Of a stretch of 64,000 bases of DNA, positions 1-64,000 are shown piece by piece (position 1 is the first letter of the stretch; every line of letters starts with the position of its first letter). A model generated the notes under the pieces. The model was not told the DNA's origin and ran no database searches. It saw only the letters and a program-made list of their open reading frames with translations. A program made the position numbers and the translations under genes. This DNA is from Lepus europaeus (lineage: Eukaryota; Chordata; Mammalia; Lagomorpha; Leporidae), in assembly GCF_033115175.1 (NCBI RefSeq), contig NC_084831.1:11380540-11444539 (forward strand), given 5' to 3'.

Positions 1-612
1 ACCAGAGACTTGCCGGGGTGTCCCGGGAGCGTCAGGGATGGCAGTGACCAGAGACTTGCCGGGGTGTCCCGGGAGCGTCAGGGATGGCAGTGACCAGAGA
101 CTTGCCGGGGTGTCCCGGGAGCGTCACAGGGATGGCAGTGTCCAGAGACTTGCCGGGGTGTCCCGGGGAGTGTCACAGGGATGGCAGTGTCCAGAGACTT
201 GCCGGGGTGTCCCGGGAGCGTCACAGGGATGGCAGTGTCCAGAGACTTGCCGGGGTGTCCCGGGAGCATCAGGGATGGCAGTGTCCAGAGACTTGCCGGG
301 GTGTCCCGGGAGCGTCACAGGGATGGCAGTGTCCAGAGACTTGCCGGGGTGTCCCGGGAGCGTCAGGGATGGCAGTGTCCAGAGACTTGCCGGGGTGTCC
401 CGGGAGCGTCAGGGATGGCAGTGACCAGAGACTTGCCGGGGTGTCCCGGGAGCGTCAGGGATGGCAGTGTCCAGAGACTTGCCGGGGTGTCCCGGGAGCG
501 TCACAGGGATGGCAGTGTCCAGAGACTTGCCGGGGTGTTCCGGGAGCGTCACAGGGATGGCAGTGTCCAGAGACTTGCCGGGGTGTTCCGGGAGCGTCAG
601 GGATGGCAGTGT
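1..612. repeat. 46/48-bp minisatellite, about 13 copies
   Basis: Copies start near 1, 47, 93, 141, 190, 238, 284, 332, 378, 424, 470, 518 and 566. The core is CAGAGACTTGCCGGGGTGTC, then CCGGGAGCGTCAGGGATGG. Length variation comes from a CA insertion (GTCAGGG versus GTCACAGGG). It lies in NECAP2 intron 2 and may extend left of the window. The open frames through it follow the repeat and are not genes. Confidence 0.97.
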
Positions 613-2055
613 TCCTTGGCAAACTTTGGGACCATGGCTGCCTGATGCCACAAACACTGCTTAGGGCTGAGTGTCACCTAAGGCCCACCCCAAGGTGCTC
701 ACAGCTGCGGGTCGCGTGCATCTCCGTCTCCTAGTTGGTAGTGAGCAGGTCACTCTCATCGGTTCTCAGCCTCTGTCCGGTTGACAGTTGGAGCTGGGCG
801 AGCCTGTGTGGCAGAGGCTACCGAGTCCAGGGTGGCCCCCAGCAGCTCCCTGGCTTCTGCCAGATGTCCGCACCTCCTGGCTTACGACAGTGAAACATGG
901 CTCCGGGTGTTCCTGCCAGGAGGAAGAGCAGAATCACCTGAGAGAGACGAGGCTGGAGGGTCCGGGTGGGTCGGGCCCCAGGGTACAAAACGGGCCAGAG
1001 CGGTTGACAAGAGGCTGCAGACTTGGCTCATGGCGTCGGTTGCAGAGTGGCCTCACAGCCCCAGGGCTCGTGCAGTCCCAGGCTCAGTACTCAGCACGGA
1101 CAGAGATGAGCACTGCTGGGGCTGTGCCGGGGGGGCCTGGCCCCGGGCCCCTTTCAAACCCGTCACGCCTGTGCCCTGTCTAGGGGACTCATCAGCCTGC
1201 TTCAGACCCTTCCTCCTTTCCACACGGGTCCTCGCCCCTCTCCCGGTCCTGCCTCGCATCTCAAGCCTTTTCTGAAGGTGTGACACACCTGGACTGGGGC
1301 TCAGGGCCCTGGGGGTTCAGGCAGGTCACGTAAATGTGGGAACCAGATGGGCCAGGTGGGTAGCAGCTCCAGCCCGTTACTCTCCAAGAATGGAGGGCCA
1401 GCATTGATGGAGCTTTTACTTGTAAGAAAAGCCAGACGTCTGGGTTATTTTGCCGGTGAGGTGACTCTGAGACGGATGCCAGCACTGCGGGCTGGATGTG
1501 ACCTGTCAGCCGGCTGACGTGAACCTCTCCTCGCCGCCATGGGCATTTCATGCAGTGGTGAAGCCGCTGCTCGGGACGTCCTCATCCCATGTTGGATTGC
1601 CGGGTGGGAAGTCCCGGCTGCTCTGCTTCTGAGCCAGCTTCCTGAGAGGCGGCTGGTGATGGCGCGAGTCCTCGGGTCCCGGGCACCCACGCGGAAGACT
1701 GTGTTCCCAGCCCCTGGCGTTGGCCTGGCCTACCTCTGGCCGCTGTAGGCATTCGGGGAGTGAACCAGCAGCTGACGGTCTCGCTCCACATCTGTCTCCC
1801 TCTCCCTTTCAATGACAATAAGTAGTGAAACAAACAAGCCCCGTAGTTCTGTGTCTTCCCTTCGGTGAGAGTGGATTTAGTCTGTATCCCAGAGTAAGGT
1901 GCACCCATCAGCCTTGGCCCGTTGCAGGGGCCTTGTGGGAACAAGGCCCAATTGTGGACTGGGAGCACTGGGCTGGGCAGAAGCTGGGGGCTCGTCTGTG
2001 TGCTGGGAGCCCAGGCTGGGTGGGCGCTCAGGGCTCTCCTGACTTGTGCTTGCAG
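613..2055. other. Rest of NECAP2 intron 2
   Basis: Unique-looking intronic DNA with an old C-SINE at about 1545-1830. No exon matching NECAP2 exons 1-2 was found here. Confidence 0.7.
1545..1830 (+). mobile_element. Old C-SINE copy
   Basis: Diverged but recognisable: a body with CCCGGCTGCTCTGCTTCTGA, then GGGGAGTGAACCAGCAG and a CT-rich segment ending CAATGACAATAAG. Confidence 0.7.
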
Positions 2056-2160
2056 GGGAGCTGTTCGCTCAGGCACCAGTGGATCAGTTTCCTGGCACAG
2101 CTGTAGAGAGCGTGACCGATTCCAGCAGGTACTTCGTTATCCGCGTTGAAGACGGAAACG
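2056..2160 (+). CDS. NECAP2: NECAP2 exon 3
   Basis: Acceptor TTGCAG before 2056, donor GTATGT at 2161. Encodes the PHear segment [14 protein letters not shown]... through [12 protein letters not shown]. It starts with two bases of a split glycine codon, which implies an upstream exon ending in phase 1 that is not in the window. Confidence 0.95.
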
Positions 2161-5100
2161 GTATGTGCGGGTCTGGGTGCCGCCTTCTCTGGAGGGTTGG
2201 CTCCGCCTCTGGAAAGCAGGATTGAGCGAGTGCTGTCCCCCAGGGCGACGCGCGTTTATTGGAATTGGCTTCGGGGACCGAGGCGATGCCTTTGACTTCA
2301 ACGTCGCGCTGCAGGACCATTTCAAGTGAGTGGCTCCCGGACGCATGCTCCTGCCTCCTCCCCATTTCCCCGACAGAGCCGCAGCCCAGGTTGGGGTGCC
2401 GAGTGGCCATGAGTGATCTGCCTGCTGGCAGAGCCTGGGGACACTCCCCTCCGCTGGGCCGGTCCTCATCTCTGCTGTGAAGCCGGCTGCTTTCCGGAGG
2501 CCACTCTGTTCCGTCCCAGACGGCCGGCCCGGTCTTCACGGTGTCAGACTCTTCCCTTAACAGGCCCCTGAGCCGCCAGAGGCCTCGGCAGGCCCCATGC
2601 ACGCTCTGGCCCGGCTGCTCCATGATGTAATGAGTGGCGCTGGGCACCGTGGTGTCCGTGTCGAAGCTGAAAGGGCCAGAGAGTGCTCCTCTGCCATCCG
2701 CGGGGCTGTCCCCCGTGCTGGTGCCCCCAGTCCTGGTGGCTGCTGGGTGGCGCTGTGCCGAGGGGAAGGCCTTTGTGGCGCCCGTCTCGGCTCACCGGCT
2801 ACAGGATGAGCACTTGGAGATGCGTGGGGACCGTGTCTTGCTGCTTATTCCAGCTGAGAACTTAAGTGTTGCTAGGGAGGAGGGGGCCAGTTCTCGAACT
2901 TCCTGGAGGTCGGCGTTAGCGGCGGGTACGTGCCGCTTCTCGTCCGAATCTCAGCAGTCTTTAGCACCTGTAGAGTGGGAGGAAGCTGGTCGGGTGCCGC
3001 CCTGTGAGGTCAGAGCCAGGATCTGGAGTCGGGCCGGACGCCGCAGCCTGCGCGCTCTGTGTTGCTGCCTTGGCACCAGCGCCTCCTGGGCCGACCGCGG
3101 GCGGCAGTGAGCTGGGGAGGGAACGCGGGGCCGCTGGGCTCTCTCTTCTCACCGTTCTCTTCTCTCTGCAGGTGGGTAAAGCAGCAGTGGGAATTCGCAA
3201 AGCAAGCCCAGAACCCCGACCAAGGTCCCAAATTGGACCTGGGCTTCAAGGAGGGTCAGACCATCAAGCTCAACATTGCAGTGAGTCCTGCCCTAGCTTG
3301 GCTGCCTTGGCCTTGGTCACGTGATGGCGTGGCCGCCCAGCCCAGGGGCCATCACTGTTCCCGCAGTTCCATTGCAAGCGTTGATTGAGTTGGGTGCACT
3401 GTGCTCGGCTTACACCAAGGCTGAAGAAGAGGCTCCGCCCCCGTGGAGCTCACAGCTTAGCTGAGATGGACAAGTGAATGTCGTGGCCCAAGAGCTCCCT
3501 TACCAGAGGAAGCACACACAGCTGTAATTGGGGCAACCAAGGAAGGCTTCCTGGAAGAAGCAACCTGTTGGCACGAGAAGGGGGCTCAAAGGGTGGTCTG
3601 GGCAGAGCTTCTGAGTTGAGGAAGCGCATCAGCCCCCCACTGCCGGACCTGGGGTTCTGTCCTGGCTGGTGGAGGGGTCAGGAGGGGTCAGCGTGCTCAG
3701 CTGAGCTGCGGCTTAGCCTCGTGCCTTGAGGAAGGGAGACTGGGAGAGCCCCAGGCGGGAAGGCGAAGGGTGGGTGCAGGGAGTCAGGGCGGCCTCTGCT
3801 GGTGCTGTCCGGGCTCCCTGTGTCTTCTGAGCCACTCCGCACCTGGCGTTGCGTGACGCCGTTGAATAGGGAAGGTAGGCCTGGGCTGGGGCGCCCAGGC
3901 TTGGCCTTCCTTGGCTGCAGGGGTCCGGGGGAGATGGAGTTGGCAGTCAGGATGTGTGGGGACCAAGGACCAAATGCATCTGGTGGTTTTTTTTAAGAGA
4001 CTTTGCAACTTGAAAATGATGCTTTTCTTTACTTACCGTGTCTCTCTCCTCTTTTCTGCTTCCTGCTGGTGGTGACTGGGACCTTTGCCGTGGCCGCTGG
4101 CCCTTAGGAGAGCGAGGGCCAGCCCGCGGACTGGTCGGATGTGATTCTTTCTCTTGCTTGGTGGAAACTAACACTTACTGAGCGGCAGCTGTGGGCCAGG
4201 TAGTGTTTGTAGGCATTTCTCGTTGAGTTGAACGTCCTTCCCTCTGCTCGCAAAGACAAGCAGGTCGAAGCCTGGAGGAGGGAGGGCACTTGCCCGGGCC
4301 CGGCGCCTCCCACCCCCAGCTCCGTGTGGTCCTTGGACTCCAGGGCTGTCTTAACGTTTGGTCGAGCTGCTGCTGACCTCGCGGTGACATCACCTTCAGC
4401 CATGCAACCAGCGCTGCTTCCTGGCTCGTGCCTCGGTGCTCAGTGTCACACGTGTGTGTGGTTAACATTTTGTTGACGTATAATAAGCATATTTTAAAAA
4501 GCACACATGTTAAATGCAGAATTCAGTGAATCGCAAAAAACTGCACCCAGCGACCTGGCCACTCACTCCCAGGTCCGGACACAGAAGCTTGTCTCCACTC
4601 CAGTAGCAACCCCCTCCCCGCCACATCACTGCCTACCCGAGTAGCCATGACCTGGCTTCCAGTGCTCTGCACTTCCTGGGTTCTTTCTTTTTTAAAAAGA
4701 TTTATTTATTTGAAAGAGTTACAGAGAGGGAGAGACAGAGAGAGGTCTTCCATCCACTGGTTCACTCCCCAGATGGCCACAGTGGCCGGAGCTAAGCTGA
4801 TCCAGAGCCAGAAACCAGGAGCTGCTTCTGGGTCTCCCACACAGTTGGGCCATCTTCTGCTACTGCTTTCCCAGGCCATAGCAGGGAGCTGGATCGGAAG
4901 TGGAGCAGCCGGGACTAGGATCGGCGCCCATATGGGATGCCGGCGCTGCAGGCCAGGGCATTAACCTACTGCGCCACAGTGGCGGCCCCTTCGTGTGTTC
5001 TTAACCTTCGTGAGCTGAGTCGTGCACTTCGTACCCTTGAGTGCAGTTTTCTCTCACCCGGTGTAGCACCGTGGGAGCCACCCGTCCTGTCCCCTGTCGC

Positions 5101-7015
5101 GGGTTCATTCTCAGTTCGCAGCCCGGGCCCCAGGGAGACTGTCCTCGGCTTCCTTGCCTGCTTTGCTGGCGGTGGGCACTTGGGGGGCTCGCACTTGGGG
5201 GCTGTTGCAAATAGCGCTCCTGGGAGGCTGGAGTTCACGTCTTGTGCGCTGCTTTCGGGTCTCTGGCGTGGACTCTCAGCGTCCAGTTCCTGTGTTGAGC
5301 TTTATGGAGGTGTTCCAAGGGGTCTGACCCGGTGACGCCTCCCCGGCACCACACGAGTGTTCTGGTTGCGCTGTGTCCTTGTCACTCCCTGGCGGTCAGC
5401 GTTGTAGCCTTTCTGAGGGCGAGTGATGGTGACCCGTTGGATTTTTGATTTCTGCTGCCCTGATGATCAGCTGAGTTGGGTTCTGGGTTTTAAAATGAAA
5501 CGTGTGTAGCGGATGCAGAACGTGCTGTGCTCCGGACAGTGAAGGCGCTAGGTGTGCTCACCGGTGGGTGACATGGGGCCTGGGTCCCCTTGTCCCCCTC
5601 ATGGGTTGTCTGAGGCAGTGGGACTCCAGCAGAATGGACTAACACGCACGCTTCTGCTCTCTTTAGAACATGAAGAAGAAGGAAGGAGTAGCTGGGACTC
5701 CCCGAGCCCGGCCTGCCAGCACTGGAGGGCTGAGCCTACTTCCCCCTCCGCCGGGCGGCAAGACCTCCACCCTGACCCCTCCCCCTGGGGAGCAGTTGCC
5801 TGGGGGCGGATCCCTTGTCCAGCCGGCAGCTGCTCCTGGTTCAGGTCAGTGCCCCAGGGTGACCGCTGAATCTTCCTCTTGGCAGCTGGGGCCCGTGGCT
5901 TTCCCTCCTCCCATACACGGATTTGGTGTTGAGTCCTGTGTGTGGCGGGCTGGAAGGTGGGCACCACAGTGGGGCCTGCACACAGCACCCACTGGGTCAG
6001 GTGTCCCCTGGCGCCTTCTCCCGGACCTGACAGGCGCGGCCGGCAGCCCATGTGTCACTGTGGGTTCTGGGAGCTCGCTGGCTGCTCAGTGGGCGTTGAG
6101 TGGGTGCTGGAGACGTGGTCCCTGCTCACGTCTAGCGGGCGAGAGGAGCCATAGGCACGGAGACCAGGTGTGTGCGGCCAGACTCACTAGCGCCTGGTGT
6201 GATACGGCGATGCTTCGTGGCAGCCTGGAGCCGGATTAGGCATGAGATGGGGGAGGGGAGGAGACGAGAGCACGCATCAGGCTGAGTCTGGGGAGACGGC
6301 TGCAGCGTGAGGGCTGCCGAGGGGTGCTGGAGAGACGGAGGCTAAGCTGCTCTGGGGGCGGCAGGCGGCCCCACCACAGCTCCACAGGCCGGGCCCACGA
6401 GCTCTGTGGAGACCTCCGGCTGAAGCCAGTGTCCCCCGCCTTCCCGGGCTGGGCGGCTCTGCGTGCAGCTCTCCCCAGGTTCCTGGTCCCGGCCGGGAGC
6501 CCTTCTGCTTCACCGGTTCTGAGAGCCCCGATGTCTTCGAGCCTCAGCCCCGTGGGGAAGGCCCCAGCCAAGAGGGAGGCAGCGTCGCAGCCAGGGCGCC
6601 TCTGCCTGGCACCAGGAATCACTCCTCAGCGATTTCTCAGAGGAGGGTCCTAGGACGCCCTGCCCCGGCATCCCGTTTACAGTCTCACCAAGGTCTGAGC
6701 CGCTGCCTCAGGCCATGTTTGTTTTAAGATTTATTTATTTTATTTGAAAGAGTTACAGAGGGGCTGGTGCTGTGGCGTGGCGGGTAAAGCCACTCCCTGC
6801 AGTGCTGGCATCCCATATGGGCACCAGTTCAAGACCCGGCTGCTCCACTTCTGATCCAGCTCTCTGCTATGGCCTGGGAAAGCAGCAGAAGATGGCCCAG
6901 TGTTTGGACCCCTGCACCTGTGTGGGAGACTTGGAAAAAGCACCTGGCTCCTGGCTTTGGATCGGCACAGCCTCAGCCATTGTTGCCAATTGGGGAGTGA
7001 ACCAGTGGATGGAAG

Positions 7016-7066
<51 letters not shown>

Positions 7067-10000
7067 CTCCCTCCCTCCCTCCCTCCCTCTCTCTGCCTCT
7101 CCTTCTCTCTGTGTAACTCTGCCTTTCAAATAAATAATCTTAAAAAAAAAAAAAAAAAAAAGAGTTCACTGAGAGGGAGAGGTCTTCCATCTGCTGGTTC
7201 ACTCTCCGTGTCCACAACGGCCAGGGCTGGGCCAGGCCAAAGCTGGGAGCCCAGAGTTTCATCCAGGTCTCCCATGTGGGTGCAGGCCCAAACACTTGGA
7301 TCATCTGCTGCTGCTTTCCCAGGCTCATTAGTAGGGAGCTTAATCGGAAATGGAGCAGCTGGGACTTGAACCAGTGTCCATACAGGATGCTGGTGCTGTA
7401 GGCAGCCGCTTTACCTGCTAAGCTGCAGTGCCGGTCCTGGGCCGTGCGTTAACAGGTAACTTAGAGTGCCTGCGGTGTGCAGGCGGCGTGTTAGGCACTG
7501 GGGAGCCTCGTGTTCTGAGGTGCCGACGAGGCAGTGGCGGGTAGTCCGTCATGAACAGCCACCATTTCCTCAGTGCCTGCCGTGTGCTCTGGAACCAGAC
7601 TGGCTGAGGTGAACGCCAGCTTTCTGGGTGAGCCTCGGAAACCACTCAGTCTGCAAGTCAGTTCTCTCGTCTGTAGTAATGGTGCCTACAGCAGAGGTTC
7701 AAATGAGCCAGGCCATGCACAGCCCTTAGGGAAGTGTCTAGAACATGGTACGCGCTTACGGCTGTGAGCTCTCATGCTGATAATGTCATTATTGGTTCTC
7801 TGTGCCGGCCTGTGGCCAGCACTCTGTATATATTAACTCAAGTAATCCTTGCACCAGTGCTAGGAAGTAGTCATTAGGGATTGATTGATTGATTGATTTG
7901 AAAGGTGGAGTGACAGGGAGGGAGACAGATTACCATCTGCTGGTTCACTCCCACAATGGCTGAGGCTCAGCAGCCTGGAACTCCATCCAGCTCTCCCACA
8001 TGGGTGGCAGGGGCCCGAGTACTAGCACCATCTGCTGCTTTCCCAGGTGCATTAGCAGGTAGCTGGATTGGAAGCAGAGGCATCACAAGCAGTAGCTTAA
8101 GCCCCTGGGCTGCAACATTGGTCCCTTGTCCCCATTTTAGATAAGAAAACTGCAACTTAAGTGACCTGCGCAGAGTCACACAGCTGTCTTGGCCTGTCTT
8201 CCCCTCGAGACTGTGGTGACTGTCAGGGAAGGGGATGGCAAACAGTGAAACTAAACCGCCGAGGTGTTCCTAGTTTTGTCTGGGCTCCCAGCCCAAAGCA
8301 GAGTAGAAATGGAAGCTGGTAGCAGGCTGGAAGGTGGCGGGCGTAGGACCTTCAGGAGGGTCACTGGGCAGCACCAGGGAGTACCAGAAGGGCACAGAAG
8401 CTGGCACTGCAGCCCTGTGACGCCACCCGCTTTGATAGAGACACGAGGACCAGCTCCCGTGTAGGCTCTTCTGGAAGGCTCTCCCGAGCCCTAGTCGGCT
8501 GAGGGCTCAGGGCTTGGCCCCTGCCTGGCACGTCATAGTCCCAGCTGTTTGCTGCAGACGCTGGGCTGCGGGCGCTCAGCGAGGGCGGCCGAGTCTCGGC
8601 CACCTGCCCCCAGGAGACTGATGACTGAGTCCCAGATCTGGGCACCAGGGGAAGCAAAAGAGCGGTCTCGGACTCTGCCGGCTCCAACTCTGACTCTCCT
8701 GTCTCCGTCTCTTCCTACTCGTCGGACTCGGGGACATCAATAGGAGGTGCCACTGTGTCCTGGCCACAGCCCAAGCCTGCCACTGCCGCCTCTGCCGACA
8801 TCTGGGGAGACTTCACCAAATCCACAGGGTGAGGAAGCCGCGCTGTGTGGTGGGGCTGGGCCAGGCTGTTTCTCTGAACGCTGGGGTGGTTGTTCTCAGG
8901 GCAGCCAGAGGCTAGAGCCCCGGAGCCTGCTTGGGGTCGCACATTGCTCTGCAGGAAGGCTTTTTGCTGCTCTCCACCGCCAGGCAGCCTGGGGCTCCCC
9001 TCTGCAAATCTGTGTGGACCTTTAAGGCTTCTCACCGAGGGCCTTGGCTTGTCCCCAGTACTCCCCGTCTCCCCCCATCTCCAGCTTCCCAGCATGCCGT
9101 GCTCAGGTTAAGACCCAGGTGCTCGCTTTAGCCCATCATGGGACCTCTGAGGCAAGGCGTAGCTCTTCTGACTCCTTGAGATGTCAAGCCTTCACTTTGG
9201 GTCAGAGTGAGAAGATGCTAAATTCCTATCGTGCCATCGTTTATATGGGCAGGTTCTAGAATGGGGATGAGCACACGTTTTATTTTGTTACAAGATTTAT
9301 TTGGGTGCCAGCAGTGTGGCATAGTAGGCTAAGCCTCCTCCTGTGGCCCTAGCATCCATAGGGGTGCTGGTTCGTGTCCCAGCTGCTCCCCTTCTGATCC
9401 AGCTCTCTGCTTATGGCCTGGGAAAGCAGCAGAAGATGGCCCAAGTGCTTGGGCCCCTGCATCCACATGGGAGACCCTGAAGAAGCTCCTGGTTCCTGGC
9501 TTCAGATCGGCCCAGCTCTGGCCATTGTGGCCATTTGGGGCCACAGATGAAAAACCAGTAGATGGAAAACCTTTGTCTCTGTCTGTAATTCTGCCTCTCA
9601 AATAAATAAATTCTTAGAAGAAGAAAAAAAATGGATTTATTTATTTGAAAGGCAGAGTTACAGAAAGGGAGACACAGAGAGAAATATCTTCTGTGCACTG
9701 GTTCACTCCCAGATAGCTACAACAGCCAGGGCTTGGAAGCCAAGAGCCAGGAGCCTTATTCAGGTCTCCCATGGTGATGGCAAGAGCCCAAGAACTTGGC
9801 CCATCTTTACTGCCTGTCCAGGTGTGTTAGCAGGGAGTTGGATCCAAAGTGGAGCATTCAGGACATGAACTGGCACTCACTGGATGCCTGCATTGCAGGT
9901 GGCAGCTTGAGCCACTGTACCACAATGCCAGCCTCTTATTTTTTTATTTATTTACCTGAGAGGCAGAGAGATCTTCCATCTACTGCTTCCCTCCAGTGTC

Positions 10001-11281
10001 CACACTGGCCATGTCGACTGTCCCAAAGCTGGGGGCAAGAAACTCAATCCAGGTCTCCCGCGTGGGCGGTAGAAACCCACCTGAGGCATCAGCACTGCCT
10101 CCAGGATTCACGTTAGCAAAGCTGGAGCCAGGAGCAGGGAGTGCAGGCATTCTGTGGAACACAGGCATCGGAACCGCGCCTTCGCCACGAGGCGGATGTG
10201 CACCCCTGCATTTTCTTTCCTTTTGTGAGGTAAGATTACTTACCTTATTTGAAAGGCAGAGCAACAGAGACGGAGATCTTCCATCTGTTGGTCTCCAAAT
10301 GGCTGCAGTGATGGAGGCTGGGCCAGGATGAACCAGGAGCCTGGAAGCTACCTCCCCAGGTGCGCTAGCAGGGAGCTAGGTCAGAAGTGGAGCCCCCAGG
10401 AATCGAACCGGCACTCCAATAGGGGATGCTGGCGTCTCAGTCTGCGGCTTAACCCACAGCACCCAAATGGCAGCTCTTCCCTGCCCCCATTTCCTTTTTT
10501 TTTTTTTAATTTTTCTGTCCCCCACCCCATTCCCGTAAAGGACTGAGCAGCAAATAGTTTATTTAATTATTTTTTAAAGATTTATTCTGTTTGTTTGAAA
10601 GGCAGAGTTAGGGAGGGAGAAAGAGATCCTCCATCCATTGGTTCACTTCCCAATGGCTGCAACAGCTGAGGCTCTGCCAGGCCAGAGCCAGGAGCTTCAT
10701 CTGGGTCTCCCATGAGGGTCCAGGGGCCCAAGCACTTGGCCATCTTGTGCTGCTTTCCCAGGTGCATTAGCAGGGAGCTGGACTGTGAGTGGAGCATCTA
10801 GGATATGGGATGCTGGCATTGCAGGCGGCGGCGTAACCCGTTGCACAACAATGCCAGTCCCCAGCAAATAATTTAGGCTACTGGGGTCGTGTGGTTCTGT
10901 TCCAGCTGTTAATTCTGCTGTGGTACAAAAGCAGCTACAGAGAATATGTAAATGAATGGGCATAACTATGTACCAATAAAACTTTATTTACAGAAATAGA
11001 GGTGTGATACAACTAATTTAAGAGTCTCTTATAAATGAAGTTTAAATGAAATACTAAGGAAACAGAGAGGGCCAGAAGTGGTCCCTGGGCTGTAGTTTGC
11101 TGAGTGCAGCCCAGAACAGTCAGAGGCGGATTTGACAGAGCTCTTGGTGCCCAGGGAGCAGGAAGCTTTGGTCTGCGTTGTGTTCTCTAACACCTAAGGC
11201 CTCCCTCCAACACCCTCCCTCTCCCCGAACAGGTCAACTTCCAGCCAGCTTCAGCCGGGGACAGGCTGGGTCCAGTTCTGA
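2056..11281 (+). CDS. NECAP2: NECAP2, NECAP endocytosis-associated protein 2 (partial, coding exons 3-8)
   Basis: Six exons join in frame: 2056-2160, 2244-2325, 3172-3280, 5667-5844, 8744-8828 and 11233-11281, ending at TGA. They encode about 201 residues, the C-terminal three-quarters of a protein of about 263 residues in human. Exons 1-2 (start codon and first half of the PH-like PHear domain) lie left of the window. The exons at 2056-3280 carry the rest of PHear (motifs [35 protein letters not shown]). The exon at 5667 is a proline/glycine-rich linker. The last two exons hold two WxxF adaptor-binding motifs, WGDF and the C-terminal WVQF. Family knowledge: NECAP proteins bind AP-2 and AP-1 ear domains through WxxF motifs and help form clathrin-coated vesicles. 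All introns are GT-AG. Identity is very secure; NECAP1 is excluded by the linker sequence. Confidence 0.96.
2244..2325 (+). CDS. NECAP2: NECAP2 exon 4
   Basis: Acceptor CCCCAG, donor GTGAGT at 2326. Encodes [16 protein letters not shown] and on to FNVALQDHF, the most conserved strand-helix part of PHear. The intron before it is only 83 bp. Confidence 0.95.
3172..3280 (+). CDS. NECAP2: NECAP2 exon 5
   Basis: Acceptor CTCTCTGCAG, donor GTGAGT at 3281. Encodes [16 protein letters not shown], then [16 protein letters not shown]. This completes the PHear domain. Confidence 0.95.
3281..5666. other. NECAP2 intron 5
   Basis: Non-coding. Contains a MIR-like piece near 4160-4270 (ACTTACTGAGCGGCAGCTGT...) and one C-SINE. 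No other signal seen. Confidence 0.7.
4690..4988 (-). mobile_element. C-SINE, minus orientation
   Basis: Starts TTTAAAAAGATTTATTTATT and ends with the reversed head CTACTGCGCCACAGTGGCGG. Nearly full length. Confidence 0.92.
5667..5844 (+). CDS. NECAP2: NECAP2 exon 6, proline-rich linker
   Basis: Acceptor CTCTCTTTAG, donor GTCAGT at 5845. Encodes [20 protein letters not shown], then [13 protein letters not shown] and [16 protein letters not shown]. This linker is predicted to be disordered and sits between PHear and the adaptor-binding tail. Confidence 0.95.
6722..7437. mobile_element. Nested C-SINE pair: plus copy inside a minus copy
   Basis: A minus C-SINE begins at 6722, is interrupted after TTACAGAG by a complete plus copy (6761 to the A tail at 7160), and resumes at about 7161-7437. 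The plus copy has a long (CT)n/(CCCT)n stretch at 7018-7097. Confidence 0.88.
7770..8190. mobile_element. MIR element split by a minus C-SINE
   Basis: MIR-like sequence (CCAGCACTCTGTATATATTA, TCCTTGCACC) stops near 7875. A minus C-SINE fills about 7876-8124. MIR 3' sequence resumes (CCCCATTTTAGATAAGAAAA, AGTCACACAGCTG). Confidence 0.75.
8744..8828 (+). CDS. NECAP2: NECAP2 exon 7, carries WGDF motif
   Basis: Encodes [14 protein letters not shown], then [14 protein letters not shown] with an adaptor-ear WxxF motif. Donor GTGAGG at 8829. The acceptor CATCAATAG is weak: the bases just upstream are purine-rich and the pyrimidine tract lies about 25 bases further back. Phase and protein match still fix the boundary. 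Confidence 0.92.
9302..9630 (+). mobile_element. C-SINE, plus orientation
   Basis: Head GGGTGCCAGCAGTGTGGCAT, the AGCAGCAGAAGATGGCCCAA body, and tail AAATAAATAAATTC. It appears inserted into the tail of an adjacent minus copy. Confidence 0.88.
9631..10860 (-). mobile_element. Cluster of four minus C-SINEs
   Basis: Four copies in the same orientation at about 9631-9935, 9936-10205, 10225-10475 and 10570-10860. Each opens with a (T)nATTTATTTGAAAGGCAGAG-like tail and closes with a reversed head such as CACAACAATGCCAGTCCC. It lies in NECAP2 intron 7. Confidence 0.85.
11233..11281 (+). CDS. NECAP2: NECAP2 exon 8, C-terminus WVQF and stop
   Basis: Acceptor CCGAACAG. Encodes [15 protein letters not shown] and TGA at 11279-11281. 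The terminal WVQF is the high-affinity AP-2 alpha-ear binding motif known for NECAP proteins. Confidence 0.95.
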
Positions 11282-12330
11282 ACACAGCTCCTTTTCCTCC
11301 TGTGACTTCCGGGAAGCAGCCACTTCAGCTGGGCGCAAGGAAGGAGGAAGAAGCCCTCCCCGCCAGCCTGTTGGGAGCGTAACTCTGCTGCCCTTGTCTG
11401 GCTCCCTTAACTGGCCGTGCGTGGCAGGAGTCACGGGCTCCTGTCACTGTTTCCTGGGACTCAGCACACATCCAAGACACAGGACGCTCCGGGATCCCTG
11501 TCCCCATCCGCCCGCTTGCTTGAGAGACTTGAGACTTGGGCGTCTCCCAAGTGACCCCTATTAAACACAAGCCCGAAGCAGAGTGGGTTGTGTGTGCCGC
11601 GCGGACTCGACCGCCCTCGTGGGGTGTGCAGCTCTCGCCTGCTTGCCGCGGCGGGGGTTTGAGCACTCCCGTGGGCTGTAGGCAAGGATCCTTTCCTGAC
11701 TTCTAGCAGGTCTTTTGGCCACGGTTGGAATAAACCATGGGGCGGAATTGGAAGGATGAAGCAGCTTTGTAGAATGTGTAATACTTTGCTTTCCTCCCGT
11801 GCCGATCTGCGCTAACTGCTTGCCTTGTGGAAGGGACCGCGCCGGCACGTCCTGAGCCGCCAGCAGCTGGTTCCGTGTCTGCCGGGCCAGGCCGGTGATG
11901 CCGGCTCGAGGCTGTGCTGGAAGCCAGACGGAACAGCGCTGGGGCCGGAGGGGGAAGCTGTGGACGTGGAGTTGGTCGGCCTTCCTGCCTGCCGGCTGCT
12001 CTGGGCTCGCAAGTTCACAGTCTGCTCTGGGCAGACGCGGGTTTCCCTTTGGCGGATTCTGAGTGCCTTAACCTGCAGGCAGCCTCGTAACTTCCTTTTC
12101 TCCTCTAGGGACTGTGACAAACAGGCAGGAGGAGCTTCGTGAGCTGCACGTCCAGGGCAGCCTGGACCCCTGGTTTAGAGGAAATTGTAGCTGCGTGTAC
12201 TTCTGAAATGCCTTAATGCACTTACTTACCTCTCTCTGGAAAGAAGGGTCGAGACCGTGAACTGAAAAACTGCTGGCTTTTCTGTGGGACCAGGTTTTTA
12301 AGATTAAAACAATAAATAATATTTGTACTT
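11282..12330 (+). other. NECAP2: NECAP2 3' untranslated region
   Basis: Non-coding continuation after the NECAP2 stop, taken to the best poly(A) signal. Two earlier weaker signals (ATTAAA 11560, AATAAA 11729) could give shorter transcripts. The 3' end is inferred, since no transcript data can be seen here. Confidence 0.7.
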
Positions 12331-12350
12331 GTCAGTGGGTGTCAAAGGTG
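12303..12350 (+). terminator. NECAP2: NECAP2 polyadenylation site
   Basis: ATTAAA at 12303 and AATAAA at 12311 are followed within about 20-40 bases by a GT-rich stretch (GTGGGTGTC, GGTGAATGTGTTTT). This is the normal arrangement of a mammalian cleavage and polyadenylation site. Confidence 0.72.
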
Positions 12351-12649
12351 AATGTGTTTTCGGAAGCGTGGATGCCAGACCTCCCGAGGGCTGGTGTGTG
12401 GCCGATCAAACCGCTGCTTGCAGCTCCCACATCGTGTACTGAGTTCCGGTTTGAATGCTCTCGGTTCAGCTCCCTGCTAGCGCGACTGGGAAGGCAGGGA
12501 CAATGGCCTTGCCTCCCACATGGGAGACCCAGATGGACTTCCCGGCTCCTGGCTTCTCCTCTGGAGTAGGAACTTCTGGGTGCTTCGGAGGCTGGAAATG
12601 AAAGGCTGTTACCGGGACTCGGGAAGGCCTCAGTGGAGCCGCTGCCACT

Positions 12650-12945
12650 GGAGCAGGTGTTTGGTGCAGCAGTCCTGCGTCCTAGTGCTTGGTTCAAGTC
12701 CTGCTCACGCACTTCTGATCTAGCTTCCTGCCAGTGGGCGCCCTGGGGGGGCAGAGGGAAATGGCTCGAGTCCCTGGGTCCCTGCCCCAGCTACTGTGGG
12801 CCCTTGAGGTTAACCCGCGGATAGCACGTGTGGCTCTGCCTGCCTGCCTCGTTAGCAGGAAGCTGGACTCTGAAGTGGAGCAGGACTTGAACCCACGGAC
12901 TCTGACATGGGATGCAGGAGTCCTAGGTGGTGGCTTTTTTTTTTT
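12650..12945. mobile_element. Composite or rearranged old C-SINE
   Basis: Left half reads like a plus copy (CTTGGTTCAAGTCCTGCTCA). Right half reads like the minus end (TTAGCAGGAAGCTGGACTCT, GGACTTGAACCCACGG). Confidence 0.55.
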
Positions 12946-14299
12946 TTTTAAGCTTTTTTTAATATAATTCTCATAGCTTTTGGATTGTAGTGGGTCTTCC
13001 CCCCCAGGTGGTGTCTTAACGCTGTGCCAAATACCCATCCCTAAATGGGTTCGGTCCAGGCTGTCCCCAGGTGAGAGGTGACCACAGAAGTGTCACTCAG
13101 ATGGGGCATGCCTAGCACCAGCAGTGCCTGTCGTAGAGTTTGTCCCTAAATCACCTTCCCCTCAGGTGGTAAGCCTAGAACTCTTGTTGGCCCTGAGGAG
13201 GAGCAGCCGATGAGGCCTTGGCCACCAAGGACCTAACCTGCAAAGCACTTTGGTCTGGGGGGAACAAGGGACAGGTGGGTGCTCTCCATCACTGATGGGA
13301 GTCCCAGCTGGGGGAAAAAAGAAAGATTGTTGTTAAAGTACCAGGATCCTTAGCAAAACTTCCTGATAACAAGCCAGGCATCTCTTCGATCCTTCCCCTG
13401 CTGGAGCTCACAGAGAGGTGAGGGCTCTGTGAGACCTGGCTGCCCCTTGCACGTGGGAGCATTTGCATACACTGGGGGCGTGGCAGTGACGCTCCTGCTG
13501 CCCACAGGCTTGGGCGATGCCCTCCCTCGTTGACCTGTGACCCCTGGCCAGGGGGACACAGCAAAGGCGGCCGGATGCCACGTCCACGGTCACGGCAGTG
13601 TGCACCCGCCTTGCTGGTTTTGGAGTGAGCGGCTGCTGCAGTGTGGGAGCTGCCCCAGGAGGGGGTCGGGTGGCTGGGAAGTGAGGGCAGCCTCCACAGG
13701 CAGCCAGTGCAACCCGGAACTTCTCAGGCCTGCAGCCCACCAGGGAGCTCTGGAGCCCCGATGGGGGTCCTTTCCAGGTGAGACCCCAGGCCTTTGACTG
13801 CAGCTTTGCCTGGGGCCCGGCTAATCTGGGCCCAGACTCCTGACGCTCTGAGGTCATAAGTGTGTTCCGCCGTGGGCCTCACCGTCCCCTGGTCAGCGAG
13901 GTAGCTGTTGCTTCTGCAGACACACAACGCCATCGTCTCAGCAGCCCTGTGATAAGTACTGGTGTGAATCCTTTCAGGTGCTGTCATAGGCCAGGTGGTC
14001 GGTGGCTTACAGATTGTTTCTCACAGTGCTGCAGGCTGGGAAGTGCGAGGTCAAGGCACTGACGGAGCCAGGGAGGCCGTCTTCTCGCTGTGCGCTCAGT
14101 GAGTGCCAGGGCTGAGAGCTCGCTGGGGCCTCTTTTACCAGGAGGGCTCCACCTTCCTGGTGTAACCGCCCCACCTCCTGAGGCCCCCCATCACCTAGGA
14201 GGTTAGGGTTCAGCATGAATGGGGGTGGAGGGAGGGGAGGGGACACATTGTCTTTGGCTGTGGTCTTCCCCATTTTTAAAATGTTGAGATGCCACTTGG

Positions 14300-14614
14300 G
14301 GGGCCAGCGCTGTGACACAGCAGGTAAAGCCACCACCTGCAGTGCCGGCATCCCATGTGTGCGCCGGTTCTATTCCCAGCTGCTCCACTTCCGATCCAGC
14401 TCTCTGCTGTGGCCTGGGAAAGCAGCAGAAGATGGCCTGAGTCCTTGGGCCCCTGCACCTGGGTTGGAGACTGGAGGAAGCTCCCGGCTCCTGGCTTCAG
14501 ATTGGCACAGCTTCAGCCATTGGGGGAGGGAACCATCAGATGGAAGATCTCTCTCTCTGCCTCTGCCTCTCTGTAACTCTGCCTTTCAAGTAAATGAATA
14601 AATCTTTAAAATAA
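14300..14614 (+). mobile_element. C-SINE, plus orientation
   Basis: Head GGGCCAGCGCTGTGACACAG, full body, and tail AAGTAAATGAATAAATC. Confidence 0.92.
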
Positions 14615-15149
14615 AATGTTGGGATGTGCAGTGAGGTCATGGCATTTGCTCAAGGTCACCTAGTTGGTAAGTGGCAGGGCTGGGATTTTAACTCAGGCAG
14701 TCCAGATCCCGCATCTGTCCTCGGCCTGCCAGGCCTGGCGTGGAAGACCTGCTTACCGCGTGCAGGTTCCTGTTCCCTCCGTAGGGAATAACGCGGCGTG
14801 AAGTGGCAGCCTCTGCAGCCAGGCCTGGAGGGGTTTTGTTCCTGTGACAGGTGCACCAGGGACGCTCACCTGTAGATGCTCAGTGGCCGTGGAGTTGTCT
14901 GAGCAGGGCAGGAGAGCACACTCTGGGCCGAGCAGACTGCAGTGGGGAAAAGACCAGTGTTTTCCTCCCTGCAGCTTGAACGTAGACAGATACTTGGAGG
15001 TGTAGTATTCCTGGTCACAGACCGGAAAGCCGAGAAACCACAAAGACCGTCAGCAAGAGCATGGCAGCAGCCTCCCTGTCCGTATCAGGCGTCCGCTGTG
15101 GGGTAACCCTCCCCCACCCCGGAAGTACGGCAGCTTAGCGGCCACAGGC

Positions 15150-15402
15150 GGGGGGTTGGCACAGCGGCTAAGACCCTGCTTGGGATGCCCGCGTCCCATA
15201 TTGCAGTGCCTCACTTGATTCCAGCCTCCTGCAGATGTACACCCGGGAGGCAGCGGAGGACACATGGATTAAGTACTTCCGTCCCTGCCACCCTTGTGGG
15301 AGACCCACACTGAGTTCCTAGCTCCAGCGTGGCCAGCTCTGGCTGTTCTAGGAATGTAGGGAGTGAACCAGCACACAGAAGCGTTATCTGCCTCTGTATC
15401 TA
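15150..15402 (+). mobile_element. C-SINE-related copy, plus orientation
   Basis: Head GGTTGGCACAGCGGCTAAGA, followed by GGGAGTGAACCAGCACACAG and an A run. More diverged than its neighbours. Confidence 0.75.
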
Positions 15403-15514
15403 AAAAAAAAGTTTTGTGTAACATTTGGGATGACATCATAGTATCTATCCCATTATATGAATAATCTATGACTTAGTATCTCAGTTCCCTGTTGCTGGAC
15501 TATAAGTCCATTTT

Positions 15515-15832
15515 GAAAAAAGATTTATTTATTTGAAAGAGTTACAGAGAGAGGTAGTGAGAGAGAGAGAGATCTCTTCCATCGCTGGTTCACTCCCCAT
15601 ATGACTGCAACAGCTGGAGCTGTGCCGATCCGAAGCCAGGAGCCAGGAGCTTCCTCTGGGTCTCCCACATGGGTGCAGGGGCCCAAGGACCTGGGATATC
15701 TTCTATGCTATCCCAGGCCACAGCAGAGAGCTGGATCGGAAGAAGAGCAGCCGGGACTAGAACCAGCACCTATATTGGATGCGGGTGCTTCAGGCCAGGG
15801 CTTTAACCCACTGCGCCACAGTGCCGGCCCCT
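15515..15832 (-). mobile_element. C-SINE, minus orientation
   Basis: Opens AAAAGATTTATTTATTTGAA and closes CACTGCGCCACAGTGCCGGC. Full length, with a poly-T run just after it at 15840-15863. Confidence 0.92.
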
Positions 15833-16736
15833 GTAAGTCTTTTTTTTTTTTTTTTTTTTTTTTGGTTATTTAAGTCAGGCATTCTAGAAAGCCTTTGCAT
15901 GTTGATGTTGGCCTTCAGTTACTCAGCAAATCCAGTTAACCAGAACGCCCGCCCTGTGAGCCTCCTGGTTAATGTGGTTTTGTGGATGGTGGGCAGAGTC
16001 CACCCCAGCGCATCTGCCGACTTTGGCCGGCGATCCGTGCCAGCAGCCTCCAGCCACTTGCTTCCCTGTTAGCTGAGCCGCAGGTTTCGAACCCCGTGCA
16101 GCCAGCAGGTGAGCACCAGTGGCTGGCCCCGGGGTTGCTGGGGTGGGCACCACCTGGTTATAGGAAGCGTGACCGGTGGGCAGCAGCAGTGGGGGTCAGT
16201 GATCACAGCTAGGCTGAGCTGAGCAGAGCCAGCCAGGGAGAGAAGGAGGCTGGAGGCCCTCAGGGGCGGGCCGGGATGAGTACTGGCTCCCCTGCTGCAG
16301 CTCCTGAGGACCGGGGAGCTGTCTGTGCCCCCAGAGTCTCAGCGAGGCAGCAGGTGGTGCAGTAGATCAGCATGGGATCAGAAGCCGCTGAACTTCCTGC
16401 TGTGTGTCCTGGGGCAAATGAAGGTGCCTCTCTGAGTCCCAGCCTCCCCTGCTTACAACAGAGACAATCCCAGAACCTTCACAGCTCCGCCCCTTCCTCA
16501 CCGAAGTGCTCAGAGGGCCTGAGCCCAGCACAGTGTGGCTCGCAGCCTGGACAGGCTGCCTGTGAGGTGCAGGCTCTGGTCACCCAGGGAGACCTGCCAG
16601 GCCCAGGAACAGACAGGGCCCTGGAGGGAAGGGCACGGATGGGGACCCGTGCTCCGCCCGCCGTGCTACAAGGAGCTCTTTGAAGCAGGCCACGTGGTCA
16701 GGCAGGACCAGACTGGCCTGGTGAGGCTGTGAGCCC

Positions 16737-16998
16737 GCCAGCAGGGCTGGGGACCCCAAGCAGGGTGACACAGACCTAGGCTATGCCAGGGCACCCTGGT
16801 GCCAGCAGGGCTGGGGACCCCAGGCAGGGTGACGCAGACCTAGGCTATGCCAGGGCACCCTGGTGCCAGCAGGGCTGGGGACCCCAGGCAGGGTGACGCA
16901 GACCTAGGCTATGCCAGGGCACCCTGGTGCCAGCAGGGCTGGGGACCCCAGGCAGGGTGACGCAGACCTAGGCTATGCCAGGGCACCCTGGTGCCAGC
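16737..16998. repeat. 64-bp tandem repeat, four copies
   Basis: Units begin near 16741, 16805, 16869 and 16933 at GCAGGGCTGGGGACCCC and contain GACCTAGGCTATGCCAGGGC. The last three are almost identical, which indicates recent expansion. Confidence 0.95.
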
Positions 16999-17459
16999 TG
17001 TGCTGATTGGCAGGAGGTCAGCCAGGCCAGGCGCACCCCAGGGAAACTGCCCTTCCCCCAACCTCCACACCACTCCCTGCACTCCAGGCCCCAGGGTGGC
17101 CCCTCGCCCACAGCTCTCAGCCCTGTCTGCGGGGTGTCAGAGCCCTAGGGCACGCGGCCACTGGTGGTAAGGCCAGATTTCTCTCTGATGAAGATAAACT
17201 CCCCCACCCCCTCCTACCACCAGGGGAGCAGACCCAGCCGCTCAGGGTCCAAGTACAAGACCATGGAGGCAAGCACGCTTTTAAACAGGCACCCCCTCCC
17301 ACAGCCCGGGCGGCCCCGCCTGTCTCCCCCTTTGAAAATGATCCGATCCAGTAGAGGGGAGACAGCTTAGGCCAGGGGAAGGGCCGCAGCGAGCTGTCGC
17401 TAGGGTAGAAATGAACACGAGACGCTTTCCCGTGTGTCTCCTCCCCACTGCACCTGAGC

Positions 17460-18510
17460 TTGGGGGGGGGGGGGCGGCGACGCCAGGAGCAGCGCCATTG
17501 CACAGGCGAACAGACTGAGGCCAGGAGGCGAGCGAGTGCCCACCGACGCTTCCCTGTGGCTCCCGGGGGCTCCGGGGTGGCGGGAGAAGGGTCTGGACGG
17601 CCGGAACGTTAAGGCCGGGCCTCCGCAGCGGCGAGGCCTGGAGCGCCGCGCTTCGTCTCCACTCCCCTTCGCCAAGGCGCTCCTCGCCGGCTCACTGGCC
17701 AGTGCAGGGCCGCAGAAGCCACAGCGCGCGAAATCAGAGCCTCCGGACCCCGTAAGCGCGCAAAACGCGGGGCCCGCGGCGCCTAGCTCCGCCCCCGGCC
17801 CAGGGCACGCCCCCGCCCCGCCCCGCCCCGGCCCAGGGACACGCCCCCGCCCCGCCCCCTCCGGCGCCGGGAGCGCGCACGCCCCCGCCCCGCCGGCCCC
17901 GCCACCGCGCCCTCGGCGGCGGCAGCGGCGGTCGCGGCGCGCGCAGGTAGGAGGCCGGTGGCGCGCGCGTGCGCGCGGGGGCGGGGGCGGGGCGCGCGCG
18001 CCCAGACGGCGGAGGCCACGCGCGGGGCTGGGGTGGCAGCCGCGCGCCAGGGGCCGCGCTGGAGCCGTCGCTGCCGCCGTCGCGGCCCTGGGGGCGGCCC
18101 GGGGACCCCCGCCGCTCCCGGCCGCTGCCCGGCCCCGTGGACGCCCTGCCCGGGTTCGCGCGCGCCGCGTGGGCGGCGGAGCCCGGCGCCGGCCGGGAGT
18201 GGGGTTTGCCCGGCGCTCGGGGCTGCCGTGGGAGGGCCTTCCCGCCGGGGCCGGCGCTCCACAGACGCTTGCGGCGGCCTCCGCCCGTGTAGGGTCCCCA
18301 TCGGACCGATGAGGAGACAGGCCCACAGAGACGCGGGGATTCGGGCCCCGCCTTGGGCCCCTGGACCGGCCCGTTACGCAGACCCGAGCCTGGGGACCGC
18401 GCGCTGGCCCTGGCCCTGGCCCAAGTCTGCCTCCGAGTCTGGGGGCTTCGCGGCCGGTCCCCGCAGGAGGGCCCTGGGGTGCCACCTGGGTTCCCCTGCT
18501 TAACTCCCCG
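17460..18510. promoter_or_regulatory. CpG island, candidate promoter
   Basis: About 1 kb of very GC- and CpG-rich DNA with many GC boxes (CCCCGCCCCGCCCCGG near 17815 and similar blocks to 17900), unlike the surrounding sequence. It opens with a run of G at 17463. At 17946/17947 GCGCAG|GTAGGA is a good splice-donor match, so a non-coding plus-strand first exon is possible. Which transcript it drives is unknown: an upstream CROCC 5' exon 6 kb away, or a separate non-coding RNA. The large open frames here on both strands come from GC richness. Confidence 0.75.
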
Positions 18511-18822
18511 CAGGCTGAAGCCAGTCAAGGGGAGCTGGTTTTCTTCTTTCCTGTGTTTTTTTTTTTTTTTTTCCTTTTTTGCATTCTATTTCCCATACGG
18601 TGGAGTTTCCCTTTTCCCAGCTGCTTGGGACTAGTGTGGGATTTTCTGGATTTTGGAGTATTTGCATATGCATCCCGAGATTTCTTGGGAATGGGACCCA
18701 AGTCTAAACCCAAATCCATTTTTGTTTCGGGCACTGCTTGCACCTGTAGCCTGAAGGTGACCTTTTTTGTTGTTTTGAAGCATTTTTATGGTGGTGAGTT
18801 ACACATGCCAACTAAATGCTTT

Positions 18823-19385
18823 TAAGATTTATTTATTTGAAAATCAGAGTTACACAGAGAGAGCAAGGTCTTGCATCCGCTGCTTCAGTCCCCAATTGGC
18901 CACAACGGCCGGAGCTGTGCCAATCTGAAGCCAGGAGCCAAGAGCTTCTTCCAGGTCTCCCACATGGGTGCAGGGGCCCAAAGACCTGGGCCATCTTCTA
19001 CTGCCTTCCTGGACCATAGCAGAGAGTGGATCGGAGCAGCAGGGACTTGAACTGTTGCCCATATGGGATGCCAGTGCTGCAGGTGGTGGCTTTACCCGCT
19101 ATGCCACAGCACCGACCCCAAAAGATATCTTCTGTCCCCTGATTTCCTCCCCAAATAGCTGCAGTGACCAGGGCTGGGCCAGGCCACTGCCAGGAGCCCG
19201 GAACCCCAACCAGGTCTCCCTCACGGGTGACGAGTCCAAGCGCTTGGCCATCTTTCTCTGCTTTCCCAGGTGTATTAGCAGGGAGCTGGATCAGAAGTGG
19301 AGCAGCCAGGACTTGAACTGATGCCTGCATGAGATGCTGGTGTTACAGGTGGCAGTTTAACCTGCTGCACCAAAGTGCCAGCCCC
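18823..19385 (-). mobile_element. Two adjacent minus C-SINEs
   Basis: First copy about 18823-19118 (AAGATTTATTTATTTGAAAA to CCACAGCACCGACCCC). Second, lacking its tail, about 19119-19385 (ends CACCAAAGTGCCAGCCCC). Confidence 0.85.
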
Positions 19386-19410
19386 TTTAAGTCAAATTTT
19401 AAATAGATTG

Positions 19411-19735
19411 ATATAAGCAGGCGCCGTGGCTCAATAGGCTAATCCTCCGCCTGTGGCGCCGGCACACCGGGTTCTAGTCCCGGTCGGGGCACCGGATTCT
19501 GTCCTGGTTGCTTCTCTTCCAGTCTAGCTCTCTGCTGTGGCCCGGGAAGGCAGCCCGGGCCCAAGTGCTTGGGCCCTGCACCCCATGGGAGACCAGGAGA
19601 AGCTCCTGGCTTCGGATCAGTGCGGTGCAGCGGCCATTGGAGGGTGAACCAATGGCAAAGGAAGACCTTTCTCTCTGTCTCTCTCTCACTGTCCACTCTG
19701 CCTGTCAAAAAAAGAAAAAAAAAAAAGATTGATTT
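19411..19735 (+). mobile_element. C-SINE subfamily copy, plus
   Basis: Head GCAGGCGCCGTGGCTCAATA, with a tRNA-like GGTTCTAGTCCCGGTCGGGG box. This differs from the GGTTCAAGACCCGGC-type copies and matches those at 22113-22457 and 42978-43318. A short SINE remnant follows to about 19915. Confidence 0.88.
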
Positions 19736-20050
19736 ATTGTTTGAACAGCAGAGTGATAGAGAAAGAGAAAAAGACAGAGATCTTTTATCTGCTGGCTCAC
19801 TCCCCAGATGATCCCAACAACCGGGGCTGTGGAGGCATTTGGGGAGTGAACCAGAGAATGGAAGACCTCTCCCTCCCTCCCTCTCTCTCTGATTTTCAAA
19901 TAAATTTTTAAAAGAATTTAAAAACAAAACAACAAGAAACTTGGGGGCCAGGGCTTCAAGTCTTCATGGCTGGGTGCATTTGAGCAAATGATTTGACGTC
20001 ACTGGGCCTTAGTGGTGTCCTCTGTGAAGTGGGTAGAATGGTGCCTGCAT

Positions 20051-21058
20051 CCTGGGGTAACCTACCGCGGTGTATGGTACACACGGCAAGTTCTGGTCCC
20101 AGGCCTGGGGTAACCTACCGCGGTGTATGGTACACACGGCAGGTTCTGGTCCCAGGCCTGGGGTAACCTACCGCGGTGTATGGTACACACGGCAAGTTCT
20201 GGTCCCAGGCCTGGGCTAACCTACCACAGTGTATGGTACACACGGCAGGTTCTGGTCCCAGGCCTGGGCTAACCTACCGCGGTGTATGTTACACACGGCA
20301 AGTTCTGGTCCCAGGCCTGGGCTAACCTACCGCGGTGTATGGTACACACGGCAAGTTCTGGTCCCAGGCCTGGGGCTAACCTACCGCGGTGTATGGTACA
20401 CATGGCAAGTTCTGGTCCCAGGCCTGGGGTAACCTACCGCGGTGTATGGTACACACGGCAAGTTCTGGTCCCAGGCCTGGGCTAACCCTACCGCGGTGTA
20501 TGGTACATACGGCAAGTTCTGGTCCCAGGCCTGGGGTAACCTACCGCGGTGTATGGTACACACGGCAGGTTCTGGTCCCAGGCCTGGGGTAACCTACCGC
20601 GGTGTATGGTACACATGGCAAGTTCTGGTCCCAGGCCTGGGGTAACCTACCGCGGTGTATGGTACACACGGCAAGTTCTGGTCCCAGGCCTGGGCTAACC
20701 TACCGCGGTGTATGGTACATACGGCAAGTTCTGGTCCCAGGCCTGGGGTAACCTACCGCGGTGTATGGTACACATGGCAAGTTCTGGTCCCAGGCCTGGG
20801 GTAACCTACCGCGGTGTATGGTACACACGGCAAGTTCTGGTCCCAGGCCTGGGCTAACCTACCACGGTGTATGTTACACACGGCAAGTTCTGGTCCCAGG
20901 CCTGGGCTAACCTACCGCGGTGTATGGTACACACGGCAAGTTCTGGTCCCAGGCCTGGGGCTAACCTACCGCGGTGTATGGTACATACGGCAAGTTCTGG
21001 TCCCAGGCCTGGGGTAACCTACCGCGGTGTATGGTACACATGGCAAGTTCTGGTCCCA
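20051..21058. repeat. 53-bp minisatellite, 19 copies
   Basis: Unit core TAACCTACCGCGGTGTATGG, TACACACGGCAAGTTCTGG, then the palindrome CCAGGCCTGG. Copies differ by single bases (CACACGG/CATACGG/CACATGG; GGGGTAAC/GGGCTAAC). The variants recur in blocks, suggesting larger multi-unit duplications. Confidence 0.97.
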
Positions 21059-22112
21059 GGGGCCTGGCTCTTGTTTGCCCCAGGGTCTTTGCTATAATTA
21101 CCAGTCAGCAGTGGAGAATAAAGAAGGGTCGGTGGGTCGGAGCGGCTGGTGGGTTTGAGTCTCCCAGGTGGTCTTGGAGGGGCTGCAGGGAGGTCAGCCT
21201 TGCAGGGCAGGTGGGCGAGGGCCCAACAGGGTGGCGAGGGTAGGGGTGCGAAGCTTGGTGTCGCTCTGCAGTACCCTCTCGATAATGGCTGGGGTCTGGA
21301 GCTGGGGGGCCAGCGTAAGGATAGTGATGCTGCAGCCCTAACCGAGGGCATGGCTACACCCGGGGCCTCAGGCGCCTAGCGTGTTAGAGGTCACTTCTCA
21401 TTCATGCCTGCTGTTGGGTCATTGGCAGGTGGTCCTCTGGACCACGGACCCAGACCACTTCCATCTGGGGTTCCCCTGGGACCTTGGGGTTTTTCCTTCT
21501 GGCTGAGGGACAGGGTGGGACAGAGAGCAGTCCTCATGGGAGAGTTTTAACGGGTCAGGTCAGAAGTGGCACTCTCCTGTCTTAATTCTGCTGGCTAGAG
21601 CTCTATCACATGGCTGCATCTAACTGCAAAGGAGTCTGGGATACGGCTTCTGCCCGTACTCCCTGGAGGAATCAGAAATCTTTCGAGGTGAATGTTAGGA
21701 AAAGCGCAGAACAGAGAGGAGGTGGTGTCCAAATCTACAGCCAGACCGATTTTATTCAGAGAAAAAAAATTCGCTGAAGTGGGTGACCAACTGCTGGCGT
21801 GCACATTGATGGAACACAGGGCAGAGGGCCTCAACCCCAGGGGTAGGGCCGTTTTATATTTTAGGAGGGCTGGGGCTGAGGGTGGGGGTGGGGGTAGCAG
21901 GTGGAGGGGAATTCCTGGGCCAGGTCTTTCAGGTGGCCGCGGGGGGCCTTAGGAACCTGCAAAAGAATGCGGGGTGGGGTATGCAGGCTATGGGGTGTGA
22001 GACCCAGTTGAGATTCAAGGGCAAGGAATACACCCAAAGTTTACCTGTCTTTTGGGCAGAGTGAGAATGGCTGAGGCTTAGGTCTTTGTTCCATCAGTGA
22101 ACACACAGCAGT

Positions 22113-22457
22113 TTCTTTTTTTTTTTTTTTGACAGGCAGAGTGGACAGTGAGAGAGAGACAGAGAGAAAGGTCTTCCTTTTGCCGTTGGTTCACCCTCCA
22201 ATGGCCGCCGCGGTAGCGCGCTGCGGCCGGCGCACCGCGCTGTTCCAATGGCAGGAGCCAGGTGCTTCTCCTGGTCTCCCATGGGGTGCAGGGCCCAAGT
22301 ACTTGGGCCATCCTCCACTGCGCTCCCTGGCCGCAGCAGAGAGCTGGCCTGGAAGAGGGGCAACTGGGACAGGATCGGTGCCCCGACCGGGACTAGAACC
22401 TGGTGTGCCGGCGCCGCTAGGCGGAGGATTAGCCTGTTGAGCCACGGCGCCGGCCTA
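22113..22457 (-). mobile_element. C-SINE subfamily copy, minus
   Basis: Opens with a T run then GACAGGCAGAGTGGACAGTG and closes GAGCCACGGCGCCGGCC. Nearly intact and apparently young. Confidence 0.92.
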
Positions 22458-22645
22458 ACACACAGCAGTTTCTAAGAGGCCGTATGCAGGCCCCCAGCTA
22501 AGCATGGGGCATCTTAGTATCCCACTGTGTGTGGTGTCCGCACAGCCAAGATTGAGTCCAGCTGTGATATCCGGGTACCTATGAAGAGCTCAGTCACCCC
22601 TTCCACCCGGAGGAGGGTGGGAGCTGCAGGCACTGGAGGCGGGAC

Positions 22646-22760
22646 ATCCACACGGGGATCCATGAAACCCAGCAGGACACTAGGGCAGCGCTGGAGCTTG
22701 GACACTTGGCTCCAGCGCTGCCCTAGTGTCCTGCTGGGTTTCATGGATCCCCGTGTGGAT
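22646..22760. repeat. Perfect 52-bp inverted repeat with 11-nt loop
   Basis: Left arm 22646-22697 and right arm 22709-22760 are exact reverse complements, by direct base comparison. The loop is TTGGACACTTG. Outside the perfect part, GCGGGACATC (left) pairs with GATGTCCTGC (right) apart from one mismatch, after a 5-base insertion on the right. No similarity to the C-SINEs is seen. Confidence 0.95.
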
Positions 22761-23007
22761 CTGATGTCCTGCTTCCCCCGTGGCGAGGGGGCACTGGCTG
22801 GGGGAGGCACGGAGGAACCCAGCTCAGCTCAGCAAGCACATCTGAGGTGCCCGCCCTGCTGAACTGGGCATGCAGTGTGGGGGGGGGGGCCATCCTGGCC
22901 TCCCCTGGCTGCGGCCTGCAGAGGCTTGATGGAGGCCGGCTCTGCGGAGGGTGGGCCCTGAGTTTTGGGGCCCCTGGCTGGTTTGGTTCTGCCTGAATAG
23001 GTCTTGC

Positions 23008-23021
23008 TTTACCATAGCAAC
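23008..23021 (+). promoter_or_regulatory. Candidate RFX X-box
   Basis: TTTACCATAGCAAC matches the RFX consensus GTNRCC-N(0-3)-RGYAAC at every constrained base but one. It lies 1.24 kb upstream of the CROCC ATG. RFX factors control many cilia genes. Function is inferred only from motif and location. Confidence 0.4.
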
Positions 23022-24146
23022 TTGGCAGCCCTTACCTTCTTGGCTGGGTGTGCCCTGTGTCCTGGTTTTCCATTTGCTGGACAGAATTCTCAGCTGGGCG
23101 TGCAGGGTGCAGCAGCACCTGCTGTGTGCCTGCGTCTGACCTAGGCCCAATGATAGAGAGCGTGGACGTGCCACGGCCCTGGCCTGGCTCTGGGCGCTCC
23201 CTGGGAGGCTTCCTGGCCTGAATGGAGTGAGCTCGGGGCCTCCTGCTTCTGGCAGAGGTGAGAGCCCCAGCCTCTCTGGTCTGGAGATGGGTGGTGGTGA
23301 GGAGTTAAGGAGACATTGCATATATGGCCCCCGGGGAGCCTGGCACCCAGCGCTGACAGGAGCAGAAGCCCAGGCACCTGATGCTAACGCTAAGGGGAGG
23401 CAAACAGCAGCCACCGCTTAACCGATGGACCGCTCAGCCCCTCCCCTTTCTCTGCTGTGTGGTCCGTGTTGCTATTCCCCTTTCAGAGATGAGCTTCAGC
23501 AGGGTCTCTGGATCCTGCAGCCCTCGGCGCTGTGCTAGCCAGCCTCCGTGTGCAGGCGGGGAGCTCTGGGAAGCCGAGGGTGGAAGCCTCGGCCCCAGTG
23601 GGTGCCCTGGGGTGCGGGCGCTGTGCCGTTCAGATGTTCAGATGAATGAAGTCAGTGTTTCCTAAATGCCCGCCCGGGCCGGGCAGCGTGCGTGCTGTGA
23701 ACCCCCAGACAGCTCTGAGTGGGGAGTAGTAATGCTATCCCCAGGCTCAGGGGGAAGTGGCAGTGGGGGAGGGGGCCTGAGGGGCTGGAGGGGGGATGGG
23801 TTTGTGCCAGCCCTACACGTGCTGTGGGAAGCTGTCTCCCAGTGCCCTGTGGACACTCACCTTCTTAGCAAACTTCAGGATGCCCATTCTAGGCCTCTGG
23901 CCTTTCCCGCCTCGCACTGCTGACCCCACCCTCTGGGTTGGAGGGCTCTAGGACCCAGCAGTTTAGGGAGGGTGGAGATGGTGTATGTAAGGGGGGGAGT
24001 CCTTGCCTCTGGGTCCCGCCCCTCTTCCTCCCCCATCCCAGTCTTTTCTTTCTACTTCCCTCCCTCTCCACCCTCCCCCTCCTCTTTCTCCTGTCTCCTT
24101 TCCTGTCCCCCCCCCCCCCCCCGTGGTCACATGGGGTCACCGCCGG

Positions 24147-24180
24147 ATTTAAGCTTAATCTGCCTGCTGCTCAGCACAGC
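24147..24180 (+). promoter_or_regulatory. Possible CROCC core promoter or 5'UTR acceptor
   Basis: ATTTAAG at 24147 is TATA-like, about 25 bases before CTCAGCACAG. The latter could be an initiator or a 3' splice site (pyrimidine-rich CTGCCTGCTGCTCAGCACAG). The sequence alone cannot separate these. Confidence 0.25.
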
Positions 24181-24263
24181 AGCCTGGCCGGGGGCCCCCT
24201 GGCCTGAGCCAGACTCCGAGCCCTGGAAGAGGGGGCCAGCGGGGAGCCCACCGCCTCCCCCTC

Positions 24264-24323
24264 ATGAACGTGGGGCTGGCAGAGTCCCTGGAGGCCCAGG
24301 TGGCACTGGAGACAGTTATCCAG
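24264..24323 (+). CDS. CROCC: CROCC coding exon 1
   Basis: Residues 1-20, [20 protein letters not shown]; donor GTGGGT at 24324. The start aligns with the human start, though residues 2-12 diverge. Confidence 0.9.
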
Positions 24324-27300
24324 GTGGGTCCCTGCGGCCGGGCCCACCCGGTCCAGCGCAGGGGAGTGAGGCCTGGTGGCGTGGTGAGCGGTGGGTGCAT
24401 TCTGGGGTCAAGTGGGGGGAGTGGTGTTGGGGGCGTGCAGGGGCCGTACCTTGTGTCCTGCAGGACTGGGGATAGAGGGGCGCTCTTATCCCAGCGTCCT
24501 GCCCTGGGGAAGCGGTTCCTTACCTAGAGCTCAGGGTTCTCAGGACCTCTGGTATGACAGCACCCTCCCCCGCCAGGCTCGGAGCGGGACTGGAGCCCCC
24601 AGCACCATGCGCTGTCCCCACAAGCCTTGTGAGCCCGCCGGGTTTGCTTCGCTCCTGTGTCTGGGCGTCACTGGGAGGTTTCCTGGGTGGCAGGACTTTG
24701 CCTCCTGCCCCCAGGCCAGAGGGCCCAGTGGCCCAGGTCCCCTGAGATTCTCTCTCCTCCTGCAGACGCTGGAGAGCAGTGTCCTGGGGCCGGGCCAGGA
24801 GAAGGGCCTGAGCACACGGGACCCGGCCCCGGACTCCCCGTGCACCTGCCTGCCCGCCCGCATCCGCGAGATCGTCACTCAGCACCTCTCCCTGCCCGAG
24901 AGCCCAGGTACCCCGCCTCCCCACCCCTCTTCTCGCATCTCCTCCCCAGCAGCCGTCCTGAGCATGGCCGTTAGCGTCCACTTCTTGAAAACGCACTGCG
25001 AGGCGGGCACAGCCCCACGGTGCAGGGACCCAATTCACAGATGAGGAAGTGGACCTCAGAGAGGTGAATTCTGGCTGTGTCTTCCCAGACTTACCCACCT
25101 GGGGTGTGGCCTGAGTGGGGGCTGAGCTTCCTCTCCCTGCCTGAACCCCAAAACACCTAAAGATGCCCTCCCAGGGAAGGTGGGAGCCATCTGGGCCCCG
25201 GGGTGATGGGGCAGGGGGTGCTGTTCCGCCCAGACGTGAGGGGTGGCACTGCCCATCGCCCTCCTGGGCGGGAGGGCTGAGGGCTGCTGAGGCCTCTGCA
25301 CGCTACCTCCCCGGGCCATGTGTGGGGGCTGGGAAGGGCCTGCACCTTTGCAGCCGGGGCGCTGGCGGCTCCACCTGACAGCGGCTTTGGGGCTCCCTGT
25401 GCAGGGTGAGGTTAGGGATGGGTGGGTGTTCTGCTGGGAGGCCCAGACAGGGAGAGGCTGGAGTATGAGCCCAGCTGGAGGGGTCTGGCTGCGACTGCTG
25501 AGGCCTGTGGTCTGTGTCCAGTGCTCTCGGGGCGGGAGGGGAGCCCACAGGAGCTGAGCAAATCTGCCTTTCCCTCTGGCCTTATTTTCCCCTCACAACT
25601 CTTCTTCCTCACAGCCCAGCCTCCCTATCTCAGCCTTAGAAGTTTCAGGAAGTGCTTGGCCTGAGTGAGGCGCTCCTGTGTTTGTAACAGGGTCTGGCTG
25701 CTGTCGCACCCATTTTGCAAATGAGCATAACTGAGGCCCAGAGACTAGTAACTGGGGAAGGAAGGTGCAAGAATTCAGGTGCTGCCTCTTGACTTCTACA
25801 GGAAGCTCCTCCCTGCATCTCCCAGGCCACGCCCACTGCCCTTGGTGGCTCCTGCTCCAGGCCCTCTCCTAGCCTTGGCTCCCTGTGCAGGCCTGCCACT
25901 CCCACCAGTCTCTTCCCCAGGGCCTGGTTGATCCTCTTGCCTGTGGGAGGGTGCCCCACGGGAACCGGGTAGAAGCCAACCGTGTCCCCACTGCCCCTGC
26001 CAGCCCTGCCACCGGCCACCGAGATGGCGTCGCTGCTGTCGCTGCAGGAGGAGAACCAGCTGCTGCAGCAGGAGCTGTCCCGCGTGGAGGACCTGCTGGC
26101 CCAGAGCCGGGCCGAGCGCGACGAGCTTGCCATTAAGTACAACGCGGTCAGCGAGAGGGTGGGTATCGCTGCCTGCGGCCGGGCCGGGCTCCCCTGCCAC
26201 CAGGGCCCGTCCCCTGGCCAGCCTGGGTTCGGACTGTGGCTGTGCTGCCTTCATCGGCCTGGAGATCTCTCCACCCTCGGGGCCCGTCTTCTGCAGTGGG
26301 CAGGTGGTGGGACATGGCATCGCTGTGAGCAGCCAGTCGGGAAGTGCGCTCTTGTATTCCTGTCTGTCCCAGCCCTGCCTGGGCTGTGGGACACAGAGAA
26401 CGAGCCCTCTAGAGACCTTTCCCGCCCCTCGAGTCTCTGGGTGTCTCGTTGGGCTGCCACTTCCCTGGGCCCTGAGGTTGAGTCCGGACACTGGGGCAGC
26501 CTGGCATGGCACCCACATGCTCTACAGCTGGCTGGGGCAGCTGCAGACCTACCCCACACCCCAGTGAGGCCCCAGGCAGGGAAGGAAGGAGAACTACGCC
26601 TGTCTCCCTGGCCAGAGGATGCACATCACCTGGGACCTGTGTTGCAGGCTTGTGAAGGGTCCCAGAGCCTGAGGAGGGAGGTCGGTGGGGGCCGACATCA
26701 GGGCACAGCCTGCCTTGGACCTTCAGGCTGTGGAAGGTGACCCTGGGGAGCAGGTGGGGCTGCAGGCTGGCGCAACTGTTGCTCGAAGGGCAGAGTGTGT
26801 GTGTGTGCAGGTGGGAGGTGTGCAGGTGACAGCTGTACTAATAGCTAGTGTCTATTGAGTGCCTACTGTGTGCCTGGAGCACGCTGGGTGTTGCACATTC
26901 CAGCTCCAGGGTCGTTATTCTGATGACTGGTTAACAGAGGAGGGGAGCACAGAGCCCAGAGTCAGGCACACGGTTGAGACAACAACTCAGGTCCCTGCTC
27001 CCAGCCTCGGGCTCCTGTAGCAGTTTGTTTCCTGGGCATGAAAAGAACCAACTGGAACTGGGGTGCTAGGGCAGCTGGCCCCTGGGAAGCTGGAAGAGAC
27101 CCAGAGGGCCAGAGGCTGGCCCGGGGTCCCCCTGTGGTAGGTGGCAGAGCCGAGGTTAGCCCAGAATGCCTGAGCCCCGCCTGTCCGTGCTGAGGCCTGC
27201 AGAGCCGCGCTGGGCAGCGGGCATGCATTCCTGCGTGTGGCTGCTGGTGTGCCGTGTCCCGGTAGCCGCCTGCCTAGACACGCCCCCGGCTTGTTGGGAC

Positions 27301-30300
27301 TTGCCAAGGAGCAGAAAGGGTGCCCAAGGTGGCCTCCAGCATTTGGGACAGGCCGAGCTCTGGCTTCTTGTCCCTGGGGACGTGAAGGGCAGTCCACATT
27401 GTCCGTGGTGACATGGCCTTGAACCAGCCCCCTCCTCCTTGAGAGCTGTCCCTTTGGGCCCGTGGTGCGATGCCAGGCCCCTGGGGACTGTGCCGATTAA
27501 ATGCCAGCTTCTGACCGCCAGTGAAGCTTGTGTGTCCCCTGGTTGGCCGTAGCGGGGAAGGAGGGGTGGGAGGTGGCAGGTCTGTGTCTGCAGGGGCCCG
27601 GCTATGGTGCTGGGGCTGCAGCATGGGGGCTCGGTTAGTCTAGAAAGTTCCCTCACATGGCTGGGGAGGCTCTTCCAGGCTGTGCAGAGGGACCCTGGTG
27701 TGTGTGACTTCCCTATCCCAGACGGTCTGAGGGAGGCCTCACCTGGAGGTAGGGGGTGCACGAGAGTAACCTTCATGGCCTTTTTGGGGATTGGGTCTAC
27801 AGAGGACATCGGAGCCTAGAAAACACCTTATTGTAAATGGGGAAACTGAGGCAAGGAGGGGTCCTGACAGACCCATGGTCCATGGTGGAGCTAGTGCGAC
27901 ACTTCCAGTCCAGTGTCCTGGAGCGGTCGCTCCCAGCTGCTGCCTTGTCCCCGTGCCTGTCCCTGTGGCTGTAACTGATGCGTCTTGGGTCGGGCTGGGG
28001 GCAGTCGGTGAGCTTGTTCCGGTCCTCTAAAGCTCACAGCAGTGCAGGTGCTCAGCCTAGCAGTTAGGATGCCCGTGTCCCACATCACAGTGCCCAGGTT
28101 CAACTCCCCACGTGGGCTCTGACTCCAGCTTCCTGCTGCTGCACACCAGGGACACGGTGGTGATGGCTCAAGTGGTCAGGTCCCTGCCCTCCGTGTGGGA
28201 GACATGGATGGAGTTCCCTGCTCCTAGCTTTGGTCTGGCCCAGTCCTGGCTGTTGCAGGCATTTGGGGAGTGAACTAGCGATGGGACAGCTCTCTTACTT
28301 GTCTCTCCCCTCTGAAATAAATTTTTTAAAAAATTAAAAGTTAAACTCCACAGCATCCCTGGGGTGGGGAGTGGAGGCAGGGCTAGGATGTGTGTCTTGG
28401 TGACTGCATTTTCTGCAGGGTTTCTGAGGCAGGGGCTCTCAGAGGTCACCTCCCTGGGCCAGAGAGAGGACCTCAGAGTCCCTGCGGAGCAGGTGGAGAG
28501 AGAGGCAGCTGGGAGCAGCAGAGGGAATGGCCACGCCCCCTGGCCCAGGAGGACAGATCCCCTGGGCTCTCCCAGTGTCCATGGCAACCTGGACAGAGGG
28601 AACTGAATGCAGTTACAAGGGGGGCTGTTGCTAGGGGAGACCCGTAAACTTTTATCCCTGCTGTGTTGGCAGCTTCCTTGCCTTTTGAATGGCAAGCTTT
28701 GTTTGAGGGGCAGAGTTTGTGGAAAGGGGTGAGGTGTGGCTCCACATCACAGACGCATACAGCAGCTGGTTCAGAGGTTCGCACGGCACACACAGCACAG
28801 CCACAACTTGACCTCACTCGGGGACGCACACACACCCCCCCCCCCACCGACCCAGCCCCAGCACCCCAGCCTCCCACAGCGCAGGCAGCACAGTGCACGG
28901 GCTCCGGTCTGGTGGAAGCACACACACAGTCCCGGCCACATGCCACAGGCCCCTCCCCAGACTCACGCATGTCCATCTGTGCACACGCCTCCCTGGCACA
29001 CAGGTAGCCCACAGGAGCTCATGCCTTCACACACACACACACACGGACCCAACCCCAGCACCACAACACGCCTGCGACCCGAGACACCCCCACTCCCTTG
29101 GGAGGCGCAGACATACCAGGTTGTCAGCACGCACCCAGCGCACACACGGAGACACATTGGGTCCCCAACGAGACATGCACACACACACGGCTGTGGGCAC
29201 GTGCCCACCACCCATTCTGTGCAGGTGTTTGTCACGGTCCTGCAGCCGCCAGCCAGGCACCCGCTGCCGCCTCCCTCAGCATGCCTGGCTCGTGCTCCTC
29301 CCCAGCGTGCCCTGGGGCTGGGCGGGTGGGTTGAGAGGTGATTGTCCTCAGCTTTGTGAGTGGTGCAGAGCCGTCCTGGGTGGGCAGCCGTCCCTGCCAC
29401 TAAGCCAGCCTGGGCCCATGTGGACGGCTGCTGGGCTGTAGCAGCCTGGCTCGGGGGTAGCTGGTGTGTGTGGGGCTGGCGTTGGAGTTCGCTGGGCTGG
29501 GGGTCGCCCCTTGCTTGTCCACGGCCCCTTTGTGCTCTCATCACCCTGCTCTGCTCACTCGTTCTACCCCTGACAGCTAGGAGAGGCTGGGGCCTAGGGC
29601 TTGGAGACTGCTCCGTGGCTAGTGGGGGCAGGCGTCCTGCCTGGGTGCATGGGGGCCTGGGGAGTGGGGGTGCCTGGGGACAGAGGAAGGTGGCAGGGGC
29701 TTCCTGTGAGTAAGGGAGAGTGGGCATCAGGAGGCAGGGACTGTGGGGGGGCGTTGGTTTCCTCTCTACTGACGCCCGTGTGGGTTCATCCGTGTCACCC
29801 CGGGCTGGTGTGGGTGTGCGTGTGTCTGAGCTCACATGTGCACACGTGTGTGGGTGCCTGTGATTTGAGTGTTCTCACACGTGCCCGTGCCTTGATTCAT
29901 GATCTCAGCAAGTCTTCACTGAGCAGGAGCAGTGCCAGACCACGGCGCTGTTCTGGTTCTCTGCACATTTCCAGCTCTGCTGAGCTCCCCTGGGCTGTGG
30001 TCGGGGTGGGGGTGGGGAGACCTGGGCAGGCCTGAGCGGCACGGGCGCGCCGAGGTGCCCTGTTTGTTCGCAGGTCCCCCTGCGGGTATCTGTGCAGGCC
30101 CCGTCCCTGTGTGCACACGTGCAGGGGCTCCTGCAGCCACGCATGCACACAGCACCCTGGGCTTGCTCCCTTGTGCTTGCTACCCGCCTGCTCACCCCCC
30201 CCCCGCCCCGGTGCCAGGCTATCAGCAAGGCATTGTGGGGCGGGCTGAACCTGGCAACCCCCGCAGAGGCCTGTGCCTGCCTTCCCTGGAGGCCCCAGCT

Positions 30301-33300
30301 CTCACCCAGGGCCCTTCCCTGCAGCTGGAGCAGGCTGTGCGGCTGGAGTGTGGGGAGCCAGAGACGCAGGAGCCGCGGGGGCTGGTGCGGCAGAGCGTGG
30401 AGCTGCGGAGGCAGCTGCAGGAGGAGCAGGCCTCCTACCGGCGCAAGCTGCAGGCCTACCAGGAGGGCCAGCAGCGGCAGGCCCAGTTGGTGCAGCGGCT
30501 GCAGGCCAAGGTCAGGGACGCCCACCCCCACTCCTGCCCCCACGCCGCGCGCTCACTTTGCCGTGCCCTCTACACAGGGGCTGATCACTGCCCCCTCCAC
30601 CCCAGATTCTCCAGTACAAAAAGAAGTGCTCGGAGCTGGAGCAGCAGCTGCTGGAACGATCCTCGGAGCTGGAGCAGCAGCGGCTGCGGGTGGGTGCCGG
30701 GGGGTGGGGGGGGCAGGCCCTCCCAGCCCAGCCTGATGCCCCCCTCCCCTCCCCCGGCTCCCGCCAGGACGCAGAGCACAACCATGACCTGGAGAGCGCC
30801 CTCCTCCGCCTGGAGGAGGAGCAGCAGAGGTGAGGGCGTGGCGGCGAGGGCCCAGGGCTGGCAGATTGCCCCCACTCCCCCCACCCCGTGCACAGGCCCA
30901 CTGGCCCCCTTCCCTCCACCAGGAGCGCCAGCCTGGCACAGGTGAATGCCATGCTCCGAGAGCAGCTGGAGCAGGCGGGCTCGGTCAACCAGACTCTGAG
31001 CGAGGACTTACGCAAGGTGACCGGCGACTGGACACGCAGCCGCCAGGAGCTGGAGCAGCGGGAGGCGGCGTGGAGGCGCGAGGAGGAGGTGGGCGCGGTG
31101 CTGGGCCAGCCTGACCGGGGGGGGGGGGGGCCCTTTGAGGGGGTGAGGACTTGGGCTGCTGAGGAGGGGAGCGTCCAGCAGAGGTGCGAGCCCTGAGTGC
31201 CCCTGGCCTGTTACATGTTCCCTCGTGTGCCAGGCGCTGTCTATGCTCATTAGAGAGACAGGTTAAGTGACTTGCCCACGGCCATGCAGGATGCAGGTGC
31301 AGGTGGCCGGTACCTCCTGCAGCCCAGCTGGGAGAGGCATGGAATCCCAGGCCCCCGTGCAAGAGGGAGCTGGGGAGGCCTAGGGGCAGGAGCATGGCCG
31401 CTCCTGCACAGGCTCCGAGCAGGCCCGGGTGGTGGGTGGCCGGGCGGCCGTGGTGGGGGGCCGGGGCCGGGGCCGGGGTGGGGGACAGGCAGCAGAGCCG
31501 CCTCCCGCAGCCCCCACTGTGGCGCCTCTCCCTTGCAGTCCTTCAACGCCTACTGCAGCAGCGAGCACAGCCGCCTGCTCGTGCTCTGGAGACAGGTGGT
31601 GGGCGTCCGGCGGCTGGTCAGCGAGATGAAGATGGGCACTGAGAGGTGAGGCCCGGCTGGCCGCGGGGCTGCCGTGGGGTGGGGGCGGCTGGTCAGCGAG
31701 ATGAAGATGGGCACTGAGAGGTGAGGCCCGGCTGGCCGCGGGGCTGCCGTGGGGGGGGGGCGGCTGGTCAGCGAGGTGAAGATGGGCACTGAGAGGTGAG
31801 GCCCGGCTGGCTGCAGGGCTTCCGTGAGTGGGGCGGCTGGTCAGCGAGGTGAAGATGGTCAGAGAGGTGAGGCCCGGCTGGCCGCGGGGCCGCCATGGGG
31901 GGGGCGGCGGCTGGTCAGCGAGGTGAAGATGGGCACTGAGAGGTGAGGCCCGGCTGGCCGCGGGGCCGCCATGGTGGGGGGCGGCGGCTGGTCAGCGAGG
32001 TGAAGATGGGCACTGAGAGGTGAGGCCCGGCTGGCCGCGGGGCCGCCATGGGGGGGCGGCGGCTGGTCAGCGAGGTGAAGATGGGCACTGAGAGGTGAGG
32101 CCCGGCTGGCCGCGGGGCCGCCATGGTGGGGGGCGGCGGCTGGTCAGCGAGGTGAAGATGGGCACTGAGAGGTGAGGCCCGGCTGGCCGCGGGGCCGCCG
32201 TGGGGGGGGGGGGCGGCTGGGAGCCCGCCCTGCTCTCTGTGTGCCAGGCCTCGCACGGGTGGAGACGCAGTCGTGCTGATGAGCTGCTGCCGGGTGTCCT
32301 CTGAGCGGGGTGCCCCGCACCTCGTGTCATCCTGCGTTCACAGTGTCCCTGTGAGCCAGGGACGGCCACAGCCCATTTTATAGCTGCAGACTTGAAGCTC
32401 AGGCTGAGTAATCTTTGCAAGGTCACACCGCACCAAGCTGCTGTTGGGATTTGAAGCTCCTGGCTTTTTTTTTTTTTTTTTTTTTTTTAACTCAAGGATT
32501 TATTTATTTGAAAGAGAGGGGGGGAGACAGAAATTTTTCTGTCCACTGGTTCTCTGTCTAAATGACTGCAATGGCCACGGCTGAGCCAGGCCGGAGCCAG
32601 GAGCCAGGAACTTCATCCAGGTCTCGCAGGAGGGTGGCAGGAACCCACGTGCTTGGACGTCTTCTGCTGCTTCCCAGACGCAATGCGGGAGGCTGGATCG
32701 GAAGCACGGAGTAGCCAGGGCTCAGAGCTGCATGCAGGTGTCCGGGAGCAGCTCAGCCCACTGCACCCCAGCGCCGGCCCCAGCCCCTGCCTCTAATTCA
32801 CTAGGGCGTTCAGCTTTGCTACAAGGCCCTTGCAATAGCTAGAGATGAAAAGACCCTCAGAATCCTGGCTGGGGCAGTGAGCGGGCAGAGGGAATGTCCC
32901 AGACAGGTCAGAGCGAAGCGGAAGCTTCGAGGAGGCCGGGAGACAGCACTGGCCCGGAGCCTCAGGGGCTGGGTGGTGGGAAGCCAGCAGGGCTGGGGGC
33001 AGTGCAGGGAGCGGGCACAGCACGGCCAAGGCTGGGAGGGGCCGCCAGTATGGGGGGGTGAAGAGCAAGTGAGGGGGGTAGGTCCCGCCTCTGCTGGGAC
33101 AGTCACCGCAGGTGAGGGAAACCCAGAGGCCAGAGACCAGGTGTCTCCTTGCTAACGAGTTTTGTTCGGGGCCGTAGTTAGATCTCTGCTTGGGATGCCT
33201 GCATCTCATGGGAGCGCTCCTGACGGCAGCCTCCTGTCAGTGCACCCTGGGAGGCGGCCTGTGCTGGCGCAAGGCCTTGGTCCTGCCCCCGCTGGGAGGG

Positions 33301-36300
33301 ACCCACGGGGAGTTCCTGGCTCCCAGCTTCTGCCTGGCCCCAGCACAGCTGTTGTACACATTTGGGGAATGAACCAGAGGATGGGAGCTCTTTCTGTCTT
33401 TGTTCTCTGCCTTTCAAAAGAAATAGATTAAAAATAAAAAATAACAATAAACACAGAGGAAAAGATTTAAAAAAAAGTCTAATTGGTCATCTTTTGGTGA
33501 TACAATGTGCAGATTGCTGACCCTCGTCACAGACGGTCGGCTGTGCTTTGTCTGTAACTTGTGTGAATCAGGAGCCACAGAACATTTACAAAATGTAATA
33601 TTTTTTTGTTTTGTCTTTTAGTCTCTTTTAGCTCATTTGTTCAGGAAAGCTGGCCAGTTGTCCTTAGAGCGTCCCATAAGGTGGCTTTTGCTGGTCATAT
33701 CCCTGGGGTGTCGTTTAACGTGTGCCCCATGCCCCGCACTTCCTGTGAGCTCCGTGGTGGCACTCAGCTGGGTAAGGTCAGGCTCTTGTGGTCCAGGGCA
33801 GGGCTGCCGGGGCTTGGCTGTTTCTTTCTGCTGATGTTGGCAACTCTTTTTTTTTTTTTTTAATTTATTTATTTCTCTGAAGGGCAGAGTTACAGAGAGA
33901 GAGGGAGAAACAGAGAGGAAGAGAGACCTTCTCTCCACTGGTTCACTCCCTGACATGTCTACAATGGCAGAGGATGAGCCAGTCTGAAGTCAGGAGCCGG
34001 GAGCTTCCTCTGGGTCTCCCAGGTGGATGCAGGGGCCCAGGGACTTGGGCCGTGTTCTGCTGCTTTCCCAGGCCACAGCAGAGAGCTGGATCAGAAGTGG
34101 AGCAGCCAGGACTCAAACTGGTGCCCATATGGGGTGCCAGCGTCATAGGCAGCAGCTTAACCCGCTGTGCCACAGTGCTGGCCCAGTGTTGGCAACCCCT
34201 GCTGCCCAGTGCCAAGACCCAAGCAGTCCTCAGAGACTGCAAAGTGGAGGTGTTCTTCTGTCACCGTCTGTGCATTGATAAGGAATTCTGGAGTGAGCCT
34301 CTTCCTCGGACTGTGGGGTCCCGGGGGACGGATCATTCACGAGAAGGAAGGATTTACCCTGCATCACGGCTTTGAAAGGCCTTTGCTTTTCAATTCGCAT
34401 CTAAAATATCTGCATTTACTCTGAAGAGGTCCCAGCCGACAAGGTGCACAGTCAGAAGGCTGTGCAGTGAGGCCCCCCTCCTCTCTCTGGCCCCAGACAC
34501 GCCCTCACTTCCGGAGGCAAGAGCATTCCTGGTGTCCTACGTGACCATCTGGGGGCGTTTATACAGGCACGTAAATAAGAGCGCACACACACGCACACAC
34601 GCAGGGTCATACACACACAGTCATACACATACACACAGACACACTCACATGCAGTCATACATACACAAAAACACACATACTCACATACTCACGTACACAC
34701 ACACGTGCAGAGTCATACACACAGACACACATACTCACACACTCTCACATACACACACGTGCACACAGTCATACACACTCTCACATAAACATGCAGAGTC
34801 ACACATACACACAGACTCACACACACACAGGGTCATACACACTCATACACACACACAGTCACACTCACATATTCACACATGCAGAGTCATACTGACTCAC
34901 ACATACACACATACACACGGACTCACACACATACACACTCTCACATACACGCACATGCAGAGTCATACACACAGACACACATACTCACACACTCTCACAT
35001 ACACACACGTGCACACAGTCATACACACTCACATAAACATGCAGAGTCACACATACACACAGACTCACACATACTCACACACACAGGGTCATACACACTC
35101 ATACACACACAGTCACACTCACATATTCACACATGCAGAGTCATACTGACTCACACATACACACATACACACGGACTCACACACATACACACTCTCACAT
35201 ACATGCACATGCAGAGTCACACATACACACAGACTCACACATACTCTCAAACACACACACAGACACACACACAGGGTCATGCACACCGATATACACACAG
35301 TCACACTCACATATTCACACATGCAGAGTCATACTGACTCACACATACACACATACACACAGACTCACACACATACACACTCTCACATACACGCACATGC
35401 AGAGTCACACATACACACAGACTCACACATACACACACATGCAGAGTCACACATACACACAGACTCATACTCTCAAACACACACAGACACACACACAGGG
35501 TCATGCACACTGATATACACACAGTCACACTCACAGACTCACATGCAGTCATACAGACTCACTCATACACACTCTCAGACACACACACAGACTCATGCTC
35601 TCACATACACACACATGCAGAGTCACACATACACAGACTCACACATACTCTCACACACACACAGACACACACACAGGGTCATGCACACTGATATACACAC
35701 AGTCACACTCACATACACACATGCAGAGTCACACACAGACACACATACTCTCACACACACACAGACACACACACAGGGTCATGCACACTGATATACACAC
35801 AGTCACACTCACATACTCACATGCAGAGTCATACAGACTCACTCATACACACTCTCACACACAGACACACACACAGGGTCATGCACACTGATATACACAC
35901 AGTCACACTCACAGACACATACATGCAGAGTCACACACAGACTCACACATACACACTCACACACAGACACACACAGGGTCATGCACACTGATATACACAC
36001 AGTCACACTCACATACTCACACATGCAGAGTCATACTGACTCACATACACACTCACATACACACAGACTCACACTCACATACACACTCTCACATACACAC
36101 ATGCAGAGTCACACATACACAGACTCACACATACTCTCACACACACAGGGTCATGCACACCGATATACACACAGTCACACTCACATACTCACACATACAG
36201 AGTCACATACACAGACTCACACATACACACTCACACACAGACACACACAGACTCACACACACATACACTCATATACACACATGCAGAGTCACACATACAC

Positions 36301-39300
36301 AGACTCACACATACTCTCAAACACACACAGACACACACACAGGGTCATGCACACTGATATACACACAGTCACACTCACATACTCACACATGCAGAGTCAT
36401 ACTGACTCACACATACACACTCACATACACACAGACTCACACATACACACTCTCACATACACACATGCAGAGTCACACATACACAGACTCACACATACTC
36501 TCACACACACACACAGGGTCATGCACACCGATATACACACAGTCACACTCACATACACACATGCAGAGTCACACATACACATGGACTCACACATACTCTC
36601 AAACACACACACAGACACACACACAGGGTCATGCACACCGATATACACACAGTCACACTCACATACACACACATGCAGAGTCACACATACACACAGACTC
36701 ACACATACTCTCAAACACACACACAGACACACACACAGGGTCATGCACACTGATATACACACAGTCACACTCACATACTCACACATGCAGAGTCACACAC
36801 AGACTCACACTCACACACACACAGACACACACACAGGGTCATGCACACCGATATACACACAGTCACACTCACATACACACACATGCAGAGTCACACATAC
36901 ACACAGACTCACACATACTCACACACACACAGACACACACACAGGGTCATGCACACCGATATACACACAGTCACACTCACATACACACACATGCAGAGTC
37001 ACACATACACACAGACTCACACATACTCACACACACACAGACACACACACAGGGTCATGCACACCGATATACACACAGTCACATACTCACACATGCAGTC
37101 ATACATACACACGGACTCACTATACTCTCAAACACACACACAGACACACACACAGGGTCATGCACACTGATATACACACAGTCACACTCACAGACTCACA
37201 TGCAGAGTCACACACAGACCCACACATACTCTCAAACACACACAGACACACACACAGGGTCATGCACACTGATATACACACAGTCACACTCACATACACA
37301 CATGCAGAGTCACACACAGACTCACACATACTCTCACACACACAGACACACACAGGGTCATGCACACTGATATACACAGTCACACTCACATACACACATG
37401 CAGAGTCACACACAGACTCACACATACTCTCTCACACACACAGACACACACACAGGGTCATGCACACTGATATACACACAGTCACACTCACATACACACA
37501 TGCAGAGTCACACACAGACTCACACATACTCTCACACACACAGACACACACACAGAGTCATGCACACTGATATACACACAGTCACACAGACTCACACCCA
37601 GACAGGCTCACACGCTCTCACAGACACACAGACACAGTCACACTCACACACCGTTTTGGGATGCTGTCAGCCCTGTGTTTCTGTGGCATCAACCAGCTGC
37701 AGATTAGAAACGCCGTGGCCTGGGGCAGGTGTCCCGGCCAGAGATGCCTGCGCCCCACGTCTGAGTGCTGGGCCCGGCTTCTGAGTCGCTCCCGGTGGCA
37801 GCTTCCTGCCGACGCAGAGCTGGGCACTCCTGCCGCCTCTGCGGCAGATCTGGATCGCATCTCTGCTCCAAACGCCCAGCCTGCGCCCTGCCCAGCCCTG
37901 GCTGTCGCTGGCTCTTGCTGGAGTGAATCAGCAGATAGGCGCTCTCTTCCTCTGCCTGTGTCTCAGTTAAATACATTTGAAGAAAAGTGTCTGAATGTGG
38001 ATACTTTCCTGTTACTATTCCCTACAATACAACATAACAATATTTTCATAGCAATTTCATTGCACTAGGATTTAGAATTAATCTATAGGGGCCGGTGCTG
38101 TGGCACAGTGGGTTAACACCCTGGCCTGAAGCTCCAGCATCCCATATAGGTACCGGTTCAAGACCCGGCTGCTCCACTTCCAATCCAGTTCTCTGCTATT
38201 GCCTGGAAAAGCAGCAGAGGATGGCCTATGTCCTTGGCCCCTGTGCCCATGTGGGAGACCCAGAGGAAGCTCCTGGCTCCTGGCTTCAGATCAGCGCAGC
38301 TCCGGCCATTGCGGCCAACTGGGGAGTGAACCAGCGGATAGAAGACCTCTCTTTCTCTCTCTGCCTCTACTCTCTGTATAACACTGACTTTCAAATAAAT
38401 AAATAAATAAATCTTTCTTTAAAAAAAGAATTAATCTATAGCTGATGTAACATACAAAGTCATGTACCAGGCCGACACCGTATTATGGAAGGGATTTTTG
38501 TATCCGTGAGGGGTCTTGGAACCAATCCCCTGCAAATCCCAAGGGACAACTCTATACTCCTGGAAGAATTTCATCTTTGAAGTTCTTTAAAATGCATTCT
38601 TTTTTTTTTTTTTAAAATATCTATGTATTTGTTTATTTGAAAGGCAGACAGGCAGGCATTTTGGCATAGCAGGTAAAGCCACTGCCTGTGATGCCAACAT
38701 CCCACTTATGGGCACTGACTTATGTCCTGGCTGCTCCACTTCTAATCCAGCTCCTTGCTAATGTGCCTGGGGAATGCAACAGGAGGTGGCCCAAGAGCCT
38801 GGCTCCCGCCATCCATGTGGGAGACCTGGATGAAGCTCTCGGCTCTGGCTTTGGTCTGGTCCAGCCCTGGGCTGTTGCAGCCACTGGGGAGTGAACCAAC
38901 AAGAAGAAAGATTTCTTTCTCACTCTCAAATAAATAAATAAATAAATCTTAAAAAAAAAAAAAGGCAGAGTGACAGGAAGAGAAAGAGAGCACATTTGAT
39001 CTTGCATCTGCTGGCTTACCCCCCAGTTGCCCTCAACAGCCAGGACTGGGCCAGAGCCAGGAATCCACCTGGGTCTCCCATACGGGTGGCAGGGACCCAC
39101 GTACTCAATCCACCTGCTGCCTCCCAGGCACACCGGCAGGGTGCTGGGTCAGAAACAGAGTAGCTGGGACTCAGTCCAGCACTCGGCCGTGGGATGTGGA
39201 CGTAGGCGAGCTGTGGCTCAGCCGCTGCAGCAGGAGGACGCACTCTTCCTGTCCCAGCTGTGCTGGGCGCCGGCTCCAGATGAGGAGGGACGCGCGTCCC

Positions 39301-42300
39301 CGTCGGCTTTTCTCGCCGCGGTGTTCCAGGGAGTGGACGCACCCGAAGTGATTTACCAGCACGCCTCTGGTGGACGTTGGGCCAGCGCTTTGACCAGTAC
39401 AGGAAGTTATCTGTGCCCGGGTCATTCCCCGGGGCTGCTGTATCTGCAGGGCACACCCGTGGAGGTGGTGGCGGAGAGGCTCCTGCCCTAAGCGGCTGTG
39501 CCCGCTGCCCTGGCCGCTGGCCCTGCTGCCCCTTAGCCCAGCACGCTGTGCTGTGGTTATCTGACAAAGACAAATGGCCTCCCAGCATGCCCTCAATTTG
39601 TACTTGGTCGCCACCCCCATTCCGTCCCCATCCTGTGCCCTCTCCCCTAGGGACCTACTGCAGCTGGGAGGGGAGCTGGCCCGGACATCGCGGGCCATCC
39701 AGGAGGCAGGCCTGGGGCTGAGCGCAGGCCTGCGGCTGGCGGAGGACCGGGTCGAGGCAGCCCTGGAGAAGCAGGGGCTGCTGGAGGCCCAGCTGCGGGA
39801 CAAGGTGCGGCGGGAGAAGGACCTGGCCCAGCTGCAGGTGCAGAGCGACCTCGACAAGGCTGACCTCAGTGCCAGGTGCGTGGCGGTGGGTGCCGTCTGA
39901 GGCTTCCCCAGAGTGTGCGGGGTGCTCGCTGCCCGGCACCCTGTTTGAGGCTCTGAGGCCTCTTACCCAGGGCACGGCATGAGCAGTTTAGCTTCTGAAG
40001 ACAGGACATTTGCTCTGCCTCCTGCCTCCTGGGCAAGTCCCACAGGTAATGCCTGTGGTGAGCTCGTTCCCACTTCACAGATGAGAAGTCCAAGGCCCAG
40101 AGGGAAGTGCCCTGCTAGGGTGGGGGGTGCTGGAGCCCCTGTTTAGGCCTGGGGAGGTGTCTGGGGAGGTCTGGGGAGGTCCCACCCTGCTAGGGTGGGG
40201 GGTGCTGGGGCCCCTGTTCAGGCCTGGGGAGGCGTGAATGACACAGGAGCTGATGGGCTTGAGGAGAAGCTGGTGAGTGGTGGGGGTCCCACCGTCTGCT
40301 GCTGCCCCATGTCCAGAGTGGCAGAGCTGGCCCGGGCAGTGGACCACCTTCGGAGCCAGAGCGTGGAGAAGGACCAGGTCAACAAGGCCCTCACTGAGAA
40401 GCTGGAGGCCCTGGTGAGATGCAGGACCCCGGGACGTGGCAGGGCAGGGGCAGGGCAGGGCGGGCCACAGGCGTGGACACAGGCTCAGGCCTCCGAGCAC
40501 CCCCTCGGGCTCAGGGTCACCTCCGAGTGTGCTCCCAGCTTAGTGGCAAGCACACCCACCCCTGGCCACCTGCCAGCAGCCCCGCACATGACCCCATTGC
40601 ACAGGTGGGAAGACCAAGGCCCAAGAGGGACAGTGCATGTGCAGAGTCTCAGAGCCGAGGGCAAGGGAGACAGGACTGGATTCCTGCCCGTGTCCCCAGA
40701 GGATCTCAGCTGTCACCCCTGAGCGTACCGCCTGCCTAGGTCATCGTCCTGGGTGGGGCCGGCCCCGGGTTCCGGGTCCAGCTGTCTTCCAGCTGCCTGT
40801 GCGGTAGTGAGGCTGTGGGGGCCTCGCAGAGGCTGGCCCGGGAGCAGCCCTGGAGGCCACCTGGTGATGGTGCAGGAGAGGAAGGTCCGATTCCAGCCTT
40901 GGTCTACCTAACCTCTCCCCAGGAATCCCTGCGCCTACAGGAGCAGGCGGCCCTCGACACTGAGGACGGAGAGGGGCTGCAGCAGACCCTGAGGGACCTG
41001 GCACAGGTGCGTGGTGGGAGAGAGCCCAGAGAGGCAGGACGGGTGAGGCGGGGACCCTGGGCAGGCTCGGCCAGGCGTTCTGGGCTGCCGGCCGCGTCCT
41101 CTACTGGCCTTGCACTGAATTGCAAGAGGGTAGGGGGCCTGAGGACCCCAGGCGGCTGTTCCGCATCCCTGCTAGCTCAGTGGCCTCTGCCCCCGGGGAC
41201 CCCAGGCTGCGCAGGAAGGCACAGCACTTTCCAGGGCCACATGTGAGAAATTCTGGCCTTTGTCTTTGCAATAAATGGGAGGCCTTACCTGGCGGGCTGG
41301 GGGCTGCGCATTGCTGGAGGTGGAATCAGGAAGACTTCCTGTAGGAAGGGACATTGGGAGGAAGCCTCCTTGGGCTCAGCTAACTCAGGCTGCCCCTCCT
41401 GCCTCTCCACCCCACCCCAGGCGGTCCTGTCGGACGCGGACAGTGGCGTCCAGCTAAGCGGCTCCGAGCGCACAACGGACGCGTCGGACGGCAGCCTGAG
41501 GGGGCTCTCGGGCCCGCGCACCCCGTCCCCGCCGCGGCGCTCCTCGCCTGGCCGCGGCCGTTCCCCGCGTCGAGGCCCGTCCCCGGCCTGCTCCGACTCC
41601 TCCACGCTCGCGCTGATCCACTCGGCCCTGCACAAGCGCCAGCTGCAGGTCCAGGTGGGGCGGGCACAGCCAGGGCCTGGGGCGGGGCCCCGGTCCCGGG
41701 GGCGGGGCCAAAGGCTGGGAGGCGGAGCCCTGAGGCCAGAGTGGGAGGTGCTTAGATGGCTGGGGGTGGGGCCTGAGGAGGGGCGGGGCCCGGGGAGGGA
41801 CCAGGATGTGGCGGGGCGGAGCTTGGGAGCCGGTTGGTGGGTTCGAGTTAGGCGGGAGCAAGGCTGTGCGGGGCGGGTGCGTGGCCTCCCGCGGGCTTCG
41901 AGGGGACCCGGCGTGGGGAGCTGGGAGTGCGGGGCCACCCCCGACTCGAGGCCCCCATGCCTCAGGACATGCGTGGGCGCTACGAGGCGAGCCAGGACCT
42001 CCTGGGCGCCGTGCGCCAGCAGCTCGGCGACTGCGAGGGGGAGCGCCGCGCCCTGGAGGAGGAGCTGCGGCGCCTGCGGGACGAGGCTGCGGGCGCCGCC
42101 CAGGCGCGGGAGGACGCCCAGCGCGAGGCGCAGCGGCTGCGGAGCGCCGGCGACCTCCTGAGCAGGTGCGGGCCGGGCGGGCGGCCGGACCCGGGCGAGC
42201 CCGCACCGTCCGCCGGTTGCGTGAGGGGCGCTGTGGTGACGCCGCCTCACGGAGTGAACATCAGGTTCCTGGGTCGCGCTGGCCGCGGGTCTACACTTGG

Positions 42301-42665
42301 CTCTGGAACATTCCTGGCGCCTCGGAGAGTTCTAGGGCCAAGACCCTGCCACACTGTCCACACTGTGTTCAAGGGCTCTTTATCAGAAAGGCGGAGCTGC
42401 GGAGGGAGCGCGCGCTTCCCTCCCCCGGTTCACTCCAGGGCCTGGGCCAGGCCGCCCGCAGGCACCAGGAGCCGGAGCGCCATCCCGGTGCCCTCTCCAG
42501 GTGGCAGGGTCCCCAGCACTTGGGCCGTTCTCTGCGGCCCCCGGGTGCGTTAGCAGGAAGCCGGATCAGAAGCCGAGCAGCCAGGGTTCGAGTCTGCACT
42601 CCCATATGGTGGTGGTGCAAGTGGTGGCTTAACCCACCGCGCCGTAACACCAGACCCTGGAGAGG

Positions 42666-42707
<42 letters not shown>

Positions 42708-45700
42708 GAGAGAGCGAGCGAGAGAGAGCGAGCGAGAGAGCGAGAGAGCGATTGATTCACCAGATGCCCACAACAGCCCTGGCTGAATCTGGAACCTGGG
42801 ACCTCCAGCCAGGGCCCCCACACAGAGGGCAGGGACCCAGCCACGTGAGCCGTCGCCAGGGTCTGTGTTAGTGGGAAGCCAGAGTCAGGAGCGAGCGCAG
42901 GCATCAGACCCAGGCGGTCTCCCATGGGACACAGGCATCCAACAGGTGTCTTTTTTTTTTTTTTTTTAAGATGTGTTTATCGGCTGGCGCCGCGGCTCAA
43001 CAGGCTAATCCTCCGCCTGGGGCACCGGCACACCGGGTTCTAGTCCTGGTCGGGGCGCTGGATTCTGTCCTGGTTGCCCCTCTTCCAGTCCAGCTCTCTG
43101 CTGTGGCCAGGGAGTGCAGTGGAGGATGGCCCAAGTGCTTGGGCCCTGCACCCCATGGGAGACCAGGAGAAGCACCTGGCTCCTGGCTTCGGATCAGCAC
43201 GATGCGCCGGCTGCGGCAGCCATTGGAGGGTGAACCAACGGCAAAGGAAGACCTTTCTCTCTGACTCTCTCTCACTGTCCACTCTGCCTGTCAAAAAATA
43301 AATTAATTAATTAAAAAAAAGATGTATTTATCTGTTTGAGAGTCAGAGTGACAGATGGAGGTCTTCCATCCACTGGTTCACTCCCCAAATGGCCACAACA
43401 GCTGGAGCTAGGCCAATCTGAAGCCAGGAGCTTCTTCTGGGTCTGCCACGTCGGTACAGGGGCCCTAGCACTCGGGCCATTTTCCGCTGCTTTCCAGGGC
43501 CTTTAGCAGGGAGCTGGATTGAAAGTGGAGCAGCTGGGATATGAACCGGTGTCGGTGCTGCAGGCGGAGGCTTAACCTACTATGGCACAGCGCCAACCCC
43601 TAACTGGTATCTTAACTGAAGCTAAACACCTACCTCTCTTGGAGATTTTCACCCCCTTGGAGTTTTATCTTTTTTATTTTTTTAATATTTATTTGAAAGG
43701 CAGAGTGACATAGAGGGAGGAGAGAGAGAGAGAGAAGGAGATCTTCTATCCGCTGGTTCACTCCCCAGATGGCCACAATGGCTGGAGCTGGGCCAGGCTG
43801 AAGCCAAGAGCCAGGAGCTTCTTCTGGGTCTCCCACATGGGTATCAGGGGTGGCAGGGGCCCAAGCACTTGGGCCATCCGCCACTGCCTTCCCAGGCACA
43901 TTAGCAGGGCACTGGGTCGGAAAGTGGAGCAGCTGGGACTCGAACCAGGGTCCATATGAGACACCGGCACTGCAGGCTTTGGCTTAACCCGCTGCACCAC
44001 AGCGCCGGCCCACAGTGACATCTTGTCACTGCCCCAGTGGCCTGCTTGTTAAGCAGCTGCGTTCACAGTGAATATGCTGTTCTGCATTCTGCCATGTTTA
44101 CTGAATACGTCAGTTTTTCCCTGCCCACCGCCTCGCGTGTGTGGAAGTTGTTACTGAGTGACGTGTTGTCGGCTCGTGCAGTGAGAGCGGTGAAGTCTGG
44201 GCAGACCCCGCGCTGTTGGGCTTCCCAGAAGTGGGGGCCGTGCAGCGTTGAAGGGGCTTTCCCGAGATGCACGGCCTAGCAGAGTTGGCAGCGGAATCAC
44301 CCTCGTGTCCCGGGAGCCTGACCTGGCCTCTTGGGCTTGGTGGGGGTTTGAACGTGATACCTGCACCTCCATCCGTTCCACTAGGCCTGCGTGAGGGTGC
44401 ACTGTGGGGGAGGGAAGCCAGAATCCAGCTGCTGGGAGACACGGGGGAAGGAGCTGGCCGTGGGCAAGGAGAGGGTCGCAGAAGGCTTCCCAGACAGGTG
44501 CCTTGCAGGACAGGAGCCGTGGCTCCCGGCTTCCCAGCAGCCCCTCTGCTCCCCCTCCCCGTGTCCCGCAGGGAGAAGGACAGCCTGGCCCACAGCCTGC
44601 AGGAGGCCCAGCAGCGGGCCGAGGAGCTCCGGCAGGAGCTGGAGAAGCGGCAGGCGGCCCAGGAGGAGCTGCAGCGCCAGCGGGACCGGCTGGAAGAAGA
44701 GCAGGAGGACTCGGTGCAGGCGGGGGCCCGGGCTCGCAGGGAGCTGGAGCGCAGGTGAGCAGCCCGGCCCCCCCTGCCTGCCGGGACCCCTGCCTGCTGG
44801 GAACCACCCTTCGGATGCACTTGGCGCTCCGCAGCGCCCACTGTCTGTCCCAGTGCCACTCTGTTCCCGGGTCTTCTAAGCAGCCCTGTTTGGGGAAATC
44901 GAGAACTGATAGGAGGGAGAGCTTGCATGGTACTAACAGTAATGAACATAAAAGCAGGAATAACAATAGTATCTTAAAAACCTAAGGTAATCATTTTGCA
45001 GTAATAATATTAATACTAAATGCCAGACACCATGTAGATGCTTAGACTCGCTCATTTAACCCTCATGGTAACAGTGATGTAGATCTTATTTAGTTCTCCA
45101 TGTTACGGATGGTGAAACTGAGGCACAGAGGGATTGTGCAACTTGCCCCAGGTCACACAGCTGCTTAGAACCAGGACTTGAGCTTGCATCGTTCACCCCT
45201 CCAAGTCTGGGTGATGAGGTTTTTACTACATTGTGGTAGTGAATTTTTTTTAAAAAGATTTACTTAATTATTTGAAAAGCAGAGATAGAGAAGGAGAGAG
45301 AGGGAGGGAGGGGTCTTCATCCACTGGTTCCTTCCCCAAATGACCACGACATAGGACTCCCATGTGAGTGCAGGGGCCCAGGCCCTTGGCCCATCTTCCA
45401 CTGCTTTCCCACACAGATTAGCAGGGAGCTGGATTGGACATGGAACAGCTGGGATTCGAACCCATACAGCGCCCATATGGGATGCCGGCTGCAGATGGAG
45501 GCTTAACCTATGTCGCAGCGCCTGCCCCATAGTAGTGAAGGCCCTTGGGGGCATGTGGCAGGCAGGATTTTAGGCACTTCACGAAGAGAAAGTGCATTGT
45601 TAACCCCATTATCAGATGTGAAAGTGAGGCCCAGAGTCACAGATGAAAGGCAGCAAGCTGGGCTGCCCTTGTGGGTGAGGCCCTCGCTGCCCCCCAGGCT

Positions 45701-48700
45701 CCTGCCTCAGGCCTGGGCCCTGCAGGCTGGGGAGTGACGGGCACGCACCCACCCTGGGTCCCACAGCCACAGGCAGCTGGAGCAGCTGGAGGTGAAGCGC
45801 TCGGGGCTGGCGAAGGAGCTGCTGGAGGTGCGGGAGGCGCTGAGCTGCGCCACGCTGCAGCGGGATGTGCTGCAGGCTGAGAAGGCCGAGGTGGCCCAGG
45901 CGCTGACCAAGGTGGGTCCGGACCTCCGGTCCCAGGGACCTTGACTAACGGCGCGCCCCTGCTATCCTACATGTTCCTGGGGGCGGTGCCTGTAGCTCAG
46001 GCCCATCCAGTCCTGTCTCGGGACGCAGGTCCTGGGTCTGTGAGCATCCTTGGTGGGTGCCTGCCCCCGTCCCAGCAGCCTGGGCCCTGAGCACTGCCGC
46101 CCCCTGCCCCCTGGCCCCCAGGCAGCGTGAGCTGGACTTCCCTCCTTGCACAGCTCTGCGGGGTGTGGCTTCTTTCATACCTGCTCCTGGTGGATTTTGT
46201 CATCTCCTGTGGGTCTCCCGGAGGGCTCACCTCTCCTTACCTCCCTACCTCCCACCTCTTCCACCCCACTGCCTGGCCCTGGCCGCCCCGTAGGCTGAAG
46301 CTGGCCGAGTAGAGCTGGAGCTCGCCATGACCAAACTGAGGGCCGAGGAAGCCTCTCTGCGGGACTCCTTGTCCAAGCTGAGTGCCCTCAACGAGAGCCT
46401 CGCGCAGGACAAGCTGGGGCTGAACCGCCTCGTCGCCCAGGTACGCACTGTGCTCAGCGGGCTCACCTGCCTGGCCCACCTGTCCGCTCCATCCGGGAGA
46501 CCCTCACCCCCCCACACCCTTGACCTGGTCACTGCCTCCTTCTGTCTGTCTTCGCCTTCTCTCTCTCCGTGGACCCCTGGTCTCCCCACCCCGGGGCGGA
46601 GCGTCCACAAGGTAGCCTCCCCTGGGCTGGCTGTGATGGGGGGTGGGGGGCCCCTGCTCACTCGGCCCCACTCCCTCCCGGCCCCGCAGCTGGAGGAGGA
46701 AAAGACGGTGCTGCTGGGCCGGCAGCGGCAGGCGGAGCAGGAGGCCGCCTTGGCGCTGGGGGAGCAGGGCCGGCTGGAGCAGCTGCGGCTGGAGCAGGAG
46801 GTGGAGCGGCAGGGCCTGGAGGGCTCCCTGCGGGCGTCGGAGCAGGCTCGGGAGGCGCTGGAGCAGCAGCTCCCCGCGCTGCGCCAGGAACGCAGTCAGC
46901 TGCAGGAGCAGCTGGCCCAGGTAGGCCGGGCCTGCGGCCGTGCCGGGGAGGGCCAGGTGGCCTCCCAGCCTCCTGGGGTCAGTCACGGGCCCCGGAGCCC
47001 GCTTCTGTCCTGGAGTCCTGCTAGCCAGAGACCTTGGACAAGCTTCTCAACCTTCCTGCCTTAGTGGCCCTGTCTGTGACATGGGGCTAGGAGGTCTTTT
47101 TTTTTTTTTTTTAAGATTTTGCCTATTTATTTGAGAGGTAGAGCTATGGACAGAGAGAGGGAGAGATAGAAAGGTCTTCCATCTGCTGATTTACTCCCTA
47201 AACGGCCGCAATGGCCAGAGCTGGGCTTACCGAAGCGAGGAGCCAGGAGCTTCCTCTGGGTCTCCCACGCGGGTGCAGGAGCCCAAGCACTTGGGCCATC
47301 TTCCACTGTTTTCCCAGGCCACAGCAGAGAGCTGGTTTGGAAGAGGAGCAGCCGCAACGCGAACAGGTGTCCATTTGGGATGCCGGCACCGTAGGCAGAG
47401 GCTTAGCCTACTGTGCCACAGCACTGGCCTCCTAGGAGTTGTTTAATCACAAAAGGTTGTTCTGAAGGAAGTGTGAGAAAACCCGTGTGAGTGCCCAGCG
47501 GGCCTCCAGCGGATGAATTACACAGTGATAGGTAGATGTTTTAGCACTGGAAGCTTAGGCTTTTGGGAACCCTGGTGTGGGATCTGTCCAGTGGGGCTGC
47601 TTCCCAGAGGGGCCTCCACCCAAGACCTGCAGAGCGGCTCCCCTGGGGGCTCTTCATGCGTCTGGCTGCTCTGCAGGTCCTGTGGCACCCAGAGCTGAGT
47701 GAAGGCCCTCGTGTTTGCACGCATGGGGCTGGCAGGTACAGGGAGCTGCCATTTGTCCAAGTGCATACAGCATGTGAGAGTAGGGCCGAGGCTTGAACTT
47801 GGGCCTCCTGCCTGCCAGGCTGGGCTGGGTGAGGTCCTGTTGTGGGTGCTTGCCTGCTGAGTGGCTGGGGGATTCTGGGAGTGGTGCTCACATCCCTGGG
47901 GGGCACCAGGTCTCCCGGCAGCTGAGTGGACGGGAGCAGGAGCTGGAGCAGGCCCGGCAGGAGTCACAGCGGCAGGTGGAGACGCTGGAGCGGGCAGCCC
48001 GGGAGAAGGAGGCTCTGGCCAAGGAACGGGCCAGTCTGGCCGTGCAGCTGGCCGCAGCGGAGCGTGAAGGCCGGAGCCTGTCAGAGGAGGCCACCCGCCT
48101 GCGGTAAGGCCGGGGGCCGTGCCCCCTCCCCGGGGGGTCTGCCGAGGGCCACACCTGCCAGCAGCCAGCCACGCCCTGGCTCTTGGCCTGCAGGGGAGTT
48201 GCTTCAGTTACTTAGGAGCCTGGCTTACCAATGCTGCGGCTCAGCCTTCCCTGGGGAGCGCGGGCCCAGCCAGGCAGGTAGGCTGGCACTCGGCCCATGG
48301 CTGGCCACGCCCTGAGACCCACAGTTTCCCGGGGCTGGGAGGCTGAGTCGCAGGGCCTCAGGGACTGTGTGTGCTGCAGCGTGGAGAAGGAAGCCCTGGA
48401 AAGCAGTCTGTTCGAGGTGCAGCGGCAGCTGGCCCAGCTCGAGGCCCGCCGAGAGCAGCTGGAGGCTGATGGGCAGGCCCTGCTGGTGGCCAAGGAGACC
48501 CTGACTGGTACGAGGGCCCAGGGGACTGGGAAGTCTGGCAGGACTGCAGTCCTGTCCAGTTCTGGGGTTTCCCAGAGCTCGGGAGCGCTGGCCTGGGAGC
48601 CTGGCTGACCGGGTTCCAGTCGGATGCTGCCGTAGATCTGAGCAAGCCCCTTCCCTCTCTGGGCCAGGGGGGACGCTGGGAGGTGGGAGGAGGCAGGAAC

Positions 48701-51700
48701 GGGGAGGTGGGGGAAGCCGGGCCTGGCTGGGTACCGGCAGCAGCGGAGAGAGAGTTCCAAGCCCTCTGTGGAGCCACCTGCTGCTTTGCCCGAGGCTCTG
48801 CTGGCCTCACAATCCCAGCCTTGCTTCTCTGGGCGTTCCTCCCCGGCCTCTGAGCTCAGGGCTCCGCCCAGTCCCCCCCCCCCCCCCATGAACTAAGCTC
48901 CTGCTTGGGTGCGCGTCCACCTGAGCCGGACAGCACCTGGCCAGGAAGTGCTGGCTATGCCCCACCAAGGGCGTTTAGGGCCAGCTGTCCACAGAGCAGC
49001 TGCTTTGGGCCAGTGCTCCCAGCCCTGTCTGGTGCTGGGTTCCAGTCCCAGCTTCGCCCCCACTCCAGCTTCCTGCTATGTGGACCCTGGGAGGCAGTGA
49101 TGGCTCATTGGGTCCCTGCCACCCACCTGGGAGACCTGGATTGAGTTCCAAACTCCTGGCTTTGGCCTGGCCTGCTCCTGACTTATGGTATTTGGGTAGT
49201 AAAGTGACAGAAAATATTTCTCTGTCACTCAAATAAAATGAAAATAAATAAATACATACACTTTAAACTTCTTTTTTAAAAGATCCATCTATGTGTTTGA
49301 AAGAGTGACACACAGAGACAGAGACAAAGATCCTTCGTCTTCTGGGTCAGCCCCCAAATAGTTACAGTGGCCTGAAGCCAGGTGCCTGGACCTCCATCCA
49401 GGTCTCCCCGTGGATGGCAGGGACCCGTGTAGGTGGGTCAGTGTCTGCTGCCTTCCCAGTGCGTTAGCAAGAAGCTGCCTCGCAGTGGGCCAGATGGGAC
49501 TGCAGCGGGCGCTCTGATATGGGGTGCAGGCGCCGTAAGCAGAAGCTTAGCTCGCTGTGCCACGACGCCGGGCCCCAGTGATGCCTGCTGTAGAAGGGAG
49601 GTGTTGATGTAGTGAGTGCTGTCCACGGAGATCACACTTCCTCGTGGAAAGTGGAGACGAGGCTAACGTCACTCAGCACGTCGTGCAGATGCATTGCATG
49701 ATGTGTGTAGTGTGAGTACTTAGCCCTGATCCGTGGCGAGTGCTCACTGATGGGGGTGGCTGTGTTTCTGATGTCCTGCATTTAAGGGGACCCTCTTCGC
49801 CATTTTGCCCTTGGCTTGTAGGCTATCCTAGGCAGGCAGGGAGGAGGACAAGGCTGGAGGACCTGTACAGCAAAGTCAGAGACAGGCCCAGAGAGGGCAA
49901 GCTGCCTCCCCGAGACAGCCCAGCCTCTCTCGCCGGGGTTTTGCCCACGCCACTCCCCTGGCCTGAGTCTGCTTCGCTCTCCCCGTTCCTGTGGTGCAGG
50001 GGAGCTGGCGGGCCTGCGGCAGCAGATGATAACCACAGAGCAGAAGGTGGCCCTGGACAAGGAGCTGATGGCCCAGAGGCTGGTGCAGGCCGAGCGGGAG
50101 GCCCAGGCCTCTCTGCGGGAGCAGCAGGCAGCCCACGAGGAAGACCTGCAGCGGCTCCAGCGGGAGAAGGTTGGGCCGCGGGGAGGGGCGGGCAGGGCTC
50201 TGGGCCTCTCTCCTCTGGGGCCTCCTGCCAGTCGCCCTTCTTCCTCTCCCTCGGTCTCCACATCCGTGAAATGGGACTCATTTCTGTTGTGGAGGCCTCG
50301 GGACCAGCTGGGGGGATCGATGGCGCGGTCCTTATTAGCCGTGCAGATTCCTGGGTCCCAGACCTGCCCCTGCCCTGGTGAGCCTGATGCCGGGGACGGT
50401 GAAAGGCTGCCCTGGGGTATAGCAGAAAAGCGCTTTCGTTTGCTTACAAGTCCTGCTCCTGTGTGGGGATCCCTGGGCGGGCAGGCCAGCAAGGCCAAGG
50501 CGGAAGGAAGTTGCTAGAATGCTGGCTGTGGACTTAGCGATTTGAGGCTGGCCCTGGTCACAGACTGGTGCCACCCCTGCCTCGGCGCCCTCGTGTGCCC
50601 ATCGGTAGGATGTGGTAGGATCGTACAAGGTGCTGTGAGCGTGAGGGGAGATGATCACAGGAAAGGCTTGGCACCGTGACCAGCCCTCGGTCAGTGCTGC
50701 TGGGATGCTCTGCTGGGGCCCTGGGTCTGCAGGGGGCGCCCTTCACCTGGGTGGCCGTGGATTTGGGTGGCTATTACCACACCTCTCCAGCAGGAGGCAG
50801 TGCAGCACTTGAAGAAAGGCCTCCTCAAAGTTCCAGGGGCTGGTTCCACCCCAATGGGCTGTCCCCACCCGCCCACTCCTCGGGGAGCCAAACCAGGGAC
50901 CTTTGCCCCTTCCTCCTCTTGCCCTTGGGACCTCCTGGCTCGGCCTCATTAACGTTCCCCAATCTGTACTCCTCTCGGCCCCCTGCTACTGTGGACCTCA
51001 GAGCCGCGTCACCCCTCACAGCTGACCCCAGCACCCACCCCTCCTCTCCCCCACCATCCTCAGCCCCCCAGTCTAACCGCCATTCAGCTCCCTGTCCCTT
51101 TGCCCCCAGCGTGCTCAGAATCGCTCAGGCCCCACTGCTCCCTTGCACCCTCAGGTTCCCTGAGCGTCCCAGCCATTACTTCCTCCAGGCTAGCCGGGGC
51201 TGCACTCCTGGCTGGCTGGGGGGCTGTGCGCCGTGGGGCTCTCCCACAGCCTTGTCACCACCTGTAGTCGCCTGGTCACCCACCCTATCTCGGGGTACTG
51301 CTGCAGATGGCGCTTGCAGGGCACCGCCTGGGCCCAGCCTGGTGTGTCACACGTGCCTGGGCCCGGCCCCTAGGAGGCTGCTTGGCGGGAGCTGGAGACA
51401 GAGCGGGCGCAGCTGCAGAGCCGGCTGCAGCGGGAGCAGGAGGAGCTGCTGGCGCGCCTGGAGGCTGAGAAGGAGGAGCTGAGCGAGGAGATCGCCGCCC
51501 TGCAGCAGGAGCGCGACGAGGGCTTGCTCCTGGCCGAGAGTGAGAAGCAGCAGGTCCGTGCGTCGGGGCGGCTGTCCTGGGGCCGGTCCCGCCGTAGCCA
51601 CTGCACAGCCGGGCGCTCTGGAGCGGGCCCCTCCTCACGGGGCCTCCGTGTCCCGCCTGCAGGCTGGGGGAATGGGAGCATTGGTGCGCCCTGCGGAGTG

Positions 51701-54700
51701 CTGTGCCTGGCACACGGGGGTGTGGGGACAGCAGCAATGGTGGCCAGGAGCACCGCCCCGTTCCCTGTCCCTCACCCCACCGCAGGCTGGGCGTGGTGTC
51801 TCATGGGCTTCGCTGACCCCCCCCCCCCCCCAGAAAACGTACTCCAGACCTGCAATGCAGTGGAGGCTGCCCAGCCGGTGTCCATCTCCTGTCCCCGCTG
51901 GCTGTGTCACCCTGGAGTCACTTGACCCCTTTGAGCCTCAATTCCCCGTCTGCAAAGTGGGGCTGCTGAAAGGCTCTGGCTCGGGGCACGGTTGCTGCCG
52001 TTGGCCCTTCTGCAGGGGTGGGCACACACCTCCGCCCCGGGCCACCCCCAGGTGGGCTCAGTTCTCAGGGCAGGCAGGGAGAAGGCCCGAGCGTGCCCCC
52101 ACAACCGGCCAGCCCCCAGCCCTTTGTTCCCTGCCTCTGCCCAGGCCTTGTCCCTGAAGGAGTCCGAGAAGACGGCGCTGTCGGAGAAGCTGATGGGTGC
52201 GCGGCACAGCCTGGCCGCCATCTCCCTGGACATGGAGCGGCACAAGCGAGATGCCCAGAGCCGGCAGGAGCAGGACCGGGTAGGGCAGTGGGGCTCCCCT
52301 CTCTCCAGGCTGGGGGGAGGCCGAGCCCCTCATTTGGGAGTCTCCATCTCGTCTGAGGGTGACACGAGCTGCGTCACCAGCAGTCACTGGCGTTGCGAGA
52401 TCAGGAGAGGGGCTGGGACAGGGCTGTGCTCGGAGCTGGAAGTGGACGGGGCAGAGGGGGCGCGGCGGGCCGGGTCTGAGGCGCTGTGTCTCCCAGAGCA
52501 CCGTGAACGCCCTGACGTCCGAGCTGCGGGACGTCCGCACCCAGCTCGAGGAGGCCGCGGCGGCCCATGCCCAGGAGGTGAAGCGGCTGCAGGAGCAGGC
52601 GCGAGACCTGGGCAAGCAGCGGGAGTCCTGCGTGCGCGAGGTGAGGGTCCACAGGTCCTGCTGGGGGCGGAGGCGCTGGGTGTCCCTGGGGGCTGTGGAA
52701 TGTGGCCTGGGGTGGGCCCGGGGGGAGCATAAGGTACCCCCTGCATTTAAGGACAGATGAACTGCCAGCCCAGAGAGGAGGCAGCAAGCAGTTATTAAGC
52801 ACCTACTGTGTGCAGGTGGGACTTGGGGGACTCGAGGAGGGGTGAGTGGGGCCCCCCGCCTGCCTGGTGTCACCCACAGGCTGCTCCTGATGGATCAGGG
52901 ATTACTTCCGGCCAAGAAGCTGCTGACCCCAGCTTGCCTTGCCCCAAATCACAACGCACGGCCTGTGGTCCGAGCGGCATGGGGGTCGGGTGGGGGACGC
53001 CCCGTGGTCAGGGAGTGGAGGGCGGGCCGTTCCCACTGAGCCCTGTCCTGTGCTCACAGGCCGAAGAGCTTCGCTCTCAGCTGCGCCTGCTGGAGGCTGC
53101 CCGCGACGGGCTGCGGCGGGAGCTGCTGGAGGCGCAGCGCAGGGTGCGTGAGAGCCAGGAGGGCCAGGAGGCCCGGCGCCAGGAGGCGGGCGAGCTGCGG
53201 CGCAGCCTGAGCGAGGGCGCCAAGGAGCGCGAGGCCCTGCGGCGCTCCAACGAGGAGCTGCGGGCCGCCGTGAAGAAGGCCGAGGGCGAGCGCATCAGGT
53301 GGGCGGCGCGGGCTCACCAAGCCTTGTCCCTGGGCCCCACCTTCTGCCCCCCCACCCCCCGGTGCTGGAGAAGTCGCACAGGTGGGGCTTCCAGCGTGCA
53401 GGTCATCTTAGGTGATTTCCTTCCTGTACGAAGGGCACGGGTGACAGCAGGTGGGGTTGGTCCAGTCTGGGACCCCACCACCATCATCGCCCTGGGAACT
53501 GGGCTCTCTCCTGGGGTCACTGGTTCTCCTCTCCCGCCGAGGGCCTGGCCCCAGCCCTGGAAGGCTGAGCTCTAGGGGGCTGCGTGGACAGGCAGCAGAG
53601 CCCACCAGACCCAGCCCAGGAATTAGGGGGAGGGTCTTTGTGTGGAGCGGTAGCCCACGGCAGCCCCGCCCTCCGCCCACTGCAGCCTGAAGCTCGCCAA
53701 CGAGGACAAGGAGCAGAAGCTGGCGCTTCTCGAGGAGGCCCGGGTGGCCGCGGGCAAGGAGGCTGGGGAGCTGCGGGCCGGGCTGCAGGAGGTGGAGCGT
53801 TCGCGGCTAGAGGCCCGGCGGGAGCTGCAAGAGCTGCGGCGGCAGGTACCCAGCCCATGCCAACCCCCTCCCCGCCCGTGTCGGCTCTGTGCCTGGGGCC
53901 AGACAGCAGCACCCGCGTTCCCCCGGGTGGGAAACCAGGACCTGGAGCTCTGGCCGGGCTTCCTTCCTGACCTTCTGCGCAGGCTTGCAGAAGCCCTTGG
54001 CCCTCGGAGACTATGAGCCAAGGCCTGCACGTTTGCCTTTTGTGGCTTTGGAAGATTTAATCACTTGAAAGGATGGGCGGGGGGGAGACCTTCCAGTCAT
54101 TGGTTCCCTCCCCAGATGGCCGCAATAGCTGAGGCTGGGCCAGGCCCAAGCCAGAAGCTGTGGGCGGCAGGAACCCCAGTACTGGAACCGTCACTGCTGC
54201 TTCCCAGGCATGCCAGCAGGAAGCTGATGGGAAGCTGAGGGGCCGCCCCTGCCCCCTCCACCCAGGCCCCTTCCTGAGACGCCATGGAGTCTGAAGGGGC
54301 TGGCACTGTGGGGTCAGGCTCCTGCTGGGTGCATGTGTGCTGCAGCCGGAGCTCGTGTCACCCTCCCTGTAGTCTGCTGCTTGGGGGCCGTGCCACCCAC
54401 CCTGTGAGCCTCAGTTTTCTCACCTGTTAAATAGGGATAATGTGAGTGCCTGCCCTTATAGCGCTGCCGACGCCTAGGCGCGTTAACAGAAGTGAGTGCT
54501 CAGAGCAGAGCCGGACACGGGGGTGCTCTCCAGCAAAGGCAGCCCTCCCTGGCCACGCCGTGGTCCGTGTGCTGAGCCAGCACCCACCTTCAGGGCCAGT
54601 CTGGGTCCCAGCTACTCTGCTTCTGACCCAGCTTCTTGTTAATGCGCCTGGGAAGGCAGCAGAAGATGGTCCAAGTCCTTGGGCCCCTGCCACCCGCGTG

Positions 54701-57700
54701 GGAAAACAAGATAGAGCTCCAGGCTCCTGGCTTCAGCCTGGCCCAGCACCAGCTGTCACAGCCATTTGGAGAGTGAACCAGTGGATGGAAGAGCTCTCTC
54801 TCCCTCTCTCTCCCCCTCCCTCCCTCCCTCCCTCCCTCCCTCCCTCCCTCCCTCCCTCCCTCCCTCCCTCCCTCCCTCCTTCTCTCTGTTGCTCTGCCTT
54901 TCAAATTAGTAAATAAATAAAGTTACTCGTCATTGTCGGGGAGAAGGGTGACCCCTGGAGCTGGGTCCCTGCCCTGGGGGTCTTCTGCTTTTTAGTGGGG
55001 CTCAACCCTGCATCCCCCACGTCCCTCAAGAGCAGTGTGGGGCCCCCAAGTTAAATGGTAAACAGGCCGCCTGTGCCCGGGTGCCTGGCATGGCTCCAGC
55101 TGGGTGGCGGTACCTGGAGCAGGCTCCCTCCGGGTGGATGTGGGGTGGCATTCGACGGGGGGAGTCCCTGAGTGCCCCTGGGCCAGGCTGGGGTGGGTGT
55201 GGGGGCAGAGCTGAGCAGGCTGCTGCCTCTGCTCTCGTAGATGAAGACGCTGGACAGCGAGAATGCCAGGCTGGGCCGGGAGCTGGCGGAGCTGCAGGGC
55301 CGCCTGGCGCTGGGCGAGCGGGCAGAGAAGGAGAGCCGGCGGGAGGCCCTGGGCCTCCGGCAGAGGCTGCTGAAGGGCGAGGCCAGCCTGGAGGCGGTGC
55401 GGCAGGAGGTACCTGGGCGGGGGGGGGGGGGCTGGGAGGGGAGGTTCTGGGCTGGAGGGGGTGTGGGAGGAGGTACCTGGGTAGTGGGGGGGCTGGGAGG
55501 GGAGATTCTGGGCTGGAGGTGGTACCTGGGCAGTGGGGGGGGCTGGGAGGGGAGGTTCTGGGCTGGAGGTGGTGTGGGAGGAGGTACCTGGGCAGTGGGG
55601 GGGCTGGGAGGGGAGGTTCTGGGCTGGAGGAGGTACCTGGGCAGTGGGGGGGCTGGGAGGGGAGGTTCTGGGCTGGAGGAGGTACCTGGGCAGTGGGGGG
55701 AGGGAGGAGGTACCTGGGCAGTGGGGGGAGGGAGCAGGTACCTGGGCAGTGGGGGGGAGGGAGGAGGTACCTGGGCAGTGGGGGGCTGGGAGGGGAGGGT
55801 TCTGGGAGGTCGGGGCTGCCTTCCCCTCCCTCCAGCAGGAAGCAGGTGGGCACTCAAGAGACCACTGCCAAGTACTCTTTCTCTGCCCACGCCCTGTCAG
55901 AAGCTTTCCCAGTTGTGGTAATAGCCACGACAACAGTAGAAAGAACAGCAGGCCTACTGTGTGCAGGCAAAGATAGGGTAGGGGGAGATGGAGTTCTGTG
56001 GACATAACCTTGTTTGATTCTCCTAGCAGCCTCATACACAGGTGGTATTAGTCCTACTTTCTAGGGAGAGCCAGACAGACACTGGGACCAGAGAGGTCAG
56101 GGGATCTCCCCAAGGTCACACAGCACCCAGGTCTGCCTTAAGACCTCACTGGAATGTACCATGTGACCCTGACTTGTCACTCAAGCTCCCTGTGCTCAGA
56201 GTGCTCACGGGAGAGGGACCAGCACCGCAGGGGATGAGGACAGTCCTGGGCACAGGTGCTGGCACCTGCTGGGGCTCAGTAGGTGGGCTCCTAGCAAAAC
56301 CAGTGACCAGCAGAGGTGGACACATGCTCTAAACCCTAGGGCTGTTTGCACATCTGTGCCCATGCACTGTCGTGTGTGTCCCCACCATGTGCACTGAGGG
56401 GCAGTGTCGTCCAGTGGTTAGAACAGCCTCCGGGGCTAGTGTGCCAGGCTGGGGCTCCCGGCCCTGCAGCGGGCAGGCTGTGTGACCTGACCCCTGCGTG
56501 CCTGTTTCATCCCCTATGGAGTGGCCATGGGGCCAGCGTGGTCTTGCTGAGGCCTGTGTGTGCCGTGTCGGCTGTCACTGCCGATCCACTGTGTACGCTC
56601 CAAGGCTGATCCTCACAGGACGGAAAGCAAACTCCTGCTTGGGTGGAGACCACTGAAGGCATGGTGTGGTCACCTGGGCTGGAGGGCTGCAGCTGGGCCC
56701 TCGGAGGTGGGGTGTCGCTAGGGGCGGCTTTGCTGACCCCCACCTCCTGGCCTTGCTCTCCCCCCGCCCCAGCTCCAGGGAGCGCAGCGGAAGCTGCAGG
56801 AGCAGGACGGAGAGTTCCGGGTCCGCGAGCGAGGCCTGCTGGGCTCCCTGGAGGAGGCCCGCGGCGCCGAGAAGCAGCAGCTGGAGCGCGCTCGCGGCCT
56901 GGAGCTGAAGCTGGAGTCGGCCCGGGCCGAGGCCGCCGAGCTGGGGCTGCGGCTGAGCGCGGCCGAGGGCCGGGCGCAAGGCCTGGAGGCCGAGCTGGCC
57001 CGCGTGGAGGCGCAGCGGCGCGCGGCCGAGGCCCAGCTGGGCGGCCTGCGCTCGGCTCTGCGCCGCGGCCTGGGCCTCGGCCGCGCGCCCAGCCCCGCCC
57101 CGCGGCCCGTGCCCGGCTCCCCGGCTCGAGAAGCGCCCGCGGGGGGTGAGTCCCAAAGGCAAGCGGGGAGAAGGGGGCGGTGGGCGGGCCTCGCCGAGTC
57201 CCCGCCCCTAGTCCCACCCCACCCTCTGGACCACGCCCTTCAGAGCCCTGCCCCGGGTTCCTGCCTCTGCTCCCTCGCCGTCTCTGGGGCCCCATCCTCT
57301 CCACTCACCCGCGCCCTCTCCCTGCCAACACCCCGTCCTCTGCCGCCGCGCAGCCCAGCCCCACACCGGGCGGTGACCCGGACAGCTCCCCTCATTTGTT
57401 TATTCAGTCACTCCGAACTTAGTAAGCACCTGCTGCGTGCAAGAGACAGTTCAAGTAACGGGGACGGAGCAGTAAGCAGCAGAGACACGGCTCTGCTCTC
57501 AGGGAGCTCCAAGTCGCGGTGTGGGAGTGGTGGGCAGGAGGCTGATGGGTGAATTGCGGTAGGATGTGTGGGCGGTGGCAGGGCTGGAAAAGGGGCGCTG
57601 TGGATTGGTGCAGCCCCTGGTGGGCAGCAGCAGGGCTGCAAGTCCGGGAACTTAGATCCAGCGCGCACTCATCCGCGAGTAGCACAGACTGAGAACGAAG

Positions 57701-60700
57701 TGGGGGACAAGCAGGCGCTCGCCAGCAGGTGCACGTGGTCTGTCTCCCGGGCGGGCGCTCACAGCCGCGACACGGACCGCGCGCGGCGTGTGGGTGAGCC
57801 CTGGCTGCAGTATGCCCGGTGGGACAAGTCAGTGGCAGGAGGACAGCGAGCCGGCCAGCATGGGCCACCTGGAGCAGGTGTCTTCTAGGAACAAGCAGGG
57901 AGCGGTGACCAGGAGGCTACTTTGTGATCCCAGTGTCTCTGTGTGAGGCTGTCTTGGTTTGGGCCCTCCCTGGGTATCCACGGAGACCTGGTTCCAAGGC
58001 TCCCACGCCACACCCAGACCTGCCGGTGTCCAGCGGCGTAGCATTGGCGCATCCCTGCGTTCCGAGCCGGCTCTGGGCTGCCGGTGGGGCCCACCACAGT
58101 GGAGCTGCTGCGTGAGCGGTTGTCAGGCAGTGTTGCTTAGGGAACGACAAGGGAAATGTTCCGAATGGGTTCAGTGTGGATGCACTTTTCTTCCCCAAAT
58201 ACTTTCCGTCTGCACGTGGTGCTGATCGACTGTGCAGGCACAGAACCTGCAGATTCCAGGGTCAGCTGTCTCGGGCTGCGGGGCGGAACCACCAGAAACC
58301 CAGGTCTTCCTATCCTGGGGCCTACATGTGTGAAGTCCAAGTGTGGGCGCCGTGGCCCAGGGCAGCTGCCGGCCAGCCCCTGAGGCGGATGGCAGCCTGG
58401 CCACAGGCAGCCCGTGGTGGTCCTGTGCTGTGTCTGTGCGCGTGACCCCTGTCCAGGACAGTGGTCGCAGGGACCTGTTTCCAGACAAGGTCTTGTTATG
58501 AGGTCCAGGGATGGGGGGTGATGAGAAAGGTGGGTGCTCAGCAGTGCGTGTATAACCCACGCCACTCAGCGGCCCACTGAGAACTGGTTACTAACGCTGG
58601 CCCGCTTTGTCCCTGCAACCGACATCGGCAGGGGGCTGGGGCTGTCGGTGGAAAACGAAGACCTCACAGAGGAGGGCGAGGAAGGTGTCCAGGGAGCAGC
58701 AGGGGTGGGAGCCCGGGGTGGGGAGGGTGGCCCTGAGCCGCAGGGGTGACGGGCAGTGCTGCGAGCAGGGTGGGGTGTCGGGGACACGGCATGCGTGGGC
58801 GCTGCCTGCAGGCTGGGAGAGGGGGCTGGTGCTTACGCGGGGCGGGGGAGGGGGTCATGCTCCTTTGGGTGACCCTTGGCTGAGACAGGAGGGTGTGGAG
58901 GTTAGGGTCCCCTGTCCTGCAGCCGCATGCTCTGCCCCCCCGCCTCGCGGTCCGTCGTCTCCCACCCAGGTCCCCAGTTTTCCTGGCTCTGAGACCTAGC
59001 GTTGAGATCTAGCATAGTGCTAAACTGCTTTGAGCACACCTTGCCTGTGAAGTGCGCATGGGTGTGTGTGTGTGTGTGTGTGTGTGTGTAGTGGGGGTTG
59101 CCTTGCCTGTCAGGGGTTATGTGAGGGGGAATTGAGGCACCACGGGGCTGGCACTGGCCCGGTGCTGGGCACATCGTAGGTGCGTGGTCCAGGGAGGTGT
59201 TGTGGTGGTGGCACATCTGCCTGGGCCATGGCCCTCATGGTCTGGGGGGGTCAGACATTAGACCCCCACGAAGGGGGAGGAGCTCGCTCCCACCCAGCCT
59301 GGGACCAGGGAAGTCTGAGGAAGAGGCCTACAGTATGGGCCAAAGAGAAGCCGGAGGCGGGGGGTGGGCAGGGGGAATAGCATGTATGGAGCGCCTGGGG
59401 CAGGAACAGGGAATGTTCCAGAACACAGGAGCAGAGGGTGGTGCAGGGTGGCCAGCTTTGAGGGAGTGAGGGGTGGTGCTGGGTGGGCCTCCGAGCTCTG
59501 GCAGAGAACTTGGACGTGATGCCGAGGGCCGAGGGGCTGGCGAAGTCCTAGCTACAGCCTGGCTGGGCACACGGCAGGGAGAGCATGAGCGAGCGAGACA
59601 GTTCAGGAGCCCGGAGCGCCGTTCTGGTGGGACAGGCTGGTGGCTCCCACAGGCCTGAGTGCGTCCTGTCCTCTAGGAAGCGAGGAAGGGTTCAGCAGCC
59701 CTGGGTCCCAGCCGCCGTCCCCCGGAGCTGCCACCTCCCCAGCTCCTCCAGACCTGGACCCCGAGGCCGTGCGGGGGGCCCTCCGGGAATTCGTGCAGGA
59801 GCTGCAGAGCGCCCAGCGGGAACGGGTGAGGCCGGGTGGGAGTGGCTGGAAGGGGAGCAGGTGGCCGAGGGTCCTACAGGGGCTTCAGATGTCAGAGCAG
59901 GGGTCTTCCCTTCTCCCCCAACGCGGGGCTGCAGGACGAGCTTCGGACCCAGACAGGCGCCCTGAGCCGCCAGCTGGCCGAGATGGAGGCTGAGAGGGAC
60001 AGCGCGACCTCGCGGGCCAGGCAGCTGCAGAAGGCGGTGGCCGAGAGCGAGGAAGGCGAGTTTGACTCTGGGTCCTGCCCTCTTCCCTGCGCTCCTGGCA
60101 CTGTCTCCCCGGGGCCCTGTGGCGGGTAGGGTGCAGGCTGGGCATTTCGTGGTCTCGGGGCTGTGCCTGGCCATGCCTGATGGGGCTGGTGATGGCCACA
60201 GCCCGGCGCAGTGTGGATGGGCGGCTGAGCGGGGCCCAGGCGCAGCTGGCACTGCGGGAGGAGAGCGTGCGGCGCAGCGAGCGGGAGCGCCGGGCCACGC
60301 AGGACCAGGTGGCCGCGCTGGAGAGGAGCCTGCAGGCTGCCGAGAACGAGCTGCGGGCGAGCCAGGTGGGCAGGTGCCGAGGGCCAGGGAGGGTTGACTG
60401 TGTGCCCGCGGGGGTCAGGGCCGCTGGGGGCTTCTGTCTGCCTGAGTCTCTGCAGCCCCTCGAGTCTGTGAGTCCCCACAACACCCCATCAGCTTCTTAC
60501 CTGAGATCACCAGACTGTAGCAAAAGGGGCTTTTCTTGTATTAAAAAAATTGATTTGAAAGTCAGAGTTAGAGCAAAGAAAGGAGAGAGAGAGAGAGAGA
60601 GAGAAAGAGAAAGAGAGAGGGAGAGAGAGATCTTCCATCAGCTGGCTCACTCCCCAAATGGCCTTAATGGCCAGAGCTGGGCCAGGCCAGAGCTGGGGGC

Positions 60701-63700
60701 CTGGCCCTCCATGTGGGTCTCCTGCGTGGGTCGCAGTGGCCCAGGCCCTGGGCGAGCCTCTGCTGCTTTCCCAGGGGCGTTAGCAGAGCACTGGATCAGA
60801 AGGGCAGCAGCTGGGCCTCCGGCTGGTGCTCAGATGGCATGCTGGGTCGCAGGTGGTGGCTTGACCTGACGCACCACAGCACTGGCCCCAGAGCACGATA
60901 CACTTGAGTTCAAGTTCGGCCTTGGCCAGGTCAGATGTCTGACCCTCATTTTCGCCACGTGAGACAGGGAGGCCAGTAATGGACTCACAGAGGCGACACA
61001 CGTTAAGACTTAGCACACGGGTGCTGTTAAATCTCCATGTCTCCACGGAGAGCCACATGAGTGCTGTTCTGGGGGTTTTACGTGTGTGTGTGTGTCTGGG
61101 TGTATGTCTGAGTCTCTGTGTATCTGTCTGGGTCTCTGTGTGTGTGTGCCTGCGGGTGTGTCTGGGTGTGTGTCTCTGTGTGTGTCTCTGTGTTGTGTGT
61201 CTCTCTGTGTGTGTGCTGTGTCTGTGTGTGTATGTGTGCTGTGTATGTGTGTGTATGTATGTGTGTGTCTCTGTGTGTTGTGTGTCTGTGTCTCTGTTGT
61301 GTGTCTGTGTGTGTGCTGTGTCTGTGTGTGTATGTGTGTGTCTCTGTGTCTCTGTGTCTGTGTGTGTATGTATGTGTGTGTGTCTATGTATGTGTGTGTG
61401 TGTCTCTGTGGCTGTGTGTGTATGTATGTGTGTGTGTCTTGTCTGTCTTTTTGTCTGGGACGGGAAGCCCTGGCCCTGGTGGTGGCAAAGTCTATGCTGC
61501 CAGAGCCTCATTTCAGCCAGCGACCCCCTCCCTCCCAGGCTCTCTGACTTCTCCTCCCTGGGCCCCGTGTGACCACCCCTTTGTGATCACTGCCGCAGCC
61601 CAGCCCCCGTCTCTGGCTGGGGGCCGGCTGTGAGCTGGGTTGTTGTGTCTGGAGCCTCAGCTCTGGCCCTGGGCCCAGCCACAGGGGCTGCGGGAGGAGG
61701 CCAGGAACAAAGCTGGGCAGGAGCCAGAATGGGGGCTCTGGGCCCAGGCTGGGCAGGGTTGGGGCTCTGAGCAGGGCAGGAGCCGGGCTGGGCTTGGGGT
61801 GGGGGTGGGGAGGCTATAGACACCGCCCCATGACCTAGCCTGTCTCCAGGGCAGTGCTCGGGCCTGAAGGACCCCTCGTCTGTCTTCCTGCTCCGTTCCC
61901 AGTCCCCAGCCTCCCTCACTGGGAGAATTCCCTCTTCGAACCCTGGAACAGCAGGGGCCCCAGGAGCTGCCAGCTCCTGGGCCAGCCCCTGGGGGCAGAG
62001 GCAGGGGCCCTGGAATCTGCATGTGTCGGTGAGCCCTGGGCTGGGGTGCCCCAGACCGGAAGCAGAGCCCTAGAAAAGGGGCGGTCCTGGGGCGCAGAGC
62101 TGGCCGGGACTGCACGTGCACCGGGGGCCTCCCGTGAGCCCTGGCGGGTCTGGCCTGGTCCCCACTGGGCCCCAGGGCTCCCGAGGGAGGCGGGGCACGG
62201 ACCGGTGGGTGGGGCCTGGGGCCTGAGCCTGCGCACCTGCAGGAGAAGCTCAGCAAGATGAGGGCCAACGAGGGGAGGCTGGAGAGCGACCGGCGGCGCC
62301 TGAAGGAGGTGCTGGACGCCTGCGAGGGCCGCGCCGTGAAGCTGGAGCTGCAGCGGCGCTCGCTCGAGGGGGAGCTGCAGCGCAGCCGCCTGGGCCTGAG
62401 CGACCGCGAGGCGCGGGCCCAGCTCCTGCAGGACCGCGTGGACTCCCTGCAGAGACAGGTGGGTCGCTCCGAGGGTGCGCGTCGTCCCCATTTTACAGAG
62501 AGGCAAACAGAGGCTCAGCGAAGGGCCAGCGTCGCTCAGGGTCTCGTAGCTAACAAAAGGCAGGGCTGGAATGAGCATTCAGGACCGTTTGCCGCTGGAG
62601 CCTGCGCTCACAGGAGCCACGGGAGAGCAGTCAGAGGTGCAGGTTTCGCGGATTCTCTTCGGCCGGGGCTGCTGGGAGCTCAGCCCTAACTGGGATGTTG
62701 GCTCACCCTGCTCGCACTGCACGGGCACCAGCCAGCTACAGGACAGCACGCTCGAGGGTCGTGGTGTTCCCAGCATGCAGGAGAGGGGAGCGAGGACAGA
62801 CTGGCATCCGAGTCAGCCCGGCTGATGGGGCTCTGGGCCCGGGCAGTTAAGCAGCGGCAGGCTAGGGCCTGGGCTGGGTCTGTGGGAGCTCCTGGGAACA
62901 TAGGGTGTCAGCCGCCGAGGCCCGGAGAGAGCTGGGAAGGCGTGGATCGGACTCGCCCAGTGGAGGCCGGGTGGGAGCGGAGCCCCTCGAGCACCTGCTC
63001 TGTCCTGCCAGGTGGCAGAGGGTGAGGTGAAGGCGAAGACCCTGCAGTTAACAGTGGAGCGGCTGAGCGCGGCCCTGGCCAAGCTGGAGGAGAGCGAGGG
63101 GGCCCTGCGGGACAAGGCGCAGGGCCTGACGGAGGCCCTGGCCCAGAGCAACGCCAGCCTCACCAGCAGCCAGGACAAGAACCTGCACCTGCAGAAGGCC
63201 CTGACGGCCTGTGAGCACGACCGCGAGGTGCTGCAGGTACCGGGGGGGGGGGGGGGGAGTCCAGGCTCCGGCTCTGTGACGCGGGAAAGGGCGGGCTGGG
63301 GGCGGGGGGGGACCCTGGTAAAGACCCAGCCAGTGGGACAGTCATTGGGAACCCTGAGGAGCCAATGAGGGCAGGCTTGGAGAGAGGGGCGGGTCCAATA
63401 CGGTATCAGCCAATGAAGGAAGCCCTGGGGGTTATGCCCAATAAGACCACAGCCTCCTAGTATAGGCTTTGGGGGCCTAGGAGCAGAGTTGATGGGAGAG
63501 GCAGGGTCCCAGTGGTTCCCACCTTAGGCAGGTCTGGACAAGCTGTGGGCTGGACTTGGCTGTCTGGTTCACCTTCCACGTGAGATCACACCTGTGTTAC
63601 GGACTGTGAACTGCCCCCGGGGCACAGAGTAGAGGGGAGACCTTGCCTCAGGGCTCCCAGACCAGCCGGCCCCATCAGCCCCTGTTCCCCAGGAGCGGCT

Positions 63701-63842
63701 GGACGCCACCCGGCAGGCTTTATCTGAGGCACGGAAGCAGAGCAGCTCCCTGGGCGAGCAGGTGCAGACGCTGCGGGGCGAGCTGGCGGACCTGGAGCTG
63801 CAGCGGGCGGAGGCCGAGGGCCAGCTGCAGCAGCTGCAGGAG
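24264..63842 (+). CDS. CROCC: CROCC, rootletin (ciliary rootlet coiled-coil protein), 3'-truncated by window end
   Basis: Thirty-three coding exons join without a frame break into 1808 residues. They match human rootletin (about 2017 residues) from its N-terminus to the segment [17 protein letters not shown]; the last roughly 200 residues lie beyond 64000. Residues 1-120 form a short head, and from about 80 onward the protein is nearly continuous Leu/Glu/Gln/Arg-rich coiled coil. A basic Ser/Pro stretch (about 490-520, exon 12) and a Pro-rich stretch (about 1440-1500, exons 27-28) interrupt it. Family knowledge: rootletin polymerises into the striated ciliary rootlet and into the linker holding centrioles together, with CEP250 (C-Nap1), and is released by NEK2 phosphorylation. 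The ATG is chosen because MNVGLAES... aligns with the human start and ETVIQ ends the exon as in human. Its Kozak context is weak (C at -3). All introns are GT-AG except intron 29 (GC-AG). Confidence 0.96.
24766..24907 (+). CDS. CROCC: CROCC exon 2
   Basis: Residues 21-68. Acceptor CTCCTGCAG, donor GTACCC. Begins [19 protein letters not shown] and ends [15 protein letters not shown]. Confidence 0.94.
24908..26003. other. CROCC intron 2
   Basis: Non-coding, GC-rich, with a MIR-like stretch near 25680-25770 (TTTTGCAAATGAGCATAACT). No further feature identified. Confidence 0.6.
26004..26158 (+). CDS. CROCC: CROCC exon 3
   Basis: Residues 68-119. Acceptor CCTGCCAG, donor GTGGGT. Contains [17 protein letters not shown] and [16 protein letters not shown], where the coiled coil begins. 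Confidence 0.95.
26159..30324. other. CROCC intron 3
   Basis: Contains a MIR at about 26835-26960 (TATTGAGTGCCTACTGTGTG), a plus C-SINE (28040-28335) and a CA/C-rich stretch at 28740-29210. Near 28576 CCATGGCAACC resembles half an X-box. No coding exon seen. Confidence 0.65.
28040..28335 (+). mobile_element. Old C-SINE, plus
   Basis: Diverged head, then GTGGGAGACATGGATGGAGT and GGGGAGTGAACTAGCG with tail AAATAAATTTTTTAAAAAA. Confidence 0.8.
30325..30510 (+). CDS. CROCC: CROCC exon 4
   Basis: Residues 120-181, phase 0 at both ends. Acceptor CCCTGCAG, donor GTCAGG. Contains [20 protein letters not shown]. The preceding intron is about 4.2 kb. Confidence 0.96.
30606..30689 (+). CDS. CROCC: CROCC exon 5
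   Basis: Residues 182-209 ([19 protein letters not shown]...). Acceptor CCCCAG, donor GTGGGT followed by long G runs. Confidence 0.96.
30768..30829 (+). CDS. CROCC: CROCC exon 6
   Basis: Residues 210-230 ([20 protein letters not shown]). Acceptor CCGCCAG, donor GTGAGG. Ends two bases into an Arg codon. Confidence 0.95.
30923..31088 (+). CDS. CROCC: CROCC exon 7
   Basis: Residues 230-285. Acceptor CCACCAG, donor GTGGGC. Contains [19 protein letters not shown] and ends WRREEE. An 11-base G run lies 30 bases into the next intron. Confidence 0.95.
31539..31645 (+). CDS. CROCC: CROCC exon 8
   Basis: Residues 286-321. Acceptor CCTTGCAG, donor GTGAGG at 31646. Encodes [19 protein letters not shown] and ends [12 protein letters not shown]. 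Its last 35 bases and its donor are repeated in tandem downstream (31686-32220). The first donor is taken as genuine because the phase fits exon 9 and any extension meets an in-frame TGA at once. Confidence 0.93.
31611..32220 (+). repeat. About 75-bp minisatellite built from exon 8 end plus splice donor
   Basis: Units start with CGGCTGGTCAGCG at 31611 (in exon 8), 31686, 31761, 31834, 31908, 31985, 32060 and 32137, with a partial unit at 32214. Each carries about 35 bases of exon 8 sequence, the GAGAG|GTGAGG donor and a G-rich intron piece (CCCGGCTGGCCGCGGGGC). The unit at 31834 has a deletion before its donor. Confidence 0.97.
32463..32782 (-). mobile_element. C-SINE, minus
   Basis: Opens with a long T run and GGATTTATTTATTTGAAAGA, closes CACTGCACCCCAGCGCCGGC. 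Confidence 0.88.
33172..33450 (+). mobile_element. C-SINE-related copy, plus
   Basis: Diverged head and body, ending GGGGAATGAACCAGAGGATG, then TTTCAAAAGAAATAGATTAA. Confidence 0.75.
33849..34187 (-). mobile_element. C-SINE, minus
   Basis: Opens TTTTTAATTTATTTATTTCT and closes CCGCTGTGCCACAGTGCTGG. Full length. Confidence 0.92.
34581..37650. repeat. 3-kb CA-rich array with higher-order repeats
   Basis: A degenerate ACACAC/CTCACA satellite. From about 35270 it is organised in units of roughly 95-225 bases, each marked by GGGTCATGCACACYGATATA, then CACACAGTCACACTCACA and ATGCAGAGTCACACA. Open frames through it (up to 529 codons, mostly Thr, His and Ser) are a by-product of the repeat. Confidence 0.95.
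37712..37985 (+). mobile_element. C-SINE-related copy, plus
   Basis: Diverged copy directly after the CA array, ending TGGAGTGAATCAGCAGATAG and TCTCAGTTAAATACATTTG. Confidence 0.7.
38087..38428 (+). mobile_element. C-SINE, plus, young
   Basis: Head GGGGCCGGTGCTGTGGCACA, full body, and tail AAATAAATAAATAAATAAAT. Confidence 0.95.
38605..39235. mobile_element. Plus C-SINE inserted in a minus C-SINE
   Basis: A minus tail at about 38605-38650 is interrupted by a plus copy (38651-38958, tail AAATAAATAAATAAATAAAT). The minus body resumes at 38963 and runs to about 39235. Confidence 0.82.
39651..39875 (+). CDS. CROCC: CROCC exon 9
   Basis: Residues 321-396, after an 8-kb intron. Acceptor CTCCCCTAG, donor GTGCGT. 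Encodes [20 protein letters not shown] and on to [11 protein letters not shown]. The stretch [10 protein letters not shown] appears four residues shorter than the human equivalent as I recall it. Confidence 0.95.
40110..40232. repeat. Tandem duplication in CROCC intron 9
   Basis: A 48-bp block (CCCTGCTAGGGTGGGGGGTG...) at 40110-40157 recurs at 40185-40232 with two base changes. The spacer is a GTCTGGGGAGGTCTGGGGAG slip repeat. Confidence 0.9.
40317..40413 (+). CDS. CROCC: CROCC exon 10
   Basis: Residues 396-428. Acceptor ATGTCCAG, donor GTGAGA. Encodes [20 protein letters not shown] and ends LTEKLEAL. Confidence 0.94.
40923..41006 (+). CDS. CROCC: CROCC exon 11
   Basis: Residues 429-456 ([18 protein letters not shown]... 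RDLAQ). Acceptor CTCCCCAG, donor GTGCGT, phase 0 at both ends. Confidence 0.96.
41421..41654 (+). CDS. CROCC: CROCC exon 12, Ser/Pro/Arg-rich break in the coiled coil
   Basis: Residues 457-534. Acceptor CACCCCAG, donor GTGGGG. Encodes [17 protein letters not shown], then the basic [19 protein letters not shown] and [15 protein letters not shown]. Repeated S/T-P sites make this a plausible regulatory hinge; that role is inference. Confidence 0.96.
41966..42165 (+). CDS. CROCC: CROCC exon 13
   Basis: Residues 535-601. Acceptor TGCCTCAG, donor GTGCGG. Begins [20 protein letters not shown]. The preceding intron has repeated GGGGCGGGGCC blocks. Confidence 0.95.
42664..42752. repeat. (GA)n/(GAGC)n simple repeat
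   Basis: GAGAGAGAGA runs pass into GAGCGAGCGAGAGAGAGC. Derived from the CT-rich segment of a minus C-SINE. Confidence 0.92.
42978..43318 (+). mobile_element. C-SINE subfamily copy, plus
   Basis: Head ATCGGCTGGCGCCGCGGCTC, GGTTCTAGTCCTGGTCGGGG box, and tail AAATAAATTAATTAATT. Close kin of the copy at 22113-22457. Confidence 0.92.
43319..44012 (-). mobile_element. Two minus C-SINEs
   Basis: Copies at about 43319-43602 and 43675-44012. Each opens TATTTATCTGTTTGAGAG or TAATATTTATTTGAAAGGCA and closes with a reversed head (CACAGCGCCAACCCC, CACAGCGCCGGCCCA). Confidence 0.88.
44572..44754 (+). CDS. CROCC: CROCC exon 14
   Basis: Residues 601-662. Acceptor GTCCCGCAG, donor GTGAGC. Encodes [20 protein letters not shown] and on to ARARRELER. 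Confidence 0.95.
44755..45766. other. CROCC intron 14 with MIR and C-SINE
   Basis: A well-preserved MIR at about 44990-45215 (TTTAACCCTCATGGTAACAG, AACTGAGGCACAGAGGGATT, AGGTCACACAGCTG) is followed by a minus C-SINE at about 45250-45528. Confidence 0.82.
45767..45911 (+). CDS. CROCC: CROCC exon 15
   Basis: Residues 662-710. Acceptor TCCCACAG, donor GTGGGT. Encodes [20 protein letters not shown] and ends [11 protein letters not shown]. Confidence 0.95.
46294..46440 (+). CDS. CROCC: CROCC exon 16
   Basis: Residues 711-759. Acceptor CCCCGTAG, donor GTACGC. Contains [20 protein letters not shown] and ends NRLVAQ. Confidence 0.96.
46690..46920 (+). CDS. CROCC: CROCC exon 17
   Basis: Residues 760-836. 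Acceptor GCCCCGCAG, donor GTAGGC. Begins [20 protein letters not shown] and ends [11 protein letters not shown]. Confidence 0.96.
46921..47909. other. CROCC intron 17
   Basis: Holds a full-length minus C-SINE at about 47113-47432 (AAGATTTTGCCTATTTATTT to CTGTGCCACAGCACTGGCC). The rest is unassigned. Confidence 0.8.
47910..48103 (+). CDS. CROCC: CROCC exon 18
   Basis: Residues 837-901. Acceptor GGCACCAG with little pyrimidine upstream, donor GTAAGG. Begins [20 protein letters not shown] and ends SEEATRLR. Confidence 0.94.
48380..48507 (+). CDS. CROCC: CROCC exon 19
   Basis: Residues 901-944. Acceptor GTGCTGCAG, donor GTACGA. Encodes [20 protein letters not shown] and ends LVAKETLT. Confidence 0.95.
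48508..49999. other. CROCC intron 19
   Basis: Holds a run of 15 C near 48873, a plus C-SINE (about 48990-49262) and a minus C-SINE (about 49278-49576). Confidence 0.78.
50000..50169 (+). CDS. CROCC: CROCC exon 20
   Basis: Residues 944-1000. Acceptor GTGGTGCAG, donor GTTGGG, a weak match with T at +3. Encodes [20 protein letters not shown] and ends LQRLQREK. Confidence 0.94.
50170..51373. other. CROCC intron 20
   Basis: GC-rich intron with no recognisable mobile element or exon. Pyrimidine-rich around 50900-51170. Confidence 0.65.
51374..51553 (+). CDS. CROCC: CROCC exon 21
   Basis: Residues 1001-1060. Acceptor GGCCCCTAG, donor GTCCGT. Contains [19 protein letters not shown] and ends [10 protein letters not shown]. 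Confidence 0.95.
51554..52144. other. CROCC intron 21
   Basis: GC-rich intron with a run of C at 51820-51832. No mobile element or exon seen. Confidence 0.6.
52145..52279 (+). CDS. CROCC: CROCC exon 22
   Basis: Residues 1061-1105. Acceptor TCTGCCCAG, donor GTAGGG. Begins [20 protein letters not shown]. Confidence 0.96.
52497..52640 (+). CDS. CROCC: CROCC exon 23
   Basis: Residues 1106-1153. Acceptor GTCTCCCAG, donor GTGAGG. Begins [20 protein letters not shown]. Confidence 0.96.
52641..53059. other. CROCC intron 23
   Basis: Contains a short MIR-like piece near 52780-52815 (GCAGTTATTAAGCACCTACT). Otherwise unassigned. Confidence 0.6.
53060..53298 (+). CDS. CROCC: CROCC exon 24
   Basis: Residues 1154-1233. 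Acceptor GCTCACAG, donor GTGGGC. Begins [20 protein letters not shown] and ends [10 protein letters not shown]. Confidence 0.95.
53686..53845 (+). CDS. CROCC: CROCC exon 25
   Basis: Residues 1233-1286. Acceptor CCACTGCAG, donor GTACCC. Encodes [20 protein letters not shown] and ends [11 protein letters not shown]. Confidence 0.95.
53846..55240. other. CROCC intron 25
   Basis: Holds a partial minus C-SINE (about 54040-54235) and a plus C-SINE (about 54590-54922) whose CT segment has become a long (TCCC)n repeat at 54807-54878. Confidence 0.78.
55241..55408 (+). CDS. CROCC: CROCC exon 26
   Basis: Residues 1287-1342. Acceptor GCTCTCGTAG, donor GTACCT at 55409. Begins [20 protein letters not shown] and ends [10 protein letters not shown]. 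The donor is the first of nine near-identical GTACCTGGG copies in the intron. Confidence 0.94.
55401..55800 (+). repeat. Minisatellite repeating the exon 26 splice donor
   Basis: GTACCTGGG occurs at 55409 (the real donor), 55473, 55522, 55584, 55633, 55682, 55710, 55738 and 55767. Spacings are 64, 49, 62, 49, 49, 28, 28 and 29. Most copies are preceded by GGAGGAG or GGAGGTG like the exon end GCAGGAG. Units also contain GGGAGGGGAGGTTCTGGGCT. Confidence 0.96.
55801..56772. other. Rest of CROCC intron 26
   Basis: A MIR-like element covers about 55930-56130 (CTACTGTGTGCAGGCAAAGA, CCAAGGTCACACAGCACCC). The remaining sequence is unassigned. Confidence 0.65.
56773..57145 (+). CDS. CROCC: CROCC exon 27 (largest exon)
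   Basis: Residues 1343-1467. Acceptor CGCCCCAG, donor GTGAGT. Coiled coil [20 protein letters not shown] and on to [11 protein letters not shown], then the Pro-rich [18 protein letters not shown]. The exon is very rich in CpG. Confidence 0.95.
57146..59676. other. CROCC intron 27
   Basis: 2.5 kb. A MIR-like fragment lies near 57405-57500, and a (TG)n run at about 59059-59089. No C-SINE recognised. A short coding-like stretch at 58632-58684 was rejected as an exon. Confidence 0.65.
59677..59825 (+). CDS. CROCC: CROCC exon 28
   Basis: Residues 1467-1516. Acceptor TCCTCTAG, donor GTGAGG. Contains [16 protein letters not shown], then [19 protein letters not shown]. It seems several residues shorter than human near its start. 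Confidence 0.93.
59935..60055 (+). CDS. CROCC: CROCC exon 29, followed by a GC donor
   Basis: Residues 1517-1557. Acceptor GGGCTGCAG. Encodes [20 protein letters not shown] and ends AVAESEE. The donor reads AAG|GCGAGT. No GT nearby keeps frame with exon 30, so this is a GC-AG intron. Confidence 0.92.
60056..60201 (+). other. CROCC: CROCC intron 29, GC-AG type
   Basis: The intron begins GCGAGT after AAG and ends GGCCACAG. Apart from C at +2, the donor matches the U1 consensus well, as is usual for GC-AG introns. Confidence 0.88.
60202..60365 (+). CDS. CROCC: CROCC exon 30
   Basis: Residues 1557-1611. Acceptor TGGCCACAG, donor GTGGGC. Encodes [20 protein letters not shown] and ends AENELRASQ. 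Confidence 0.95.
60366..62242. other. CROCC intron 30
   Basis: Holds a minus C-SINE (about 60540-60893) with a GA-rich segment at 60585-60630, then a TG/TCTG array at 61081-61440 and GC-rich unassigned sequence. Confidence 0.8.
61081..61440. repeat. TG/CTGTGTGT array
   Basis: A degenerate TGTGTG/TCTCTGTG repeat, the opposite-strand counterpart in composition of the CA array in intron 8. Confidence 0.95.
62243..62458 (+). CDS. CROCC: CROCC exon 31
   Basis: Residues 1612-1683. Acceptor CACCTGCAG, donor GTGGGT. Begins [20 protein letters not shown] and ends DRVDSLQRQ. Confidence 0.96.
62459..63011. other. CROCC intron 31
   Basis: GC-rich intron with a short MIR-like stretch near 62485-62575 (CCCCATTTTACAGAGAGGCA). 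No other feature. Confidence 0.6.
63012..63236 (+). CDS. CROCC: CROCC exon 32
   Basis: Residues 1684-1758. Acceptor CTGCCAG, donor GTACCG followed immediately by 16 G. Begins [20 protein letters not shown] and ends [11 protein letters not shown]. Confidence 0.95.
63237..63692. other. CROCC intron 32
   Basis: Starts with 16 consecutive G at 63242-63257 right after the donor. CCAAT-like boxes (CCAATGAGG, CCAATGAAGG) occur near 63362 and 63411. No promoter claim is made. Confidence 0.6.
63693..63842 (+). CDS. CROCC: CROCC exon 33 (last in window)
   Basis: Residues 1759-1808. Acceptor TTCCCCAG, donor GTGAGG. Begins [20 protein letters not shown] and ends EGQLQQLQE. The next exon is beyond the window; 63843-64000 is intron. 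Confidence 0.95.
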
Positions 63843-64000
63843 GTGAGGGCCGGGGGCTCCTCTGTCCTCAGGATGGCCGGCGTTGGGACCTTCCCCTCCG
63901 CGGCTTCATCCCCAACCCTGTGCACTGAGCCCACACCTCCATTATACAGATGGAGAAACTGAGGCTCGGAAAGAGCTCTGTGGGCTCAGGAGACAGTTCT

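Follow-up and report, generated by a model that had tools for sequence, protein, structure and literature searches.

How does the spliceosome choose among eight equal 5′ splice sites that have nearly equal flanks and share one intron? A gene of the European hare poses this question as a natural test. The gene lies in a 64-kb stretch of DNA (referred to here as the window), in which 32 coding exons were placed by reading frame, not from transcripts. Exons 4–9 joined together (exon 9 in part) match all 188 positions of the Pfam Rootletin profile PF15035 with 229 bits, and many coiled-coil-like open stretches come after exon 9, continuing up to the window's end and into the next two kilobases, which led us to call the gene CROCC (rootletin). 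A search for solved structures of this part of rootletin returned none at E 0.001. Intron 8, which contains the splice sites in question, is about 8 kb in length (Table 1).

A unit of about 75 bp, consisting of the end of exon 8 and the start of its intron, had been recognized in an earlier note on this DNA as amplified after exon 8, with an intact donor in every copy, and both observations were borne out. Tandem Repeats Finder reports an array with a period of 75, 8.1 copies, 93% matches and a score of 1024, and its size is beyond chance. Splitting the array at CGGCTGGTCAGCGAG delimits eight units, the first seven of which are 75, 75, 73, 74, 77, 75 and 77 bp in length and the last about 80 bp. 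Each contains the final 33–35 coding bases of exon 8 (35 in every unit except unit 4, which carries a 2-base indel and has 33), the donor GTGAGG and approximately 40 intron bases that terminate in or near a run of G residues, up to 12 of which occur in a row in this array. The donor 9-mer GAG/GTGAGG (slash, exon–intron junction) reads GAGGTGAGG in all eight units. Pairwise identity among the units ranges from 88.7 to 100% over ungapped columns, units 1 and 2 being 98.7% alike, and the few differences revealed by the unit alignment consist of base changes and G-run lengths. The variants are ordered along the array, one being limited to units 1 and 2 and another to units 4–7. The motif GGCGGCTGG is present at both edges of the array; it may have been the seed of the first duplication, or it may merely mark a partial last copy.

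Table 1. Coordinates, within the window, of CROCC features at the exon 8 and exon 25 donors.
Feature	Position	Strand	Basis
CROCC coding exon 8	31539..31645	+	Open frame, its phase consistent with exons 7 and 9; PF15035 match over exons 4–9
Donor-spanning minisatellite, eight units of 73–80 bp	31608..32220	+	Tandem Repeats Finder, unit split, unit alignment
Exonic part of unit 1 (last 35 bases of exon 8)	31611–31645	+	
Donor 1, GTGAGG, the sole frame-keeping one of eight	31646..31651	+	
In-frame TGA, read upon use of any later donor	31647..31649	+	
Unit 2, donor 31721; ATG (Met) variant in common with unit 1	31686..31760	+	Split and alignment
Unit 3, donor 31796; most divergent	31761..31833	+	Split and alignment
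Unit 4, donor 31867; exonic part 2 bases shorter	31834..31907	+	Split and alignment
Unit 5, donor 31943; identical to unit 7	31908..31984	+	Split and alignment
Unit 6, donor 32020	31985..32059	+	Split and alignment
Unit 7, donor 32095	32060..32136	+	Split and alignment
Unit 8, donor 32172; start motif GGCGGCTGG again at the right edge of the array	32137..32216	+	
CROCC exon 9	39651..39875	+	Pyrimidines at 17/20 positions ahead of the acceptor
CROCC exon 25 (our own numbering)	55241..55408	+	Phase 0 end before GTACCT
Second donor-spanning minisatellite: exon 25 donor and eight copies, all weak GTACCT	55388..55793	+	

The phase at the end of exon 8 is 2 (GAG AG/G TGA), and the reading frame remains open into exon 9 from donor 1 alone among the eight. 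The TGA that the earlier note had placed immediately behind donor 1, in frame for the later donors, is indeed met by all seven of them: with donors 2–8, it is the codon that follows GTER, and it lies 71–522 nt ahead of the new junction. By the 50–55 nt rule, RNAs with a stop codon so placed are expected targets of decay. According to a simple donor matrix, the frequencies of which were rounded, all eight sites score 6.27 and occupy ranks 2–9 among the 339 GT sites of exon 8 and intron 8. Because these scores are equal, site strength cannot choose among the eight donors.

We consider it likely that the array is a minisatellite that formed by tandem duplication at the exon 8 donor, that it is mostly neutral and that the first donor is the one used. 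We propose that a single segment, comprising the last part of CROCC exon 8, the 5′ splice site behind it and approximately 40 bases of intron 8, was duplicated in tandem, and that unequal exchange or slippage then led to eight units. Unit 1 would hold the authentic donor, since it is the first in the transcript and defines the normal 107-nt exon, and units 2–8 would be removed with the intron. If a later donor were occasionally used, the resulting transcript should stop right after GTER and be subject to nonsense-mediated decay. Counting against this proposal is the equality of the eight donors by simple scoring, which leaves donor 1 without any advantage in strength.

Arrays of this type are already known. 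Human F7 intron 7 contains 37-bp repeats with many homologous donors, of which the most upstream alone is normally used according to a review, and mutation of the authentic donor shifts splicing to downstream cryptic donors, with non-functional products (PMC6627357). The CROCC array likewise has the authentic donor in its first repeat and homologous donors downstream, although it resides in another gene and is built of a 75-bp rather than a 37-bp unit. Borensztajn 2006 is said to deal with oriented scanning. The hare F7 gene, recognized because it matches factor VII chains of the PDB (E about 3e-22), carries a single donor, GTAAGG, behind exon 7; nothing comparable to the array was found after this exon, the only repeat in L019 8100–8800 being an 8-bp one of 2.8 copies. 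Because hare F7 lacks such an array and the genes are different, the human F7 and CROCC arrays arose separately. Two other minisatellites are located in or beside hare F7, one with a 22-bp unit that covers about 7 kb (L018 1569–8939) and one with a 30-bp unit that covers about 2 kb (L019 3322–5394).

The amphioxus ‘mirages’ of the Adh3 and globin genes are minisatellite-like tandem duplications of exon–intron boundaries, the length instability and splicing of which have been examined (PMC3087553). The units of BflGb6 are 81–100% identical and many carry splice signals, and Adh3 data together with RT-PCR of globin transcripts suggest that splicing is undisturbed by mirages (PMC3087553). The CROCC unit resembles them in spanning an exon–intron boundary, in the 88.7–100% identity of its copies and in having donors intact in 8/8 of them; it differs in lineage and genes, and BflGb6 repeats the acceptor side whereas BflGb9 represents a single donor-side duplicate (PMC3087553). 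Concerted evolution within the CROCC cluster may have taken place, units 5 and 7 being identical and units 1 and 2 98.7% alike, with few changes on which to judge. In human segmental duplications, boundary minisatellite expansion is described as altering gene structure, and intron formation has been proposed (PMC2812944). Those cases concern genes in recent segmental duplications (PMC2812944), whereas no close copy of CROCC was found in the hare assembly among the best candidates of a search with exons 8 and 9. From the F7 and amphioxus precedents, donor 1 is expected to be used and units 2–8 to leave with the intron; the earlier note's view that the first site should prevail is a sound expectation, in line with the human F7 intron 7 case. 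The CROCC array appears to add a new member to this rare but known kind of repeat, and among the matches listed no paper title names a mammalian CROCC array.

Alternatively, the eight equal donors might compete, with donors 2–8 leading to the TGA and to decay, so that rootletin output would be set by how many units are present. Consistent with this idea, the donors are identical and rank 2–9 among 339 GT sites, and every later donor leads to a single stop at a distance from the junction that a decay switch needs. Yet the spare units preserve their donors only as well as chance predicts, 0/9 donor columns being variable versus 7/57 other columns (P=0.34), and the first donor of F7 is reported to be the only one normally used (PMC6627357). 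When exon and donor columns were pooled, 2/41 were variable versus 5/25 intron columns, a difference that is not significant (P=0.09) and that gives slight scope for constraint acting on the copies. These column counts were entered by hand from the unit alignment, and include neither the 2-base indel in unit 4 nor the G-run columns that come after column 66. Usable acceptors were also sought: no AG in 31600–32224 is preceded by at least 12 pyrimidines in 20 positions, compared with 17 for the true acceptor, so that no unit looks able to be an exon by itself, and nowhere in this interval do a pyrimidine tract and AG directly precede a GT, as in a recursive splice site. RNA folding of six of the eight units (1–5 and 8) was ordinary, with z-scores from −0.70 to 0.99. 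The lack of a usable acceptor, the chance-level donor preservation and the unremarkable folding in 6/8 units give no support to tuning by copy number, which we regard as distinctly improbable. A regulatory reading of the exon 8 array is unlikely in general, and units 2–8 probably have little function.

Relatives of the locus were sought in the same genome. A search of the hare assembly with 31500–32300 found, among the best candidates, the array locus and one 67%-identical stretch inside another GC-rich repeat; with this single array locus, no second haplotype was found for comparison. A protein search with exons 8 and 9 gave three matches among the best candidates, namely exon 8, exon 9 and one related exon elsewhere, and these included no retrocopy or close CROCC paralogue in a spliced or one-unit state. 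The related exon, on contig C12, is 49% identical to CROCC and reads FFKGYLKGEHSRLLGLWREVVTFRRHFLEMKSATDR followed by GTCAGT. It presumably belongs to CEP250 or a CEP250-like gene. Its intron shares the position and phase of the intron after CROCC exon 8 and contains no tandem repeat in 3.1 kb, which suggests that one unit is the older state, and the ancestral state was probably a single unit.

The same comparison bears on one codon within the unit, which is ATG in units 1 and 2 and GTG in units 3–8; the CEP250-like gene encodes Met (LEMK), and the Met form of CROCC scores 229 bits against PF15035 versus 227 bits for the Val form. Thus, the translated unit seems to retain the older residue while the intron copies drift. 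The simplest account is that translated unit 1 kept Met, that the intron copies changed and that unit 2 was copied recently from unit 1. Against the overall proposal, this Met/Val argument amounts to 2 bits and one paralogue. The coding sequence at the end of exon 8 belongs to an array that is able to exchange with intron copies.

CROCC contains a second donor-spanning array, at exon 25, which the earlier note leaves unmentioned, and its weak donors offer a paired comparison. Here, the authentic donor at 55409 (GAG/GTACCT) is followed by donors at 55473, 55522, 55584, 55633, 55682, 55710, 55738 and 55767, with exon-end remnants in some units, and the matrix scores of the nine are 0.18 for seven, 1.22 for one and −1.82 for one. 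In contrast to the exon 8 array, there is no immediate stop: three of the eight donors after the first run into a stop within exon 26, and five read through the whole of exon 26 without one, one of these five (55682) being in the normal frame. Within the gene-bearing part of the window, two of the five arrays with units of at least 25 bp span a donor, the other three being a CA-rich simple repeat, one of 2.0 copies and a weak one of 2.8 copies. Chance coverage of any of 31 donors was 16% for a 75-bp unit and 9–13% for 49–64-bp units when GC content and a GGGG run were matched (5.6% and 3.5–4.8%, respectively, when unmatched). The donor set came from 33 matches to 33 exon tails (one tail without a match), from which one tail's second match, in unit 2, and the exon ending near 60060 were dropped. 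With matching, both arrays would fall on donors with a probability of about 1.5–2%, although the arrays were chosen after being seen; thus, two such arrays in CROCC are somewhat more than matched composition predicts, in a post hoc test. The CROCC exon ending in AVAESEE (60054–60070) is without a good GT donor, and a GC donor is possible there.

It is conceivable, though we think it very unlikely, that the two CROCC arrays are hypervariable regulators of splicing, and that repeat number makes individuals differ in the dose and the length of rootletin. If this were true, the exon 8 array, with its strong donors and stop, would act as a decay switch, and the exon 25 array, with weak donors that mostly lack a stop, would generate variation in protein length.

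The existence of a separate array of like type in CROCC also argues against the possibility that a shorter exon 8 array was expanded or mis-joined during assembly. Such an error would be favored by the GC richness and long G runs of the array, which is known here from the assembly alone, and one amphioxus mirage was misassembled in a draft genome (PMC3087553). However, the units differ from one another in base changes, which follow an ordered pattern along the array, and in the lengths of their G runs; these differences argue against stutter of a single unit, and the array sits on a 159-Mb contig. We judge an artefact to be quite improbable. That the units represent a step toward intron or exon gain, as alternative or recursively spliced exons, is extremely doubtful, for although mirage repeats have been proposed to be able to become exons (PMC3087553) and the units contain AG/GT junctions, none has a pyrimidine-rich acceptor and an extended exon meets the in-frame TGA ahead of all copies.

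Tandem repeats of other kinds were observed elsewhere in the window. Intron 8 of CROCC contains a 3-kb CA-rich array with higher-order periods of 102–108 bp (34584–37651). Upstream of the gene, a 53-bp unit is repeated 19 times with 95% matches (20051–21060), and a 46-bp unit is repeated 13 times at the start of the window (2–612).
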